The position numbers and the translations under genes are program-made. Source: Syntrophaceae bacterium (GTDB taxonomy: Bacteria > Desulfobacterota > Syntrophia > Syntrophales > Smithellaceae). Taken from it: a stretch of 64,000 bases of DNA. The stretch is from assembly GCA_018436925.1 (NCBI GenBank), contig JAHDKI010000023.1:1-64000 (forward strand), in the 5' to 3' direction. Shown piece by piece: positions 1-64,000 of this stretch (positions within the stretch are counted from its first letter, which is position 1; the number at the start of each line of letters is the position of its first letter). The notes below the pieces were generated by a model. The model searched no databases and was not told where the DNA came from. It saw nothing but the letters and a program-made list of their open reading frames with translations.

Positions 1-55
1 ACCGCACAGCTTCCAGCTTGAACTCCCTACTAAACGATTGTCTTTCCTTTCTCAT
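1..55 (-). CDS. IS3-family transposase OrfA, N-terminal fragment (runs off window)
   Basis: On the minus strand an ATG at 53-55 opens a frame reading MRKERQSFSREFKLEAVR before the window edge. The SFSREFKLEAVR pattern is typical of the start of the helix-turn-helix OrfA protein of IS3-family transposases, which binds the element's ends. Only 18 codons are present, so integrity cannot be judged. A purine-rich stretch with GGAG lies upstream. The frame sits just inside a terminal inverted repeat that ends near 130, consistent with the element entering the window from the left. Confidence 0.8.
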   Translation of the reverse strand, partial: MRKERQSFSREFKLEAVR

Positions 56-130
56 CGGACACTCCTCTCTTCTTCATTGTATACGTATCTGTATACTTTT
101 TGAAGTGTCCGTTAAACTGGGGGAGGTTCA
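1..130 (-). mobile_element. IS3-family insertion sequence, one end
   Basis: Read on the minus strand from 130, the sequence begins TGAACCTCCCCCAGTTTAAC, the style of terminal inverted repeat (TGAACC plus a C/G-rich run) seen in the IS3 group. The OrfA start lies about 75 bp inside. The other end and any target duplication are outside the window. The element sits next to the RHS tip and its partner gene, a common place for insertion sequences. Confidence 0.7.
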
Positions 131-190
131 GGGCGTCCCCCATTCCTCTCCATTCTTTCCTCCCCATTCAAGTATGGCCCTTTCAGATAT

Positions 191-781
191 CTAAACTATC
201 TTCAGATTATCAACAGATGTCAGTCCGCCAGCTTCAATAAATTTCAGTGCTTCCTTACCTACCCAGTAACTCCTTTTTCCTGCCTTACAACAGGTAGTTA
301 TTTTACGTAAATATTTCACTATCGATCTATATTTTCCCTTGAGTAAATCACTCACAACTATTTCCTGGGCTAATTCTTCAATGTAATACTTATTGTAGTA
401 TGATATGGAACCAGAAGTCAGAATGCTTTTATTTCTTTTTCTTATCATCGCACATGGACTAAAATTGATGTATGGACCACCATGTCGTTGTTTTAAAAAA
501 TAGCGAATGCCATTATTTCTTTCTACTTCGTGGAATTCATATGGAAATCTTTGATAATCCTGCCAACTAACAAATACCGGCCCACATAATTCTTTATCAT
601 CGATTATTCTTTGTAACGCACACGGATCATCTATCACGATATATTTTGGTTTCTTATACTCAATGTAGGGCACGATAACCGCACGACAGTTGAGAAGATA
701 TTTTACCAATTCAATTTGCTCATTTCTTGATAGAATCATATCAAATTCCGGCATAGTGATTATTTCACTCCATACATTCAA
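191..781 (-). CDS. Putative immunity protein for the upstream RHS tip
   Basis: A 196-residue soluble protein that I do not recognise. Its start lies 4 bp downstream of the stop of the RHS tip (786-1616) on the same strand, the usual order for an RHS or polymorphic toxin followed by its cognate immunity protein, so that role is inferred from position. The gene is clearly more AT-rich than the surrounding chromosome, like the toxin half upstream, suggesting both arrived together. There is no signal peptide or membrane segment, so a cytoplasmic inhibitor is plausible. The residues are rich in Tyr, Lys and Ile, with no enzyme motif that I can see. Confidence 0.55.
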   Translation of the reverse strand: MNVWSEIITMPEFDMILSRNEQIELVKYLLNCRAVIVPYIEYKKPKYIVIDDPCALQRIIDDKELCGPVFVSWQDYQRFPYEFHEVERNNGIRYFLKQRHGGPYINFSPCAMIRKRNKSILTSGSISYYNKYYIEELAQEIVVSDLLKGKYRSIVKYLRKITTCCKAGKRSYWVGKEALKFIEAGGLTSVDNLKIV

Positions 782-785
782 TTAG

Positions 786-1616
786 TCACCATTTGTCTGG
801 ACCAATGGTGTGGTTAGTAATGCCCAATCGACGATACACATCCTCTCTATCTCTATTCCTTTTCCATGTTGGATGGCGTTCTAATTCCCAAATTTCTACT
901 GTTCGTCCATTCTTAACTTTTTGAAGATCTGGTTGCTTATTTGTTTCGTATCCCTGGACTTTATACTCACGCTTTATTTCTTCACCTTTCTTAATCTTAC
1001 TTAACAAATCCGCTTCTTTCTTGTCGATTGCTTTTATATGATCTGGTTTTCCCCTAGACCCATATCCTTTTGCCCCCTTCACTGCCTGTAATAAATATTT
1101 GCCGCCAGGTATTCTATTTAAAACTATCGTTTCAAGCAAACGATCCAATTGAAAAGATTCATAGACATAATCACACAATGTCGTGTTTATTACATATGTA
1201 CCCCACTCGCCATTGGCTGCGTTTTGTACTGCCCTTTGATCACATGCTGCTCTCATCTCCCCAAAAAGGCCGGGATAGGAAGCGGCATAGTATGCAGCAT
1301 TGTTACCCTCTGCATAATTATCTCCCCCGGTGTAACCTTTCCGCCAGTAACCATCGCCCCACACCGCGGTATCGTATCCTAAACCACCCCCATACTCCGG
1401 ATACATCTGTATATCAAAATGCCCGCTCGGATCCACATAGATCATGGGATTGTTCCGGCAGTAGCTGTAGCGGTTGAGCGACTGGGGATTGAACGGATAC
1501 GGCACAATCGTATCCGCCGAAATAAACCGCCCGATCACCGGGTCATAGAGCCTTTCTCCACTATTGTAGAAATCCGGGAAAATAATGGCCGTAATTATAC
1601 ATACAGGCCCGCGCAA
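786..1616 (-). CDS. RHS-repeat core C-terminal tip with variable toxin-like domain (N-terminally truncated)
   Basis: Residues about 15-68 carry the conserved end of the RHS core: YDPVIGRFISADTIVPYPFN, then SLNRYSY, NNP and YVDPSGH, which marks the hyperconserved junction before the variable toxin. The remaining ~205 residues are unlike any RHS core. The last ~100 are strongly charged, with KQPDL followed by TVEIWELERHPTW; this faintly resembles the spacing of a PD-(D/E)xK nuclease but is not a firm assignment. A complete RHS protein exceeds 1000 residues, so this is an orphan tip lacking its shell and export region. The 5' edge looks scarred, and ATG 1616 may not be a true start. The next gene is the likely immunity protein. 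Confidence 0.7.
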   Translation of the reverse strand: MRGPVCIITAIIFPDFYNSGERLYDPVIGRFISADTIVPYPFNPQSLNRYSYCRNNPMIYVDPSGHFDIQMYPEYGGGLGYDTAVWGDGYWRKGYTGGDNYAEGNNAAYYAASYPGLFGEMRAACDQRAVQNAANGEWGTYVINTTLCDYVYESFQLDRLLETIVLNRIPGGKYLLQAVKGAKGYGSRGKPDHIKAIDKKEADLLSKIKKGEEIKREYKVQGYETNKQPDLQKVKNGRTVEIWELERHPTWKRNRDREDVYRRLGITNHTIGPDKW

Positions 1617-1698
1617 AGCAAGACGTCTTTAGCGCCGGACGCCCCTTCTTAAGATGAAACGAAACATTTCGCCACACTTAGCATCCGGCCCAATAGGC

Positions 1699-2496
1699 CT
1701 AATACGTCTTCCCCGCGGAATCGACCATCGGCACAAACCGGACCGGAACAATCCGGTCTTGAACAAGGCGCCCCTTTTGTTTCGTCAGCACCACCAGTTC
1801 CTGAAAACCCGCATCGCCTATGGGAATGACCATTCTCCCGCCCTCGGCAAGCTGTTGGACAAGCGGGGAAGGAACTTTCGTCGGCGCGCAGGTAACGACC
1901 ACCGCATCAAACGGCGCCGCTTCGGGCCAGCCCTGATAGCCGTCGCCGATTTTGACATGAACATTCCCGTAGAGACCCGATAAAAGCTTCTGAGCCCGCA
2001 TGCCCAAGACTTCGACGATTTCGATCGTATAAACACTTTTGCACAGCCCGGCCAGCACGGCGGCCTGATAGCCGGACCCGGTTCCGATTTCAAGCACTTT
2101 CATTCCGGCATGAGGGGCGATGACTTCCGTCATCAACGCCACGATATACGGCTGGGAAATCGTCTGCCCTTCGCCGATCGGAAGGGGATGATCGCCGTAG
2201 GCCTCTTTGCGCAAATGTTCAGGCACAAACAAGTGACGCTCCACTTTCCTCATCGCCGCCAGCACTTTCGGATGACGAATGCCCCTGGCTTCAATCTGCC
2301 GTGACACCATCTCTTCCCGAAGCGCGGCGTAATCGGCGTTGCCAGGCCCGGCAGCGCAAGTCGGCGCCGAGAGCAACACGCTCACGAAGGCCGCTGATAC
2401 CGATACTATCGCCGCCAACCCGCATGTGCGGCGCGCAGCCCTTGTCGCTTCAATCGGCTCGCCGTCTTGACGTCTTTTTAAACCTGTAATCGCCAT
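1699..2496 (-). CDS. pcm: Protein-L-isoaspartate O-methyltransferase with signal peptide
   Basis: Repairs isoaspartyl residues by SAM-dependent methylation. Family marks are RQIEARGI near the N-terminus, the GEGQTISQPYIVALM block, and the SAM-binding VLEIGTGSGYQAAVLA. At 265 residues it is longer than the cytoplasmic enzyme (~210) because of an extra N-terminus: basic residues then a hydrophobic run (about 24-46) ending in TCAAG, which looks like a Sec signal peptide. The start at 2496 is chosen for the AAGGAGGT five bases upstream; a longer frame from 2538 would overlap the previous gene. It is the last gene of the permease-methyltransferase operon. Family call firm; export inferred. Confidence 0.88.
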   Translation of the reverse strand: MAITGLKRRQDGEPIEATRAARRTCGLAAIVSVSAAFVSVLLSAPTCAAGPGNADYAALREEMVSRQIEARGIRHPKVLAAMRKVERHLFVPEHLRKEAYGDHPLPIGEGQTISQPYIVALMTEVIAPHAGMKVLEIGTGSGYQAAVLAGLCKSVYTIEIVEVLGMRAQKLLSGLYGNVHVKIGDGYQGWPEAAPFDAVVVTCAPTKVPSPLVQQLAEGGRMVIPIGDAGFQELVVLTKQKGRLVQDRIVPVRFVPMVDSAGKTY

Positions 2497-2498
2497 AC

Positions 2499-3092
2499 TT
2501 ACCTCCTTGTTCCCGCCCTCCGCAAAGGCGTGCTCCACAGATAGACTTTGCTGATTCCGCCGTCGCGCCGGTAAACGGTGGCTTCGACATCCGGAATCAC
2601 GCCCTCCATATCAAAGTCATGCGACACAATGCGCGATCCGGGCTTGAGCGTCTCCAACTGCGGGATCAGACGAACGTTGAGTTCCGGCAAAAGGTAGAGT
2701 GCAACGACAGACGCTTCGCTTATATCCAACTTGAAGATATCTTTTTCCGATATCCCCACCAGATGTCCGACTTTCGCCTTGCGGACATTTTCCCTGGATA
2801 GCCGAACCATTGCGGGGTCGATGTCAAAACCATAGGCTTTCGCACCCGCTTTTTTTGCCGCCGCGATGACAATGCGCCCGTCGCCGCATCCGAGATCATA
2901 AACGACATCGGAAGCCCGAACATCGGCCAGGCGCAGCATGACCTCGACGGTTTCCTCAGGCGTGGGCACGAAATGTATGTCGGGCTTTCGGGGCGTTTTA
3001 GTTTGAGACCGGAGATCCTGCGCATGGATTAAAAACCCGGCTGCCAACAATAAAACGGACAACAAGATGATTTTTCGCTTTGCGCTTTTCAT
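2499..3092 (-). CDS. Exported class I SAM-dependent methyltransferase
   Basis: A 197-residue protein with a strong N-terminal signal peptide (basic start, hydrophobic 9-22, end near HAQ) followed by a compact methyltransferase fold. VVYDLGCGDGR is the SAM-binding glycine-rich motif and the acidic residue follows in GFDIDP. PTPEETVEVMLRLA precedes it, as in small methyltransferases of this group. The substrate is unknown. The gene lies 3 bp after the permease and its stop is 2 bp from the next start, so the three genes are one transcript. A periplasmic SAM enzyme is odd because SAM is made in the cytoplasm. Confidence 0.75.
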   Translation of the reverse strand: MKSAKRKIILLSVLLLAAGFLIHAQDLRSQTKTPRKPDIHFVPTPEETVEVMLRLADVRASDVVYDLGCGDGRIVIAAAKKAGAKAYGFDIDPAMVRLSRENVRKAKVGHLVGISEKDIFKLDISEASVVALYLLPELNVRLIPQLETLKPGSRIVSHDFDMEGVIPDVEATVYRRDGGISKVYLWSTPLRRAGTRR

Positions 3093-3095
3093 GGA

Positions 3096-4454
3096 TCACG
3101 GCTCCTTTTCCTGCGTTTCATCTTCGGCATGGCCGATCGCCCGCCGTTTTTGATTTAGTATCAACAGAGGAATTCCGCTTGCCAGAACCCCCAAACCGAT
3201 GATCGCCCCAAGACCGGTGTAGATCAGAGCCGAGTAAAGCATGTAAAGACAGATCAGGCAAAAGACAGCCGGCGTTACAGGAAAGAAAGGAACGACGAAG
3301 GCGGTTTCGCCGGGAGACCGCAAAACGCGCAGCACAAAAACAGACAAACCGACCATCAGAAAGAACAACCAAAAGACCGGCGCGGTATATTCCACCATAC
3401 TGACAAACCCACTGCGCGTCGAGGCGCCCAGCGCCACCAGCAAAAGCGCCGCGCCCCCCTGAAAAAGCAGCGCGTTGACCGGCGTGTGCTTCCGGCCGTG
3501 CCAGCGTCCCAGAAAGCCCAAAACGGGGTGGTCTCGTCCTACGGCATAGGCGGTCCGCGCGCCGGTGATGACGGCGGCATTCATCGTGCTCAAACAGGCC
3601 AGAAGAATCAGAAAACTTACAAACCGCGCTCCGCCATCGCCCACGGCCCGCCGCATCAAATCCGCCATGACGGCCGAAGACGAGGCCATGTCCGAAAGGC
3701 CCAGACCATTGAGAAGCGCCAGATTAACGACCGCGTAGATGACGGTCACCACCGCAATGCTCAAAAGTAAAACCTTCACCATGTTTTTCCTTGGAGACTT
3801 CACCTCCGCGGACAGAAAGGCCGCTTCATTCCAGCCTCCGTAGGTGAGCAGAACAAAGATCATGGCGGTCCCCAAGGCGGCGCTTTCGGGAATCAGGGGT
3901 CCGGCAGTCGCTGCGCTCCGGGGTTCGCCCAGCCAAAAGCCGCACACCGCGATTCCGGCCAAACCCAGCACAATAAGCCCGATGAGGGCCTTTTGGGTGA
4001 CTTTACTCTGGCGCAGACCCGCCACATTCAGCGCTGTGAGGGCAACCACGGCGGCCGCCGCGTAAAGAGAGGTTGAATAGGGGCCGAGAAACAAAATCTC
4101 CGAAGCATAGTCTCCGACAATAAACGCCACCATGACGATCGATCCGGTCTGGATGACGGACAGCCGCCCCCAGCCGTAGAAAAAAGCCGGCGTCGGTCCG
4201 AAGGCTTTGCTTAAGTAATGGTAGTCTCCGCCTGCATGGGGATAAGCGGAAGTCAGCTCCGCGTAGCATAACGCGCCGATAAAAGACGCGATGCCGCCCG
4301 CCAACCAAAACAGAATCAGCATGCCTTCGCTGCCGGCCGATGCGGCGACAATGGACGGCGTCTTGAAGATTCCTATGCCGACCATCATGCCGACGATAAT
4401 CGCCGTCGCATCCGCAATCGAAAGGGTTTCTCTCGGCTTGGCCGTTTTTTGCAT
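3096..4454 (-). CDS. APC-superfamily amino-acid permease
   Basis: A 452-residue inner-membrane transporter with about twelve hydrophobic helices. The first helix contains GMMVGIGIFKTPS, the unwound glycine-rich substrate/Na+ site typical of the amino acid-polyamine-organocation superfamily, and the next reads GALCYAELTSAYPHAGGDY, also characteristic. The substrate cannot be read from sequence. It heads an operon with the two methyltransferases (3 bp gap to the next gene). A near-consensus promoter lies about 120 bp upstream, giving a leader of roughly 115 nt. Confidence 0.88.
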   Translation of the reverse strand: MQKTAKPRETLSIADATAIIVGMMVGIGIFKTPSIVAASAGSEGMLILFWLAGGIASFIGALCYAELTSAYPHAGGDYHYLSKAFGPTPAFFYGWGRLSVIQTGSIVMVAFIVGDYASEILFLGPYSTSLYAAAAVVALTALNVAGLRQSKVTQKALIGLIVLGLAGIAVCGFWLGEPRSAATAGPLIPESAALGTAMIFVLLTYGGWNEAAFLSAEVKSPRKNMVKVLLLSIAVVTVIYAVVNLALLNGLGLSDMASSSAVMADLMRRAVGDGGARFVSFLILLACLSTMNAAVITGARTAYAVGRDHPVLGFLGRWHGRKHTPVNALLFQGGAALLLVALGASTRSGFVSMVEYTAPVFWLFFLMVGLSVFVLRVLRSPGETAFVVPFFPVTPAVFCLICLYMLYSALIYTGLGAIIGLGVLASGIPLLILNQKRRAIGHAEDETQEKEP

Positions 4455-4575
4455 CAGGGCATCCTTATGGATCGCCGACTGTGAGGATTCATTGCGTTTG
4501 AGACAGGCCCTGCAAGGGGCCGCTCCGGCATCGCGCGAAGAAGAACTTCTTTAGAATGAGACGTATCCGGGCGCC

Positions 4576-4605
4576 ATTATAATGGAGGGTGAAAAAACGT
4601 GTCAA
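4576..4605 (-). promoter_or_regulatory. Sigma-70 promoter for the permease-methyltransferase operon
   Basis: On the minus strand TTGACA (4605-4600) and TATAAT (4581-4576) are separated by 18 bp; both hexamers match consensus exactly. The -10 element sits inside the palindrome CCATTATAATGG (4574-4585). The predicted start point is near 4568, giving about a 115-nt leader before the permease start at 4454. Confidence 0.7.
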
Positions 4606-4664
4606 TCGAAAACGGATCGAGAATCGAGGGGTGCAAAAAGGCCCGAAGCAAAGCCCCGGATCGG

Positions 4665-5267
4665 CTAAATCCTGGCCAGCACGCGGCAGGGGGCGCCGGC
4701 AACGCCGCAGAGGCGAAGCGGCAACGCAAAAAGCTCTCCTTCGGGCGAAAGACCCAAAGCGGCGGAATCATCCAGATCTTCCACGAGAAACTTGCCCGCA
4801 CGCGCCGCCAGTCGATTAAACGCATAAGGATCGGCCGATTCGACCTCGACAGTTCCCGCAAGAACCAAAACCCGCGGCGGCAGGGAAAGAATCTGATTGG
4901 CAAGATCTTTTGAAAGCGCCGCTCTCAAGCCTTCGGTGCTGCGTATAAAGAGGATTTTTTCCCGCCGGTAGGCGCGAAGACTTGCCTCCATCGACGGCCG
5001 CTGGGCGACGGCCGGCAAATCAAGCAGGAAATACGTCCCTACTAAATCATCCGGCGCAACGGCCTCCAGAGTCGCTCCGCCTTCCACAAAATGCGCGGGG
5101 GCGTCCATATGCGTTCCGGTTTGCGTCCCCATGGACAACCGCGAAACGCGAAATCCTTCGTTCGAAATGGAACTCCATTCAGACAGGTTGAAAGGGGGGT
5201 CTTGATACGGTCCCGAGGCAAAGGGAACAAAGGACGGATTCAGCGGTTTGGTCAGATCGATGATCAT
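4665..5267 (-). CDS. Cyclase-family (kynurenine formamidase-like) metal hydrolase
   Basis: A 200-residue protein of the PF04199 cyclase family, which includes kynurenine formamidases and isatin hydrolases. The metal-binding signature is seen as TGTHMDAPAHF around residues 51-61, matching the family pattern GTHxDxPxHF, and MIIDLTKPLNP is the typical opening. A cytoplasmic metal-dependent amidase or lactone hydrolase is expected; the substrate is unknown. It lies 51 bp downstream of EF-G2 and may be transcribed with it. Confidence 0.82.
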   Translation of the reverse strand: MIIDLTKPLNPSFVPFASGPYQDPPFNLSEWSSISNEGFRVSRLSMGTQTGTHMDAPAHFVEGGATLEAVAPDDLVGTYFLLDLPAVAQRPSMEASLRAYRREKILFIRSTEGLRAALSKDLANQILSLPPRVLVLAGTVEVESADPYAFNRLAARAGKFLVEDLDDSAALGLSPEGELFALPLRLCGVAGAPCRVLARI

Positions 5268-5318
5268 CTCCGGATGCCTCCGATCGAAAAAGACGCCGTC
5301 CGAAGCGCAGCAGGCGTC

Positions 5319-7352
5319 TCAGGCCCGGTCAAACGTTTCGAAAAGCATCGAGAAGACGGCTCGGCCCTGCGTCGCCGAGCGCAAATCCGTGGAATATCCG
5401 AACATGGCTTTAAGCGGCACCTTAGCCTTGACTTCCGAGATCGGCCCTTTGGGATTGACCGACTGGATTTCTCCGCGGCGCGCATTGATGTCTCCGATCA
5501 CGTCGCCCATGAATTCGCTGGGCGTGATAATATCGACCATCATAATCGGTTCGAGCATCGCCGGCTGTGCCGCCAGGCATCCCTCGCGAAAGGCGGTTGC
5601 GGCTGCGATCTTGAAGGCCTGCTGGGAGGACTCGCCTTCGCGGTAGGCGCCGCCGGTGATCCGAACGCCGATATCGATGACCGGATATCCGCCCAGAACG
5701 CCGCTGGTCATGGCTTCCCGGAGGCCTTCTTCGATGGCTTCATGATATTCCGCGGGAACGATCGTTTCGTCAAGCGCGTTCACAATGTCGTTTCCCGCCC
5801 CGCGCTTTCTTGGGGCGAGTTCCAGGCACACACGGCCGTAATGCTTTTTGTCGCCCAGTTCTTTTTCAAAAACACCTTCGGCATCGACGCGCCCGGAAAT
5901 GGTTTCGCGATAGACCACCCGGGGCCGGCCGACATTGACATGCGCATTGAATTCGCGTTTCAAACGATCGACGATGACATCCAGATGCAGCTCGCCCATG
6001 CCGGAAATCACGGTTTGGGCGGTTTCATCTTCGTACTTCACCCGCAGCGTCGGATCCTCGTCGGCCAGCTTCACCAGCGCCACAGCGAGTTTTTCCTGGT
6101 CGGCGGGCGTTTTGGCCTCAATGGCCTGGGAAATCACCGGCTCATAAAACTCGATCTGCTCCAGGACAATCGGCCGGGATTCGTCGCAAAGCGTGTCGCC
6201 GGTTGTCGTGTCTTTGAGCCCCAGGACGGCGACAATTTCACCGGCCGAGGCTTTCTCGATGCGTTCGCGCTTGTTGGAGTGCATGCGCAAAAGTCTCGCG
6301 ATTTTTTCCTTTTTCTTCTTGACGGCGTTGTAGACTTCTCCGTTGGCGGCAATCTGTCCCGAATAGATCCGCAGGTAGGTGAGCTTGCGGCCTTCATCCA
6401 TCTGAATCTTGAACGCCAGCGCGGCAAGCGGTTCCTTGTCGGAACTGTGCCGGACCTCTTCTTCTTTGGTTTTGGGATTGACGCCCCGGACCGGGGGAAT
6501 GTCTTCCGGCGAAGGCAGATAATGAATCACCGCATCCAGAACAGGCTGAACGCCCTTGTTTCTCAGCGCGGTTCCGCACAGAACCGGCACGATCTTCAAA
6601 GCGATTGTGGCCTGTCTGAGCGCCGCGATCAGTTGCGACGGCGCGATCTCTTCGCCGGCCAGATAGGCATCCGCCAGGTTGTCGTCGACATCCGCAAGCG
6701 TCTCAATCATTTTTTCGCGTTCACGGACTGCCGCACCGGCAAAGGCCTCGGGAATATCGACTGCCGAGTACTCCCGCCCCTGCGTGCTGTCATCCCATAC
6801 GAGATATTTCATGGCAATCAGATCCACTACGCCGCCGAATGTATCTTCCGCGCCGACCGGAATCTGCACGGGGACGGGCCGGGAGCGAAAGCGCGCCTGC
6901 ATCATGTCGAGAGCGTGATCAAAATCCGCCCCCACGCGGTCCATCTTGTTGATGAAGGCGATTTTCGGCACGCCGTATTTGTCCGCCTGATGCCAGACGG
7001 TTTCGGACTGAGGCTCGACGCCGGCTACGGCGCAAAAGACGACCACCGCGCCGTCGAGGACGCGCAAGGAGCGCTCCACTTCGATGGTAAAATCGACGTG
7101 CCCGGGGGTATCGATGATGTGAATGTCGTGATTTTTCCACTCGCAGGTCGTGACGGCGGAGGTAATGGTGATGCCGCGCTCCTGCTCCTGAGGCATCCAG
7201 TCCATCACCGCCTCGCCGTCATGGACTTCGCCGAGTTTATAGGACTTCCCCGTATAGAAGAGGATGCGCTCGCTGACCGTTGTCTTGCCCGCGTCGATGT
7301 GCGCGACAATGCCGATATTTCTTGTTCGGGATAACTTCGTTTTCGGCGCCAT
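5319..7352 (-). CDS. Elongation factor G paralogue (EF-G2 type)
   Basis: A 677-residue translational GTPase. The G-domain motifs are intact: AHIDAGKTT (P-loop), RGITI (switch I end), DTPGH (switch II) and NKMD. Domains II-V follow, including [18 protein letters not shown] of domain III and [11 protein letters not shown] of domain V. No str operon genes (rpsL, rpsG, tuf) are nearby and it is shorter than canonical EF-G (~692-700), so it is probably the second EF-G of this lineage, perhaps specialised for translocation or recycling; that split is inference. It sits 5 bp after the GerMN gene. The long open frame on the opposite strand (5091-7334) is a codon-bias shadow. Confidence 0.88.
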
Positions 7353-7357
7353 AGGGT

Positions 7358-7981
7358 CTAATTGCTCTTCGGCTGGGCTCCGGCGAGCAATTCCGGATTG
7401 GACTCAATAGGCCCGAGTGTTGAAATATGGCCTCCGATGGAGTTGACGGCCTTGCCATCGACCAGAATCCGGACCGAACGAATCTGCGGAATGTTTTGCG
7501 CCAGCGAATTGACAAGCGAATACAGTGTCGCCATTTCCGCGGTGGATCCGCGCGGATGGTTTTTAAGAAGCTCCGCGGAAAAATTCACGCTCGCGACGCC
7601 GTCTTTATCCACCGCGACGCCAAGCAGGGCCACGCCGTCCGGAAAAGTGTTCAGATGGCCGGTTTTGGACCCGTCAAGCAGAGCGCGGACAACCTCCGCG
7701 GCCTGGTCCGCCGGATCCGATTCCTTGATGATATAACGTTTTTCCGCCACCAGGAAACGCTCCTGCGCGTCGGAAAAATAAATCTCCGCGGGAAAGCGTT
7801 CTTTCCTTTTCATCGCCTCCGTGTCCACCGGCGGGAACAAGGCGTTGAATAAAATAACGAAAAAAATAACCAGCACAATAAAAACGCCGCCCAGAATCGC
7901 CACCAGATAGGCAATGCGGGTGGATTTCTTTTTTTTGCGGTCTTTGAAATCCAAAGACCGTTTTTGTTTCTTTGTGGACAT
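7358..7981 (-). CDS. Membrane-anchored GerMN-domain protein
   Basis: A 207-residue protein with a very basic cytoplasmic N-terminus, one transmembrane helix at about residues 23-48, and an extracytoplasmic GerMN domain recognised by [39 protein letters not shown] and VRILVDGK. GerMN domains occur in spore GerM and in many non-sporulating bacteria, where they are thought to bind cell-wall material; the function here is unknown. It is the first gene of a unit with EF-G2 5 bp downstream, an unusual pairing of an envelope protein and a translation factor. Confidence 0.82.
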
Positions 7982-8100
7982 GCCTCTAAAAACTCCTTGA
8001 AAAAAACTTCGCCAATCTAGGGCATTTTTAATGGACTGTCAAGAACTTCAAGCGTCAAACGCTCTGAAGCATTCGGGCTGCGGCGCTTCTTGAAAAAACA

Positions 8101-8129
8101 AAAACAGCCCGCGTCGGGCGGGCTGTTTT
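8101..8129 (-). terminator. Intrinsic terminator downstream of rubrerythrin
   Basis: A perfect 12-bp stem (8101-8112 with 8118-8129) closes a 5-nt loop. A-rich and T-rich flanks give U-tracts on both strands, so it can stop the rubrerythrin transcript and possibly act in both directions. Confidence 0.85.
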
Positions 8130-8156
8130 TTTATAGCCTGTCTCAACGAAGGCGGC

Positions 8157-8735
8157 TTAGAAATTTTCGGCCAGCACTTCGTAATAAGACTGCGGATGAC
8201 GGCAGGCCGGACATTCCTTGGGCGCTTCCGGTCCCTCATAAACATAGCCGCAGTTGATGCAGTGCCACTTGGTTGTCGCTTTCTTTTTAAAGACCTCGCC
8301 GGTTTCAATGTTCGCCGCCAGCTTGCGATAGCGGTTTTCATGAAACATTTCGACTTTGGCGATCTGTTCAAACGAACGGGCCACTTCTGGAAATCCTTCA
8401 TCTTTGGCGATTTTGGCAAAGTCGGAATACAGGGTGGTCCATTCCATATTCTCGCCTGCCGCCGCCGCCTCGAGATTGCTGCGAGTATCGCCGATCACGC
8501 CTGCGGGATAGGCGGCCGTGATCTCAACCTCGCCGCCTTCAAGATACTTGAAAAAGACCTTTGCATGTTCCTTTTCATTCTCCGCGGTCTCCAGAAAAAT
8601 TCTGGATATCTGTTCATAGCCTTCTTTCTTTGCGGCGCTGGCAAAGTACGTATAGCGCATTCTCGCCTGCGATTCCCCGGCAAAAGCCGCCAGTAAATTC
8701 TTCTCTGTTTGTGTTCCTTTGAGTGATTTCGCCAT
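8157..8735 (-). CDS. rbr: Rubrerythrin
   Basis: A 192-residue non-haem iron peroxidase that reduces hydrogen peroxide in anaerobes. The N-terminal ferritin-like di-iron domain shows [34 protein letters not shown] and a second pair near [13 protein letters not shown], supplying the expected Glu/His ligands. The C-terminal rubredoxin-like domain is complete: [10 protein letters not shown] and CPACRHPQ, two CxxC knuckles for the FeS4 centre. The Shine-Dalgarno AAAGGAG is well placed. It lies 62 bp downstream of the flavoredoxin-like gene and may share its transcript; a strong terminator follows. Confidence 0.95.
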
Positions 8736-8797
8736 ATCTGTCTCCTTTCGAATTCTGAAAACTTAAATTTTTCCAATGCGCCGGATCGTCATCGGCG

Positions 8798-9367
8798 TTA
8801 CTTAAACTTGACGCCCGCAGAAAAGCCGTCCGCCAGATACCGGCCTGTTGCATGGTAACCGCGGGTTTCCGGGGCATAGATCACGGGGTCGATCTTGCCG
8901 ATATCCGGCAGACCATCGTCTCGCAGCAGAGATTTGTCGACCTTCACGTCCAGAATCTCACCGATGAAATGGGTGTGAACGCCGATCTCGTATTGGCCGA
9001 TGACCCGGCATTCCGCCGCCATCGGAAATTCGGCAATGAACGGCGCATCGACCTTGTCGCTTCGGACAGCGGTCAGTCCGGCCCTGGCAAATTTATCCTC
9101 ATGCCGGCCCGAAACGATCCCGCAATAGTCGGCCACGTCCACCTGAGCGGCGGAGGGCACATTGACCGTAAAGGCTTTTCGTTCCAGTATATTTTCATAC
9201 GTGTAGCGGGATTTTCGAAGCGATATCGCCACGGCGGGCGGATCTGAGCTGCAAATGCCCGCCCACGCCACAGTCGCCGCATTGGGACGGCCTGCTTTAT
9301 CATAGGTTCCGATCACCCAAACGGGTGTCGGGTAAATCAGCGTCAGCGCTCCGAATGATTTTTTCAC
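8798..9367 (-). CDS. Flavoredoxin-like flavin reductase (FMN-binding)
   Basis: A 189-residue protein of the flavin reductase-like/flavoredoxin family: PTPVWVIGTYDKAGRPNAAT near the N-terminus, then CSSDPPAVAISLRKSRYTY, the FMN-binding split-barrel signature. Later, EFPMAAECRVIGQYEIGVHTHFIGEI fits the family closely. It probably binds FMN and transfers electrons or reduces flavin in the cytoplasm, perhaps feeding an oxygen-detoxifying chain with the rubrerythrin just downstream. The partner is inferred from position only. Confidence 0.85.
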   Translation of the reverse strand: MKKSFGALTLIYPTPVWVIGTYDKAGRPNAATVAWAGICSSDPPAVAISLRKSRYTYENILERKAFTVNVPSAAQVDVADYCGIVSGRHEDKFARAGLTAVRSDKVDAPFIAEFPMAAECRVIGQYEIGVHTHFIGEILDVKVDKSLLRDDGLPDIGKIDPVIYAPETRGYHATGRYLADGFSAGVKFK

Positions 9368-9574
9368 AATGCCCCCTCACCATGACAAACTTACGGAATT
9401 GATGTTGAAAAGATCTATTGGAGCTCATCTTAATCATCAACAGGGCAATGTCAATTTTTTTATAAAAACTTATTAATTTTTGCACCGTATTGTAGTATGA
9501 AGAGGCGCCGAGGGAGAACAAGGCCCCAACGGACATCAGTCATCGCAACACTATTCTGAGGAGGAATCAAATCA

Positions 9575-9757
9575 ATGGCGACTGTCATGCCGGAAGGCGA
9601 AAATATTCAAAAAGCGATTAAATGGATTTCCGCGAACCTCGAAGAAAACAGCAATCAGCCCATTAACATGGTCATTGAAAAAGCGGTTTTCAAATTCGAT
9701 TTGTCGCCTAAGGACACGGAATTCCTTATGGGATTTTTCCGCAATCACAAAAAATAG
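9575..9757 (+). CDS. Small conserved-looking protein, 60 aa
   Basis: A 60-residue acidic/basic soluble protein with an AGGAGG Shine-Dalgarno about 12 nt before ATG 9575. The pattern ENIQKAIKWISANLEEN...KAVFKFDLSPKDTEFLMGFF looks like two or three short helices, and I believe similar small proteins occur in other Desulfobacterota, but I cannot name the family. It is transcribed away from the flavoredoxin gene. The reading frame and ribosome site support a real gene; the role is unknown. Confidence 0.7.
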   Translation: MATVMPEGENIQKAIKWISANLEENSNQPINMVIEKAVFKFDLSPKDTEFLMGFFRNHKK

Positions 9758-9817
9758 CGCCTCTGCCGGCCGACCCGCCGCTTTGGACATCCGCTTGATT
9801 TATCGGGCCGGCCTGAT

Positions 9818-10876
9818 CTAAAAAACGAAGCCGGTCGGATCAACTTGATCGAGAAACGGCGGATTCCATTTGGGGTTGTCGTCGCGGTCGATCAGCCTGG
9901 CCCGGATCCCCTCCACGTAGTCCGGATGGCGCGACATGAAGCGGGACGCTTTCAATTCCGCCGCAAAAACGTCCGAAATCGGACGGTTTTCATTGCGCCG
10001 CAAGAGCGCCAGCGTCAAAACCAGCGCAGTGGGAGAGCGTTCTCCGATACTTGCAAACACGTCCGCGCAATGCGCCTGTTGCTGCGTGCAGTGCGACAGC
10101 TCATCCAGAATGCCCCGAACATCCGTTCGCCCGGCAAAATATCGCTCCACCCACCGGTCCATGGATTCATCGCGGGGGATGTCGGGCAGGCAAAAGCCGG
10201 AGATCCGCCCGCCAAGACGCTTGACCAGGGCTTCTTTATCCAGGCCCGCTTCCGGCTCGAACGTTTCAAGACTTTCAATCAAGGCGCTTTTATCCCCGGA
10301 CCGAGTCAAAACATCGGCAAACCCGAGCCGCACACATTCGCCTGCGCGCATATCATAACCGGTCAGTCCCAGGTATTCCGGATACCCCTTCGGACAACGG
10401 GAAAACATCCATCCGGTCGAGCCGACATCGGGAAAAAAGCCGATCCGGGTTTCCGGCATGGCCATGCGCGTCCGCTCGGTGGCCACGCGAAGATCGGCGC
10501 CGGCGGTAATCCCCAGCCCGCCTCCCATCGTGATGCCGTCGGCTAAAACCACGACCGGTTTAGGGAACAGATGAATCTTCAGATCCAGCGCGTATTCTTT
10601 CGTAAAAAACGAATCAACTCCGGCAAAATTTCCCTCCACGCTCAGTCTGGCCAGTTGCTTGACGTCGCCTCCGGCGCAAAATCCCTTGTCGCTTTCACTA
10701 TAAAAGAGAACCAAACGGCAGGCCGGATCGGCCGCGGCCTCGTCCAGCAGACGGTCAATGGCATCGATCATCGATTCGCTCAGGCTGTTGATCGCTTCCG
10801 GCCGGTTCAGCACAATAGACATCACGGATTTCGAGCGGCCGGACAGCACATGCCGCGCAGACAGGTTTTCATTCAT
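9818..10876 (-). CDS. Enoyl-CoA hydratase/isomerase family protein, 3-hydroxyisobutyryl-CoA hydrolase-like
   Basis: A 352-residue crotonase-fold enzyme. SDKGFCAGGDVKQL and ADGITMGGGLGI form the oxyanion-hole regions, and MAMPETRIGFFPDVGSTGW is the signature that separates 3-hydroxyisobutyryl-CoA hydrolases from ordinary hydratases. The length (~350, with an extended C-terminus) also fits that group. It would hydrolyse a hydroxyacyl-CoA in valine or related acyl-CoA degradation. The start at 10876 is preferred: the frame runs back to 10969 but the extra 31 residues resemble no crotonase N-terminus, and an AAGGAG lies about 17 nt upstream of 10876, somewhat far. Confidence 0.85.
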   Translation of the reverse strand: MNENLSARHVLSGRSKSVMSIVLNRPEAINSLSESMIDAIDRLLDEAAADPACRLVLFYSESDKGFCAGGDVKQLARLSVEGNFAGVDSFFTKEYALDLKIHLFPKPVVVLADGITMGGGLGITAGADLRVATERTRMAMPETRIGFFPDVGSTGWMFSRCPKGYPEYLGLTGYDMRAGECVRLGFADVLTRSGDKSALIESLETFEPEAGLDKEALVKRLGGRISGFCLPDIPRDESMDRWVERYFAGRTDVRGILDELSHCTQQQAHCADVFASIGERSPTALVLTLALLRRNENRPISDVFAAELKASRFMSRHPDYVEGIRARLIDRDDNPKWNPPFLDQVDPTGFVF

Positions 10877-10907
10877 CGGTTCTCTTTGCAACGCTCCTTT
10901 TATTTTT

Positions 10908-10937
10908 TTGATTTCGCGGACCCCATTAGTATATAAT
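10908..10937 (+). promoter_or_regulatory. Sigma-70 promoter for the DUF2914 gene
   Basis: TTGATT (10908-10913) and a perfect TATAAT (10932-10937) are separated by 18 bp on the plus strand. They lie in the divergent region between the HIBYL-CoA hydrolase gene and the DUF2914 gene and imply a leader of about 95 nt. Confidence 0.6.
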
Positions 10938-11036
10938 GCGTTGCAATACAACCTGTTCTTTTGTGACATCCCGGCACACGAAGCGCCGGCCCGCAGCCGG
11001 CTTACATTAATTTCTTAACCTTTCAAGGAGGTCGTT

Positions 11037-11450
11037 ATGAAATTACGCATTTTTCTGGCCGCGTTGGCCGCGATTCTGACGGCGGGATTTTTTTTCACCG
11101 CCCCCGCGCAGGCGCAGGAACAAACACCCGGATTCAGCATTGAAAGGCTCGCTGTGGCCCGCGGCATTGAAAACCGCGAACCTGTGGGCATTGCCGAAAC
11201 CTTCAGCGCCGACACACCCGTAGTGTATTGTTTTATCGAAGCAAAAAGCATCGAAGCGGACACCCGGGTGACGGTTGCCTGGATCCACGAAGGAAAGGAG
11301 ATTCACAGCATCAGCCTGCCTTTGAAAGCGGGGCCGCGATGGCGAACAAGATCCGAAAAAACCCTCTATGGGCTGACGGGGGCCTGGAGCATTGAAATCC
11401 GGGACGAAGGCGGCAAAGTATTAAAGCAGACGTCTTTCAAGGTCGAATAA
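11037..11450 (+). CDS. Exported DUF2914-domain protein
   Basis: A 137-residue protein with a classical signal peptide (MKLRIFLAALAAILTAG, cleavage near AQA) and a beta-rich domain matching DUF2914: VVYCFIEAKSIEADTRVTVAW, EGKEIHSISLPL, GPRWRTRSEKTL, GAWSIEIRDEGGKVL. DUF2914 proteins are periplasmic or membrane-attached with no known activity. It has its own strong promoter and an intrinsic terminator immediately downstream, so it is a single-gene unit. AAGGAGG lies just upstream of the ATG. Confidence 0.85.
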   Translation: MKLRIFLAALAAILTAGFFFTAPAQAQEQTPGFSIERLAVARGIENREPVGIAETFSADTPVVYCFIEAKSIEADTRVTVAWIHEGKEIHSISLPLKAGPRWRTRSEKTLYGLTGAWSIEIRDEGGKVLKQTSFKVE

Positions 11451-11458
11451 TGAAACCC

Positions 11459-11510
11459 GGCGCGTCCGGCCTGATGGGTCCAATCAGGTCCGGACGCGCC
11501 GCTTTTTTTT
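11459..11510 (+). terminator. Intrinsic terminator between DUF2914 and mscL
   Basis: An 11-bp GC-rich stem (11459-11469 with 11490-11500) is followed by GC and eight Ts (11503-11510) on the plus strand. The plus-strand gene ends at 11450 and the mscL stop on the other strand falls at the T-run, so the element separates the convergent genes. Confidence 0.85.
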
Positions 11511-11923
11511 CACGCATTTTTGTGTTTCAGAAGATCGCGGATTTCGGCAAGCAGCTCCTGATCCTTCGTGGGCGGGGGCGGCGCGGCCGCTTCCTGTTCC
11601 TTTTTCTTCATGATCAATCCCAGAAACTTCACAATAAAGATATACAAGGCAAGAGCAATAATGAGGAAATTGACGACTTCACCGATAAACAGGCCGTAAG
11701 GAATTTCCTTGCCGTTGACCACCAGCTTCCAGGCCAGATAGCCCTGTTCGCCGGGCATTAGAAGGCTGATGGCCGGCATGATGATGTGTTTGACCAGAGA
11801 ATCGATGATTTTGCCGAAGGCGGCCCCGATGATCACACCGATCGCCAGGTCCACCACATTCCCTTTCAGAGCGAAGTTTTTGAATTCCTCCAGCATGGAC
11901 GACATTTTATTTTTTGCACTCAT
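11510..11923 (-). CDS. mscL: Large-conductance mechanosensitive channel MscL
   Basis: A 137-residue inner-membrane channel that opens under osmotic downshock. The first transmembrane helix is the hallmark FALKGNVVDLAIGVIIGAAFG, with the second around YGLFIGEVVNFLIIALALYIF, then the charged C-terminal bundle ending KDQELLAEIRDLLK. Length matches the family (~136). Start 11923 is set by AAAGGAGTGGGT immediately upstream; the open frame extends further back but only into non-MscL sequence. It follows the lipoprotein gene by 22 bp on the same strand. Confidence 0.95.
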   Translation of the reverse strand: MSAKNKMSSMLEEFKNFALKGNVVDLAIGVIIGAAFGKIIDSLVKHIIMPAISLLMPGEQGYLAWKLVVNGKEIPYGLFIGEVVNFLIIALALYIFIVKFLGLIMKKKEQEAAAPPPPTKDQELLAEIRDLLKHKNA

Positions 11924-11945
11924 ACCCACTCCTTTCAGTTTTTTT

Positions 11946-12383
11946 TTAATGGAGCCTGGACATCTCTTCATAGATTCGCGTATCGATCGCGGAAAAGATC
12001 TTGTCATACTGGTCTTTTTCCACAAGACGCCGCATTTCCCAGCCTGCTTTTTGCTGTTTTTCGGTAATCACGGACAAGGACAGCTCGCACTCTTTCCAGT
12101 TGATCTGCTTGACCGAGGCGACGGTTTTCGTTCGCCACCCGTCGGATTCGACGAAATCCGACAAAACGACTCGATCAGCGCGGTTGATCGTCACATTTTG
12201 ACCCAACCCTTTTTCACGGATGATGTGCGCCGTCGCGCGCAAAACCACGTCTTCTTTCGCCTCGTAGACATGAACGTGGCTATCCGGTCGTGAAATGGCG
12301 ACTCCGCCGGTAAAAGGCGTCGCGCAGGAAGACAGAAAAAAAGCCGTCAGGCACACCAGCAGGTTGAAGCGTCGATTGACCAT
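11946..12383 (-). CDS. Lipoprotein of unknown function
   Basis: A 145-residue protein with a lipoprotein signal: LLVCLTAFFLSSCATP, where LSSC is the lipobox and Cys20 would be lipidated. The mature part has about 125 soluble residues (HVHVYEAKEDVVLRATAHII, SVITEKQQKAGWEMRRLVE) and I do not recognise a family. It lies in a four-gene same-strand run (small coiled-coil, HD hydrolase, this gene, mscL). GGGAAAGGG upstream serves as ribosome site. Confidence 0.75.
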   Translation of the reverse strand: MVNRRFNLLVCLTAFFLSSCATPFTGGVAISRPDSHVHVYEAKEDVVLRATAHIIREKGLGQNVTINRADRVVLSDFVESDGWRTKTVASVKQINWKECELSLSVITEKQQKAGWEMRRLVEKDQYDKIFSAIDTRIYEEMSRLH

Positions 12384-12417
12384 CTGAATTCACCCTTTCC
12401 CTTGCCGGCCGGGACTC

Positions 12418-12993
12418 TCACCGGCTGCTTCCGTTGATCCACCAGTCATTCTTCTCTTTGAACCACCAGTGAGAAGAATCCGTCTTGAGTATCTGTTCGG
12501 CCAGCATCCTGCCGGTTTCCGTGGTCAGGCGCTGCATGGCGTAGTGAATCCACTCTTTGGCATACTGGTTTCCCAGATCCAAGCATTCTTTCAGCTCAAG
12601 CAAAAGCGCGATCTGATCCGCGTCCCGCGCGGCCTGCGCCTCCGGCGTCGTTTTATCGTTAAATTCGCGAACCGCCTGACGGATATCGTCTCCAAAAGGC
12701 AATCCGTCTGTCAGTTCGACGAGCGCCTTTTCCTCATCGACGGCAACATACTTTTTGTTGACATAGTTCATGTCGCCTGTACGCGCTTCGGTCAGGTCAT
12801 GCAACAGACAGATCTTGACCACCTTGGGCTCATCCAGAGCGGGATTCATCCGACACATCACATAGCCGATATAAATCGTGCGCAAAACATGCTCGGCGAC
12901 CGATTCCTTGCCGCTGCCCAGAAACTGATAGCCGGTTCGGGGCGTTTTGCACAGCATGCCGACTTCAAATAGAAAATCCGCAAGGCTGCTCAT
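12418..12993 (-). CDS. HD-domain phosphohydrolase (YfbR/5'-deoxynucleotidase-like)
   Basis: A 191-residue metal-dependent hydrolase. The HD signature is complete: SVAEHVLR (first His), CLLHDLTEARTGD (HD pair) and ARDADQIALLLE (distal Asp), with RTGYQFLG near the N-terminus as in YfbR-like 5'-nucleotidases and related HD proteins. Substrate is most likely a deoxynucleoside monophosphate, inferred from family. It starts 1 bp after the stop of the small coiled-coil gene, implying translational coupling. Confidence 0.85.
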   Translation of the reverse strand: MSSLADFLFEVGMLCKTPRTGYQFLGSGKESVAEHVLRTIYIGYVMCRMNPALDEPKVVKICLLHDLTEARTGDMNYVNKKYVAVDEEKALVELTDGLPFGDDIRQAVREFNDKTTPEAQAARDADQIALLLELKECLDLGNQYAKEWIHYAMQRLTTETGRMLAEQILKTDSSHWWFKEKNDWWINGSSR

Positions 12994-12994
12994 T

Positions 12995-13213
12995 TCAAGC
13001 CTTCTTCAGAACCTTGATCCGATTGGCCATCATCTCGGAAAGCTTTCGAATCTGCAACTGCAAGGACGCGATGCTGTCGGGCCGCATCGATTCGATCTTG
13101 TCGAGTTGCGCTTTCCAGTGCTCCAGAAGCGCGACTTCATTATCCCGAATTTTTTTTTCAAACCGCTCCTGGTATTCCTTGATGAAAGCGGCGGACGAAT
13201 CCAGTTGCGCCAT
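12995..13213 (-). CDS. Small coiled-coil protein, 72 aa
   Basis: A 72-residue highly charged helical protein (KEYQERFEKKIRDNEVALLE, LQLQIRKLSEMMANRIKVLK) with heptad-like spacing. GGAGGAG sits 5-6 nt before ATG 13213, a strong ribosome site. One base separates its stop from the HD hydrolase start, so the two are surely co-translated. I do not recognise the family; a small partner or scaffold for the HD enzyme is a guess based on coupling. Confidence 0.75.
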   Translation of the reverse strand: MAQLDSSAAFIKEYQERFEKKIRDNEVALLEHWKAQLDKIESMRPDSIASLQLQIRKLSEMMANRIKVLKKA

Positions 13214-13306
13214 AGGCTCCTCCTGTTGATGTGCGTGATCGTGGAATCCGGCGGCATTATATCATCCGGCGTCAAACATGCAACCGGCAATTTTCCAAAT
13301 GATTGT

Positions 13307-13333
13307 TTGACAGGCTTTGGCAAATACTATAAG
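13307..13333 (+). promoter_or_regulatory. Possible promoter for the DUF1385 gene
   Basis: TTGACA (13307-13312) and TATAAG (13328-13333) on the plus strand. The 15-bp spacer is short for sigma-70, so the call is tentative. It would place the start point within about 10 nt of ATG 13348. Confidence 0.4.
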
Positions 13334-13347
13334 CAAAGCGCCATTAT

Positions 13348-14244
13348 ATGGAAAGGCAAAACGACACAAGGGCTATGGGCTGCAAACCGAACCCCGAAGA
13401 CATCGCCGGAGGCCAGGCGATCATTGAAGGCGTCATGATGCGCCACGGCAATAAAATCGCCGCCGCCGTAAGACGTCCGGACAAAGAAATCGTTTTTTCG
13501 GAACGTTCCTATGTTCCGCTCACCCGCCGGTATAAACCGCTGGGATGGATGTTTGTCCGCGGCACGGTCACGCTTTTTGAAATGATGGTCATCGGCATTC
13601 AGTTTCTGATGTTTTCCGCCAATGTCGCTCTGTCGGAAGAAGAAAAGAAACCGCAAGGATGGGAAATGTACGTCTCGCTCGTGATCAGCTTCGCCACGGC
13701 GATTTTCTTTTTCGTCATTGTTCCGGCCTTTTTCTTCACGCAGATCAAAGCCGCCGTCGACAGTCTGATTCTGCTCAATATTCTGGAAGGCTGCGTCCGG
13801 CTGGGCATGTTTTTGTGTTTTCTGTCCGCCACGCTGCTCATGGCCGACATGCGGCGGGTTTATATGTATCACGGCGCGGAGCACAAAACCGTTTTCGCCT
13901 GGGAGGACGGTCGGGACCTGACGGTGGAAAACGTGAAAAAGTATTCCACGCGCCATCCCCGGTGCGGCACAAGTTTCATTCTGTTTGTCATGATCGTCTC
14001 GATTGTCGTTTTTTCCCTGCTGGGAAGGCCTGATTTTCTGCACCGCGTGGCATATAAAATCATGCTGATGCCGGTGATCGCCGGCATTTCCTACGAGGCC
14101 ATTCGATTCACCGGGAAATACAGCCGGCTGAAAATCATCCAGGCGCTCAGTTGGCCGGGCCTGGCCCTTCAGCGGATCACCACCCGCGAACCGGACGACG
14201 ACCAGATTGAAGTGGCCATCGCCGCGATGAAAAAAGTCGTCTAG
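13348..14244 (+). CDS. DUF1385 membrane protein
   Basis: A 298-residue integral membrane protein of the DUF1385 family: IAGGQAIIEGVMMRHG at the N-terminus and MYHGAEHKTVFAWE later are its two diagnostic motifs, with CGTSFILFVMIVSI following. About five or six hydrophobic segments are visible. Function is unknown; the invariant His/Glu of YHGAEHK suggest a metal or catalytic site. The ATG at 13348 lacks a good Shine-Dalgarno; the ATG at 13375 has AAGGG close upstream and is a possible alternative. An opposite-strand frame (13327-14301) is a shadow. Confidence 0.85.
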   Translation: MERQNDTRAMGCKPNPEDIAGGQAIIEGVMMRHGNKIAAAVRRPDKEIVFSERSYVPLTRRYKPLGWMFVRGTVTLFEMMVIGIQFLMFSANVALSEEEKKPQGWEMYVSLVISFATAIFFFVIVPAFFFTQIKAAVDSLILLNILEGCVRLGMFLCFLSATLLMADMRRVYMYHGAEHKTVFAWEDGRDLTVENVKKYSTRHPRCGTSFILFVMIVSIVVFSLLGRPDFLHRVAYKIMLMPVIAGISYEAIRFTGKYSRLKIIQALSWPGLALQRITTREPDDDQIEVAIAAMKKVV

Positions 14245-14284
14245 TCCGAAGGCTCGCCGGGCCGCCCTCATCGCCCGATAGCAG

Positions 14285-14313
14285 TTGACATTTCGGGGCA
14301 TATCACATAATAA
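14285..14313 (+). promoter_or_regulatory. Possible promoter for the LysM-PP-loop operon
   Basis: A perfect TTGACA (14285-14290), a 17-bp spacer and a weak -10 TAATAA (14308-14313), about 45 bp before the LysM protein start. Only the -35 box is convincing. Confidence 0.4.
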
Positions 14314-14358
14314 AACAAACCGTTTCCATTATTTTGTAAAGCGGGAGATCCGGTATAC

Positions 14359-16080
14359 ATGAACAAACGCCTGGCGACGGTTCTGACCGTGTGTGTTTTT
14401 TCAAGCGTCTTTCTTTCCTGCCCGACGCATGCCGCTGAAGATACGGCTCAGCTGACCTTCAGCAAGACCGCCGTCTCCAGGCGCGATCTGCAGATCTATA
14501 CCGTGCGGAAAGGCGATACGCTTTCCGCCATCGTCCGCAAGCTTCCCGACGTGCGCGAAAGAGATATTCCGGAACTCTACCGGGTGATCGGCGAGCTCAA
14601 CCCCGATGTCGAGGATCTAAACAAGCTGCGCGCGGGATTGCCTCTGGTCGTTCCCGGCAAAGTTCTGGTCGATGAGCCGGCAAAACCCTCGCCCCCGGCC
14701 GCGGCAATTTCCGCTTCCGGGCCTGCGCCGATCGCAACGCCGGAAGCAAAGCGATCCTACACCGTGCGCAAGGGCGACAGCCTCATCCGGATCGTGCACC
14801 GGGAGCTCAACATCAAGTCCCGCACGCAAGACACGCTCAAAACGATCAAGGCGCTCAATCCGGCCATTGCCGATGTCAACAAAATATTCGAAGGGCAAAT
14901 TATTGTCCTGCCGGGCGCTTCGGACACGGCGGCGGCTGTGACGGTTCCGCCGGCGGCGGCCGCCGAAAAGCCCCTGCCTCCCCTGCCTGAAGCGGCCGAT
15001 CCCGCCCGCGCCAAACAACCGATTTACATGTCCGACGAGGCGCGTCTCGCCGCGATCAAACAAATCATCACCGGCCTGGGAGGCTCGGTGATCACGTCCG
15101 GAAATTATTATCTGCCGATTTCGCGCACGGAACAGTGGACAATCGACTGCGCCGCGATTCCCGTCATCGAACTGCCGACCGGTACAACGCTGTTTCTTGA
15201 TTTCGATCGCCGCGCGCACCGCCAGCTTCGAAGAATGCTGGCCGAGCGCTGGAAAAACCATCATCTGCTCAGTCCCGATAAAAAAGACGATCTGATCTCG
15301 CTTCTGAAGAAAATCTTCCAGACGGACAGAAACTTCGATTTTGTCAAAACGGATCAACTGCTGTCGGCGGGAACGACCCCGGGCGCCGACATGGTTGTGG
15401 ACTGGCTGATCACGCGAAAAAGCCAATCCGGCGCCGCTCCGGTCGCCGGAGCGCTTCGATTGGTGTACAATGAAGCGCCGCTCTTTCCGGGGGCGCTTAT
15501 CGCCTACGCCAGACGAAACGGAACAGCCGTCACGGAGATCGCGCCCGAAAAAGGCCTCGTTTCCAATCCCGAAGAACTCTATTCCCTTCAATCGACGCCC
15601 GTGCTTGCGTCTCACAACGCGATCACCTTCGCCCAAGAGCTTCTATCCCTTCTGGAAATCGGCGTCGAGCCAGATGAGGATGTCCAGGTGTTCGATATCG
15701 CCCGCGACGGATTCAACCTGTCGATCAAGGCGGATCTGGTCGCCCGGCACGAAGGACGCAAACGCATTATACTGTCACGGAATCTGCCGCCCCAGTTCGT
15801 GAGCATTCTTGAAAAGGCGGGCAATGAACTGATTGTCATCCCCGACGAAGAACCGCGCCTCGAAACGCTCGAAAAAATTCTGCGCGGTTTCGGCATCCCT
15901 TCTGCGACCGGCTATTTTACCTTCTCCGGAACGGACATCCGCCGGGCGCCCTACACGATCGGTTTTGCCGGCACGAAAATCAAAGCCTCAAAAACTTTCT
16001 ACGCCGTCAATTCCGACTTCGACGAACAGATCTCCGGACTGCTCGCGGAAGGCTGGAATGTTCATATTATCCGGTACTGA
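14359..16080 (+). CDS. Exported protein with two LysM domains and an uncharacterised C-terminal region
   Basis: A 573-residue protein with a signal peptide (hydrophobic 7-20, CPTHA cleavage region). Two LysM modules follow: YTVRKGDTLSAIVRKL (about 49-100) ending LVVPGK, and YTVRKGDSLIRIVHREL (about 134-190) ending IIVLPG, each longer than a standard LysM because of an insert. A Pro/Ala linker leads to ~370 residues that I cannot assign (PTGTTLFLDFDRRAHRQLRR, IILSRNLPPQFVSILEKAGN). It probably binds peptidoglycan in the periplasm. The PP-loop gene begins 2 bp downstream, so the two are one transcript despite very different compartments. Confidence 0.82.
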   Translation: MNKRLATVLTVCVFSSVFLSCPTHAAEDTAQLTFSKTAVSRRDLQIYTVRKGDTLSAIVRKLPDVRERDIPELYRVIGELNPDVEDLNKLRAGLPLVVPGKVLVDEPAKPSPPAAAISASGPAPIATPEAKRSYTVRKGDSLIRIVHRELNIKSRTQDTLKTIKALNPAIADVNKIFEGQIIVLPGASDTAAAVTVPPAAAAEKPLPPLPEAADPARAKQPIYMSDEARLAAIKQIITGLGGSVITSGNYYLPISRTEQWTIDCAAIPVIELPTGTTLFLDFDRRAHRQLRRMLAERWKNHHLLSPDKKDDLISLLKKIFQTDRNFDFVKTDQLLSAGTTPGADMVVDWLITRKSQSGAAPVAGALRLVYNEAPLFPGALIAYARRNGTAVTEIAPEKGLVSNPEELYSLQSTPVLASHNAITFAQELLSLLEIGVEPDEDVQVFDIARDGFNLSIKADLVARHEGRKRIILSRNLPPQFVSILEKAGNELIVIPDEEPRLETLEKILRGFGIPSATGYFTFSGTDIRRAPYTIGFAGTKIKASKTFYAVNSDFDEQISGLLAEGWNVHIIRY

Positions 16081-16082
16081 TC

Positions 16083-17054
16083 ATGACTCAAGCCATTGCT
16101 CTTTTTTCGGGCGGACTCGACAGCATGCTCGCCGCCTTGATTGTCGCCCGGCAAAACATTGATGTGCTGTGTCTGACCTTCACCACCCCTTTTTTCGGCG
16201 CGGCCAAAGCGCAGGACGCCGCGCGCCGGATCGGCCTGCCGCTGGCCGTAGAAGACATTACCGAGGCCCATCTGGCCATGCTCAAATCGCCCCGCTATGG
16301 TTTCGGCAAAAACATGAATCCCTGCATTGACTGCCATACGCTGATGCTGAAAATCGCGGGCGACAAGATGGTTCAAACTGGCGCCGATTTCGTGCTGACC
16401 GGCGAGGTGATGGGCCAGCGTCCGATGTCGCAGACCAAACAGTCTCTTTATATCGTGGCTAAAAATTCCGGCTACGCCGATTATATTCTACGTCCCCTTT
16501 CGGCCAAACTGCTGGCCCCGATCAAAGCGGAACGGGAAGGCAAAATCAATCGCGACGGCCTTTTGGGAATTTCCGGCCGCGGTCGCAAGGATCAGATGCG
16601 TCTGGCCGACGAATTCGGCATCGGCGCGTATCCGCCGCCGGCCGGCGGCTGCCTTCTGACCGATCCTATGTTTTCGGCGCGTTTGCGCGACCTGATGGCG
16701 CGCGGAGAAGACCGGCAGCTGAGGGATTACGAGCTTTTGAAATACGGAAGACATTTCCGGAGCGAAGACGGCACGAAAATCATCGTCGGACGAAACAAAG
16801 CCGACAACGAACAGCTTCGTAAACTGGCCCAGGCGGATGACTGGATTTTGAATATGGCGACCTTCGCCGGTCCGCTGGTGGCCATCCCCGGCGGCAACGA
16901 TTCCGCCAAGCTCCTCGCGGCGGCTCTTTGCGTGCGTTATTCCGACGCGCCCGACGATGCCGAAGCCGAAGTGGTCTGCCGCAAGGGAAATAAAGCCACC
17001 ACCGTCATCGCCAGAGCGCTTTCCAGGGAAGCGTGCAGCCGGCTCATGCTTTAA
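16083..17054 (+). CDS. PP-loop ATP-pyrophosphatase with NFACT-R-like C-terminus (ThiI/MnmA-like tRNA thiolation family)
   Basis: A 323-residue cytoplasmic protein. FSGGLDSMLAALI is the PP-loop that adenylates a substrate. NPCIDCHTLML carries a CxxC and TGEVMGQRPMSQ follows, as in a group of ThiI-like tRNA-thiolation proteins. The C-terminal ~90 residues, with KIIVGRNKADNEQLRKLA, resemble the RNA-binding NFACT-R (DUF814) domain also found in RqcH. A role in tRNA sulfur modification is inferred from family. Its 3' end overlaps the convergent DUF4301 gene by 11 bp. Confidence 0.8.
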   Translation: MTQAIALFSGGLDSMLAALIVARQNIDVLCLTFTTPFFGAAKAQDAARRIGLPLAVEDITEAHLAMLKSPRYGFGKNMNPCIDCHTLMLKIAGDKMVQTGADFVLTGEVMGQRPMSQTKQSLYIVAKNSGYADYILRPLSAKLLAPIKAEREGKINRDGLLGISGRGRKDQMRLADEFGIGAYPPPAGGCLLTDPMFSARLRDLMARGEDRQLRDYELLKYGRHFRSEDGTKIIVGRNKADNEQLRKLAQADDWILNMATFAGPLVAIPGGNDSAKLLAAALCVRYSDAPDDAEAEVVCRKGNKATTVIARALSREACSRLML

Positions 17055-18591
17055 CGCTTTTTTTCCCGCCGGCGGCCTGATGCTGCGGGCGCAGCAGATC
17101 GTCCGCCGTTTTGACGGGATTGAACGTCGCAATCGGCATCTCCACAAACACGGTGTTCCAGTAAGCCATCGCCCCGTTCCACAATCCCGGCAGTTCCTGG
17201 GCCAGAAGACGGCGTCCTTTTTCCGTCTTGGCGCTGATCAGATACGCTTTTTCATCCACAAATTTTTTCAGATTGAATACTTGTCCCTTGAAATCCCGGA
17301 TGCAGCAGACCATATCCACGGGATTGAAATAGGCCGCCTGACGCCAGATCTCCTGCTGCCGTGCGTCGTCGGGATCGACGTGCGCGGATTCAACGATCTG
17401 CAAAGTCTGTGTTCCGTCGCCGCCTTCAACCCAGAACGGGCCGCCTCCCGGCTCGCCTTCGTTTCGCACCACGGCACACACGCGCAACGGCCTGTTCAAC
17501 GCGGAAAACAACGTTTTCCTTTTGCGGGCGGAAGAAAAACCGTCAAAACCGGCCGGAAAGACACGGCACAGCACGCGTCGGCAATAGGCGGCGCATTGAT
17601 CGAGATCGGCCCCGCTGATTGCTTTCGCCTCCAGCTCGCGCAGCATCGTGAACACCCGCTGCAGGATATCCATCGCCAGACCGCCCAGCATTTTCTTATA
17701 GGGCAGAACTTTTTCCCACAGAGGTTCGGGAACGATATTATCAATGTTTTTCACAAAGATCAGATCCGCCTCCAAAGCGCCGAGATTCTCCAAAAGCGCG
17801 CCGTGTCCGCCGGGACGAAAGACCAGTTGACCGTCGCCGCTGCGGAAGGGATGGCCGCGTTCATCGACGGCAATCCGGCTGGTTTGCGGCGCCTGAACGG
17901 AATAGTCGACGGCATAGCGAACGTTGAAACGCTTCTCGTAACAGGCTTTGACAGCCTTGATCTTTGCCCGGACCGCCTCGACATGTTCAGGCGAAAGTGT
18001 GACATGGATGCGGCATTTTCCCCGGGCATCGCGCACGCAGCCTGCCGCTTCCACCAGATGCTCTTCAATCGCCGTTCGGATTTCACCTTCGGGATAGGCA
18101 TGGAAAGGAATCAGCGCCTTGGGCAATTCCCCGTACTGAAGCCCCCGGGCCGACAGAACATAATCCAGAAGACCGGCCGTATGTCTTTTTTTCAGATCAT
18201 CCCGGACGGCGGGATTCCGGGCGAGAAGCGCCGCAAAGGGCATTTTTTTCAGCTTTTTGTAAAACGCGGCATCGGCGGATGCGCTGCCGAAGCCCCCTTT
18301 GGCGGCGGCCGCATACCATGCGGCAAACATGCGGCTGGCGGCGCCGGAGGCCGGAACGAACTTTAAAAGCCTGTATCGGGCCGCATCGGCCTCATATCGG
18401 GCAAGCAGTGTTTTGCGCATCCCCGGCGCAAGCGACACCATCCCGTCACCCGGCAGACAGGGCCTGACAAGGCTCAGAAAAGCGGGGCCTTTTTCATACA
18501 GGGCCAGCTGCTTTTCCACGTCCCGCCTGGAAAGCCCCAGCGCCCGAATCCGCCGCAAATCCTGAAAAGTGAACGAGCCGCTTTTTTTCAT
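17044..18591 (-). CDS. DUF4301 family protein
   Basis: A 515-residue cytoplasmic protein of the DUF4301 family. FVPASGAASRMFAAWYAAA near residue 78 is its glycine/serine-rich signature, reminiscent of the nucleotide-binding loop of sugar nucleotidyltransferases, and QLVFRPGGHGALLENL and IFVKNIDNIVPEP fit a nucleotidyltransferase-like fold. No activity is known to me for the family. It stands alone, convergent with the PP-loop gene (11-bp overlap) and about 110 bp downstream of the UmuD-like gene on the same strand. Confidence 0.82.
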   Translation of the reverse strand: MKKSGSFTFQDLRRIRALGLSRRDVEKQLALYEKGPAFLSLVRPCLPGDGMVSLAPGMRKTLLARYEADAARYRLLKFVPASGAASRMFAAWYAAAAKGGFGSASADAAFYKKLKKMPFAALLARNPAVRDDLKKRHTAGLLDYVLSARGLQYGELPKALIPFHAYPEGEIRTAIEEHLVEAAGCVRDARGKCRIHVTLSPEHVEAVRAKIKAVKACYEKRFNVRYAVDYSVQAPQTSRIAVDERGHPFRSGDGQLVFRPGGHGALLENLGALEADLIFVKNIDNIVPEPLWEKVLPYKKMLGGLAMDILQRVFTMLRELEAKAISGADLDQCAAYCRRVLCRVFPAGFDGFSSARKRKTLFSALNRPLRVCAVVRNEGEPGGGPFWVEGGDGTQTLQIVESAHVDPDDARQQEIWRQAAYFNPVDMVCCIRDFKGQVFNLKKFVDEKAYLISAKTEKGRRLLAQELPGLWNGAMAYWNTVFVEMPIATFNPVKTADDLLRPQHQAAGGKKSVKA

Positions 18592-18702
18592 GTGTCAACG
18601 CACCTGCAAGAGCGTTTTTGAAAGATGAAATACCGGCCAAGTCTCTACACCAATCCCTTTTTAAAATCAAAAGAAATGAACCCCGCCGGGTTTGAGGAGC
18701 GT

Positions 18703-19248
18703 TCATCGGTGATATTTCCTGGCCAGCGCCGTCACCACCCCCGCAATGCGCAACTCCGTCTGCGGGACAATCGGCGGGTATTTGGGATTGGCCGCCTCCA
18801 GGATGATCCGGCCTGCTTTCTTACGGAAATACTTGATCGTCCAGTTGCCGTCCACTTCCGCCAGAATGATGTCGCCGTTTTTCGGCTGACGGCCGCGCTC
18901 CACAATCACCAGATCTTTTTCCATGATTCCCGCGCCGTTCATGGAATCGCCCGTGACCGAAAGCAGAAAGGACGTCTCCGGATGCGCAACCAGATACTCA
19001 TCGAATGAAATGACATCGCGCAGCTCTTCTTCCGCGGGCGAAGGAAAGCCGGCCCCAACCTCGCCTTTGATCCGGACGCCCGCAAGCCGGCGGCAAAGAG
19101 CCTGGCGGGAAGGGGTTGTCAACGCCTTGCCGCCCTGCCCTGCGGCAAACCAATCCGCAACCGCGATCCAGCAGGAAGGCCCTTGTGCGCCACTAGTTAA
19201 AGACCCCTGCACATGGTTTTTCAATGCTGTTTCCGTCTTGTTTTCCAT
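18703..19248 (-). CDS. UmuD/LexA-like S24 family peptidase
   Basis: A 181-residue self-cleaving serine protease of the SOS type. VGAGFPSPAEEE carries the Ala-Gly cleavage site in UmuD style; SVTGDSMNGAGI contains the nucleophilic Ser and the downstream NWTIKYFRK region supplies the Lys. The ~60 residues before the cleavage site show no clear helix-turn-helix, so it reads as UmuD-like rather than a full LexA, though it is longer at the N-terminus than UmuD. No umuC is adjacent. Start 19248 is chosen over the upstream frame because it lies just below the TAGAAC-N4-GTTCTA palindrome shared with the SRAP gene. Confidence 0.82.
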   Translation of the reverse strand: MENKTETALKNHVQGSLTSGAQGPSCWIAVADWFAAGQGGKALTTPSRQALCRRLAGVRIKGEVGAGFPSPAEEELRDVISFDEYLVAHPETSFLLSVTGDSMNGAGIMEKDLVIVERGRQPKNGDIILAEVDGNWTIKYFRKKAGRIILEAANPKYPPIVPQTELRIAGVVTALARKYHR

Positions 19249-19260
19249 CAGCCCTCCATA

Positions 19261-19276
19261 TAGAACGAACGTTCTA
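19261..19276. promoter_or_regulatory. LexA-like SOS box between the UmuD-like and SRAP genes
   Basis: TAGAACGAACGTTCTA is a 6-bp inverted repeat with a 4-bp centre, containing GAAC-N4-GTTC, the core of the LexA box of Gram-positive-type LexA proteins. It lies 12 bp upstream of the S24 peptidase start and about 55 bp upstream of the SRAP start, so one repressor site could control both. Assignment is by resemblance and context. Confidence 0.6.
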
Positions 19277-19329
19277 TTGTCAAGAAAGAACTTAAATGCT
19301 TGAAAATGACTCAAAAGGAGAAAGCGACC

Positions 19330-19977
19330 ATGTGCGGACGGTTCATTCTGGTGACGGATCTTGCGGCCATTGTGCGGGAATTTGCCGTTTCCGGCGGCGC
19401 CGTTTCTTTTTCGCCCAGCCGCAATGTCAGCCCCGGCCAGCATATTCCCGCTATTTTTCAGCTTGACGGGCAAAATATTTTTGCCTCTTTTTTGTGGGGA
19501 TTGATTCCCTTCTGGGCAAAAGATCCGTCCATCGGAGCCAGGCTCATCAATGCGCGGGCTGAAACGATTGCGCAAAAACCCAGTTTTAAAAACGCTTTTG
19601 CCCACAGGCGCTGCCTGATTCCCGCCGACGGCTTTTATGAATGGAAACCGGAAGGCAAAAAGAAAATCCCCTACGAGTTCTTTTTGAAGTCGCAAAAGCC
19701 TTTTGCGTTGGCCGGCCTCTACGAGCGTTGGATCGGTCCGGACTCAAAACCGGTGGACACCTGTACGATTCTCACCACCGAAGCCAATGATCTGGTCAAG
19801 CCCGTACATGACCGGATGCCGGTTATTGTACCGCAAGAAGCGCACGGCGTCTGGCTGGATGCAGGCCGGCGGGATGCCGCAGCGCTAAAGCCTCTGCTGG
19901 GTCCCTATCCGGCCGACGCGATGGATTGCCGTAAAGCGGATTTAGGCGGCGCTGCGCCGGCCGACTTTAAGCGCTGA
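19330..19977 (+). CDS. SOS response-associated peptidase (SRAP/YedK/HMCES)
   Basis: A 215-residue SRAP-domain protein that forms a protective thiazolidine crosslink with abasic sites in single-stranded DNA. The N-terminal MCGRF provides Cys2, the essential nucleophile after Met removal. NARAETIAQKPSFKNAFAHR, RCLIPADGFYEW (the conserved Asn and Glu region) and VHDRMPVIV (the His) complete the active site. AAAAGGAG precedes ATG 19330, excluding the longer frame from 19300. It diverges from the UmuD-like gene across a LexA-like palindrome, a strong hint of SOS control. Confidence 0.95.
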   Translation: MCGRFILVTDLAAIVREFAVSGGAVSFSPSRNVSPGQHIPAIFQLDGQNIFASFLWGLIPFWAKDPSIGARLINARAETIAQKPSFKNAFAHRRCLIPADGFYEWKPEGKKKIPYEFFLKSQKPFALAGLYERWIGPDSKPVDTCTILTTEANDLVKPVHDRMPVIVPQEAHGVWLDAGRRDAAALKPLLGPYPADAMDCRKADLGGAAPADFKR

Positions 19978-20009
19978 GCCTCCAACACCTTCCGTCATAT
20001 TCAAAGAAA

Positions 20010-20038
20010 TTGACACGGCCGTTCGGCCTGTCTATAAT
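20010..20038 (+). promoter_or_regulatory. Perfect consensus sigma-70 promoter of the zinc-ribbon operon
   Basis: TTGACA (20010-20015), exactly 17 bp, TATAAT (20033-20038): both hexamers and the spacer are ideal. The spacer holds GGCC-GTTC-GGCC, a possible operator half-symmetry. The predicted start near 20045 gives a leader of about 29 nt before ATG 20074. Such a promoter is rare in natural genomes unless it is highly expressed or repressed. Confidence 0.85.
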
Positions 20039-20073
20039 CCCGATCCGACAAAAACGTGAAGAGGAAACACAAG

Positions 20074-20577
20074 ATGCCGGAGTTTTTAGATAAGGTAAAG
20101 CAGGGAATCGCCAAAAGCGTCACGACGGCGAGCGTGAAATCGAAAGAGCTTCTCGACGTGGCCAAACTGCGAAATCAAATTTCCGCTCTGGAAAAAGTTC
20201 GCCGCGAAGCCGTCGAGGAGCTGGGCCGGACGGTTTACACCCTGTATCTCAACGACAACCTGGATGAGAACATCATCAGAAGTAAGGGCTATTCCATCAC
20301 TCAGATCGACGAGCAAATACAGACCCTTGAGGATGACATTGTCCGCGTGCAAACCGAAGCCCGCCGGTCTCTGAATGAAAAGGATGCCTCCGGCAAATGC
20401 GCCTGCGGCGCTCCCGTGACGGTGGACATGAAATTTTGCGGTGTGTGCGGTCAAAAAGTGGAAATTGACGGAAAACAGCCCGGCGACGCCGCTGCGGATC
20501 GGTTTTGCAGCCAATGCGGGGAGAGGCTGGAGCCGGATGCCAAATTTTGTTCATCCTGCGGGGAAAGAACCTCCTAA
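20074..20577 (+). CDS. Coiled-coil protein with two C-terminal zinc ribbons
   Basis: A 167-residue cytoplasmic protein. Residues ~1-110 are helical and charged (KLRNQISALEKVRREAVEEL, QIDEQIQTLEDDIVRVQTEA), consistent with a coiled coil. Two short zinc ribbons follow: CACG...FCGVCG (first knuckle CxC) and FCSQCG...FCSSCG at the very end. Family unknown. ATG 20074 follows GAGGAAACACAAG; the frame open from 20056 is not needed. It is the first gene of the operon driven by the perfect promoter. The ribbon type reappears in the second and fifth genes, suggesting the proteins meet the same partner. Confidence 0.8.
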   Translation: MPEFLDKVKQGIAKSVTTASVKSKELLDVAKLRNQISALEKVRREAVEELGRTVYTLYLNDNLDENIIRSKGYSITQIDEQIQTLEDDIVRVQTEARRSLNEKDASGKCACGAPVTVDMKFCGVCGQKVEIDGKQPGDAAADRFCSQCGERLEPDAKFCSSCGERTS

Positions 20578-20598
20578 TGCGACCCAAGAAGGTTAGAT

Positions 20599-21324
20599 AT
20601 GACTGTTTACCGCTTTTACGCGCTTTCGAATAGAACCTGCAAGACACTTGCCGTCGCCCCGATTCCTTTTCCGATCCGGCCGGAACGTGAAAAGGAAATC
20701 TTCTCTTCACGGGGCGCGGCGCTTGATCTTCTTTTGGATGAACTGCAGCTGTATCTGATCGACCACCCCGAAGACGCCCTTCTCTACAAGGAAGCCGCCG
20801 CGCGCCTGGCAACGGCTGAGGGCATTCGCCGGGGGGAAGACGGCTTCCATGAACACGCCTCACACTATTTTGAACTGGGGCTTGCGCTGGCCCCGGAAAA
20901 CCTCGCGCTTCGCTGCAATTTGGCGCTCGCTCTGCAAGCCGCCGGCCGTCTTGATGACGCCATACGGCAATACCGGTTTTTACTTAACGAGCCCGCCGTA
21001 TCCGGACAGTTTCTGGTTTTGATTCCGGCGGCGAAACTTTTCTTGGATTGCGGCGATCCGGTCACCGCGCATCAGATTCTCAAACACTGCGCGTCTTTCA
21101 TGCCGGTGGATCATGAATTCTGGGAGCTTTATGCCGACGCCCGCGAGCGCTGCGGCATTGCTCGGCGGAAATTGCCAAAACAAAAGAAAATCGAAGGAAA
21201 ATTGTTTGCTTCATCTGTGAACGACACAGGAAAGGCAGCCATCAAAAAAAATTTCTGCCCGGCCTGCGGGAATCGTCTCAAGCCCGGCGCCAGATTCTGC
21301 GGAGGATGCGGACATGCGCTTTGA
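20599..21324 (+). CDS. TPR-like protein with C-terminal zinc ribbon
   Basis: A 241-residue protein. Residues ~50-190 form helical repeats resembling tetratricopeptides (HYFELGLALAPENLALRCNL, ALQAAGRLDDAIRQYRFLLN, AAKLFLDCGDPVTAHQIL), a protein-interaction scaffold. The last 25 residues are a zinc ribbon, FCPACGNRLKPGARFCGGCG. The N-terminus is unassigned. It starts 21 bp after gene one and ends 3 bp before the giant protein gene. An adaptor between the ribbon proteins and the large membrane protein is plausible but inferred only from gene order. Confidence 0.78.
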   Translation: MTVYRFYALSNRTCKTLAVAPIPFPIRPEREKEIFSSRGAALDLLLDELQLYLIDHPEDALLYKEAAARLATAEGIRRGEDGFHEHASHYFELGLALAPENLALRCNLALALQAAGRLDDAIRQYRFLLNEPAVSGQFLVLIPAAKLFLDCGDPVTAHQILKHCASFMPVDHEFWELYADARERCGIARRKLPKQKKIEGKLFASSVNDTGKAAIKKNFCPACGNRLKPGARFCGGCGHAL

Positions 21325-21327
21325 AGC

Positions 21328-24300
21328 ATGGATCCGGTTGAAAAGATGACGACGAAACCCTCCAACATAAAGACAATCCCGACAGGGTCAAAACGTTTTT
21401 TCACGCTCATCGGACCGCTGATCCTCTTCTTTTTTGCAGTCTACTCCACTGCGGCAGACGCCACAGATTATCGGGCGAAAGGACAAGAGAAATGGGTCCG
21501 CTTCACATTTATCCTGAAAGATTCAAAAACCGGTAAACCGATCAACGGACGGGTCTACTACCAATCGGATCTGGCATCGGACTGGTTTCATCCGGACAAC
21601 ACAAGGCCCTTACTGCCACCCGGCACGTATCGCGTCGTCGCCTGGGAAAGGCATTACTGGCAATCCGAACAAACGCTGAGGGTTAATCCCCGCAAAGGCT
21701 TGCAGCAACAGATCGTCATCGCACTGGATCCCGTTTCTTCTCCTCGCGACGACAAATCCGGCTCCCCCTTAAAAGTGCCCGAAATCTTGTCGTCACTGGT
21801 CATCACGGGAAACGCCGTTGCAAAAATGCCGCATATGAATGCGTCCTGGTTCGGACAAAGCGGCATGGCCACTTTTGGCTTGTTCACAAATGCCTGGTCT
21901 GAATACCCCGGCGGCATTGGCGGAGGCAATCGAATCCTTACAGGCAATATCCACTACTATTTTTTTGTCAACTCGGACGACGCCAAGTCGCATTTTGACC
22001 GCATGCGCCCTGGTTTTAAGCAGACTGCTTCCAAATCTCAGACGGTAACGGGACCAAGCTCTGTATCGCTGGGAGATCAGGCCTTCATGATCAAGACGGA
22101 CACGTTCTATTCAGACGGCAGCGGCCGAGTGCTTTATGAAAACCGACAATACCTTGTGCTGTATCGCAATGTCGTTTTTAAAATGTCCATCAAAAAAGAG
22201 AGTGGTTTAGATTTTCTAATCACGCCTGAAGAAATATTGCGCCGCATCCGGGCGCTTGACATGCAAAAGGTCAAACGCATCATGGAACCGGAACCCTATC
22301 CCTGGCCCAAAGTCCAGCCAGCGGCCAATAGTCATCAAGAAGCAAAAGCGACCGGGGCACCCGCTTCTGATACGTCCGAAGAAGAGCTTCCCCCGGGAAC
22401 TGTTCTTTTGGCTGTGGCGGGCGGGTCCCTGGTCTTGACGCTTGGCGCTTTGATTCAGCTTTTGGGGATGGGCGGCCTCCAAAACATCACCGACATTCGC
22501 GGCGCGCTGCAAAGCCTTTTTGCGACCGGAGGCACGGATGTCCCGGCAGATGATGACGCCATCCTTGACCAAAGCATTCTGCAGGATATCGGGAGCCTCC
22601 CGAAAGAACCGCAAACCTCCGTGAATGAGACCGTTATTCAGGAATCCCCTGTTGTGGATACCGTCATTCCCGATCCCCTCCCGCCCGGCTTCGAGCACCA
22701 GGGGAAAGTCTGGTATCAGCCGCCGTGGGATCAAGGCGGGCCCTACTGGATGAACAAGGCCGATTACGACGCGATGCGTTCGATGCTGCGCCAGGGCAGA
22801 GTCTGGTCGGACCGCTGGGGCTGGGTGTTTCCGGAAGACGGCAAGGCGATGGAGGCGCAAAACGCCGAAGCCTGGGACAAGTACAAATCCGATACGGATG
22901 ACGATATCAAAGCACTCACAGACCGGATCGAGGCATCCCGGGAAAAACTCGCAGAGATACGCGACAAGCAGGCCGAACTCGACAGAATCGAAGAGCTTCG
23001 CGAGCGGTTAGCCGAGCTCGAAAGGCAGCGCGCGCTGGACAATTCTTTTGCAACCCATCTGAAAGAGACCTGGAAGCATTATGAAGAAGGCGTCAACCGG
23101 GATTTAGACGCGCTGCCGGGAGAACTGAAAAGCATGGCGCTTGCCGCTGCCCGTGAGGTTAGAGACACGACCGGCGCGCTCGTGACCGCCGCGCGGGACA
23201 CAGCCGCCGACATTTATCGGGAAGTGACCGACGCCGACAACTATAAAGCTGTCGGTCAGGCAGCCTTTGACACGGCCAAAGAGCTCATTTTGCATCCCGT
23301 GGACTCTTCGGTCAAAGTGGGGGATACCGTTAAAACCGCCGGGCGCGGCGTTGTGAACGCAACAGGCACGGCGGCGACTGTCGCGGTCGCGATCGCTTCA
23401 GATCCGGTCGGTTTTGCCGAGGCGGCCCTGGGCGTCGATAACTGGCGCAAAGTCCTTGATCCGGACGTGCCGGTGGGGCAGCGCGTCTGCCGCGCGCTAT
23501 ACGGAGCAGTAGATACCGCCTTAAACTTTGCCTCCGGCGGCACGAAAACCGCCGCCGCGGGCGCCGGCGCGGGGCTTGATGCGCTCAAAGCGGCCGACGC
23601 CGCATCCGATACCGCCAAAGCCGCAAAGGGAATTGAAGCCGGTCTCGATGCAGCCAAAACAGCCGACGCGGCATCAGACGCGGCGCGCATCACTCCTAAG
23701 CTTGATGACCCGGCGCGCGCACAGGCCTGGGAAGCGGGCCGCCTGGCGGGTCAAAAGAAAGCGGATCATCTGGCAGAAGCGCTCCAAAGCGGCGATGCCT
23801 CTGAAATCAAAAAAGCGCTGGTCGAGTGCCAGAAAGACAAGCACGCGATTGCATCGCTAAACGCATCTGATGACGCCGTCAAGACCGCCTACAACCAAAA
23901 CATGAAAGACCTCATCACGAATGATGTGGACAATGGAATGAAGCAGAAAATCGCCCAGCGCTATGGCGTCGATCCCGAAGATGTTCGCGTCTTTGAAGTC
24001 AGCAATCCCACCGACAAGGTGAAAATCGGCGCGGACCGCGACTTCACCATTCAGGTGAAAGCCAAACCCGGCGACATTGTGGCCGATCCGAATTCTCCCG
24101 GAAAATTCATCAAGGTTGAACCGGAAGATGCGCTTTACAAGGACGTTCCGGCAAAAGACGCGCAGGCCATTTACAACCGGGAACTCTACTCGAAAGTCAC
24201 CGGCGAACGGATCCCGATGGATCCCGACAAGTTCAAGGCCTTTCAGGCCGATGCCGACAAACTGGCCCACAACATGGATCACGTGGCCGGGCATCGCGTC

Positions 24301-24738
24301 GGCACGGAATCCTACGGCGCATCCGCCCAGGACCTGGAAACCATCCTGCAGAAATCCGGCGGGCGCTTTACCGACCCGGAACAGGCCGGACAACTGGCGT
24401 CTTATAAATCGGCGCATCTGTATCAGCAAGCCGAAAACATTGCCAAGGTGGATCCTCAAAAGGCTGAAGCGCTCATCTCCGACGGTATGCGTCAAACCAC
24501 AAAACAATACGACAACCTGATTACTCCAAGGGTTCGCGCTTTGGAAAACCAGGGGATCGACGCCGCCGTCGATTCACGCCTGAGCCGGGCGGTAGACATT
24601 TTAAAGAAAGTGGAAACCGAGGGCATGGCGCCGTCTAAAGTCGAGGCGCTTCTCAAATCTCAGATGAACATGACGAAAGACGACGCCGCGCAGATGCTGG
24701 GCGCTCAACTGGCTAAACTGCATCATATGAAAGGGTAA
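21328..24738 (+). CDS. Giant membrane-anchored protein with coiled coil and pretoxin-like C-terminal region
   Basis: An 1136-residue protein with no recognised family. Visible parts: signal or membrane anchor (about 25-43); a beta-rich domain like carboxypeptidase-regulatory/PEGA modules (KTGKPINGRVYYQSD, LPPGTYRVVAWERHYW); an exported domain to ~330; a second hydrophobic helix (about 357-380); an acidic Pro-rich linker; a Trp-rich segment (VWYQPPWDQGGPYWMN, WSDRWGWVFPEDGK, about 465-510); a long coiled coil (about 525-575); an Ala/Gly-rich stretch with an internal duplication of a D-A-L/A-K-ADAASD unit; and a soluble C-terminal domain with KVKIGADRDFTIQVKA near 900. ATG 21346 is a possible alternative start. 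Topology is unclear because of the second helix. Confidence 0.75.
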   Translation: MDPVEKMTTKPSNIKTIPTGSKRFFTLIGPLILFFFAVYSTAADATDYRAKGQEKWVRFTFILKDSKTGKPINGRVYYQSDLASDWFHPDNTRPLLPPGTYRVVAWERHYWQSEQTLRVNPRKGLQQQIVIALDPVSSPRDDKSGSPLKVPEILSSLVITGNAVAKMPHMNASWFGQSGMATFGLFTNAWSEYPGGIGGGNRILTGNIHYYFFVNSDDAKSHFDRMRPGFKQTASKSQTVTGPSSVSLGDQAFMIKTDTFYSDGSGRVLYENRQYLVLYRNVVFKMSIKKESGLDFLITPEEILRRIRALDMQKVKRIMEPEPYPWPKVQPAANSHQEAKATGAPASDTSEEELPPGTVLLAVAGGSLVLTLGALIQLLGMGGLQNITDIRGALQSLFATGGTDVPADDDAILDQSILQDIGSLPKEPQTSVNETVIQESPVVDTVIPDPLPPGFEHQGKVWYQPPWDQGGPYWMNKADYDAMRSMLRQGRVWSDRWGWVFPEDGKAMEAQNAEAWDKYKSDTDDDIKALTDRIEASREKLAEIRDKQAELDRIEELRERLAELERQRALDNSFATHLKETWKHYEEGVNRDLDALPGELKSMALAAAREVRDTTGALVTAARDTAADIYREVTDADNYKAVGQAAFDTAKELILHPVDSSVKVGDTVKTAGRGVVNATGTAATVAVAIASDPVGFAEAALGVDNWRKVLDPDVPVGQRVCRALYGAVDTALNFASGGTKTAAAGAGAGLDALKAADAASDTAKAAKGIEAGLDAAKTADAASDAARITPKLDDPARAQAWEAGRLAGQKKADHLAEALQSGDASEIKKALVECQKDKHAIASLNASDDAVKTAYNQNMKDLITNDVDNGMKQKIAQRYGVDPEDVRVFEVSNPTDKVKIGADRDFTIQVKAKPGDIVADPNSPGKFIKVEPEDALYKDVPAKDAQAIYNRELYSKVTGERIPMDPDKFKAFQADADKLAHNMDHVAGHRVGTESYGASAQDLETILQKSGGRFTDPEQAGQLASYKSAHLYQQAENIAKVDPQKAEALISDGMRQTTKQYDNLITPRVRALENQGIDAAVDSRLSRAVDILKKVETEGMAPSKVEALLKSQMNMTKDDAAQMLGAQLAKLHHMKG

Positions 24739-24746
24739 AAAGGACC

Positions 24747-25211
24747 ATGCTGGCTGTTTTCCTGAAAATTTTGTCCTATCTCTTCCTGGCGCTTTTCGTG
24801 CTGGGTGTCGTGCTGATGCTTCTGACCTGGCGCAAGGAAAAGTTCGTCAAACCGAAGTGGATTCTTTTCGGCCAGATCATCGCGCTTGCCGCGCTTATCG
24901 TGTTTACCGCCTTGTCCCACAACCCGCTTGGAAAATGGATCTGGCTTTTGATTTTCGCGGCGGGTCTGGCCGGTGGGTATTTTTACGGACGCGCCGTTAA
25001 AGTGAAAAAATCCGAGCGCGGCATCATGATGACCTATACCCTTCCGTTTGTGATCACCTGGGGGCTGCTTTTGGCTCTCACACAATTTTTGACGATCAGC
25101 ACGGGACGCGTTCCCGTCATCGTGCTGGGACTATGCGTGCTCAACACGGGGCTTAACCTCGCGATGAACGCCTCTGTCATACATCACTATTCCCGCCTGA
25201 AGCGGGCTTAA
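24747..25211 (+). CDS. Integral membrane protein, about five helices
   Basis: A 154-residue hydrophobic protein with five predicted helices (LKILSYLFLALFVLGVVLML, ILFGQIIALAALIVFTAL, IWLLIFAAGLAGGYFYG, LPFVITWGLLLALTQFL, VIVLGLCVLNTGLNLAM). GYFYGRAVKVKKSERGIMM is a charged cytoplasmic loop. Family unknown. AAAAAGGA precedes ATG 24747, 8 bp after the giant protein's stop, so it belongs to the operon and may be that protein's membrane partner. Confidence 0.75.
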   Translation: MLAVFLKILSYLFLALFVLGVVLMLLTWRKEKFVKPKWILFGQIIALAALIVFTALSHNPLGKWIWLLIFAAGLAGGYFYGRAVKVKKSERGIMMTYTLPFVITWGLLLALTQFLTISTGRVPVIVLGLCVLNTGLNLAMNASVIHHYSRLKRA

Positions 25212-25228
25212 ATTCAATGGGAGACAAC

Positions 25229-26311
25229 ATGACGACAAACCATACAAAGCATTGCACCGCCTGCGGCAAAACACTCAAATCCGATGCCGCGTTCTGCACG
25301 AACTGCGGGGCGCGCCTGAGCGCTCAATCGACGCAACCGACCTGTCCGGCTTGCGGTACGACCGCTGAAGCCGGCGACATGTTCTGCACCAACTGCGGAC
25401 ATCGTTTTACATCCGGCACGCCTGAACCGACGAGCGCGATTGCCGCATTGGCTGAAAAAATAACATCCCTGGCTTGTGACTTTTTAACGGTGCGGCAAAC
25501 AGCGCCTGGGCGCTTCGAGCTTTCCTCGCAAACCGGCGCTCAAGCCCCCGCGCAACGCGTTAACATCCGCTATGAGGCGCTTATCCTCTTAGACGAGCAA
25601 ACCCGACAAGTGACCTTCTGGGAGCGAATGACGGAAACAAAAGCAGGGATGAGCGCGGGCGTGTTCGCGGAAACGCGGACACAAAAGGGTGCACAGGTAT
25701 CCAAGACGATTTCCGGACATCTGCTTTCGGGCGGCCCGTACGGCTTTGAATACGGAAAGCTCAGAGAGGTGGTCAAATCCATCGCCACGGAGGCGGGTTT
25801 GAGTTTTAAAACCGTCGTGCTTAAGCCCAAAATGTCCAGGGGAGCAAACGCGGGCAAGCCTTCCAAAAAACTCCTGATCGCGGGGTTGGCTGTGGTTGCT
25901 TTTATCGCTGTGGTAGCGGCCGTCTCGATGATCGGCCGGTGTTCTTCGACTGATGCGCCATTGTTTTCCAGGGAAAAAGCCTTCGAGCAAGAGGGCGTGG
26001 TCGCCGACGGCAAACCGTTTATTGAAACTCACAAAAAGGTGTATGCGTCGGGCGAGCCAATCCGCGTCCACTACTACAACGCGCCGGGATCATCGCGCGA
26101 CTGGATTACCGTTGTTCCGGCCGGATCTCCGGACCGGCAGGTGGGCCCTTACCAGCATCTGCCTCACGGAAGGAAACGAGGCATCATCACATTCAGCGCT
26201 CTGTCCGCGGGACGCTACGAGGTCCGCGCCTATTACAATTATGACACCGTGGGCTACAAAGTCGCCACCCGGTTTGCCTTTAACGTTGAACGCGGAGAAG
26301 CCGACCGGTAG
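25229..26311 (+). CDS. Double zinc-ribbon protein with transmembrane helix and Ig-like C-terminal domain
   Basis: A 360-residue bitopic protein. Two N-terminal zinc ribbons (CTACG...FCTNCG and CPACG...FCTNCG; Cys 9, 12, 23, 26, 39, 42, 53, 56) face the cytoplasm, followed by ~120 residues that I cannot name, one helix (KLLIAGLAVVAFIAVVAAVS, about 215-235), and an outside domain ending in SRDWITVVPAG and SAGRYEVRAYYNYDTVGYKV, which resembles small Ig-like modules found in bacterial surface proteins. GGGAG before ATG 25229 fixes the start. It is the last gene of the zinc-ribbon operon and could connect cytoplasmic ribbon proteins with the envelope. Confidence 0.78.
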   Translation: MTTNHTKHCTACGKTLKSDAAFCTNCGARLSAQSTQPTCPACGTTAEAGDMFCTNCGHRFTSGTPEPTSAIAALAEKITSLACDFLTVRQTAPGRFELSSQTGAQAPAQRVNIRYEALILLDEQTRQVTFWERMTETKAGMSAGVFAETRTQKGAQVSKTISGHLLSGGPYGFEYGKLREVVKSIATEAGLSFKTVVLKPKMSRGANAGKPSKKLLIAGLAVVAFIAVVAAVSMIGRCSSTDAPLFSREKAFEQEGVVADGKPFIETHKKVYASGEPIRVHYYNAPGSSRDWITVVPAGSPDRQVGPYQHLPHGRKRGIITFSALSAGRYEVRAYYNYDTVGYKVATRFAFNVERGEADR

Positions 26312-26580
26312 CTGATCTCGACGCCACAGGTGAACCCGCGAAGGCCATCGATATGGCAGATGTTACTCATTTCAGCGCCTCATCCGAAGAAACGAGTGCC
26401 ATGGTTTTGGTTGAGATTATAATGCTCTGGACAAGGTCATGATAAACTTGCAGCAAAAACACCAAACAGGTACTTGGTCTCTTTTTGAAGCGGCAGGCGA
26501 AATCCTTCTTGACGCGGCCTGGTCGGACATTCCGCCCAGGGAATGCGGCCAAAAATGCGCAAAGAAGTAAATTCCCGGAA

Positions 26581-26623
26581 GTCTGTGCGACTGTTTGACA
26601 GTCGCACAGACCCATCTTTTTTT
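26581..26623 (+). terminator. Intrinsic terminator ending the zinc-ribbon region
   Basis: A perfect 13-bp stem (26581-26593 with 26599-26611) with loop TTTGA is followed by CCATC and a run of seven Ts. It is the only clear stop downstream of the zinc-ribbon operon, 270 bp after its last stop codon and right after the tiny overlapping frames. Confidence 0.8.
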
Positions 26624-26711
26624 AGATTTGGATCATCATTCCCCCTTTTTTCCTTCTACGCCTTACCCCAAAACTTTACCCCGAGGCTGCATCGTTCAAC
26701 CCAAATCCTCC

Positions 26712-26873
26712 CTATCCTTCCATAGTCAACTCTTTCATTGCCCTTTTGCAATCTGCCGACTTCAGAAATTTCGCCCAACTCTTAAGAATTGCATCTTTAT
26801 AAAGCTGAGCCAACAGGGACGATTGCGCCTTCTTCTCAGCATGCTCGCCGGCAGATCCCTCTGATGATGTCAT
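26712..26873 (-). CDS. Possible small protein, 53 aa
   Basis: A frame reading MTSSEGSAGEHAEKKAQSSL then LLAQLYKDAILKSWAKFL and ending KRAMKELTMEG. The second half looks amphipathic helical. AGAGGATC lies about 10 nt upstream of the ATG. It is divergent from the lycopene-cyclase-like gene. The frame is protein-like but short, and I do not recognise it. Confidence 0.35.
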   Translation of the reverse strand: MTSSEGSAGEHAEKKAQSSLLAQLYKDAILKSWAKFLKSADCKRAMKELTMEG

Positions 26874-26913
26874 GATAAAAGATCCTCTGGACAATTTTTT
26901 CTTTACATTGTTT

Positions 26914-26941
26914 TTGGAGTGAATGATAGTTGCGATAAAAT
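26914..26941 (+). promoter_or_regulatory. Possible promoter for the terpenoid gene pair
   Basis: TTGGAG (26914-26919), 16 bp, TAAAAT (26936-26941). The predicted start near 26948 lies just upstream of the GGAG ribosome site serving ATG 26958, which supports choosing that start over ATG 26919. Confidence 0.45.
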
Positions 26942-26957
26942 GAACCCGGAGAGGAGC

Positions 26958-27656
26958 ATGCCGGCACTGCAAAACTACCCCTATCTTCTATCCACGCTGA
27001 TCGGCGCGGTCATCGTTGTGGCGGTTTATCTGCTTGTATCAAAAGAAAGGCGCATCATGCTGATCGGCGGCGCCGCCCTTGTTCCTTTCAGTTTTTGCGC
27101 GATTCTTCACGAAACATCATACTGGAATGCCGGACGATTGGGCGGTTTTTCTTGGGGAATCGAGGATGCCTTGTTTACCTTCAGCGTCGGAAGTCTGACC
27201 GCGGCGATCGGAGCAAGAGTTCTTCAACTGGACTTGCCGGTTCGGATCCAGTGGCAATCGGCCGCGAAGAAATTTATTCTGCTATGCTTTTCAGCAACAA
27301 TCCTGGTTATCATGTTGACACTCGCGGGCATGGACATCATGCTTGCAACCATCATCGCCCAGATCGCGGTGACCGCCTTATTAACGGCTGCAAACCGCCA
27401 CAGTTGGTGGCGTCCGTCTTTGGCCTCGCTCATCTACACATCTTACTATACCGTTATGCTGTATATTTTCTTTCACCGGGTTGGAGGCTTTGCAGACCTC
27501 TGGAACGGTCCCCATCTTTGGCCGGCCCGGATTTTTGGGCTCCCTCTGGAGGAGATCATCTGGGTTTTTACCTTTGCCTGGTGCTGGGTTTTAATGTTGG
27601 CGTTTTGCCTCGACACAAAGATCTCGGTAAAGGAAGAACTTCATGAATCGGCATGA
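26958..27656 (+). CDS. Lycopene-cyclase-domain-like integral membrane protein
   Basis: A 232-residue membrane protein with about six or seven helices. The last part, RIFGLPLEEIIWVFTFAWCW, matches the PxEE motif and following Trp/Phe-rich helix of heterodimeric (CrtYc/CrtYd, CarR-type) lycopene cyclases, which protonate and cyclise terpenoid ends. LGGFSWGIEDALFTFSVGSL in the middle resembles the second conserved block with its Glu. Start 26958 is chosen for GGAG 6 nt upstream. Its 3' end overlaps the fused prenyl synthase gene by 14 bp, so the proteins are co-made and likely act in one terpenoid pathway. The exact substrate is unknown; no crtB or crtI is present. Confidence 0.68.
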   Translation: MPALQNYPYLLSTLIGAVIVVAVYLLVSKERRIMLIGGAALVPFSFCAILHETSYWNAGRLGGFSWGIEDALFTFSVGSLTAAIGARVLQLDLPVRIQWQSAAKKFILLCFSATILVIMLTLAGMDIMLATIIAQIAVTALLTAANRHSWWRPSLASLIYTSYYTVMLYIFFHRVGGFADLWNGPHLWPARIFGLPLEEIIWVFTFAWCWVLMLAFCLDTKISVKEELHESA

Positions 27657-29844
27657 TTCGATTTCTTCGACCACCCCCCCGGCGGGGCGAATTTTACCCG
27701 TTCCTCCTCATGAAGATGCGGCCGTAGAATGGTGGTTTGTCCATGGAAATTTCTCCACCGGCCAGGACATTGCCGGACACTTCATGCTGAGCTTTTTTCG
27801 GCATGCCGTTAACGGTTCGCACGGCTTTTCCATGCTGTTTCGCATCGAAGATTCATTGCATCGCGACCCCTTTATCGTTTCCCGCGCGGATCCTCATGTG
27901 CAGGAGCTCCTGGTGCGCTCAAGGGAAGAACTTCAAAAAACCAATCTTTATGGACATTTACTCAACGTCTATTTCGACGAAGTGGATCGATACGGATTTC
28001 CGTCCGCCCAGTTCGCTTCAGGCTCACGCGCACATTGTTCGGACGACGGACTTTCCATCTCGTGGGACGACTTCTACCTGAAAGTTCAGGATGGATTGCT
28101 AAGTGTGGGATTCCGCCCCTCCTGGGCTGACACGCATGTCCAATTCATTCTGTCTTCGCGGACTTCAGCCGTCGATTTAGGGATTTTAGAAACACCCGGA
28201 ACAAAGATGGGCTATCTGACCTATCCGATCTGCAGCCTTTCCGGATGTTACAACAGCCAGCCTGCGACCGGCAATGCCTGGTTTGACCGGCAGTGGGGCG
28301 ATATGTCCTGGTTTGCCTCCGAAAGCGACGCCTCGGGACAAAGAAGGATTCAGGGCTGGGACTGGCTGGGAATTAATCTGGATGACGGGCGCGCTGCGGT
28401 TGTCCTGATTTCCAGAGATATGGAAACGCGAAACATGACCGCATCGAACTTTGTCATGATTGACCCTCAAGGCGCCGTGCGCAAGCTTGACCGTTTCCAA
28501 ATCGAACCGATCGCGTCATGGCAAAGCCCGAAGACTTTTATTGTTTATCCGGTGGCCTGGAAAATGATCATCCCTGCCCTCAATGGAGAGATCATCTTCA
28601 CGCCGCACCGGGAAGATCAGGAAATTCCCGTGGCCGGGGCCACGCGAGCGATCTGGGAGGGCGCAGGGCGCGTCACGGGAACTCTGGAAGGCAAACCGGT
28701 TTCAGCAACGGCAAGATTGGAACTCAACGGCTACGGCTGCGTGTTTCATCCCCGGGACATTCTGGATAGTTTCTCCCGCCGTATTGTCGGTCACATTCAG
28801 AACTTCTTTCCCGAGTCCCCGGATGAAGCCTTCTATAAAAAGCACACCGGCCTTTCGCCCGAGCGGGACAACATAGAAGCCGTTCGTGAATTCCTGACCC
28901 GGCCCATATGGGATCTGCTTCGTCGGGGCGGAAAACATTGGCGCCCGATGTTCGGAATCCTAATGGCGGAAGCTCTAGGCCTGGACGCCGCGAAATACGA
29001 AGACCTCATTGCCGTCAGCACGGAGCTCACGCATCTGGCGTCGCTGGTGATTGACGATATTGAGGACAATGCCGAAACCCGCCGCAATGACGCATGCATT
29101 CATCTCAAGTACGGAACGAACATCGCCATCAATGCCGCCAATGCGCTGTATTTTCTGCCGATCACCAAGCTCCGGGAAAACCCTTTGCTGACCCAGGAAC
29201 AACTGCTGGCCATTTACTCCAAAACGATGGAGTTTTTTGTCAAAGCGCACTTCGGTCAGGGAATGGATCTTTACCGCAAGGCGCACGCATTGCTAAGTGA
29301 CCGCGCCGATATTGATTTCCTGATTCGCGACACGCTCTCGGTCTATAAGCTCAAAACTGCGGCCCCGATCGAGTTCATCGCGCATTCGGTTTGCCTTATC
29401 GCCGGAGCCGATGCGTCAACCACCCGGGCCGCGGTCGAGCTGGCCGAAAATTTCGGCGTTGCCTTTCAGATTAAAGACGACATACACGACTTCAGCGGTT
29501 CAGAGAAATGGACGAAAGACCGGGGTTCGGATCTGGCGAACGGCAAGCTCACTTATGTCATCTTACTGGCGCTTAAGACTTTGACAGGTGAAGATCGCCA
29601 ATTTCTCATCCGGCTTCTGCGCGGGGATGCCGAACCTGAAGCGGATTCTCTGCGCAAGGGGATGGAGCTTGTCCGCGCCTCAGGAGCCCTCGAACAAGCA
29701 GACACTCTTGTTTTTTCCATGCTCAATGAGGCGTGGGAGAAGTTTGCCGGCGCCACCCGGCAGTCCGACGCCCGAATACTTCTAAAAGTCATGTGCGAAC
29801 ACTTGCTGAATCTGGATTACAACGATCCGGACCTCACGCAATAA
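27643..29844 (+). CDS. Fusion: CrtC/AttH lipocalin-like domain plus polyprenyl diphosphate synthase
   Basis: A 733-residue two-domain protein. Residues ~1-370 resemble the CrtC/AttH (hydroxyneurosporene synthase, lipocalin-9) family: AVEWWFVHGNF, GNAWFDRQWGDMSWFASESD, GWDWLGINLDDG. Relatives hydrate carotenoids, and fungal members act as Diels-Alderase-type cyclases. Residues ~410-733 are a trans-prenyl diphosphate synthase with both Asp-rich motifs, VIDDIEDNAETRR (about 468) and FQIKDDIHDF (about 611), plus GSDLANGKLTYVILL. One polypeptide could make a prenyl chain and modify it. AAGGAAG lies before the ATG, which overlaps the lycopene-cyclase-like gene by 14 bp. I know of no described protein with this architecture. 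Confidence 0.8.
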   Translation: MNRHDSISSTTPPAGRILPVPPHEDAAVEWWFVHGNFSTGQDIAGHFMLSFFRHAVNGSHGFSMLFRIEDSLHRDPFIVSRADPHVQELLVRSREELQKTNLYGHLLNVYFDEVDRYGFPSAQFASGSRAHCSDDGLSISWDDFYLKVQDGLLSVGFRPSWADTHVQFILSSRTSAVDLGILETPGTKMGYLTYPICSLSGCYNSQPATGNAWFDRQWGDMSWFASESDASGQRRIQGWDWLGINLDDGRAAVVLISRDMETRNMTASNFVMIDPQGAVRKLDRFQIEPIASWQSPKTFIVYPVAWKMIIPALNGEIIFTPHREDQEIPVAGATRAIWEGAGRVTGTLEGKPVSATARLELNGYGCVFHPRDILDSFSRRIVGHIQNFFPESPDEAFYKKHTGLSPERDNIEAVREFLTRPIWDLLRRGGKHWRPMFGILMAEALGLDAAKYEDLIAVSTELTHLASLVIDDIEDNAETRRNDACIHLKYGTNIAINAANALYFLPITKLRENPLLTQEQLLAIYSKTMEFFVKAHFGQGMDLYRKAHALLSDRADIDFLIRDTLSVYKLKTAAPIEFIAHSVCLIAGADASTTRAAVELAENFGVAFQIKDDIHDFSGSEKWTKDRGSDLANGKLTYVILLALKTLTGEDRQFLIRLLRGDAEPEADSLRKGMELVRASGALEQADTLVFSMLNEAWEKFAGATRQSDARILLKVMCEHLLNLDYNDPDLTQ

Positions 29845-29862
29845 AAACAAGTATTGCCGCGG

Positions 29863-30018
29863 TTATACAACTTTATCCGGAATGCTCTTTATATTTACGA
29901 TTTCATCATTGAATTCATATTTGTCATGCAGGCGTTGGCCTATATTGATGATGATTGGCTCTGCTTTTCGGCAGTCGTCTAGGAAAGAACAGAAATTTGA
30001 TCGTGCCTCTGCGGACAT
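29863..30018 (-). CDS. Possible small protein or gene remnant downstream of the Crp/Fnr gene
   Basis: In the same frame as the Crp/Fnr regulator, its TAG stop is followed by about 70 open codons to a TAA at 29863. The first ATG is at 30018, giving 51 residues: MSAEARSNFCSFLDDCRKAE then PIIINIGQRLHDKYEFND and ending IPDKVV. The residue pattern is protein-like. There is no good ribosome site. It may be an independent small gene, a remnant, or sequence reached by stop readthrough. Confidence 0.35.
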   Translation of the reverse strand: MSAEARSNFCSFLDDCRKAEPIIINIGQRLHDKYEFNDEIVNIKSIPDKVV

Positions 30019-30081
30019 AGCGTTGCAAGACAGCTGCAAACATCCAATCGCCTCATATAAAACACCCGATATACCGGATCT

Positions 30082-30759
30082 CTAGTCCCCTTCGGCAAGG
30101 CTTTCCAACGCTTTTTGATTCAGAATCCGGACGCTGCGGCCCGAGGCGGCCGCGATGCCTTCATCCGCCATTTTGCGAAAGGTCCGGGACAGGGCCTCCG
30201 GCGTGACGCCCAGAATTTTCGACAGCTCGCGCTGCGAAATGGACAGTTCGATCGCTTGCGCGCCGGCTTTTTGTCGGGACAGTTCATGAACGAGAAAGCC
30301 GGCCAGGCGACCGGGAATTTCTTTGAGCGACAAAGACTCGATCAGATCCATCGAGTTTTTCAGGCGGCGCGAAAGAATCCGGATGATATTCAAAAGCAAG
30401 GCGGGTTCGGTTTTGGCCACCGCCTCGACCAGAACGCCGGGAATCAGAAGAACTTCGCTTTCTCCGATCGCCACCGCGCCGGCCGGAAAAGTCTCCGTGG
30501 CAAAGGCCGTGCACAGACCGAACGGATCTCCGGAAACTAAAAGCTGAAGGGTTTGTTCTTTGTCGTCGGGCGAGCTTCGCGAGAGCTTTATCTGCCCGGA
30601 GAGCACCACATAAAACGAGCGGACCGGATCGGCCTCTCCCACAACCGTTTCATTGGCTTTAAACTTTTTAAGCGCTCCGCCTGCAGCCAGTCTTCGAATG
30701 CCCTCGGCAGAAACGCCGTCAAACAAGTCCGTTTCTTTTATTCGATTTTGCAGGTCCAT
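30082..30759 (-). CDS. Crp/Fnr-family transcriptional regulator
   Basis: A 225-residue regulator: cyclic-nucleotide-binding-type beta barrel (about 10-125, with FKANETVVGEADPVRSFYVV and LSGQIKLS), dimer helix, and C-terminal helix-turn-helix ISQRELSKILGVTPEALSRTFRKM. The recognition helix contains ExxSR (E-A-L-S-R), the FNR-type pattern that reads TTGAT half-sites. There is no four-Cys cluster, so it is not an Fe-S FNR; haem or another ligand is possible. A perfect TTGAT-N4-ATCAA box lies 17 bp upstream of its own start, suggesting autoregulation, and at an activating distance from the divergent thioredoxin promoter. Confidence 0.88.
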   Translation of the reverse strand: MDLQNRIKETDLFDGVSAEGIRRLAAGGALKKFKANETVVGEADPVRSFYVVLSGQIKLSRSSPDDKEQTLQLLVSGDPFGLCTAFATETFPAGAVAIGESEVLLIPGVLVEAVAKTEPALLLNIIRILSRRLKNSMDLIESLSLKEIPGRLAGFLVHELSRQKAGAQAIELSISQRELSKILGVTPEALSRTFRKMADEGIAAASGRSVRILNQKALESLAEGD

Positions 30760-30775
30760 AATATCCTTTTAAACA

Positions 30776-30789
30776 TTGATTTAGATCAA
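30776..30789. promoter_or_regulatory. FNR-type operator TTGAT-N4-ATCAA
   Basis: TTGATTTAGATCAA matches the FNR/DNR consensus exactly and extends to the 18-bp palindrome CATTGATTTAGATCAATG. It lies between the Crp/Fnr regulator and thioredoxin genes. Relative to the -10 at 30812-30817 (start near 30824) its centre is about -41.5, the class II activation position; relative to the regulator it would sit over the transcription or translation start region. Confidence 0.75.
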
Positions 30790-30811
30790 TGACACAGTCT
30801 TGCGACCCGTC

Positions 30812-30817
30812 TATAAG
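30812..30817 (+). promoter_or_regulatory. -10 element of the thioredoxin operon
   Basis: TATAAG with no matching -35 hexamer; the FNR-type box occupies that position, as expected for an activator-dependent promoter. Predicted leader is about 56 nt to ATG 30880. Confidence 0.45.
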
Positions 30818-30879
30818 TGGAACCGAAAGATGATTGAATCTTTAACATAACAGCGATCAAATACAAAAGGAGAAAGCCA

Positions 30880-31215
30880 ATGAGCGATGAAAAAAAACTA
30901 AAACATGCGGATGATTCCACTTTTTCAACCCTGGTCCTGGAGGCCAAAAACGCCTCGCTGGTCGATTTTTGGGCGCCCTGGTGCGGACCGTGTCGGGCCA
31001 TCGGCCCGGTTTTGGACGATCTGGCGGCGCAATACGGCGGGGAAATCAACATTGTGAAAGTGAATGTGGATGAAAGTCCCGCGACGGCGGCCAAATTCGG
31101 AGTCCGCAGCATCCCGACTTTGATTCTGGTCAAAGACGGCAAGGTCATCGGCACGCAGGTCGGATTGGCCTCGAAAGACACCCTCATTGATTTCATCAGG
31201 CCGGGACTGAACTAG
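30880..31215 (+). CDS. trxA: Thioredoxin
   Basis: A 111-residue cytoplasmic dithiol oxidoreductase. VDFWAPWCGPCRAIGPVL holds the WCGPC active site, and FGVRSIPTLILVKDGKVIG has the cis-Pro. Length is normal. AAAGGAG precedes the ATG by 8 nt. It is the first gene after an FNR-type operator and is followed by a 29-residue membrane peptide, a DUF2892 protein and a methyltransferase on the same strand. Confidence 0.95.
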   Translation: MSDEKKLKHADDSTFSTLVLEAKNASLVDFWAPWCGPCRAIGPVLDDLAAQYGGEINIVKVNVDESPATAAKFGVRSIPTLILVKDGKVIGTQVGLASKDTLIDFIRPGLN

Positions 31216-31269
31216 AAACCTGATGCAGGCCGGGGCGATCAAACACCCCGTTCCCAAAGGATGCAACTT

Positions 31270-31359
31270 ATGAATGAATTCCTGATTTTGCTTCTCATCA
31301 TCGGTCTGTGGTTTTTTCTGCAGGCCTGGCTTCTGCCCAAACTGGGCGTCTCCACCTGA
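31270..31359 (+). CDS. 29-residue single-span membrane peptide
   Basis: A 30-codon frame encoding MNEFLILLLIIGLWFFLQAW then LLPKLGVST. Almost the whole peptide is one hydrophobic helix with a short LPKLGV tail. AAAGGA sits about 10 nt upstream of the ATG. It lies 54 bp after thioredoxin. Small peptides of this pattern next to thioredoxin and DUF2892 genes are, I believe, recurrent in Desulfobacterota. Function unknown. Confidence 0.6.
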   Translation: MNEFLILLLIIGLWFFLQAWLLPKLGVST

Positions 31360-31584
31360 ATGCGTCCGGCCTGTCGGTCGGACAGGACGGAAACGGAAAA
31401 GACTTCAGGCGAAAATCTGCATCCCGACGGCCGATGAAAGGATAACCGCAAAAGGATCATTGCCCGTTTCCCGGATCGGTGCTAGAGTTTCGCCTCATTG
31501 TAAAGAAGATTTGCATGGATCGAGGGCGAACTCAGGGACGGATGCGTCCATGGCCGAAAACATCAACCCAAAAAGGAGGCTTTC

Positions 31585-31791
31585 ATGAAAAAGAACATGG
31601 GAACCATCGACCGGGTCATCCGGGTGCTTTTGGCGGTTGTCGTCATCATTCTTTATCTGACGGGAACGATCAGCGGGACGGCTGCCGTCATCCTGGGCAT
31701 TTTTGCACTGATTTTTCTGGTCACCAGCGCGATCGGCTTTTGCCCGCTGTATGTCCCCCTGAACATCTCCACGATCGGCAAAAAGAAATAA
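31585..31791 (+). CDS. DUF2892 (YgaP-type) small membrane protein
   Basis: A 68-residue inner-membrane protein of the DUF2892 family: KKNMGTIDRVIRVLLAVVVI opens with the conserved N-x-G-x-x-D-R-x-x-R motif, two helices follow, and GFCPLYVPLNIST is the typical C-terminal Cys-Pro-Leu-Tyr segment. In YgaP this module anchors a rhodanese; here it is alone. Ribosome site AAAGGAGG. It lies with thioredoxin, suggesting thiol or sulfur chemistry at the membrane, which is inference. Confidence 0.85.
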   Translation: MKKNMGTIDRVIRVLLAVVVIILYLTGTISGTAAVILGIFALIFLVTSAIGFCPLYVPLNISTIGKKK

Positions 31792-31837
31792 CCTCAGGAC
31801 GGCGCGGGCTCCCTGGGGCGCCTGCGCCGATATCCCC

Positions 31838-32500
31838 ATGACAGAGAACACAAGAAACTTCGACAACGAAGCGGCAAGCTGGGATGATAAACCGGACCGA
31901 GTCAAGCTGGCGGCGGATATCACCTTCGCGATCCGGCAAAACGTGCCTCTTTCAACCGACATGGATGTGCTCGACTTCGGCTGCGGCACGGGGCTTTTGA
32001 CGCTCGCCCTCCAGCCGTATGTCCGTTTTGTCACCGGCGTGGACAGCTCCCGGGGAATGCTGGCGGTTCTGCAGCGCAAAATCAACCAGGCCAATCTTGC
32101 CAACGTCAAAACCGTCTTGCTCGACCTGGACCGGGGAGATCGACTTTCCGGCTCATATGATCTGATCACCAGCAGTATGACGCTGCACCACATTCCGGAC
32201 ATCGACGCGCTCTTTTGTGAATTTCATCGCATCCTGAAGCCTTCCGGCCTCATCGCCGTTGCGGATCTCGACCCGGATGACGGACAATTCCATTCGGACA
32301 ATACAGGCGTTTACTCCTTCGGTTTCGATCGGATCATGATGCGAGACAAACTTGCGCGCTCGGGCTTTCAAAGAATTTCGATCATCGACGCGGCGCACAG
32401 GGGAAAGACCCTCAGCGATGGGTCGACGCGGCAGTTTTGCGTATTTCTCGCCACAGCGCAAAAACAGGCGACGGGGACTTTGCGTCGGGATTGTGATTGA
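31838..32500 (+). CDS. Class I SAM-dependent methyltransferase
   Basis: A 220-residue soluble methyltransferase (methyltransferase type 11 group). NEAASWDDKP at the N-terminus, DVLDFGCGTGLLTLAL as SAM motif I, GVDSSRGML with the acidic ribose ligand, and ITSSMTLHHIPDI then ILKPSGLIAVADLD complete the fold. Substrate unknown; this group includes enzymes acting on small molecules and quinones. It is the last gene of the thioredoxin run, 46 bp after DUF2892. Confidence 0.85.
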   Translation: MTENTRNFDNEAASWDDKPDRVKLAADITFAIRQNVPLSTDMDVLDFGCGTGLLTLALQPYVRFVTGVDSSRGMLAVLQRKINQANLANVKTVLLDLDRGDRLSGSYDLITSSMTLHHIPDIDALFCEFHRILKPSGLIAVADLDPDDGQFHSDNTGVYSFGFDRIMMRDKLARSGFQRISIIDAAHRGKTLSDGSTRQFCVFLATAQKQATGTLRRDCD

Positions 32501-32552
32501 CAGCCGGGCCGGGAATGTGTTTTTGTAGCCCACATTTCCGGGGAGACAAATT

Positions 32553-33911
32553 TTGAAAAAATCAAAAACCAGCTTCTTTTGCCAGCATTGCGGCTATATG
32601 TCGCCAAAATGGCTTGGAAAATGCCCGTCCTGCAACGGATGGAACTGCTTTGCCGAGGAACTGGTCGCCGCGGCTGACTCCGTCGGCTCAAGCGAGCGAT
32701 TCTTCGACGGCAAACCGCTGCCGATCGACGAGGTGCCGGCCACCGAAGGTGAACGCACACCGACGGGACTTGACGAAGTGGACCGTGTGCTGGGCGGCGG
32801 CATCGTGGCCGGATCGGCTATCCTTATCGGCGGGGAACCGGGCATCGGCAAGTCCACCCTGATGCTCCAGGTGATGACAAACCTCGCTCAAGGCAGCCGT
32901 AAAGTCCTTTATGTTTCCGGGGAAGAATCCGCGGCGCAGATCAAGCTCCGGGCTGACCGTATCGGCGCACAGGCCAGGGATCTTTTCCTGCTCATCGAAG
33001 TGTCGCTCGAAAAAATCCTCGACCAGATTAAAAAAATCGAACCGGCCATCGTCGTCATCGATTCCATCCAAACCGTCTATTCCGCGGAACTGATGTCCGC
33101 GCCGGGTTCCGTAGGCCAGGTGCGCGAAGCCTCGTCCAGGCTCATTTTAGCGGCCAAAAAAAGCGCCGTCCCGGTTTTCTTAATCGGGCATGTCACCAAG
33201 GACGGCTCGATCGCCGGCCCCAAAGTCCTTGAGCATATGGTCGACACCGTATTGTATTTCGAGGGCGATTCCGGCCATGCCTATCGGATCATCCGCGGCA
33301 TCAAAAACCGTTTCGGCCCCACCAATGAAATCGGTGTTTTCGAGATGCGCGACCGGGGGCTTGCCGAAGTTCCCAATCCTTCAGCTTTTTTTCTGGCGGA
33401 ACGGCCCGAAAACGCGCCGGGCTCCGTCGTCGTGACTTCCCTGGAAGGCACACGGCCGATTCTGGTGGAAATCCAGTCCCTGGTGTCTCCCTCCAATCTG
33501 GGCATGCCCCGCCGGACGGCCATCGGCGTCGACCACAACCGTGTGTCGCTTCTGGTCGCGGTGCTCGATAAGATCTGCGGCCTGCAACTGGGCGGTTCCG
33601 ACATCTTCATCAATGCCGCAGGGGGCGTTCGCGTAGACGAACCGGCCGTCGATCTGGGCATCGTTTCGGCGATGGCCTCGAGTTTCCTGGACCGTCCCGT
33701 CGATCCCCGCACGGTGATTTTGGGCGAAGTGGGCCTCACCGGCGAAGTCCGGGCCGTCTCTCAAATGGAGGCGCGCATCAAAGAAGCCGCGCGGATGGGG
33801 TTCACGCGCTGCCTGATCCCCAAAACCAGCGCCGCCCAGCCGCCCGGACTTCCCAAAATGGACATCCGCCCCATCCGATCGCTTGCGGAACTGCTTGAAA
33901 ATCTCTTTTAA
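32553..33911 (+). CDS. radA: DNA repair protein RadA
   Basis: A 452-residue RecA-like ATPase that promotes branch migration in recombination. N-terminal zinc finger: FFCQHCGYMSPKWLGKCPSC. Walker A is GGEPGIGKSTLML, the RadA-specific KNRFG motif is in IKNRFGPTNEIGVF, and the C-terminal Lon-like domain (about 340-452) is present (INAAGGVRVDEPAVDLGI). Length equals the family norm. The start codon is TTG at 32553, preceded by GGGGAG at good spacing; no upstream ATG fits. Confidence 0.96.
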   Translation: MKKSKTSFFCQHCGYMSPKWLGKCPSCNGWNCFAEELVAAADSVGSSERFFDGKPLPIDEVPATEGERTPTGLDEVDRVLGGGIVAGSAILIGGEPGIGKSTLMLQVMTNLAQGSRKVLYVSGEESAAQIKLRADRIGAQARDLFLLIEVSLEKILDQIKKIEPAIVVIDSIQTVYSAELMSAPGSVGQVREASSRLILAAKKSAVPVFLIGHVTKDGSIAGPKVLEHMVDTVLYFEGDSGHAYRIIRGIKNRFGPTNEIGVFEMRDRGLAEVPNPSAFFLAERPENAPGSVVVTSLEGTRPILVEIQSLVSPSNLGMPRRTAIGVDHNRVSLLVAVLDKICGLQLGGSDIFINAAGGVRVDEPAVDLGIVSAMASSFLDRPVDPRTVILGEVGLTGEVRAVSQMEARIKEAARMGFTRCLIPKTSAAQPPGLPKMDIRPIRSLAELLENLF

Positions 33912-33940
33912 AAATTTTTTCTTTTAAAGGCGTGCCTGCC

Positions 33941-33968
33941 TTGACAGGGGGTAAATCATGCATAAAAT
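33941..33968 (+). promoter_or_regulatory. Sigma-70 promoter of groESL
   Basis: Perfect TTGACA (33941-33946), 16-bp spacer, TAAAAT (33963-33968), about 60 bp upstream of groES. No CIRCE inverted repeat (TTAGCACTC-N9-GAGTGCTAA) is visible in this region. Confidence 0.65.
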
Positions 33969-34029
33969 AGCGCCGCTTTTAAGGATTGTTATCTGACATA
34001 TTAAAAAGGGAGAAAGGAGAAGAAACAGC

Positions 34030-34320
34030 ATGAAAATCAGACCTTTACAGGATAGAATCATTGTAAAAAGGCTGGAAGAAGAAACCAAAACCAAAGGCGG
34101 CATCATTATTCCTGATACGGCCAAGGAAAAACCGATCGAAGGCAAAATCATCGCTGTCGGCAAAGGCAAAGTCACGGAGGAAGGAAAGGTTCTTCCGCTG
34201 GACGTGAAAGTCGGCGACAAAGTTCTCTTTAGCAAATACGGCGGAACGGAAGTCAAGATCGACGGCGAAGAATACCTCATCATGAGAGAAGACGACATTC
34301 TGGGCGTGATTGAAAAATAA
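34030..34320 (+). CDS. groES: Co-chaperonin GroES
   Basis: A 96-residue heptameric lid for Gro[19 protein letters not shown] is the family opening; the mobile loop reads [16 protein letters not shown], including the IIIP GroEL-contact tripeptide; the roof and end [17 protein letters not shown] fit. AAGGAGAAG precedes the ATG. It is 24 bp before groEL in the usual order. Confidence 0.97.
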
Positions 34321-35988
<1,668 letters not shown>

Positions 35989-36033
35989 TAGAAAACAGGC
36001 CATAGGCTATAGGCCATGGTCCGAAGACGAATA

Positions 36034-36073
36034 AAAAACGCCCCCTGTTTGTTTGTAAACAGGGGGCGTTTTT
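36034..36073 (+). terminator. Intrinsic terminator of groESL
   Basis: A 17-bp perfect stem (36034-36050 with 36057-36073), GC-rich in the middle and A/T at the base, loop GTTTGT. The T-run is within the stem base. A short triplicated 7-mer (GGCCATA-like, 35998-36018) precedes it. Confidence 0.88.
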
Positions 36074-36151
36074 CATTGTTCAGGTTATCCCTTTAAAGCC
36101 CCTTCCCGGCGATCCGTCGAATACGACCATTTCGTGATAGAGGATCACTTG

Positions 36152-36739
36152 CTAAGCAGGATCGCTTTCATCCGCTTGCCTTCGCATGGCCTCTTCCGCC
36201 TCTTCGAGCGAGGCAAAGCCGCTGCGGATAACCAGGTTGGCGTAAAATCGCATCGACCAGTTCTCTCCCTTATCGCGGGCCAGACGGAGATCCCGCAAAA
36301 GAATCGCCAGCGTCCGGTTGGAATAGGTTTCGAGCTCGCCGCGCAGATAGGTTTTAAAGGATGTCTCCGAATCGCTGTCTTCCTCCAGAGGCCTTCCCCG
36401 GCGGGTCAAATAAGGGTAGCGTTCGGCGACTTCACGCTGCGCGGCAACCTCCAAATCCACAATCCGCTCAATGACGGGGTTGTCGTTGAGCGGAGGGATC
36501 AGATTTTCCATTCTGGCGTATTTGAGCGTCATCAGATTTTCGCCAATCGCTTGAGCCTGCAATAGATCATCCCGGTAACTATTGAGGGCATCGTCCGACC
36601 AGATGGAAAACTGGGTTCCCCGATGCAGGCGGAAAGCGCTCGGATTTTGCTGACAGCCGACCGGATATCTCGCCCGGACATTTTGAAACATGTCCCATTC
36701 GAGCGCCAGGATCTCTTCAATTAAATCGTCTCGAGCCAT
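36152..36739 (-). CDS. DUF4125 family protein
   Basis: A 195-residue soluble, largely helical protein: IEEILALEWDMFQNV, GCQQNPSAFRLHRGTQFSIW, and ENLMTLKYARMENLIPPLN match the DUF4125 pattern (EW..F, CQ, QF..W, KYARM). No activity is known to me. It is the last gene of a TPR-DUF4037-DUF4125 unit, 22 bp after DUF4037; the two domains often occur together or fused, so they probably act as one. Confidence 0.8.
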   Translation of the reverse strand: MARDDLIEEILALEWDMFQNVRARYPVGCQQNPSAFRLHRGTQFSIWSDDALNSYRDDLLQAQAIGENLMTLKYARMENLIPPLNDNPVIERIVDLEVAAQREVAERYPYLTRRGRPLEEDSDSETSFKTYLRGELETYSNRTLAILLRDLRLARDKGENWSMRFYANLVIRSGFASLEEAEEAMRRQADESDPA

Positions 36740-36761
36740 GCGACTGATTCTCTCTTACCAT

Positions 36762-37688
36762 CTAACCCACCCAGACGCTGCGTTCCCGCAGCTCTTGATC
36801 GGATACCGTTTGCAAAACAACCGGTCCGTGATCCGGAAGGTAATCGCTTCCGCAGTCACTCAATCCCTGACGCTGAATTTCTTCGATCAGCGCTCGGCTC
36901 ATCGCTTCAATCCGCTCGATCTTCAATCCCCCCTCCCGCGCCTCAAGTAAATTTGATATCTCCCGATGAAAAAAGGCGCCCAGAACCGGCAGATCCTTTG
37001 CGGCACGGTGCGTCCATTTGTAGAACGGCGCATAGCGCTTATTCAGCAGAAAAACCAAGGAGAGCGCATCGGAACAAAACTTCATTTCGGCATACCGGGC
37101 GGCATAGAATTCGTAGCGTCTCAGTGAGCGGGGAAAGTTGTACTGTCCCTCCCGTCCGGCGCTCATGCATCGCGCGGCGATTTTCTTGCGCCGGACATCT
37201 TCGGGATAATACACAAGCAAGGCGTCCCTGATCCGGGAAAACTCGCCTTTCGGATCCTGAAAGACTTTTCCATTCGTCGCGGCGGCCAGAGCGTTATCCG
37301 GCAAAGCCAGCCATTGGTCAAGGCTTTCAGGCGGCTGAAAATTGCCGATAAAGCTTCGGTAGAACGCTGATATTTCGAAAACGCCGATCCGATTTGCGCC
37401 CCAGGAACTGGTCTTTCTCGGGGGATGTCCGAGGAATGACGCAGGCAGGCGATTGTAGATTTCGCTCGCCTCGGCGCCGAAACGGTTGAAGTCCTCCCGG
37501 GCAAGCCACAGGCAGAAGCCGGGACCCCAATCGTGATCCCGGGACAGATCATCATCATAGCCGTAGCATTCCGAACCGTCTCCTACCAGACCGAAGGCCA
37601 GACGATCATAATATTTCCTGAACTGATTCCTGAAGAGCGTTTCTCCCTCTTCGTAGAAAAAGCGTTCGCACAACTCAAGCCCCTTCAT
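36762..37688 (-). CDS. DUF4037 nucleotidyltransferase-like protein
   Basis: A 308-residue protein. FGLVGDGSECYGYDDDLSRD then HDWG is a nucleotidyltransferase-like GS/DxD signature of DUF4037; NRIGVFEISAFYRSFIG and PRSLRRYEFYAARYAEMKFC follow the family. A catalytic role is likely, with unknown substrate. Start 37688 has GGGGG upstream; ATG 37712 is also possible. Either overlaps the TPR gene end, showing coupling. With DUF4125 downstream and TPR upstream, it is the probable enzyme of a three-part unit. Confidence 0.8.
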   Translation of the reverse strand: MKGLELCERFFYEEGETLFRNQFRKYYDRLAFGLVGDGSECYGYDDDLSRDHDWGPGFCLWLAREDFNRFGAEASEIYNRLPASFLGHPPRKTSSWGANRIGVFEISAFYRSFIGNFQPPESLDQWLALPDNALAAATNGKVFQDPKGEFSRIRDALLVYYPEDVRRKKIAARCMSAGREGQYNFPRSLRRYEFYAARYAEMKFCSDALSLVFLLNKRYAPFYKWTHRAAKDLPVLGAFFHREISNLLEAREGGLKIERIEAMSRALIEEIQRQGLSDCGSDYLPDHGPVVLQTVSDQELRERSVWVG

Positions 37689-38250
37689 GACCTTGAATCC
37701 CCCTTCCGGCATGAACGCTCAGGTTGAGCAGATTGGTTTCACACAGCTGAGATTTTTCCGTATCGCCCAACAGATCGTAGAGGTTTTTGGCGCTTTCGAA
37801 ATGACGCTGCGCTTTTTCTGCATCTCCTTTGCGGGCGTAGGAATAAGCTAGATTACTGTACTGATCGGCAACGCCCCGCTCATGGCTTGCTTCGCGGAAG
37901 ATCGCCAAGGCCTCAGCGTAAGCATCAATCGAATCTTCCCACTTCTCCTGATCGCGAAAAACTGATCCGACATTGCCCATCTGCTCACCCGCCCCGATGG
38001 CATTGCCGGCTTCGCGGTATAAATCGGCAGCGCCTTGAAAAGAGCACAGCGCGTCTTGATAACGATTCAGGCTGACCTGCGCGTGTCCAATATTGTTGAG
38101 CATGATGGCGCGGGCAGTCAGCGCGCTTCGGGGAACAAGCTCCATTGCGCGCTGAAGGCGAGTCAGCGCACCCGCAAAATCGCCCTTTTCGAGGCATCCT
38201 CCCGCTTGCTGATACAAAAGCCGGATTTCTTCGTGACGAGATTCTGTCAA
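37675..38250 (-). CDS. TPR-repeat protein
   Basis: About 191 residues made of four to five tetratricopeptide repeats (ALTRLQRAMELVP, NNIGHAQVSLNRYQDALCSF, NVGSVFRDQEKWEDSIDAYA, SNLAYSYARKGDAEKAQRHF), a protein-binding scaffold with hallmark small-large and Ala positions. The likely start is TTG 38250 with GGGGGG just upstream; an ATG at 38289 overlaps the preceding gene. It heads the TPR-DUF4037-DUF4125 unit and overlaps the next start. Confidence 0.78.
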   Translation of the reverse strand: MTESRHEEIRLLYQQAGGCLEKGDFAGALTRLQRAMELVPRSALTARAIMLNNIGHAQVSLNRYQDALCSFQGAADLYREAGNAIGAGEQMGNVGSVFRDQEKWEDSIDAYAEALAIFREASHERGVADQYSNLAYSYARKGDAEKAQRHFESAKNLYDLLGDTEKSQLCETNLLNLSVHAGRGIQGHEGA

Positions 38251-38261
38251 CGTTACCCCCC

Positions 38262-38690
38262 TCAGGCAGATAATATGGACTTCTCGCAACCCTGCCCAAA
38301 ATCGGCCAGCAGCCTGACCTGTTCGATGGTGAACGTCAAAGCCGCAAAAATCATCTGAGCCGCGGCTTTGTCAGCTTTTTCGGAGATGATCGTTTTCATC
38401 GTCTCCACGGATTCACCGGACGTTTCGCACCGCTTCATCTTTGAATAGAGTCGGACACCCCTCCATTCAAAAAGGTTTTGCGCGGGCTCCATGATCAGAT
38501 AACAGGCATGAGGATTATCCAGGAGGTTATCGAGGGTTCTATTTTTTCCCAGGGCAATCACGATTGTCGATTCATCCGTCATTCGTGGAGAACCGAAACA
38601 GGCGCAGTCCACCTCCCCTTTCAGATTGCCGGTGCTCAGCCCCCTGAGACGTGGTTGCCTATTAAAGGACTCCATCAGGATTTTAGACAT
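38262..38690 (-). CDS. Pyridoxamine 5'-phosphate oxidase-like FMN-binding protein
   Basis: A 142-residue split-barrel protein. TGNLKGEVDCACFGSPRMTD, TIVIALGKNRTLDNLLDNPH and ACYLIMEPAQNLFEWRGVRL match the PPOX/FMN-binding general stress family (loss of a canonical longer C-terminus makes it an FMN or F420 binder rather than a PdxH). AAGGAGGGG directly before ATG 38690 rules out the longer frame. It precedes the TPR gene by 11 bp and may belong to the same transcript. Confidence 0.8.
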   Translation of the reverse strand: MSKILMESFNRQPRLRGLSTGNLKGEVDCACFGSPRMTDESTIVIALGKNRTLDNLLDNPHACYLIMEPAQNLFEWRGVRLYSKMKRCETSGESVETMKTIISEKADKAAAQMIFAALTFTIEQVRLLADFGQGCEKSILSA

Positions 38691-38757
38691 GCTTTCCCCT
38701 CCTTGTGCGTCTTCATGACATGGATGTATCGCGGTGTTGACGGCAAATACCCATTTT

Positions 38758-40440
38758 TTAGTCACCCGGTCTGTCCGGCTTATTGCGGGAGGCGGCGATT
38801 TGATCAGCCAAGTCGCAGGCTTCCTTTCGCAGTCCGCTGCCGACTTTAATGCTCTGGCCGAACTCCAGATGGCGATCCGTTTCAGCTTCGTATGAGGGCC
38901 ATGAAACAAGTCCGTCGCGGTTGGGATCGCCCGTTTTGGCAAACTGGACCCAGTAGGCGCTCATCGCCTCGGAAAGGGCCAGATGCTTCTGATCGGGCGA
39001 AATCCGCCCCTGATCGAGATTGCCGAAGACATAGGCGATTTCGCTGCCGTGAAAAGCTCCCAGCATCGCGCCGATCGGTCCCGGAGAACTCATCGTAAAG
39101 TGATAGAGGTATGCCCTCGATGGGACATTCCCCATCAAACGCGCAAAGGTCCGCGCTCCGGCGATAAATCCCAGATCCCCGAGACTGTCTCCCAGAGCCT
39201 TGCGGATTTGCAACGCATCTGAAACCGGATACAATGCAAAGACCTGATCCGCGAATGGTCCGTACTGCCTGTTTAAAACAGTCCGGTATCCTTCGATCGT
39301 GGCAACGTTGGAATTCAGCATGAAAATGCCTCCTTCATTGGCATTGGTCCCCACCAGAAGCGGAACGTCATGCTGTTCTCCACGGCTGAAAATAATTCTG
39401 ACGTCGTCAGGAATAAGCTCGCCGTCAATGATCATATTAAATCGGTATCCCGTCTCGCCGCCTAGCCCCATGGTCGGTCTGCTCACTTCAAGAATCTTTT
39501 CCGCGCTCAAGCCTCGCATGGCCGCCAGAGGATCGGCCGCGTCGGCGCACCCCAGATCACTTGCCAGCCGCAGCCCCTGCGCCTCCATCGATTCCTGACT
39601 CTGGAGGGATTCCCGCAGATGTCGAAGCGGGAAAAAAGCGTGACCGCTTTGAGCGATGGCCCGCTGAAACAAGCCTTTCGCCGCAGGCGAGGCCATCAGA
39701 CAGCAGATATCCTGGGCGCCCGCCGATTCGCCGAAGACCGTCACCCTCGCTGGATCTCCCCCGAACGCCCCTATGTTTTTCTGCACCCATTGCAAAGCGG
39801 CGATCTGATCCAGAAGGCCGTAATTTCCGGATACTCCGCGACCGGATTCTTCGGACAATTTGGGATGCGCAAAAAATCCAAACGGCCCCAGACGATAGTT
39901 GATCGTCACTACAACCACCCCTAGTTTGGCCAGATTTTGGCCGTCATACGCCGGGGTGGACGCCCCACCCATGATATTGGCTCCGCCGTGAATCCAGACC
40001 ATGACGGCAAGCTTTTCGTCTGCGCTTTTGGCGGGCGTCCAGATATTCAAGTAGAGACAATCCTCGCTGACCTTGTCAAATGGCGTGTTATATAATCTTG
40101 CCAATGTGTCGGGCTGCGGCGAGACCGGACCGAATTCGGTGCATTCGAGAACGTCCTTCCAAGGCTTAACGGGTCGAGGCGGTTTCCATCGAAGATCTCC
40201 CACGGGCGGCGCCGCATAGGGTATGCCCTTAAAAACGCGCATTGTTTTCTTTCCGGCAAAATACCCGGCAACTCGACCGGATTCTATTTGAATCGGTTCG
40301 CACAGCTTCAATGGTTCCGCGACGGGCTGTGCCCCTGAAACATTCAATACGGAGGCAAACATGAGCAACAAAGCGACGACAACCGATAGTCTATCGCACC
40401 CGGTCGCCTTTTTTACAAACACGACAGTTGCTTGTGGCAT
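38758..40440 (-). CDS. Type B carboxylesterase, exported
   Basis: A 560-residue alpha/beta hydrolase of the carboxylesterase/p-nitrobenzyl esterase family. VFKGIPYAAPPVGDLRWKPP and SEDCLYLNIWTP are family blocks; the oxyanion hole is HGGANIMGG; the nucleophile elbow is VFGESAGA; GTNANEGGIF and FHGSEIAYVFG hold the acid and His regions. An N-terminal hydrophobic segment (about 18-37, ending SGA) indicates export. Start 40440 has AAAGGG upstream. It is a lone gene; the 67-bp gap to the FMN gene holds nothing obvious. Confidence 0.9.
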   Translation of the reverse strand: MPQATVVFVKKATGCDRLSVVVALLLMFASVLNVSGAQPVAEPLKLCEPIQIESGRVAGYFAGKKTMRVFKGIPYAAPPVGDLRWKPPRPVKPWKDVLECTEFGPVSPQPDTLARLYNTPFDKVSEDCLYLNIWTPAKSADEKLAVMVWIHGGANIMGGASTPAYDGQNLAKLGVVVVTINYRLGPFGFFAHPKLSEESGRGVSGNYGLLDQIAALQWVQKNIGAFGGDPARVTVFGESAGAQDICCLMASPAAKGLFQRAIAQSGHAFFPLRHLRESLQSQESMEAQGLRLASDLGCADAADPLAAMRGLSAEKILEVSRPTMGLGGETGYRFNMIIDGELIPDDVRIIFSRGEQHDVPLLVGTNANEGGIFMLNSNVATIEGYRTVLNRQYGPFADQVFALYPVSDALQIRKALGDSLGDLGFIAGARTFARLMGNVPSRAYLYHFTMSSPGPIGAMLGAFHGSEIAYVFGNLDQGRISPDQKHLALSEAMSAYWVQFAKTGDPNRDGLVSWPSYEAETDRHLEFGQSIKVGSGLRKEACDLADQIAASRNKPDRPGD

Positions 40441-40804
40441 GATTTGGTTTCCCTTTCCGATAAGACCCTGCATGTTCCGCTTGATGCACGGTCAATCCTT
40501 TCCGAAGGACATCCCTTCCAGGCGGCCCAACTTCTTCCCCACCGCCCCGAAGTTTGGAACCGCCCGCGAGGCCGGAAGCCGGAGCGTCCTGACGGAAGAC
40601 ACATCAAATGGCGCCTTATATTGTTGAGCTATATTACTTACTAGTTTTGATATTTCTGAATGCGCACAATGTCAAGTAAAAATGTGGGGGAAGCCTTCAC
40701 ACTTTTGTCCCCCCGGTCCGGTTAAGCCTGAATTTCAAGCCAGCCGACATTTTTCGGAAGCCTTGATGGTCAGGGCCGCCGTATAACGGGCCGATTGGCC
40801 GCGG
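40441..40804. other. Intergenic gap without recognised features
   Basis: Between the carboxylesterase start and the phosphotriesterase-family stop. The left half is AT-poor; the right half includes an AT-rich patch near 40620-40680. I see no protein-like frame, RNA gene or convincing terminator. Confidence 0.5.
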
Positions 40805-41782
40805 TCATTCACCGCTTAAAAACCGCCGAGGATTGTCCACCATCATTGTTCGAATCTGATCGTCGCTCACGCCGGCGTTTTTGAGAACCGGCAGGATGTT
40901 TGTAAAGATATTTTTAAAGTTCCAGTTTTTAAATTTGACGGCCTCTTCTTGCGGCATCCTCCCGCCCCTTCCATACGTCGCCGCTGCGCAGTCGTGAGAC
41001 AACACAATCCGATGGACATACCCCATGCCCAGAAGACCGATCAGGGTCTCCATGCGAACCTGGTCGGAGACCAGCATCTCGACTCCGAAACGATCAAAGG
41101 CGATATTGACGCCCCGTTGAAGCACTTCCAAATGATAGGCGATCGAGGAACTGCCGCACATGTGGCCGATCATAATCTTTTCCGGCGACACACCTTCAGC
41201 CAGCAGCAAATCGGCCTGCTGGGGCCCCATCGTCCCGTCTTCGGTATGCGTCATAATGGGAAGTCCCGTTTCCCGGCTGGCTTGGGCCGCCGCCCTGAAC
41301 GAGGCTTCCTCACAAGGCGCGATGCGACCGAAGCCGGTGGCTACTTTAATCACGCCCGGTTGAACACCGCTTGAGCCGATGCCGTTTGTAATTTCCTGCA
41401 TAAACCCTTCATAGAGCTCCGTTTGGATGCTGTTTATTTTCACGCTCGCTCTTCGCTTGAGATAGGTCCACTGGCCTTCTTCCTCAGAATAGCGCCCCGT
41501 TGAACAGACGATATGCACCTGGAGCTCTTCAGAGACCGCCTTCATCACCTCCACGTTTCTGGACAGGTCCGGCGGTGTGGCGTCTACGATCGTGCGAACA
41601 CCGAGCGCTTGGATCGGTTGCAGAACTTTCACAGATTGGGCTGCTGCTTTCTTCGGATCGAATATTTTAGCCAACGGATCGCAGGCCCATCCGGAATAAC
41701 CGGCAATAATGTGTTCGTGGGGAAGCGTAAGCCCCAGATCATCCGAGTCAATCCGCCCCAGAACCGTATTGATTTTTCTCAT
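40805..41782 (-). CDS. Phosphotriesterase-family metal hydrolase
   Basis: A 325-residue TIM-barrel amidohydrolase: LGLTLPHEHII carries the first HxH, VRTIVDATPPDLSRN follows, GVIKVATGFGRI holds the position of the bridging carboxylated Lys, PIMTHTEDG and IGHMCGSS the later His residues, and IVLSHDCAA the Asp region. This group includes phosphotriesterase-like lactonases. Start 41782 has AAAGGAAGG upstream. Substrate unknown; position near an esterase and an ATC-hydrolase-like gene suggests xenobiotic or lactone hydrolysis. Confidence 0.87.
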   Translation of the reverse strand: MRKINTVLGRIDSDDLGLTLPHEHIIAGYSGWACDPLAKIFDPKKAAAQSVKVLQPIQALGVRTIVDATPPDLSRNVEVMKAVSEELQVHIVCSTGRYSEEEGQWTYLKRRASVKINSIQTELYEGFMQEITNGIGSSGVQPGVIKVATGFGRIAPCEEASFRAAAQASRETGLPIMTHTEDGTMGPQQADLLLAEGVSPEKIMIGHMCGSSSIAYHLEVLQRGVNIAFDRFGVEMLVSDQVRMETLIGLLGMGYVHRIVLSHDCAAATYGRGGRMPQEEAVKFKNWNFKNIFTNILPVLKNAGVSDDQIRTMMVDNPRRFLSGE

Positions 41783-41908
41783 CGCAACCTTCCTTTGAAG
41801 ACTCGAATTCAATTCATAGTCATCGCACCGGCAAGGCGCAAGACTTTATCCGCCGATGTTCAGCAAAACGGGCGGGCCGTTCTTGCCTCAATTTGGTTTG
41901 TCGTCATT

Positions 41909-42430
41909 TTATTCGTTTTTCATCTCGATCCGAAATCGACAGCAACAGTCGCCGCGCGTGAGCAGTTTCGAAAACCCCTCCGAGGTGAATTTCGGATTGA
42001 GCGTCTCCAAGACACCCGCGAAATTTTCACGCAGCAGCACCGCGCACAGGTCAGGTTCTTGCGACCAGATTCGGACCAAAGGACAGGTGTTTAGCTCTTT
42101 TTCAAAAGCTTGCGGCGAATTTTCGATATATCCGCTCCAAAAATTAGCAAAGCCGTCGTCGATGAAGTCCTGAAGTTTGGGCAGACCCGTGCAGTCCTTG
42201 AAGTCTTCAGGCTTCGTTTTGGAAAGCTTCATCCACAGATATGCGTCTTTGCGCCCCTGCTCCCGGTAAACCTCCTTGAGTTTTTCAACAAACTGATCGC
42301 CGCCGACTTCCTTGCCGACCTGGAAAAGAGTCACCATCTGCCGCGCTAGAGACATCGTCCAGTTTTTGTAACGCTTGCCCATTTCTTCTTCACTTACGGG
42401 ATACCGTTCATAATCGGGTGTTTCTTTCAT
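41909..42430 (-). CDS. L-2-amino-thiazoline-4-carboxylic acid hydrolase-like protein
   Basis: A 173-residue protein resembling the ATC hydrolase family: FIDDGFANFWSGYIENSPQA, ELNTCPLVRIWSQEPDLCAV and FTSEGFSKLLTRGDCCCRFR, with the clustered GDCCCRF Cys motif near the C-terminus typical of these proteins. Known members open a thiazoline ring; most are uncharacterised. GAGGCGAGGT precedes ATG 42430. Lies upstream of the phosphotriesterase-family gene on the same strand. Confidence 0.75.
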   Translation of the reverse strand: MKETPDYERYPVSEEEMGKRYKNWTMSLARQMVTLFQVGKEVGGDQFVEKLKEVYREQGRKDAYLWMKLSKTKPEDFKDCTGLPKLQDFIDDGFANFWSGYIENSPQAFEKELNTCPLVRIWSQEPDLCAVLLRENFAGVLETLNPKFTSEGFSKLLTRGDCCCRFRIEMKNE

Positions 42431-42669
42431 ACCTCGCCTCCTGTTTTCTAAGCATTGCCCGAGACCTGCGCGGATAAGCAAATCCCTTGTCCCGTTTGCG
42501 TTCAATCCCCGCACCCGCGACGCAGAACGTCGATTGGCGTTATCACTTCACAGATTAGATATTTCGCTTCCTGCATTCTGTCAAGATCAATGTCGGTCCA
42601 CGACATCGAAGAAAGCAGGCTTCGTGATCTTGTGGCCGAAAAGCTGACGGGCGTACGGCACAATATTCG

Positions 42670-44580
42670 CTAAAGACGAAAATCGCGGATAAACCGCTTC
42701 ATCCTCCGGAGAACACCTCCGGCGATGCGAAGGGGTAACGTGAAGCGCCAAGACCTAGAATGAAGCACCTCATCGATTGTTTTATCGCGATGAAACAGCG
42801 TTTCCAAAAGCGCCGACACTTCCGCCTGACGGTCGCACAGGGTCCGACCGGAAGCGGCAATCTGCCGGTCGCGCTCCGACAGATCCTGACGAAGATCCGT
42901 TATCTCTTCGTCCCGATCAGACAAAGATCGGCGAATCTCTTCAATCTGCCCATCACAGTCGGATAGCGCCTGGCGACACTTAAGAATCAGTTCGTCGCTC
43001 TCTTTCAGAAGGCTCTCCGACAGATCAACCAAGAAAGAGTCTGCAGGCGAGGGAATTTCTTTATCCGAGCAAACGGCAATCAGATACAGCGCCTGCTTCT
43101 TATCATTGCAGGGAACAAATTTCCCTCCTTCGTAGGCCAGACGGTATTCTACACAGGGGCACCCCCGCCCTGTCTCCGCGATGCCCCAGATGGTCGAACC
43201 GACGGAGATATTCTGACCCAGCAACGCCACATGCGAAAAATATCGCTTTAAGAAATCGACGTACTCCCGTTCGTAGAATTCCTTCAAATGGAAGGCGTTT
43301 TTGAAGCCGGGTAAATCGGAGTAAAGAAGCTTATTGGGCGACGAGACGATCATGACGCCGTCCTCTTTCAATAGCCGCCTCGCTTCTTGCATAAAGCGCT
43401 CCTGCGTTTGCGCGTCGACATGCTCGATGGTTTCAAAAGAAACAATCACGTCGTACTTGGCCTTGCCCGCCACGGGAATGTTGTCCACGGCCCCTCTCAG
43501 AAAAGACAAATTAGCAGCCGGATACTTTTCTGTGGCAAACGCGATGGCTTCTTCGGCGACATCGACTCCCGTGACTAAATGGGCTAATCCCGCCATCAGG
43601 TTCGCCCCATACCCCTCTCCGCAGGCGATATCCAGCACGTCTTTCCCGCGGACATAGGGCGTCGTGTAAAGATAGCGATGCCAGTGCTCATAGCCGATGC
43701 GGGACAAATTTTGATGGCTTACGTATCGTTCCCCAGTCCAAGGCAGCGTCTTTTTTCCCCCATCAGCTTCCTTTGACGCGGACGCCTCGACGGCCATTGC
43801 GGCCGGATACTCCAGCGCATGAATCACAACTTTCTTAAAACCGGCCTCAAGCGCATAACGCCAGACATCGGCTCCGAACTCAGTATGGACAATCAAATCA
43901 TCACTGCGTGAGTCGGGACTGCCGTGGTAGCTGTTTTTCATGCCTAATCTCGATCGGCTGAGTCTGCCCGGCAAAACAGGCACGGTAAACAGGCATCGTC
44001 CCGACGAAGATAAAACCCTTCGGCATTCGGACAGTCCCGCCACCGGCCGCGGAACATGCTCGAGCGTATCCGAATGGATCACGAGGTCAAAAGAGCTGTC
44101 GGGAAAATCCAGATTCATCATGTCGCAATCGGGATAACGGATCAAACAATGATTCGGAAGGTCGGCTAAAACGGACGTCAGATGTCCCGACTCGTTGATT
44201 TCAAGACAGCTTAGCAATCGGGCCGAATCGGATCGGACAAAATCCGTTAATGGGCCGCCGCATCCGCAAGATTTCAAAATGGCGTTAGCCAGCGCCATGG
44301 ATCTCAGATTATTGCCGCAGGCTTCGCAATAAAGGCCTTGTTGACGGTTGATCGTCGATATTTCCTCGTCGGATAAGTCCCACTCCTGGATCAATTCGCG
44401 CCAAAGGACGTCTTTGTAGCCGAAACGATCCGACCCGCACACAGGGCAGCGAGACAAGGCGGATTGGAGCAAAGGAAATTGACCCGTCATAGAGAGTATT
44501 CTTCGTCCTCGGCGATGTCTGCACTTCGCCCCGTCCATCTTGCGCCTCTTTGCGGCCCATGAAGGACGTCCTGCCGTCAT
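42670..44580 (-). CDS. Tandem methyltransferase protein with 14-residue coiled-coil repeats
   Basis: A 636-residue protein. A Cys-rich N-terminal module (CPVCGSDRFG, YCEACGNNL) leads to a first methyltransferase domain (about 110-250, with DFPDSSFDLVIHSDTLEHVP), then a second (about 285-440: DVLDIACGEGYGANLMAGL, GVDVAEEAIAFA, VSFETIEHVD). The C-terminus has five 14-residue repeats (LSDCDGQIEEIRRS, LSDRDEEITDLRQD and so on) followed by SRSWRFTLPLR, a tail seen in many surface-glycan enzymes. Its ATG overlaps the TylF-like gene stop (ATGA). ATG 44490 is an alternative, since the first 30 residues are unusually Arg-rich. Surface polysaccharide methylation is the likely role. Confidence 0.75.
   Translation of the reverse strand: MTAGRPSWAAKRRKMDGAKCRHRRGRRILSMTGQFPLLQSALSRCPVCGSDRFGYKDVLWRELIQEWDLSDEEISTINRQQGLYCEACGNNLRSMALANAILKSCGCGGPLTDFVRSDSARLLSCLEINESGHLTSVLADLPNHCLIRYPDCDMMNLDFPDSSFDLVIHSDTLEHVPRPVAGLSECRRVLSSSGRCLFTVPVLPGRLSRSRLGMKNSYHGSPDSRSDDLIVHTEFGADVWRYALEAGFKKVVIHALEYPAAMAVEASASKEADGGKKTLPWTGERYVSHQNLSRIGYEHWHRYLYTTPYVRGKDVLDIACGEGYGANLMAGLAHLVTGVDVAEEAIAFATEKYPAANLSFLRGAVDNIPVAGKAKYDVIVSFETIEHVDAQTQERFMQEARRLLKEDGVMIVSSPNKLLYSDLPGFKNAFHLKEFYEREYVDFLKRYFSHVALLGQNISVGSTIWGIAETGRGCPCVEYRLAYEGGKFVPCNDKKQALYLIAVCSDKEIPSPADSFLVDLSESLLKESDELILKCRQALSDCDGQIEEIRRSLSDRDEEITDLRQDLSERDRQIAASGRTLCDRQAEVSALLETLFHRDKTIDEVLHSRSWRFTLPLRIAGGVLRRMKRFIRDFRL
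42760..42969 (-). repeat. Five diverged 42-bp tandem repeats inside the tandem methyltransferase gene
   Basis: The DNA encodes five consecutive 14-residue units beginning L-S/C/F-D/E-R-D and continuing with an Ile/Val-Glu/Asp pattern, exactly two heptads each. The nucleotide copies have diverged. Such repeats may change number and so vary coiled-coil length. Confidence 0.75.
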
Positions 44581-45329
44581 GGCTTGATCATCAAGCCCTG
44601 CCCTGTCGGAATCGAGGCAATGGAGACTCCGAGCTTTGAGGCCAACTCGTCCATAGAAGCCTTCTGGTGATGATAGCCGAAGTAGGCATAATCATCCAAA
44701 AGCACCAGCGCGCCCGGCGTCAATCGATTCCAGAAAAATTCAACGCAAGCCGCCTCAGGCGGAGCGCAATTCAAATCCACGTGAAGAAAAGCGATGGTTT
44801 CGGCGGGAACCAGCGGCAGGATTTCCGGAATGCTGCCCTGAATTATTTTGACACGTTTCCATTGTGTAAAATTCTTTTCAACCGCGGCCGGATCGGTGAC
44901 ATAGAACCCCTCTTCAAGAAGGTCTCTGTTTTTTTCTAAAATCCCTTCGGCCCGCTCGGCCTCGGAAACATACTTTTCATCGATCCCGGAAAAAGTATCA
45001 AGCAGGTAAAACGTTTTCTCCATCCGGTTCCAATCCAGATATTGCATGATGCTGCTGCTCATAAAGCCGGCGTTGACGCCACACTCGACAAACTCGCCCG
45101 GCAAGCGTCCGGCAACCGACGCCGCCCACAGCCCCAAATGCACCCGCCAGTGCCACATATAGTCTTTCCCCGCCGCCTTCACGCCCCGCGCATAGGCGTC
45201 TGCAAAGGCCGGATCGGTCATAAACCGGCTGCTGTGAATCGAGGCCAATCCATCCTGAATGTAGGACGATTCCGTATTCAGAATCTGATGGATGCGCCGG
45301 CTTCTGGCCTCCTGTAGAGGATCGCTCAT
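44577..45329 (-). CDS. TylF/MycF-like O-methyltransferase
   Basis: A 250-residue SAM-dependent methyltransferase of the TylF (macrocin-O-methyltransferase) family: LPGEFVECGVNAGFMSSSIM is the glycine-rich SAM loop, FYLLDTFSGIDEKYVSEAE the second block, IAFLHVDLNCAPP and LVLLDDYAYFGYHHQKASMD the metal/His regions. Members methylate sugar hydroxyls in antibiotics and glycans. Start 45329 follows GGGGA; the frame extends upstream but without family similarity. Overlaps the tandem methyltransferase gene by 4 bp, so the two probably modify one glycan. Confidence 0.85.
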   Translation of the reverse strand: MSDPLQEARSRRIHQILNTESSYIQDGLASIHSSRFMTDPAFADAYARGVKAAGKDYMWHWRVHLGLWAASVAGRLPGEFVECGVNAGFMSSSIMQYLDWNRMEKTFYLLDTFSGIDEKYVSEAERAEGILEKNRDLLEEGFYVTDPAAVEKNFTQWKRVKIIQGSIPEILPLVPAETIAFLHVDLNCAPPEAACVEFFWNRLTPGALVLLDDYAYFGYHHQKASMDELASKLGVSIASIPTGQGLMIKP

Positions 45330-45561
45330 GCTGACATTCCCCGCAGTCTGTATAGTCCATGCAAGCACCGGCTCAATTTCCGGTGGTCCACTCTGGCCGC
45401 GGCCCTGGTGATTTTCAACAGAACCGGAAACAAAGTCAAGAGATGGTTTTACATCATTGAGGCTGAAATCTTTGTTGGCTCCGCAAAGAGAAAACATCAC
45501 CGAAAGACTCTTTCGATCCGGGATGTTTGTTCTCGGAAAAGGCAACGATCCGATCGGACTT

Positions 45562-47562
45562 TCAGATGCTCCTGGCCAGGATCTCGCGGATTTTTGCGGC
45601 CAGCTCGTTGAGCTGAAAGGGTTTTTGAATAAAAGCCCGGATACCGCCGCGATCCATAACCTCTTTGATCATACCGTTGAGGCTGTACCCGCTGGAAAGC
45701 AGCACTTTCACGGACGGGTTGATTTCGCTGATGGCATCGACGGCCGGCCCGCCGCCTCCGCCGGGCATGATCATGTCCATGATCACCAGATCGATTTGCC
45801 CCTGATGGTCCTGATAGATCCGGGCCGCCTCCTCGCCGGTGCCCGCTTTCATCACCGTATAGCCGAGGTTCTCCAGCATGGCGACGGTCACTTCAGCGAT
45901 CATCGGCTCGTCTTCAGCCAGTAAAATAGTTTCATTTCCCCCGAGGGCCTCGACCGCCGTCCGGCTGTCGATCGCCTCGGCGGCTTTTTCCGACGCGGGC
46001 AGATAAATATTAAATGTGCTTCCCTGCCCTTTTTCGCTGTAGACGGCAATAATCCCCTTATGCCCGCGGATGATGCCGTAGACGGAAGCCAGTCCGATGC
46101 CCGTGCCCTGACCCAGTTCCTTGGTGGTGAAAAACGGCTCGAAGATCCGCCCCTTCACCTGCTCATCCATCCCTACGCCCGTATCGGTAATGGAGATCCT
46201 GACAAAAGGTCCGGGGTTGATCTCGAAAGCCCTGACGTAATCCGCATCCAGAATCACATTGTTGGACGACAGGTAAAGCGCCCCCCCGCCCGGCATCGCC
46301 TGCCAGGCATTGACAAACAAATTCAGAAGCACCTGTTCGATTTGTCCGGGATCGGCTTCAACGCTCCAGAGATCCGGCAAGAGATTCCGGTGCACCTGGA
46401 TTTCTTTTTTCGTTCGGCAAAACATCGACGCTGTCTTGGCGATCAGATCGTTGAGGTTGAGGGCTTTGATTTCGTAGCGGCCGCCCCGGGCGTATCCCAA
46501 AAGCTGACGGCTTAAATCCGCGCCGCTTTGAACAAAATTTTCAATCGCTTTGAGCTTTTCATGACAAGCGGCGCCAAGCGCCGCATCCTGCAGCATCAGG
46601 GATGTGTATCCCATAATCCCCATCAGCAGATTATTGAAGTCGTGCGCGATGCCTCCGGCCAACGTCCCGATGGCCTCCATTTTCTGGGCCTGGTGAAGCC
46701 GTTCGGTGAGTTTTTGTTCTTTTTCCTCAAGTCTTTTGCGCTCGGTCACATCCTGGATGATGCCCCGAAATCCGACGGGATGCCCTTGCGCGTCTCGGAT
46801 GAGCGACGTCGAAGTCAGGACGGTTCGGATTTCGCCGTCCTTGCGAATAATCTGACGCAGGTAAGGCCTGGCGGATCGACCGGTACGGAGGATTTCGCTG
46901 AAGATCGACCGGATCTCCTCTTTGTCCTCCGGCAGGGTGTATGATTTGTGGTTGATTGCGGCAAGCTCTTCGCGGGTATAGCCCAAAATGCGTTCGGTCG
47001 CCTGATTGCAGAAGATGTTGTAACCTTTCAGATCCAGCTCATAGCAGCCGTCGTCGATGTTTTCCAGAAAATCTCTATATCGAAGCAGTTCGGCCGATAC
47101 GGTTCTGCGCTCCGTAACATCCCGGCTGACCCCGCGATATCCGACATGGCGTCGCGCCTTGTCCAGAAGCTGCGACACCTCTGTTTCGACGATTCGAACC
47201 CTGCCGTCTTTATGCCGGAGCCGATATTCCGCCAAAACAGGCCGGTGGCTTGATCTGGCTTTTTTAAAGGCCGAAGAGAGACGTTCCCTGTCTTCAGCGG
47301 AAACAAAAGACGGGCCGTCCGACTCAAAAGCGGCGCGATCGAATCCCAGCGCCTCATAATTTAATGGATTGAAATAAGTGAACCGCCCCTTGAGATCGGT
47401 TTCAAAACACCCCATGATCACAGAATCTTCCAGGAAATCCCGGAAACGGGCGCTTTCACTTTCTAATGCCGAAAGTCTTTTTTCACACGCATCGATGGCT
47501 TGATCGCGTTTGGACAAAGTTTCCAAAAGTTCTTGCCTGTTCAACATTTCATAATTGTTCAC
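45562..47562 (-). CDS. Hybrid sensor histidine kinase (PAS-PAS-HisKA-HATPase-REC)
   Basis: About 666 residues, soluble. Coiled coil, PAS 1 (FETDLKGRFTYFNPLNYEAL), PAS 2 (YELDLKGYNIFCNQATERIL), dimerisation domain with phospho-His in GGIAHDFNNLLMGIMGY, catalytic ATPase with NLFVNAWQAMPGGG, DTGVGM and GQGTGIGLASVYG, then a receiver with LVIMDMIMPGG (phospho-Asp) and KPFQLNELA. No membrane segment, so a cytoplasmic signal is sensed. GTG 47562 with GGAG upstream is the likely start; ATGs at 47547 and 47613 are alternatives. No DNA-binding regulator is adjacent. Confidence 0.88.
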   Translation of the reverse strand: MNNYEMLNRQELLETLSKRDQAIDACEKRLSALESESARFRDFLEDSVIMGCFETDLKGRFTYFNPLNYEALGFDRAAFESDGPSFVSAEDRERLSSAFKKARSSHRPVLAEYRLRHKDGRVRIVETEVSQLLDKARRHVGYRGVSRDVTERRTVSAELLRYRDFLENIDDGCYELDLKGYNIFCNQATERILGYTREELAAINHKSYTLPEDKEEIRSIFSEILRTGRSARPYLRQIIRKDGEIRTVLTSTSLIRDAQGHPVGFRGIIQDVTERKRLEEKEQKLTERLHQAQKMEAIGTLAGGIAHDFNNLLMGIMGYTSLMLQDAALGAACHEKLKAIENFVQSGADLSRQLLGYARGGRYEIKALNLNDLIAKTASMFCRTKKEIQVHRNLLPDLWSVEADPGQIEQVLLNLFVNAWQAMPGGGALYLSSNNVILDADYVRAFEINPGPFVRISITDTGVGMDEQVKGRIFEPFFTTKELGQGTGIGLASVYGIIRGHKGIIAVYSEKGQGSTFNIYLPASEKAAEAIDSRTAVEALGGNETILLAEDEPMIAEVTVAMLENLGYTVMKAGTGEEAARIYQDHQGQIDLVIMDMIMPGGGGGPAVDAISEINPSVKVLLSSGYSLNGMIKEVMDRGGIRAFIQKPFQLNELAAKIREILARSI

Positions 47563-48034
47563 GATAGACACTCCGCAAATCAAATTGAGAACCGGATGCC
47601 GCGCAGGCATCAATCAAGCCATCTGGAAACCGGTAAGACGCATTTGAACTGATTTTAAACGTCCGGCGATGCTGATTTTCTCAGTATCGGGATCATCCTT
47701 CGCTTCCTTTCCAAGGACACTCCGTCGTCAAGCAGACAGGAGAGAAATTGATCTGAGCATTTTGCTTCACTGCGCCGGTTCAAGGCGAGCGACACTTGCT
47801 GGAATGACATGGCGGTAAACCATTGCGGGGCACTATACAACTTCCTGGAAAGATTTCAACAATAAAAATACGGCGGCCTAAGCCCATGGGCGACTCGCCG
47901 CCGATGAACAGGCATTTTAATTCTTGACATTTCGTATGCAAAATATTTCTATGGCGCAGAAAACGGACGTTGCTCAAGCGGGCATCTTGATCGGAGCGGC
48001 AACCGGATCTTTATAACAATAAGGGGTATCCGCC
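47563..48034. other. Intergenic region between hybrid kinase and acyl-CoA synthetase gene
   Basis: Divergent gap. A TTGACA at 47924-47929 upstream of the plus-strand gene has only a poor -10, so no promoter is called. Two 61-65-codon minus-strand frames (47655-47840 and 47780-47977) lack ribosome sites and family resemblance. Nothing else seen. Confidence 0.5.
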
Positions 48035-49486
48035 ATGAAAAGTTCTGAAAATCTCGACTTTCTGTTTCATCCTCAAACCATTGCCATCGCCGGCGTATCG
48101 GAAAACGTCAATAAGTTCAACTTCGGCCTGAAATTTCTCGAGGGTCTCACCCAGTTCGGATTCAAAGGAAAAATCTACCCGGTGAATCCCACCGGCGGCA
48201 AAATCGGCGACAAAATTATTTATTCAAGTCTTCGCGATATCCCCGACCGCGTGGATTATATCATCTCGGCCATTCCCGCCCCCTACACGCCGCAGCTTGT
48301 TGACGACGCGGCGGCAATCGGCGTGAAGGCCATCCATTTTTTCACCTCGGGGTTCGGTGAAATTGAAAACGAAGAAGGCAAACATCTTCAGCAGGAAGTC
48401 ATTGCCAGAGCCCAAAGAGGCGGTATCCGCGTGATCGGTCCCAACTGCCTGGGACTGTATTGTCCGCGGGGCGGACTGACCTTCAACTATGATTACGCCA
48501 AAACCCCGGGATCCGTCTCCATGATTTCGCAAAGCGGCGGCAATGCCGCCCACTGCATTCAGGAAGGCACCAGCCGCGGTGTCTATTTCAGCAAGGTCAT
48601 CAGCATGGGCAACGGCGCGGATTTGAACGAATCGGATTTTCTGGAATATCTGGCCAAGGACGACGAAACGAAAATCATCACCGCCTATATCGAAGGCGTT
48701 CGCCAGGGGCCGCGTTTTTTCAAGGCGCTGCAGGCCGCCGCAAAGGCCAAGCCCACCGTCGTGCTCAAAGTTGGCACATCCGAATCCGGTGCGGAAGCGG
48801 CGGTTTCGCACACGACGGCCCTGGCCGGCTCCGACCAGGTCTGGGAGGGCGTGCTGCGCCAAACGGGAGCCATCCGCGCCGGCAGCATTGAAGAGATGAT
48901 GGACGTGGCGGTGGCCTTCGACCATATTGCCGCACCCAACGGAGACCGGACGGCCATCGTCGGCATCGGAGGCGGCGCAAGCGTCATTCTGGCTGATGAA
49001 TTCAGCTCCGCCGGGCTTTCGCTGCCCAAACTCAGCGACGACACCCGCCAAAAACTCATCGGCGTGTTTCCGTCGGAGGCCGGACGGATTTTCAAAAATC
49101 CCGTTGATCTCAATCACTTTGAAAGCCCAGAAAAATTCTTCGCGGCGCTGAAAATCCTGGATCAAAACGTCGAAACCGATCTGCTTGCCATCCACGTGGC
49201 TTTCGACCACTTCGGACTGATTTCCAAGGCGGAAAAGGAATTCTGGGTGACCGCGTTCGTTCAATTGATTGCGCAAATCAGCAAGGAAATGACCAAACCG
49301 CTGTCGGTTATCCTGCACAGCTACAGCTCGCCGGACATGAAGATTCTGGCGCAAAAGGCGGCAGTCGAACTCGCGTCGCAGGGCATCGCGGCCTTCCCCT
49401 CTATCCGGCGCGCGGCTCTGGCCTTAAGCCGGTTTGTGGGCTACCATATGAGAAGGGCGGCGTCCCCTGGTTCGAAACGCCATTAG
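48035..49486 (+). CDS. ADP-forming acyl-CoA synthetase, alpha-type (CoA-binding/ligase) protein
   Basis: A 483-residue cytoplasmic protein like the alpha subunit of ADP-forming acetyl-CoA synthetases, which make ATP from acyl-CoA. N-terminal CoA-binding Rossmann domain (PQTIAIAGVSENVNKFN, KIYPVNPTGG), HFFTSGFGE, and MISQSGGNAAH of the ligase domain; the phospho-His lies in AAVSHTTALAG. The ATP-grasp (beta) domain is absent and not encoded nearby, so a partner must come from elsewhere. AAGGGG precedes the ATG. A paralogue is at 57396-58820. Confidence 0.87.
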   Translation: MKSSENLDFLFHPQTIAIAGVSENVNKFNFGLKFLEGLTQFGFKGKIYPVNPTGGKIGDKIIYSSLRDIPDRVDYIISAIPAPYTPQLVDDAAAIGVKAIHFFTSGFGEIENEEGKHLQQEVIARAQRGGIRVIGPNCLGLYCPRGGLTFNYDYAKTPGSVSMISQSGGNAAHCIQEGTSRGVYFSKVISMGNGADLNESDFLEYLAKDDETKIITAYIEGVRQGPRFFKALQAAAKAKPTVVLKVGTSESGAEAAVSHTTALAGSDQVWEGVLRQTGAIRAGSIEEMMDVAVAFDHIAAPNGDRTAIVGIGGGASVILADEFSSAGLSLPKLSDDTRQKLIGVFPSEAGRIFKNPVDLNHFESPEKFFAALKILDQNVETDLLAIHVAFDHFGLISKAEKEFWVTAFVQLIAQISKEMTKPLSVILHSYSSPDMKILAQKAAVELASQGIAAFPSIRRAALALSRFVGYHMRRAASPGSKRH

Positions 49487-49526
49487 TTTTTCTCGAATTG
49501 CGCAAAAACCGGAATGCGGAAAAAGC

Positions 49527-50162
49527 ATGATCAAAGCGATTTTCTGGGACAATGACGGCGTGCTGGTCGATACCGAAGGCCTATTTTTTGAGGCCAATAA
49601 AAATATCCTTGCGGATCTGGGTATCGCGCTTCGACGCGAGCAGTTTGAAGAAATCTCCCTGCTGCGCGGGCAAAGCGTGCTGAGACTGGCGGCCGATCCT
49701 GAAACCCCGGAGTTCATCCGCCTGCGTTCTTTGCGGGACGTCCGCTACGCCGAACTTCTGGCCGACAAATCCCTGGTGATCGACGGCGTGCGCGAGGTGC
49801 TCGACAGGCTTCACGGACGATACCTCATGGGCATTGTCACCAGTTCCGGTCAGGAGCACTTCGACATCATTCACCGCCATTCGGGTCTTTTGCCCTATTT
49901 TCAGTTTGTTTTGACCCTGCAAGACTGCGAACACGCAAAGCCGCATCCCGAGCCGTATCTCAAAGCGATGAACAAAAGCGGTTTTTCGGCTGAAGAATGC
50001 CTGGTCATCGAAGATTCGCCGCGCGGCCTGGCCTCGGCGCGAGCCGCGGGCATCCGCTGCATCGTGATCCCCAGCCCTTTTACAAAAGGCAGCCGCTTCG
50101 CCGGCGCCTATAAGGTTTTAGACAGTATCCACGATCTTCCGGCCGCACTGTCAGAAAACTAG
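49527..50162 (+). CDS. HAD-superfamily hydrolase (subfamily IA)
   Basis: A 211-residue phosphatase or phosphoglucomutase-like enzyme: motif I WDNDGVLVDTEG (nucleophile Asp), motif II in MGIVTSSGQ, Lys in CEHAKPHPEPYLKAM, and motif III CLVIEDSPRGLASARAAGI. The cap domain lies between motifs I and II. Substrate unknown. Starts 40 bp after the acyl-CoA synthetase gene. Confidence 0.9.
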   Translation: MIKAIFWDNDGVLVDTEGLFFEANKNILADLGIALRREQFEEISLLRGQSVLRLAADPETPEFIRLRSLRDVRYAELLADKSLVIDGVREVLDRLHGRYLMGIVTSSGQEHFDIIHRHSGLLPYFQFVLTLQDCEHAKPHPEPYLKAMNKSGFSAEECLVIEDSPRGLASARAAGIRCIVIPSPFTKGSRFAGAYKVLDSIHDLPAALSEN

Positions 50163-50442
50163 GGCAGACGCGGGCATTGGAATAACGCACAGATAATGGT
50201 CGGCCTTTCAATCTTTTGAATTCAATTGACAGTTACATCCGCATTGACTATATTCGCGGGGCGATGGAAGGTCTTGTCCTCGCAGCGTCGTTCGGGTGAG
50301 GCGTGTTTGTCCGGTAAAATACCATAGGCCTGAAATGAACACATCGGCAGCTGGCGGCAAATCCTCAGGCGCCCGGACCCGTCGCGTCCTCACCAGAGTG
50401 TGTCAACCTGATCGGCATTTTCCAGGTACAAAAAAATCTCTT

Positions 50443-51135
50443 ATGCGCATATCCGTCATTATCCCCGTGCTGCATGAAAGCGAGCGCATCGGCTCCGTGC
50501 TGGCATCCCTTGAGGCCGCAGCCGGCGGCACGCCTTATGAAGTCATCGTCGTGGATGGAGACCAGGCCGGCGGCACCTTGGCGGCCATCCCCGCAGGACG
50601 GGCCGTCACCATGACCGCGCCGAAAGGCCGCGCGCGCCAGATGAACGCAGGCGCGGCCAGGGCCGCAGGCGATATTCTGCTTTTCCTGCACGCCGACACG
50701 CGGCTGCCTTCCGCAGCGCTTCCCAGGATTGTCGCCGCGATGCAAGACGGCCGGTTTGCCGGCGGCGCGTTCGATCTGGGCATCGACAACCCGCGCTGGA
50801 TCTTCCGCGCAACCGCGTGGTGCGCCTCGCGCAAGCACCGCCTCACGCGTGTTCCCTACGGCGACCAGGCCATTTTTATACGCCGCGAGGTATTTGAGCG
50901 TCTTGGGGGCTATCCGGATATTCCGCTCATGGAAGATGTGGAACTCATGAAGCGTTTGAAAAAGCTAGGCGGGCGCATTCTCATCCTGCCCGACACGGTC
51001 GCGACCTTGTCGCGCAAATGGGAAAAAGACGGCATTTTATTCACCATCCTGCGCAACTGGACGCTTCAGGTTCTGTATTTATTCGGCGTGCCGGCTGAAA
51101 AGCTGGTGCGCTTTTACTATGGGGAGGACCGATGA
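50443..51135 (+). CDS. TIGR04283-type glycosyltransferase 2 (rSAM/selenodomain-associated transferase 2)
   Basis: A 230-residue family 2 glycosyltransferase: MRISVIIPVLHESERIGSVL, YEVIVVDGDQAGG, GRARQMNAGAARAAGDILLF then HADTRLP (the DxD-like site), and PLMEDVELMKRLKKLG near the end. This matches the TIGR04283 group usually encoded beside TIGR04282. ATG 50443 is the natural start; the frame open from 50296 adds a non-homologous leader. Its stop overlaps the DUF3047 start (ATGA). Confidence 0.87.
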   Translation: MRISVIIPVLHESERIGSVLASLEAAAGGTPYEVIVVDGDQAGGTLAAIPAGRAVTMTAPKGRARQMNAGAARAAGDILLFLHADTRLPSAALPRIVAAMQDGRFAGGAFDLGIDNPRWIFRATAWCASRKHRLTRVPYGDQAIFIRREVFERLGGYPDIPLMEDVELMKRLKKLGGRILILPDTVATLSRKWEKDGILFTILRNWTLQVLYLFGVPAEKLVRFYYGEDR

Positions 51136-51842
51136 GTATCCGCATGGCGATGGTTCTGATTTGCTGCTTGATGACGGTTTCATTGTGCGCCCCCGCGGCC
51201 GCGCAAGGATTTCGCGAAGATTTCGAAACACTGGCCGACTGGAAGCCGCTGACTTTTCCGAAAATTCCACGCCACAGCGCCTATGCCGCAGGCGGCGAGG
51301 GCGCGGATCGTTATCTTGTCGCCACGGCCGACGCGTCGGCGTCCGCCATGGTTTCTGTGCGCACGTTCAATATCTACCAAACCCCCGTCATCCGCTGGCG
51401 CTGGAAGGTTTCCAATGTTTACGCCAAAGGGGACGAAAAAAGGAAATCCGGCGACGACTATCCGCTGCGGATCTACGTGATGTTCCGATACGACCCCGAA
51501 AAAGCCGGCGCACTTGAGAAAATTCAATACGGCGCGGCCAAACTGATCTACGGCGACTATCCGCCGCATTCGAGCCTCAACTACATCTGGGCCAACAAAA
51601 CGTATCCGGAGCGGATTCTGCCCAACCCCTATACCGCCAAAGCACAGATGATTCTTCTGCAAAAAGGCCCGGCCCGCGCGGGACAGTGGGTGGAAGAAAC
51701 CGTCAACGCGCTTGAAGACTACCGCAAAGCCTTCGGCGCCGATCCGCCTGCGACGGCCGCCCTGGCGATCATGAGCGACGCCGACAACACCGGCGAAAAA
51801 GCCACCGGCTTTGTCGATTACATCGAGGTATCCGCCCGTTGA
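51132..51842 (+). CDS. Exported DUF3047 protein
   Basis: A 236-residue protein with a signal peptide (MVLICCLMTVSLCAPAAAQG) and DUF3047 body: VIRWRWKVSNVYAKGDEKRK, DYPLRIYVMFRYDP, SLNYIWANKTYPERILPNPY and AIMSDADNTGEKATGFVDYI, which looks like a beta-sandwich carbohydrate-binding fold. Function unknown. Overlaps its neighbours by 4 bp on both sides, between two sugar transferase genes. Confidence 0.87.
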   Translation: MSIRMAMVLICCLMTVSLCAPAAAQGFREDFETLADWKPLTFPKIPRHSAYAAGGEGADRYLVATADASASAMVSVRTFNIYQTPVIRWRWKVSNVYAKGDEKRKSGDDYPLRIYVMFRYDPEKAGALEKIQYGAAKLIYGDYPPHSSLNYIWANKTYPERILPNPYTAKAQMILLQKGPARAGQWVEETVNALEDYRKAFGADPPATAALAIMSDADNTGEKATGFVDYIEVSAR

Positions 51843-52510
51843 CAAAAGACGCGCTTATTGTTTTTTTAAGGGCTCCCGATCACGGACGGGTGAAGACCCG
51901 CCTGGCGGCGCGACTGGGAAACGATGTCGCGCTGGGGCTCTATCTGGCCTTTTTGGAGGATTTGGCGGACCTTGCCCGCTCGTTTGTGGAAAAGACCTTT
52001 GTTGTCTATGATGGAATTGAAGAAAATCCGCCTCAAGCCTTTGCCGGGATGCCCTTTTTCAAGCAGCGCGGCGCAGACATGGGCGAGAAAATGGCCAACG
52101 CGCTGGCCGACGTTTTTAAGATGGGTTTTGACAGATCTGTGTTGATCGGAAGCGATCTGCCCGATCTGCCCGCAAATCATCTTCATCAGGCCTTGAAAAA
52201 GCTGGCTGACGCGCCGCTGGTTTTGGGGCCCGCCACTGACGGCGGCTATTATCTGATCGGTTGCCGGAAAGAGACCTTCTCACGCGCGCTCTTTTCGGAT
52301 ATTCACTGGAGCGGCCCGACGGTTTTGTCTGAAACGCTGGCGCGTGCATACGCCGTCGGCCTGCAAACGGCGCTCATCGATCCGTGGCCGGATATCGACA
52401 CGGTGGAAGATTTAAAGCGGTTTTACCTGAGAAACGCGCAAACGGGGCGCGCACCGCACACGATGCAATTTTTGAAGCAGCAGGAGGCGGAACATGGCCT
52501 ACGATTATGA
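51839..52510 (+). CDS. TIGR04282-type transferase (DUF2064, rSAM/selenodomain-associated transferase 1)
   Basis: A 223-residue nucleotidyl/glycosyl-transferase-fold protein: VFLRAPDHGRVKTRLAARLG is the phosphate-binding opening of the family, LIGSDLPDLPANHLHQAL the metal site, and LGPATDGGYYLIGCRK the sugar-binding block. Known relatives take part in arsenosugar synthesis. The start is TTG 51839, overlapping the DUF3047 stop (TTGA). It overlaps the oxidoreductase gene by 17 bp. Confidence 0.86.
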   Translation: MTKDALIVFLRAPDHGRVKTRLAARLGNDVALGLYLAFLEDLADLARSFVEKTFVVYDGIEENPPQAFAGMPFFKQRGADMGEKMANALADVFKMGFDRSVLIGSDLPDLPANHLHQALKKLADAPLVLGPATDGGYYLIGCRKETFSRALFSDIHWSGPTVLSETLARAYAVGLQTALIDPWPDIDTVEDLKRFYLRNAQTGRAPHTMQFLKQQEAEHGLRL

Positions 52511-53921
52511 TTTGATCATTTTGGGCGGGGGCGGTGGCGGCATCACTGGAGCGATGCTGGCGCATGGCCTGGGGAAAAAAGTCGCGCTAATCGACAAGAG
52601 ACGCTTCGGTGGCGAATGCACCTGGTCGGGCTGCGTTCCCAGCAAGTCGCTTCTGCACGCGGCGCATATGGTCGCAACGGCCAGGCGAGCGGCGCTTTAC
52701 GCGGACGGAGCCAAAATGGATGACCGCGTTTCCGGAGCGGCCGTTTTGCAATCCGTCCGCGACATTGTCGCGGACATTTACGAAGACGAAAAGCCGGAGA
52801 CTTTTGAGAAACTGGGCATCACAGCGCTCGAAAACGCCTCCGTCCGGTTCACCGATGCCCACACCGTGGAAGCCTCGGGAAAGAAAATGAGCGCGAAGAA
52901 ATTCCTGATCGCGACCGGCTCCTCGCCGCTTGTGCCGCCGATTCCGGGGCTTGACGCTGCGCCATACTACACCAATGAAAATATCTTTTCGCTAGATCAG
53001 CTTCCGGCGTCGCTCATGATCCTGGGCGGCGGCCCCATCGGCGTCGAACTGGCGCAGGCCATGAATCGCCTGGGCGTGGCCGTCACTGTTATCGAAATGG
53101 CCCCGTCGATATTAATCCGCGAAGAGGCGGAACTGGCCGCAAGGCTATCCGACATCCTCACGCGCGAGGGGGTGCGTTTGATAACCGGCGCAAAAGTCGT
53201 CCGTGTGGAAAATCCCGAACGACCGGCGGTACTCTATGATAAAGACGGAATTCAGGGACGGACCGAAGCCGACGCGCTTCTGGTTGCGGCCGGCCGCAGG
53301 CCCAACATTGAAGGGCTGGATCTCGATCACATCGGCCTTGCCGTCACCCGGCAGGGCATTGCCGTCAACGGCTATCTTCAGACCAGCCTGCCCCACATCT
53401 ACGCCGCGGGCGACGTGGTGGGACCTTATCAGTTCAGCCACATGGCCAACTATCAGGCCATTGTCGCCGTCTCCAACGCCTTTTTGCCGTTTAAAAAACG
53501 CGTCAATTACGACGCCGTGCCCTGGTGCACCTTCACCGATCCGGAACTGGCGCGAAGCGGCCTGACCGAAGCCCAAGCCCGGGAAAAATACGGTTCGAAA
53601 ATCCGGGTGTACCGCGCCGACTACGCCAAGCTCGACCGCGCCCGCACGGAGCGGGCCACCGACGGCCTGGCCAAATTCGTCTGCGATGCGCGCGGTAAAA
53701 TCCTGGGCATACACATTTTGGGGCAGCGCGCAGGCGAAGTGCTGCACGAGGCGCACGCCGCGCGAACGCTGGGCATCCCGCTGCACAAGCTCAACGAGGT
53801 GATCCACACGTATCCCACCTATTCGGAACTGACCCGCCTGGCGGCCCGCGCCGCCTATATAGACCGGATCGCGTCGCATCCGGTCGTGCGTCTGGTCAAA
53901 TGGCTTCGGGGGTCCAAATGA
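52494..53921 (+). CDS. FAD-dependent disulfide oxidoreductase (mercuric reductase/lipoamide dehydrogenase-like)
   Basis: A 475-residue flavoprotein. FAD loop LIILGGGGGGITGAMLA; redox disulfide GGECTWSGCVPSKSLL; NAD(P) loop ILGGGPIGVELAQAM; FAD loop 2 IYAAGDVVGPY; C-terminal interface with HTYPTYSELTRLA, giving the catalytic His region. It lacks an N-terminal heavy-metal domain, so mercury reduction is not implied; proteins of this group often pair with TVP38/DedA-like genes, as here. AGGAGG precedes the ATG; the stop overlaps the next start by 4 bp. Confidence 0.9.
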   Translation: MAYDYDLIILGGGGGGITGAMLAHGLGKKVALIDKRRFGGECTWSGCVPSKSLLHAAHMVATARRAALYADGAKMDDRVSGAAVLQSVRDIVADIYEDEKPETFEKLGITALENASVRFTDAHTVEASGKKMSAKKFLIATGSSPLVPPIPGLDAAPYYTNENIFSLDQLPASLMILGGGPIGVELAQAMNRLGVAVTVIEMAPSILIREEAELAARLSDILTREGVRLITGAKVVRVENPERPAVLYDKDGIQGRTEADALLVAAGRRPNIEGLDLDHIGLAVTRQGIAVNGYLQTSLPHIYAAGDVVGPYQFSHMANYQAIVAVSNAFLPFKKRVNYDAVPWCTFTDPELARSGLTEAQAREKYGSKIRVYRADYAKLDRARTERATDGLAKFVCDARGKILGIHILGQRAGEVLHEAHAARTLGIPLHKLNEVIHTYPTYSELTRLAARAAYIDRIASHPVVRLVKWLRGSK

Positions 53922-54616
53922 AGCCGGCTTATAAAAAAATCCTCATCGCGCTTGTCATCGCTGCGGCCATTGTGCTCATCCGGGTTTTGGGCTTTGATCA
54001 ACTGCTGAGCCTGGAAACGTTTCGCCAGTATCGCGATCAACTGCTGGCCTTCACGGACCGCCACTACATCCCCACGGTGGCGATTTTTGTTTTGATCTAT
54101 ATCACAGCCGTGGCGCTTTCCATTCCCGGCGCGACCGTTCTGACGCTTAGCGCCGGATTCCTGTTCGGTTTTATCGGCGTGCTCTATGTCAACATCGGCG
54201 CCACTGCAGGCGCGTGCCTGGCTTTTCTGATTGCCCGCTACCTGCTGGGCGACTGGATTCAAAAACGCTATGAAGAAAAACTTGCGTCGTTTAACCGGGA
54301 GATCGCCGAAAACGGCTACAACTATCTTTTGACCCTGCGCTTCATTCCGCTTTTCCCCTTTTTCCTCATCAACCTCTTTGCGGGATTGACGCGCGTGCCG
54401 CTTTTCACGTTTGCCTGGACAACGATGATCGGCATTCTGCCCGGCTCCTTCGTTTACATCTACACCGGAAGGCAGTTGGGCATCATCGACAAACCGGGCG
54501 ATATTCTCTCCGGAGAGCTTTTGCTGGCGTTCATTCTTCTGGGTCTTCTGGCGCTAAGCCCTGTGATCGCCAAAAAGATTTTGAAGAAAAATACCGGAGC
54601 CAGGCCGGAATTATAA
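53918..54616 (+). CDS. TVP38/TMEM64 (SNARE-associated/DedA-like) membrane protein
   Basis: A 232-residue inner-membrane protein with about five or six helices. AVALSIPGATVLTLSAGFLF and GATAGACLAFLIARYLLGDW form the family's glycine-rich core, and LRFIPLFPFFLINLFAGLT with the conserved Arg-Pro is the second mark; GTLPGSFVY-like GILPGSFVYIYTG follows. DedA/VTT proteins move or scramble phospholipids. Start 53918 overlaps the oxidoreductase stop (ATGA) and has GGGGG upstream. Confidence 0.88.
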   Translation: MKPAYKKILIALVIAAAIVLIRVLGFDQLLSLETFRQYRDQLLAFTDRHYIPTVAIFVLIYITAVALSIPGATVLTLSAGFLFGFIGVLYVNIGATAGACLAFLIARYLLGDWIQKRYEEKLASFNREIAENGYNYLLTLRFIPLFPFFLINLFAGLTRVPLFTFAWTTMIGILPGSFVYIYTGRQLGIIDKPGDILSGELLLAFILLGLLALSPVIAKKILKKNTGARPEL

Positions 54617-54642
54617 ATTTTAACTGCATCAGGGAGGTCCTT

Positions 54643-55086
54643 ATGAAATGTTTATTTGTGTCGATTTCGGCATTATGCCTCATCTCCGGCCTGTCGTTTG
54701 CCCAAGATGGCGGCGCTTCGCCCGGCGGGGGCTTCGCGTTCAAATCCTGCCCGTCAAGCCCCAACTGTGTCTCTTCTCAGGCCGTTGATCCTGAACATGC
54801 CATCGCCCCGATTGCCTATGCCGAAAGCCGCTCCGAAGCCCTGGCGCGCCTGAAGCGCGTTCTGGCGTCGATGAAGCGCACCGAGATCGTTTCGGAAAGA
54901 GCCGACTACCTGCATGCCGAAGCGAAATCGCTCATCTTCCGTTTTGTCGATGACGTCGAATTTTATTTGCCGGACAATCAAAAGGTGATTCATGTGCGCT
55001 CCGCCTCGCGCGTGGGCTATTCCGACCTGGGCGTGAACCGCAAGCGCGTGGAAGAGATCCGCAAACGCTTTAACGAAATGAAATAG
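54643..55086 (+). CDS. Exported DUF1499 protein
   Basis: A 147-residue protein with a signal peptide (MKCLFVSISALCLISGLSFA). The body matches DUF1499: CPSSPNCVSSQ near the N-terminus, then RSEALARLKRVLASMKRT, FRFVDDVEFYLPDNQKVIHV and RSASRVGYSDLGVNRKRVEE. Function unknown. GGAGGT precedes the ATG. Part of the tight operon from 50443. Confidence 0.88.
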   Translation: MKCLFVSISALCLISGLSFAQDGGASPGGGFAFKSCPSSPNCVSSQAVDPEHAIAPIAYAESRSEALARLKRVLASMKRTEIVSERADYLHAEAKSLIFRFVDDVEFYLPDNQKVIHVRSASRVGYSDLGVNRKRVEEIRKRFNEMK

Positions 55087-55092
55087 CTGAAG

Positions 55093-56190
55093 ATGAAGAA
55101 ATTGATTCTGGCCGGCGCGGGGCACGCGCACCTGATGACCATCCGCAACCTGTCGGCATTCATCAGCGCAGGCGTTTCCGCGACAGTGGTGAGCGCCGGA
55201 GATTTTCATTACTATTCCGGCATGGGGCCGGGACTGCTTGCCGGCATTTACCGTCCCGAAGAAACCCGCTTTGACGTGCGGAAAATGACCGAAGCACGCG
55301 GCGCAACGTTTCTTCAAGGTGTCATCGAACGCATCGACGCGGCCGGCCGCCGCGTGATCCTGGCCGATGGAAGAACGCTTGCCTATGATCTTTTATCCTG
55401 CAACCTGGGAAGCGACGTCATTACGCTTCCCGGCGCATCGCCGCATCTGATTCCCGTCAAGCCCATTGACAATCTGCATCGCGCGGGCGCCGAAATCCGC
55501 AACCGCCTGCAAGGCGGCCCTCTGCGCGTGGCCGTCATCGGTGGGGGCCCGGCCGGTGTGGAAGTGGCGGGAAACCTGCTTCGCCTGGGAAAAGGCGCCG
55601 CGCATCCGCTGGCGGTCACGCTGGTGAGCCGCGACGATCTGCTTTTGCGTTATCCGGCGCGGGCCGGAACGCTTGCCCTGGCCTCCCTGCGGCAAAGGGG
55701 CGCAACCGTGATTGAGCGTCAGGCCGTCCGGCAGGTCGAGGCCTCGCGCATTGTGCTGGACGCAGGCGAACCGGTGTTATTCGATCTGGCCTTAAACGCC
55801 GCGGGCATTGGTCCATCCGCCGTTTTCGGGCGCTCAGGACTGCCGGTTTCAAAAGACGGCGGCCTGCGGGTGAATGCCCATCTGCAATGCGTATCCGATC
55901 CGGCCATTTTCGGCGGCGGCGATGGCATCCATTTTGATCCTCAACCGCTGGATCGCGTGGGCGTTTATGCTGTGCGTCAGGGTCCGGTGCTTTGCCGCAA
56001 TCTTACCGCTGCGCTGAACGGCAAACCGCTGAAAGCGTTTTTGCCGCAGCGGCGTTATCTGTCGATTCTCAATCTGGGTGACGGGCGGGGCATCCTCGCC
56101 TGGCGGTCTTTGATTGTGTCGGGGCATCTCGCATTTCGCCTAAAAGACGCCATCGACCGTTCCTTCATGCGTCGATTTCAAAAGGAATGA
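55093..56190 (+). CDS. FAD-dependent NDH-2/SQR-like oxidoreductase
   Basis: A 365-residue flavoprotein. LILAGAGHAHLMTIRNL is the FAD loop in the form seen in NADH dehydrogenase II-like proteins and in the FAD domain fused to some selenide water dikinases; DFHYYSGMGPGLLAGIY, VAVIGGGPAGVEVAGNL (NAD loop) and IFGGGDGIHFDPQPLDRVG follow. No hydrophobic C-terminal anchor is evident. Final gene of the packed operon, 6 bp after DUF1499. The selenium-linked relatives agree with the neighbouring selenodomain-associated transferases, but that link is inference. Confidence 0.82.
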   Translation: MKKLILAGAGHAHLMTIRNLSAFISAGVSATVVSAGDFHYYSGMGPGLLAGIYRPEETRFDVRKMTEARGATFLQGVIERIDAAGRRVILADGRTLAYDLLSCNLGSDVITLPGASPHLIPVKPIDNLHRAGAEIRNRLQGGPLRVAVIGGGPAGVEVAGNLLRLGKGAAHPLAVTLVSRDDLLLRYPARAGTLALASLRQRGATVIERQAVRQVEASRIVLDAGEPVLFDLALNAAGIGPSAVFGRSGLPVSKDGGLRVNAHLQCVSDPAIFGGGDGIHFDPQPLDRVGVYAVRQGPVLCRNLTAALNGKPLKAFLPQRRYLSILNLGDGRGILAWRSLIVSGHLAFRLKDAIDRSFMRRFQKE

Positions 56191-56381
56191 TGTTTTACGG
56201 AGAGGACATTCCCACGGGTGGATTGATAGGTTGAAGAACACGCAATAGATCCCCTTGAAATATTCATCATGAGCAGCATGCCAGGCACGATCCGGTTCGT
56301 GTCCTTGAGGTGAGGTTATCGTGTTGAATCCAAACATGTTTTAAAGCCGGTTTTGGCGCTGAATCCACACCGCCGGACCTG

Positions 56382-57173
56382 TCAACACGACAGGAGCTTG
56401 AGCATTTCCGGCGGCATGAGAAACCAGGTGGCGAGCGATCGGCCGATGACTTGTCGTTGAGCATTAAACAGAACCGTTGCCGTGTAAAGTTTTCTTCCGT
56501 CGCTCCCGGTGGGCCAGGCGGCGACAACACATGGCTCATTGCAGCGCAGGGGCTTTTCGATTTGACCGATCAACCGTCCCAAAAAACCGGGCTTCGTATC
56601 CGTCAATTCCCACAAAGCATAGGCGCCCGGGCAATCCAGCGCCGTCCAGATAAATTCAGGCCGGACATACCCCCGCTCGTCGCCATACGCCACTGATGGT
56701 GTCCAGGGCGCGGCCACCATGTTCAAACCCGGAACCCGGCCCGGGTGGATCTTCAGGCCCTCCCCGTCCGGTACATCCGCGCCGCAGCAAAAACAAATGG
56801 GGTGAATACCGCGTCCGGTCACGTGGAGATAAGGCGTCGGTTTCAGAGCCAGAGAGGCCTGCGCGGCTCTCGCGGCTTCCTCATAGCCGGGGGCCTCGGG
56901 CGCTGGAAGGTCCAGAACGCCGGGTTTTGCCGATATGATCACCTGATCATCATCCATCAGATAGTAAATTCCGTCGCCGTCTGTGCAAATTTGCAGGTCT
57001 CGGTCAAGCGGCGTGGGGCGTTTGATCATGACATCGATCACACCGTCAATATAGTCGGCAAAGAGGCTGCACACATAACCGCCGTTGGCGATATCCGGCG
57101 GACCTTTATAGACGGCCGGGATGTTGACGCGGCGCAAGTTTTTCACAGTGGATGCACGATTTTTCAGAAACAT
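56382..57173 (-). CDS. Hotdog-fold thioesterase-like protein
   Basis: A 263-residue protein resembling double-hotdog acyl-CoA thioesterase-like proteins: PPDIANGGYVCSLFADYI, RGIHPICFCCGADVPDGEGL then KIHPGRV, FIWTALDCPGAYALWE, and CVVAAWPTGSDGRKLYTATV. The FCCG Cys pair near the domain boundary is typical of the group; the second half is the more conserved hotdog. Substrate unknown, probably an acyl-CoA. Ribosome site AGGAGA is rather distant (about 14 nt). It lies 220 bp after the acyl-CoA synthetase gene on the same strand. Confidence 0.72.
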   Translation of the reverse strand: MFLKNRASTVKNLRRVNIPAVYKGPPDIANGGYVCSLFADYIDGVIDVMIKRPTPLDRDLQICTDGDGIYYLMDDDQVIISAKPGVLDLPAPEAPGYEEAARAAQASLALKPTPYLHVTGRGIHPICFCCGADVPDGEGLKIHPGRVPGLNMVAAPWTPSVAYGDERGYVRPEFIWTALDCPGAYALWELTDTKPGFLGRLIGQIEKPLRCNEPCVVAAWPTGSDGRKLYTATVLFNAQRQVIGRSLATWFLMPPEMLKLLSC

Positions 57174-57395
57174 TGAGCAGTTTTATTCTCTCCTTGTCTT
57201 TGCTGTTGCGGATAAACCCTTTCGTATCGCATTTTGTTTGTCAATCTATTTTCATTTGTGAATTTGTTGGGTAAATGGTTCGCCATAAAAATATTCCAGT
57301 TACAGCGGCGGACCGACTTTCAACCGATTTCAGCAATGAGATGAAACAGAATCAAGGCATGCGCTTGAATCCTTCGGGGCACTGCTCTGGGGCGC

Positions 57396-58820
57396 TTACA
57401 CTGCGTTCTTCGACCGCGCGGCAGTTCTCTTTTCCGCCCATTCAAAGTAGGACCTGATCGAGTAGACGGCGTCCTGGATTTTGGCATAAACGGGAAATCC
57501 CGCCTTGCGCAGCGCGGCAAAGGTTTCGATCCGCACGCGCTCATAGTCGAGATTGTCTTCCACAAAACTCGCCAGAATCGGAATGACGGGTTTTTTAATC
57601 TGACGGGCCATCTCCAGCATGGTATCGGCGTTGTTTTTGACATTGAGGAAAAGCTCCGCATGCAGAATGTATTCGACGGAGAAATAAGGCACGATGACGT
57701 CAATGTTTTCATCCGCATCCATAGCTTTCATGGTGTGCATCATCACATTGAGATCAAAGCCGAAAGCGCCCAGATCAACCGGATTGATGGTTGAGGTATT
57801 CACGCCCATGATCTTCTCGCTGATTCTCCGCTGCGATTCTGCGCTCAACTCGGGAAGAGCAAGACCCGCCTGCACGGCCAGATCGGAAAAAAGAACGGAA
57901 ACCCCGCCCCCCGCGCCGAGAAAGCCGACGCGTTTCCCCCGCGGCGTTCTTGTCGCCGTGCCCAGCATGACCAGGTGCATCAACTGATCAAAATCGTCAA
58001 CCAGCAGGCCGCCGTGCTGACGGACCGCCGCTTCCCAGATCGTGTAATTGCTGGCCATGGCGCCCGTATGGCTGGCCGCGGCTTTTGATCCGATTTCCGT
58101 TTTCCCTCCCTTGAGAATAATCACCGGTTTTCTGTCGGTCGTCCGTTTGAGGGTCCGGAGAAAGGCGTTGACATCTTTAATATCCTCCACGTAGCAGGCA
58201 ATCAGCCGGACATCCTGATCGTCGGCCAGATAATCCAGATAGTCTTCAAGCCGCAGATCGATCTGGTTTCCGTAAGAAACGACTTTATTGATGGGAATTT
58301 TCCGCGTCGAGGCCATGGCCATGAAATTCGCCGTCACGCCGCCCGATTGACCGAGAAACGCCACCGTGCCGGGCGCTTCCAGAGGAGGGGCAAAAACAAA
58401 TGAAATCCTTGACGCGGTGCAATGCACGCCGACGCAGTTCGGTCCGACAATCCGCAAATCCCCCCTGCGGGCTTCCCGGATGATTTCCTCTTCGAGCTTC
58501 AGGTTTCCCGTTTCGCCGAATCCCGACGTGAAGAAATGAATGAATTTGATTTGCTTGCTCACCGCCGATCTAACAATGTCCACGGACTGTTCCACCGGCG
58601 CGGCAACAATGGCAAAATCGACCGGCTCGGGAAGATCGTCGATGGATGCATACACTTTGACTCCGTTTATCTCTCCGCCTTTGGGATTCACCGGGTAGAC
58701 CGGACCCGCAAAACCACCTCCGCGAATAATCTGAAAATAGGGCATCTTTCCGCCGCCCAGATTATTGGACGCGCCGACAACCGCTATACTTCCGGGATAA
58801 AATAACCGATCGAGATTCAT
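57396..58820 (-). CDS. ADP-forming acyl-CoA synthetase, alpha-type (CoA-binding/ligase) protein, second copy
   Basis: A 474-residue paralogue of the 48035 gene. PGSIAVVGASNNLGGGKMPY (CoA-binding), VYPVNPKGGEINGVKVY, HFFTSGFGETGN, FLGQSGGVTANFMAMAST and the phospho-His site SKAAASHTGAMASNYTIWEA. As in the first copy, the ATP-grasp domain is missing and no beta gene is near. AGGAGGACGGCA precedes the ATG. Two such proteins in 10 kb fit a syntrophic or fermentative acyl-CoA metabolism. Confidence 0.87.
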   Translation of the reverse strand: MNLDRLFYPGSIAVVGASNNLGGGKMPYFQIIRGGGFAGPVYPVNPKGGEINGVKVYASIDDLPEPVDFAIVAAPVEQSVDIVRSAVSKQIKFIHFFTSGFGETGNLKLEEEIIREARRGDLRIVGPNCVGVHCTASRISFVFAPPLEAPGTVAFLGQSGGVTANFMAMASTRKIPINKVVSYGNQIDLRLEDYLDYLADDQDVRLIACYVEDIKDVNAFLRTLKRTTDRKPVIILKGGKTEIGSKAAASHTGAMASNYTIWEAAVRQHGGLLVDDFDQLMHLVMLGTATRTPRGKRVGFLGAGGGVSVLFSDLAVQAGLALPELSAESQRRISEKIMGVNTSTINPVDLGAFGFDLNVMMHTMKAMDADENIDVIVPYFSVEYILHAELFLNVKNNADTMLEMARQIKKPVIPILASFVEDNLDYERVRIETFAALRKAGFPVYAKIQDAVYSIRSYFEWAEKRTAARSKNAV

Positions 58821-59162
58821 TGCCGTCCTCCTGCTTCCGCTTCCGTCTCAAGATTCCATGTCATCGCAACGTCCAGTGTCTGATGTCACCCATCGCATCG
58901 ATCGCCCCGGGCATCCCCGGATCATGAACCTGAATAATCAATCCGTTACTTTCCGGCTCCGCCGTAAAACGGCGCCTGGGAAATATACAACTTCTTCAAG
59001 ACGATGCAAGCCCGAAATACAGTCCCAAAAAGCATGTCTGGATATTATTAATTTTCCAACGGCGGCCTGATATATGGCGATTGAAACGAACAGAGGAAAG
59101 GAAATATGGACATGTCTTTAAATACTGAAGGGCATCGCTGTCGCCCCGCACCCTGGCGGCGA
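58821..59162. other. Intergenic gap between acyl-CoA synthetase and hybrid kinase genes
   Basis: 342 bp without a recognised gene. A plus-strand frame from 59106 runs into the antisense of the kinase and is discarded. No convincing promoter, terminator or RNA. Confidence 0.5.
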
Positions 59163-61709
59163 TTACCGCTTGAGCTCATCCCGGAGTGCCAGGCCGATCT
59201 TTTCCATAATATAGGGCTTCTTGACGTATGCGCCCGCTCCCAGTTTTTGAGCTTCCCGGACACGATCTGTTTCCGAAAAACCGCTGACCAGAATCGCTTT
59301 CTGTTGCGGGTTGATTTCTAAAACCTTCTGGTAAGTCGTAAGACCGTCGATTCCCGGCATCATGATCATGTCCAAAACCAGAATATCCGCCCGATGGTCT
59401 TTCAGATACTCCAGGGCCTCCTCTCCGCTCGCAACGGTATGCACCGTATAGCCCAAATGCGTCAGGATTCCGGAGGCGACGTCCCGCTGCTCGGCAATAT
59501 CATCAACGACCAAAACGGATTGCCCGCTGCCCATATATTGTTCGATCGGCGTCTTTTCTTCAGGGACGGTTATTCCCTCGCGTGTTGCAGGAAAATAAAG
59601 CGTGAAGGTGGTTCCCAAGCCCGCTTCAGAGAGCACATCGATGTATCCGCTGTGATCTTTCACCGTTCCCCAGACAATCGCCAATCCCAGGCCGGTTCCG
59701 CTTCTCCCCATGGCCTTTTTTGTATAAAACGGTTCAAAGATCTTTCCCCGATGCTCGACGGGAATCCCCATTCCCGTATCGGACACGCTCAGGATGGTGT
59801 AGTCGCCTTCCCGGACTTCATCATACCCCATCACCGCCTTGTCGAGATAACAGCTCTGCGTCCGGATGACGACTTCTCCCGTTTCGGGAATAGACTCGGC
59901 CGCATTGTTGACCAGGTTCATTAAGGACTTCTCCAGATGCACGGAGGAGCCTTTGATGTTTAACAGCGACTCTTGAAGCTCCGTCCTGAATGTCACGCGG
60001 GAATGGTGATCTTTCATTTTTTCGAACGCGGGTGTCCTGAGAAAATCCGACACAATACAATTGAGATCGACAACCTCCGATACCGTGACGCCCCGCCTGG
60101 CCAGTGTAAGAAGATCCTGGATAATGGCGGCGCCTTTCTCTGCGGATTGGAGAATCTTTTCCGCATAAGTTCTAGCCCGTTGCCCCTCCGGAATTTCCAT
60201 CAGCAACAGCTCCGAAAAACCGGTCATGCCCCCCAGAACATTATTCAGATCATGGGCGACGCCGCCGGCCAATTGCCCCAAGGCTTCCATCTTCTGGGCG
60301 CGCTGCAGGCTTTCCTCCAGGCTTCTTTTCTCTTCTTCCGTTTTGCGGCGGTCCGAGATGTCGGTGATCAGATTCAACGTTGCAGGGCCGCCTTCCCAGT
60401 CGATCAGGACGGAACTGATTTCAATCCACTTGGTATGCCCTCTTTTGTGGAAAGCCCGGTACGTGTGCCGGGTGGGCGTTTTGTCGCCGCTTATTTTTTG
60501 AAGATACCGCTTCGCCACCGCGTCGCGGTCTTCCGGATGGATTAATTCAAAAACGGGAATGGACAAAAACTCCTGCTCCGAATAACCGAACGATTCGATC
60601 GACCGGTGGTTGGTGTATTTAATCATTCCGTCCTGGATCACCAGAATCGCTTCATCGGCGTTTTCCACCAACGATCGATACCGCTCTTCGCTCTTTTGCA
60701 GGGCTTCCTCCGCCCGCCTGCGGTCTGCGATGTTGCGGCAGATTTGCACGATGCCATAAGGAGATCCGTTATCGTTCCGAAGAACATCGCCGTTGACTTC
60801 AAACAGCAGCTTTACGCCGTCCTTCATGATGAGGTGATACTCCTGAGGCCCGAGTTTTCTTTCAAGCATCAGAGACGTGTTTTGCGCCGCCTTAGCCTGA
60901 TCCTCGGGCGCAATAAAGGACAACATGTTTTTCCCGATGATATCTTTTTCCTGATAACCGCTCAGAGTGAGGCCGGCATCGCTGATAAAAAGAACCTCTC
61001 CGTCTAGATTCATCCGAATGATGATGTCCGGCACCGAGTCGATGAGTTTCGTATATATTTCCTTGCTTTCATGCAGCGCCTCATTGAGCGCGCCGAGCTC
61101 ATCATTTTTCCTGCTGAGTTCTTCCTCGGCGCTGATCCTGATATCGATCTCCTTTCTGTAACTGCGGCCTAAAAGCCAGATCATTAAAGCAATGCCCACG
61201 AGAAACCCGGAAACAAGCACGACCCGGTTGACAAAAGCAACGTCCGCCGTTCGATAGGGTTGGATATAGCCGACGGAGATCATCGCGGCGAGGCACAGAT
61301 AGGTCACAAGACAAATCGCAAGGGCGATCCACATTTTACGATACCCGTAGATGATCGCCACAAAGATGATCATCAGGGCATACATGAAATTGCCCGGCGC
61401 ATCGATGCCGCCGATATAATTCGCATTGACGGCGGGAAAATACATGAGCACAGGCGGAATCATGCCGGCTAAGCGCCAGTATCCTGCATGAGTAAGAAAG
61501 ATGGCCGCACAAAGCATCACGGAGACGCCTGAGTAGATGAGTAATGTATCCAGCGGCATTTTGTCGAAGAGGTAAAGGCCGAAAGAAATCAGGGTAAAAG
61601 AAAAAGCAACTCCAAATGAAAAGAACAACACCTTGCGGGTGATGTATTCCCGCCTGGCTAATTCCGGGTCGGTTTCTCTTAAGGTGCGAATAAAACTTAA
61701 TGGGTTCAT
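59163..61709 (-). CDS. Membrane-bound hybrid sensor histidine kinase (6TM-PAS-PAS-HisKA-HATPase-REC)
   Basis: An 848-residue kinase. N-terminal membrane domain with six helices (about 27-190), including FISFGLYLF-type and GFLVGIALMIWLLG segments; coiled coil; PAS 1 (VPDIIIRMNLDGEVLFISDA), PAS 2 (EAILVIQDGMIKYTNHRSIE); HisKA with GGVAHDLNNVLGGMTGF; ATPase with NLVNNAAESIPETG, DTGMGIP and GRSGTGLGLAIV; receiver with ILVLDMIMMPGIDG. The extra Met in the receiver loop is slightly unusual. AAGGGTAAGCAA precedes the ATG. No cognate regulator nearby. Confidence 0.9.
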   Translation of the reverse strand: MNPLSFIRTLRETDPELARREYITRKVLFFSFGVAFSFTLISFGLYLFDKMPLDTLLIYSGVSVMLCAAIFLTHAGYWRLAGMIPPVLMYFPAVNANYIGGIDAPGNFMYALMIIFVAIIYGYRKMWIALAICLVTYLCLAAMISVGYIQPYRTADVAFVNRVVLVSGFLVGIALMIWLLGRSYRKEIDIRISAEEELSRKNDELGALNEALHESKEIYTKLIDSVPDIIIRMNLDGEVLFISDAGLTLSGYQEKDIIGKNMLSFIAPEDQAKAAQNTSLMLERKLGPQEYHLIMKDGVKLLFEVNGDVLRNDNGSPYGIVQICRNIADRRRAEEALQKSEERYRSLVENADEAILVIQDGMIKYTNHRSIESFGYSEQEFLSIPVFELIHPEDRDAVAKRYLQKISGDKTPTRHTYRAFHKRGHTKWIEISSVLIDWEGGPATLNLITDISDRRKTEEEKRSLEESLQRAQKMEALGQLAGGVAHDLNNVLGGMTGFSELLLMEIPEGQRARTYAEKILQSAEKGAAIIQDLLTLARRGVTVSEVVDLNCIVSDFLRTPAFEKMKDHHSRVTFRTELQESLLNIKGSSVHLEKSLMNLVNNAAESIPETGEVVIRTQSCYLDKAVMGYDEVREGDYTILSVSDTGMGIPVEHRGKIFEPFYTKKAMGRSGTGLGLAIVWGTVKDHSGYIDVLSEAGLGTTFTLYFPATREGITVPEEKTPIEQYMGSGQSVLVVDDIAEQRDVASGILTHLGYTVHTVASGEEALEYLKDHRADILVLDMIMMPGIDGLTTYQKVLEINPQQKAILVSGFSETDRVREAQKLGAGAYVKKPYIMEKIGLALRDELKR

Positions 61710-62206
61710 TTGCTTACCCTTAAGATGCGGCGGACGGAGTTATTGTTGAACGGTCGAAAACAATCATTCAATTTTTAAGCTATTTAAACCATACAACTCA
61801 GATGGATGTCAATATGCGCCAGGAGATGTCGGACGGCTTGGAATGGATCGATGTCCTGGAAATTAAAGCGAAAAGAATATTCCCCGGTTTCGCAGGCAGG
61901 CAGACCGCGCATGGAATTTTTTCGGATTCCGTCTTTGAGAAGGGATCTCCTTTGCGTTTTCGCTTCACATCAGGCTGCCGGAGAAATAACATGCCGAAGA
62001 AAGAAGGAGCCAAATGGGGCATCCTTAAAAAAATTCATTCATTTCCCAACGGCAGCCGGATTTTCAGCCGATTGCAGCAACCAGATGAAAAAGAATAAAA
62101 TTTGTGACCACAATACGAAAGGACGTTGCCCTCAACTTCCGGAACACACGGCAGAGAAGGTTTGCGCGTTGTTCTCTGCCGTGTGCTCCGTCTAATTAAT
62201 CAGAGA
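61710..62206. other. Intergenic region with a 14-bp inverted repeat
   Basis: About 500 bp between the kinase start and the M24 peptidase stop. Overlapping frames on both strands (61798-62022 minus, 61802-62195 plus) are not protein-like. The only structure is the inverted repeat at 62145-62185. Confidence 0.5.
62145..62185. repeat. 14-bp inverted repeat downstream of the M24 peptidase gene
   Basis: CACACGGCAGAGAA (62145-62158) pairs perfectly with 62172-62185 across a 13-nt loop. It lies 22 bp beyond the M24 peptidase stop. There is no T-run on either strand, so it is not a standard intrinsic terminator; it may stabilise the 3' end or act with Rho. Confidence 0.6.
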
Positions 62207-63430
62207 TTATTCAATTTCCTCAATGCCCAGCGGATATTTGGACAAGACCTCGCAGCCGTCTTTCGTGATGACGATGTCGTTTTCGTAACGGAAGCCGATC
62301 CCCTCTTCCGGCGCCGCATATTGCATCGCGCAGACGACCATTTCATTTTCTGAATAGACATGATCCTGATCCGTCCAGTAGGGAAGATCGGGATTGACCA
62401 CCGAGCCGATGCGCCATTCGTCACCGAAAAGCCCGATGCCGTGTTCGCAGGCAGGCTGAATGAAATCGCCGCAGCCGCGCGATTCGGCAAAGTCCATCAT
62501 CAGCGCGGCAAGCGTTCCGGGAGTCGTTCCGGCTTTGTAGTTATCGATGACCTTCTGCACAATCGCGACGAAATTATCCGCATGCCAGCGCTGGCGTTTG
62601 GTGGCCGGGCCGATCAGATAATTGTGCGAATGGTCGCCCAGGGCCAGCTTGAACATGGCGTGAAAATCAAGCATCAGCGGTTCGCCGGCCTTGATCTCTT
62701 TGGTGGTCGGCGGCGTGCAGGCGCCCAATCCCGTGCGATAGCCGCTCGAGATTTCATTTAGGCCCGCAAAATTCCATTCCGATACACTGCCCGCTTTGCG
62801 CATGGCCAGCGCGGCGATACCGGCGATGACGGTCTCCGTCATGCCTTTGTAGCCGGCGTTTTCCAACGCCGCACGGGCGGCCTTGTGCCCTTCATCAACG
62901 ATAAGCGAGGCGGTGCGGAAACGTTCGATGGTGCCTTTGTCTTTGATGATTGAGAGTGCATCAATGATATCATGCGAATTGACCCATTCAAATCCGGGAA
63001 GCGCGTCTTTAAAATGCGTGTATTCCCAGTGCGTCAGATTGCCTTCGGCCGTGTAAGTGGAAACGCCGTCTTCGAAACCGATGCGACCGCGGGTGATGCC
63101 GAGTTCGTCCTTGATAAAGTCGGTGATCGCCGACACCTGATCCATGCCGCCCATCGGACCGTAGGCGCGAACGCGGTCGGAATCGAGCCAGGTTTCATCA
63201 CCCACGCGCAGCGCGTCGACGACAAACGTAAAATACGTCGGCTGGCCTTCGGGCGGAATGATCAGATAGCTTCGCCACGGACAAAAGGTATCCAGCACGA
63301 AGCTCATGGTCCGGATACGCGACCCTAAATAGACATCGATGCCGCGTTTGTGCATTTCTTTCTGGATGTCCCGGACGCGTCCGGGATTGTCGATATAATA
63401 TTTGTCTTGAGGATCCAGGATTCTGGGCAT
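62207..63430 (-). CDS. M24-family metallopeptidase (Xaa-Pro peptidase-like)
   Basis: A 407-residue protein with the creatinase-like N-terminal domain (VYLGSRIRTMSFVLDTFCPW) and a pita-bread catalytic domain. Metal ligands can be placed at MLDFHAMFKLALGDHSHNY (Asp, then Asp/His), EHGIGLFGDEW (His) and the C-terminal MVVCAMQYAAPEEGIGFRYE (Glu pair). In classical aminopeptidase P the first ligand pair differs slightly, so a creatinase-like hydrolase is possible. Start 63430 has AAAGGAGG. It is preceded by the SCP2 gene with a 14-bp gap. Confidence 0.85.
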   Translation of the reverse strand: MPRILDPQDKYYIDNPGRVRDIQKEMHKRGIDVYLGSRIRTMSFVLDTFCPWRSYLIIPPEGQPTYFTFVVDALRVGDETWLDSDRVRAYGPMGGMDQVSAITDFIKDELGITRGRIGFEDGVSTYTAEGNLTHWEYTHFKDALPGFEWVNSHDIIDALSIIKDKGTIERFRTASLIVDEGHKAARAALENAGYKGMTETVIAGIAALAMRKAGSVSEWNFAGLNEISSGYRTGLGACTPPTTKEIKAGEPLMLDFHAMFKLALGDHSHNYLIGPATKRQRWHADNFVAIVQKVIDNYKAGTTPGTLAALMMDFAESRGCGDFIQPACEHGIGLFGDEWRIGSVVNPDLPYWTDQDHVYSENEMVVCAMQYAAPEEGIGFRYENDIVITKDGCEVLSKYPLGIEEIE

Positions 63431-63444
63431 AGCGGGCCTCCTTT

Positions 63445-63846
63445 TCAATATTTTGCCGGTATTTTGGCCAGAACCTTGTTGAGACGGTCCGACACGGAGG
63501 CAAGCTTGAGCGCTCTGGCCAGATTGCCTTTAAGTTTCAACTTTCCGGTCATGAGCGCTTTCTGCGCGCCCAGTTCCGCCCGGGAAATCTTGGCAAATGT
63601 TTCGTAATCGCCGAGAATGCGGAATTCCGCCTGGGGCGGCTCGCCCGCGCCTGTTTCCACGCGGGTGATCTTTCCGTCCTTGCATTCGACAAAAAGAAAC
63701 ATTTCCTCCCCGCCGGGACAGTTTTTGTAAATGTTGGACATGGATGTGGTGACGTTGTTCATTTTTTCCGGAGTAAGTTCGGCCTGAAGCCTTTTTAGCG
63801 CTTCGTCGCGCCAGGCGGGGCTTAAGTAAGCGATCAATTCCGACAT
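63445..63846 (-). CDS. SCP2 sterol-binding domain protein
   Basis: A 133-residue soluble lipid-binding protein: LTPEKMNNVTTSMSNIYKNC, GEPPQAEFRILGDYETFAKI and GAQKALMTGKLKLKGNLARA then LKLASVSDRL match SCP2-like domains, which hold fatty acyl or isoprenoid ligands in a hydrophobic tunnel. GGAGGAACAATTT precedes the ATG. It starts a two-gene unit with the M24 peptidase. Confidence 0.87.
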   Translation of the reverse strand: MSELIAYLSPAWRDEALKRLQAELTPEKMNNVTTSMSNIYKNCPGGEEMFLFVECKDGKITRVETGAGEPPQAEFRILGDYETFAKISRAELGAQKALMTGKLKLKGNLARALKLASVSDRLNKVLAKIPAKY

Positions 63847-64000
63847 AAATTGTTCCTCCTGTGATGTCTTATTTACCCGACGGCCCGATCAAACCGTCTG
63901 AATATCGATCCTGCGCAGCCCCCTCGAAAAACCCTGCGGCATCTTTTACTGGCGTCACTATAGATCAAAATAATCTCCTGTCAATATGGGAGAAAGGAGA
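63847..64000. other. Right-edge intergenic region
   Basis: No gene within the window. The last bases (AGAAAGGAGA, 63991-64000) are a strong plus-strand ribosome binding site, so a plus-strand gene probably begins just beyond the edge, diverging from the SCP2 gene. Confidence 0.5.

Follow-up and report, generated by a model that had tools for sequence, protein, structure and literature searches.

What would a lycopene-cyclase-like membrane protein be doing directly upstream of a prenyl diphosphate synthase in a bacterium that lacks the entry enzyme of the carotenoid route? Two overlapping genes raise this question in a 64,000-nucleotide stretch of DNA (hereafter the window) from a Syntrophaceae bacterium of the Desulfobacterota (GenBank assembly GCA_018436925.1, contig JAHDKI010000023.1). 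The original prediction, made from the letters alone, read the pair as a possible new terpenoid pathway in which a linear isoprenoid is built, hydrated or folded, and cyclised at one locus. We evaluated the upstream gene (gene A), the downstream fusion gene (gene B), their relatives and their neighbours, and found the underlying observation confirmed and its interpretation partly supported.

Organization of the locus

An ORF check recovered both reading frames as predicted, with gene A and gene B overlapping by 14 bp (Table 1). For gene A, whose stop codon occupies 27654-27656, we favour the ATG at 26958, with a GAGGA upstream and homologues that begin near there in the alignment, over the alternative GTG at 26919, the longest possible start. 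Upstream in the window, positions 21328-24738 encode a 1136 aa protein that is probably exported and that matched no NCBIfam family above cut-off.

Table 1. Features of the gene A-gene B locus (window positions).
Feature	Position	Strand	Description and basis
Gene A	26958..27656	+	membrane protein; divergent lycopene-cyclase-like, PF18916-related family; two internal repeats; ORF and family evidence
Acid pair of repeat 1, E82 D83	27162..27167	+	invariant in 13 homologues
PLEE motif of repeat 2, residues 209-212	27543..27554	+	P209 and E212 invariant in 13 homologues
AAGGAAG, ribosome-binding-site-like, serves gene B	27630..27636	+	inside gene A; read from sequence
Gene B	27643..29844	+	CrtC/AttH domain fused to prenyl diphosphate synthase, 733 aa; ATG at 27643, stop at 29844; ORF, Pfam, model
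CrtC N-terminal lipocalin domain, PF07143, residues 28-219	27724..28299	+	Pfam
WFDRQWG signature with proposed acid D215	28279..28299	+	kievitone hydratase has the same W-x-D-R-Q-W-G
Lipocalin_9 domain, PF17186, residues 235-364	28345..28734	+	Pfam; conserved W239-x-W241 at its start
Polyprenyl synthase domain, PF00348, residues 416-666	28888..29640	+	Pfam
First Asp-rich motif DDIED, residues 471-475	29053..29067	+	context ASLVIDDIEDN
Second Asp-rich motif DDIHD, residues 612-616	29476..29490	+	sequence/alignment

Gene B joins a prenyl diphosphate synthase to a CrtC/AttH-type domain

The predicted arrangement of a synthase with both Asp-rich motifs behind a CrtC/AttH domain was borne out by Pfam matches above cut-off on both sides of the fusion. 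On the synthase side, PF00348 scored 172.5 bits (cut-off 27), both motifs (DDIED and DDIHD) are intact, and the fold is all-helical with Foldseek matches that include GGPP-synthase folds; from these features, the C-terminal domain almost certainly makes a prenyl diphosphate. In the tree it is separated from the two other synthases of the genome, one long-chain and one short-chain, with support of 100/98. It belongs to a branch in which I/V-DD precedes the first motif, whereas the genome's own long-chain enzyme has H-DD. Its core (ASLVIDDIEDN) compares with ASLLIDDIEDN in human GGPP synthase, and the product is most likely C20 or close to it. GGPP synthases of the human/yeast type with the IDDIED motif thus share with gene B the full catalytic motifs and nearly the same core, but in gene B the synthase sits behind a CrtC/AttH domain.

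On the lipocalin side, matches to CrtC (PF07143, 27.2 bits, cut-off 22.5) and Lipocalin_9 (PF17186, 80.4 bits), together with an AttH fold in AlphaFold and Foldseek, place gene B in the CrtC/AttH double-lipocalin superfamily. With the AlphaFold model (built with eight family members; pLDDT 84.5, pTM 0.86) as query, the best Foldseek matches in the PDB were AttH NE1406 (2ich, E 4e-16) and kievitone hydratase (7a0t, E 2e-11), with prenyl synthases also matched, and a sequence profile of the lipocalin domain matched only the former two proteins in the PDB. The AttH/DUF2006 protein NE1406 (PDB 2ICH) is the nearest solved relative of this half, at 24% identity. Kievitone hydratase of Nectria haematococca (PDB 7A0Q/7A0T), which hydrates a terminal prenyl double bond (PMC5805349), shares the double-lipocalin CrtC fold and both signatures of gene B, W-x-D-R-Q-W-G and then W-x-W; it differs in being a secreted fungal protein with a prenylated isoflavonoid as substrate and no synthase domain, and its identity over the fold is 12-13%.

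The original prediction had also invoked kinship to carotenoid hydratases, for which the residues divide. In RgCrtC, His239, Trp241, Tyr266 and Asp268 are essential, with Asp268 proposed as the acid by analogy with squalene-hopene cyclase (PMC4717167), and Trp283 and Trp285 stabilise the cation (PMC12402844). Mapped through an alignment with a genuine carotenoid-cluster CrtC from Roseobacter, Asp268, Trp283 and Trp285 are kept in gene B as D215, W239 and W241, while His239, Trp241 and Tyr266 are replaced by M189, Y191 and W213. Because the Asp and Trp residues are kept and the His/Trp/Tyr set is replaced, a carotenoid hydratase is excluded and a prenyl hydratase or protonating cyclase is plausible. 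The kinship therefore stands for the kievitone hydratase fold and the catalytic Asp, and fails for the carotenoid-hydratase His and Tyr. The lipocalin domain of gene B plausibly works in one of these two ways, although tail hydration or cyclisation, read from residues and a model, is only probable. The carotenoid 1,2-hydratases of Rubrivivax and Thiocapsa, which have in common with gene B the Pfam CrtC match besides the Asp and paired Trp residues, are moreover unfused, and the host of gene B has no carotenoid pathway. One plasmid record (L012) labels a standalone CrtC/AttH protein as carotenoid 1,2-hydratase.

As an architecture, gene B resembles the chimeric prenyltransferase-terpene synthases (fungal variediene synthase, TvTS), in which a prenyl synthase is likewise joined to a domain that may use what it makes, except that those chimeras have a class I terpene synthase where gene B has a lipocalin-type domain.

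The fusion is rare and recurs across phyla

Scanning one genome per species across 84,980 species, we found full-length relatives of the fusion in five genomes (loci L014 to L018), belonging to Verrucomicrobiota (L014, L016), Omnitrophota (L015) and Alphaproteobacteria (L017, Bauldia; L018, Sneathiellales). The intact close fusions are 33-36% identical to gene B overall, and the one in L014 (6843-9057) is split within its CrtC half by a frameshift that is either real or a contig error. A further Verrucomicrobial fusion was found in genome G591, and remoter ones (23-25% identity) in Streptomyces (L007, L019-L022) and Tolypothrix PCC 7601, the last of which also carries sulfotransferase and GT28 glycosyltransferase domains; a synthase from Nitrosomonas stercoris has diverged strongly in its N-terminal part. 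Rarity is evident from four samples: with the query genome counted in each, full fusions occurred in 1 of 297, 2 of 388, 1 of 285 and 1 of 337 genomes, the 285-genome sample holding two unfused relatives as well. Among 297 genomes of the host's phylum no fusion was found apart from the host's own, and none was found in the viral and phage collections. Also in the host's phylum, a longer ORF (L006 634-2505, genome G077) carries a related synthase at its C-terminus behind an unrelated N-terminal region, which resembles a cysteine-containing DUF116-type domain.

This recurrence in independent genomes means that the fusion is neither chance nor an assembly artefact, and we rejected both explanations. 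Trees of the CrtC half (support 100/99) and of the synthase half (98/99) recover the same five-genome clade, which fits descent of the fusion as one unit with occasional loss; a synthase tree with two unfused Omnitrophota synthases inside the close clade has support of 98/96. The open-access literature searched yielded no account of the fusion. It is thus a rare, multi-phylum and uncharacterised architecture, and the original statement that no system of this form had been characterised holds in so far as its relatives are uncharacterised as well, but not as a claim of uniqueness, given relatives in five other phyla.

Gene A is a divergent relative of two-repeat lycopene cyclases

Gene A had been singled out for a PLEE motif like that of heterodimeric lycopene cyclases; the motif is present, and assignment to the family proved a matter of degree. 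Against Pfam Lycopene_cyc (PF18916) gene A scores 17 bits, below the cut-off of 27, and it had no NCBIfam match at E<=0.1 (the TIGR03462 cut-off is not passed). Its homologue in Ilyobacter (pairwise BLASTP, E=1e-9) passes Lycopene_cyc at 58 bits, and that model also recovers all 13 of the 13 assembled family members at E<=0.1. When one half of the family profile is aligned with the other (hhalign P 7e-5), E82-D83 falls on E211-E212, so that each of two repeats carries an acid pair (P-x-E-E-like), and hydropathy predicts membrane helices; invariant residues across the family are Y68, W69, E82, D83, W195, P209 and E212. A structure model from the single sequence is unreliable (pLDDT 50), and a PDB profile search with the family returned only chance matches to ABCB1.

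Judged by these repeats and residues, gene A is a two-repeat relative of the CrtYcd-type cyclases. We do not call it a lycopene cyclase, given the sub-cut-off Pfam score and the missing carotenoid precursor enzyme in the genome. It resembles CrtYc/CrtYd (CarR-type) lycopene cyclases in being a two-repeat membrane protein with a P-L-E-E motif and PF18916 similarity; it differs in falling below the family cut-offs, in having no phytoene synthase or desaturase alongside, and in belonging to a family whose partners are instead UbiA, FtsX, MMPL or the fusion.

In the host's phylum, homologues of gene A occur in 9 other genomes of 395 searched, and no fusion was seen at their loci. The host itself has a second lycopene-cyclase-like gene (G000:C30:44604-45281; L107 7581-8330, minus strand). 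It overlaps a MacB/FtsX permease gene at that gene's end, and in line with it are genes for an ABC ATPase and for a protein of 243 aa. The latter has no Pfam match, and homology to a LolA-like protein encoded near the L014 fusion was not supported.

Genomic context points to a non-carotenoid lipid

The host genome is 100% complete and contains no gene of the SQS/PSY family anywhere, extending to the whole genome what the original prediction said of phytoene synthase. Since phytoene and squalene synthases are both missing, the substrate is not a carotenoid, and a carotenoid cluster was rejected. Nor does the host (G000) encode a class II cyclase C-terminal domain at 1e-5 (PF13243 search). A 267 aa squalene-hopene-cyclase-like toroid fragment (L107 13748-14551, minus strand; E 2e-5, just under the cut-off) is encoded some 5 kb away from the second lycopene-cyclase-like gene. 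In the Verrucomicrobiota, the L014 and L016 fusions adjoin class II cyclases of the SHC family that are 54% identical to each other and keep the third Asp position of DxDD (EADT in L014, DADT in L016). Elsewhere, a divergent geranylgeranyl-reductase-like (GGR-like) flavoprotein gene lies near the L018 fusion, a GT28-like gene and an HMG-CoA synthase gene flank the G591 fusion, one on each side, and ABC transporter genes occur at the Streptomyces canus fusion locus. We interpret these neighbours as pointing to a terpenoid that is glycosylated and exported in some lineages.

Transport genes recur often enough to suggest another role for the lipocalin half: a domain derived from the AttH proteins of Lol/MacB-type ABC exporters could bind and hand over lipid with no catalysis of its own, the fusion tethering prenyl-lipid synthesis to transport and gene A acting as membrane partner. 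At least 41 of 71 standalone CrtC/AttH relatives (L023-L093) directly adjoin an FtsX permease gene on the same strand, and examples among them have signal-peptide-like N-termini; for NE1406, a lipid-transport role was inferred from its LolD neighbours (PMC2954199). Consistent with such a role, the L015 fusion shares one operon with a MacB/FtsX permease gene and, following it, an ABC ATPase gene that the fusion overlaps, ATPase, FtsX and LolA-like genes lie upstream of the L014 fusion, and lycopene-cyclase-like genes follow FtsX/ATPase genes in L129 and L107 and, in L123, an MMPL/RND transporter gene (4630-7754) directly. Gene B departs from this pattern: its N-terminus has no hydrophobic segment or evident signal peptide, so that the fused domain presumably stays in the cytoplasm; the window has no transporter next to it, the flanking genes scanned including no FtsX-like neighbour; and it keeps the Asp/Trp active-site signature of prenyl hydratases. 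On balance we consider a purely lipid-carrying domain rather unlikely.

A second set of neighbours raises the possibility that what the module modifies is a prenyl-quinone or some other product of UbiA. The synthase would then supply the side chain, a UbiA enzyme from another locus would transfer it, and gene A would afterwards cyclise or modify the tail. Lycopene-cyclase-like genes pair with genes for UbiA-like prenyltransferases in five genomes of the host's phylum (L124-L128) and in Ilyobacter polytropus (L011), the partner being confirmed by Pfam in L125 and L011 and identified by similarity in the others, while those in L130 and L131 are solitary. In two Omnitrophota loci (L143, L144), unfused synthases of the same clade stand in an operon with a conserved order of UbiA-like, NDH-2-like flavoprotein, TPR protein, HemW-like radical SAM and synthase genes, as read from sequence, and this company points to quinone-type lipids. 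Taken together, gene A relatives appear to neighbour mostly genes of lipid synthesis or export. However, no UbiA gene adjoins the A-B pair, the host already has a separate long-chain synthase, and the Verrucomicrobial fusions are accompanied by class II cyclases rather than UbiA, which leaves decoration of a UbiA product unlikely for this locus.

Whether genes A and B belong together at all, as the original prediction had assumed, can be judged from other fusion genomes. That they are unrelated neighbours joined by transfer, with only the fusion a unit, would fit the absence of a gene A homologue from six other fusion genomes tested (G298-G303) and the lack of both genes in two congeners and other family members, but is improbable given that the genes overlap by 14 bp, that gene B has a good ribosome site and that a second A-B neighbourhood exists: in the L014 genome (G297), the sole, divergent gene A homologue adjoins the fusion, and by a rough estimate (about 1e-3 or less per genome) chance is unlikely to account for two such neighbourhoods in different phyla. 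The coupling thus survives in a weaker form, with gene A an optional rather than an obligate partner.

A proposed non-carotenoid terpenoid pathway

The reading we tentatively favour, at close to an even chance, is that the A-B pair is part of a non-carotenoid terpenoid pathway combining chain synthesis, tail chemistry by the lipocalin domain and a ring step by gene A. In this scheme, the C-terminal domain of gene B would condense isopentenyl diphosphate into a prenyl diphosphate of C20 or near; the fused double-lipocalin domain may then take the chain, or its product, and hold the omega (tail) isoprene buried between the barrels; and D215 would protonate the buried tail to give a tail-hydrated or cyclised product. 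In the most conjectural step, gene A, as a membrane enzyme of the lycopene cyclase superfamily, might close or isomerise a ring on the lipid by means of its two acid pairs. Later glycosylation, reduction and export, encoded beside the fusion in relatives, would in the host be encoded elsewhere in the genome, if at all.

Weighing against this pathway are the replaced RgCrtC residues, the AttH relatives with transporters and the absence of gene A from the six fusion genomes, as well as the lack of a class II cyclase domain in the host, the quinone-type context of some unfused synthases, and, for gene A, the missed cut-offs and the unreliable structure model. A stronger version, in which this is a new pathway whose bifunctional enzyme both elongates and acid-activates the tail, whose lycopene-cyclase-family membrane enzyme closes a ring on a non-carotenoid substrate, and whose fusion represents a new class of chimera in several phyla, we regard as somewhat unlikely.

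If the lipocalin domain does hydrate or cyclise the product of the synthase, gene B would be a chimeric terpene-forming enzyme whose partner fold is unlike the class I domain of the fungal chimeras. Such an enzyme would also allow tail-hydrated terpenoids to be made from simple precursors, and would supply a role for AttH-type domains and for lycopene-cyclase-like proteins of carotenoid-free organisms.
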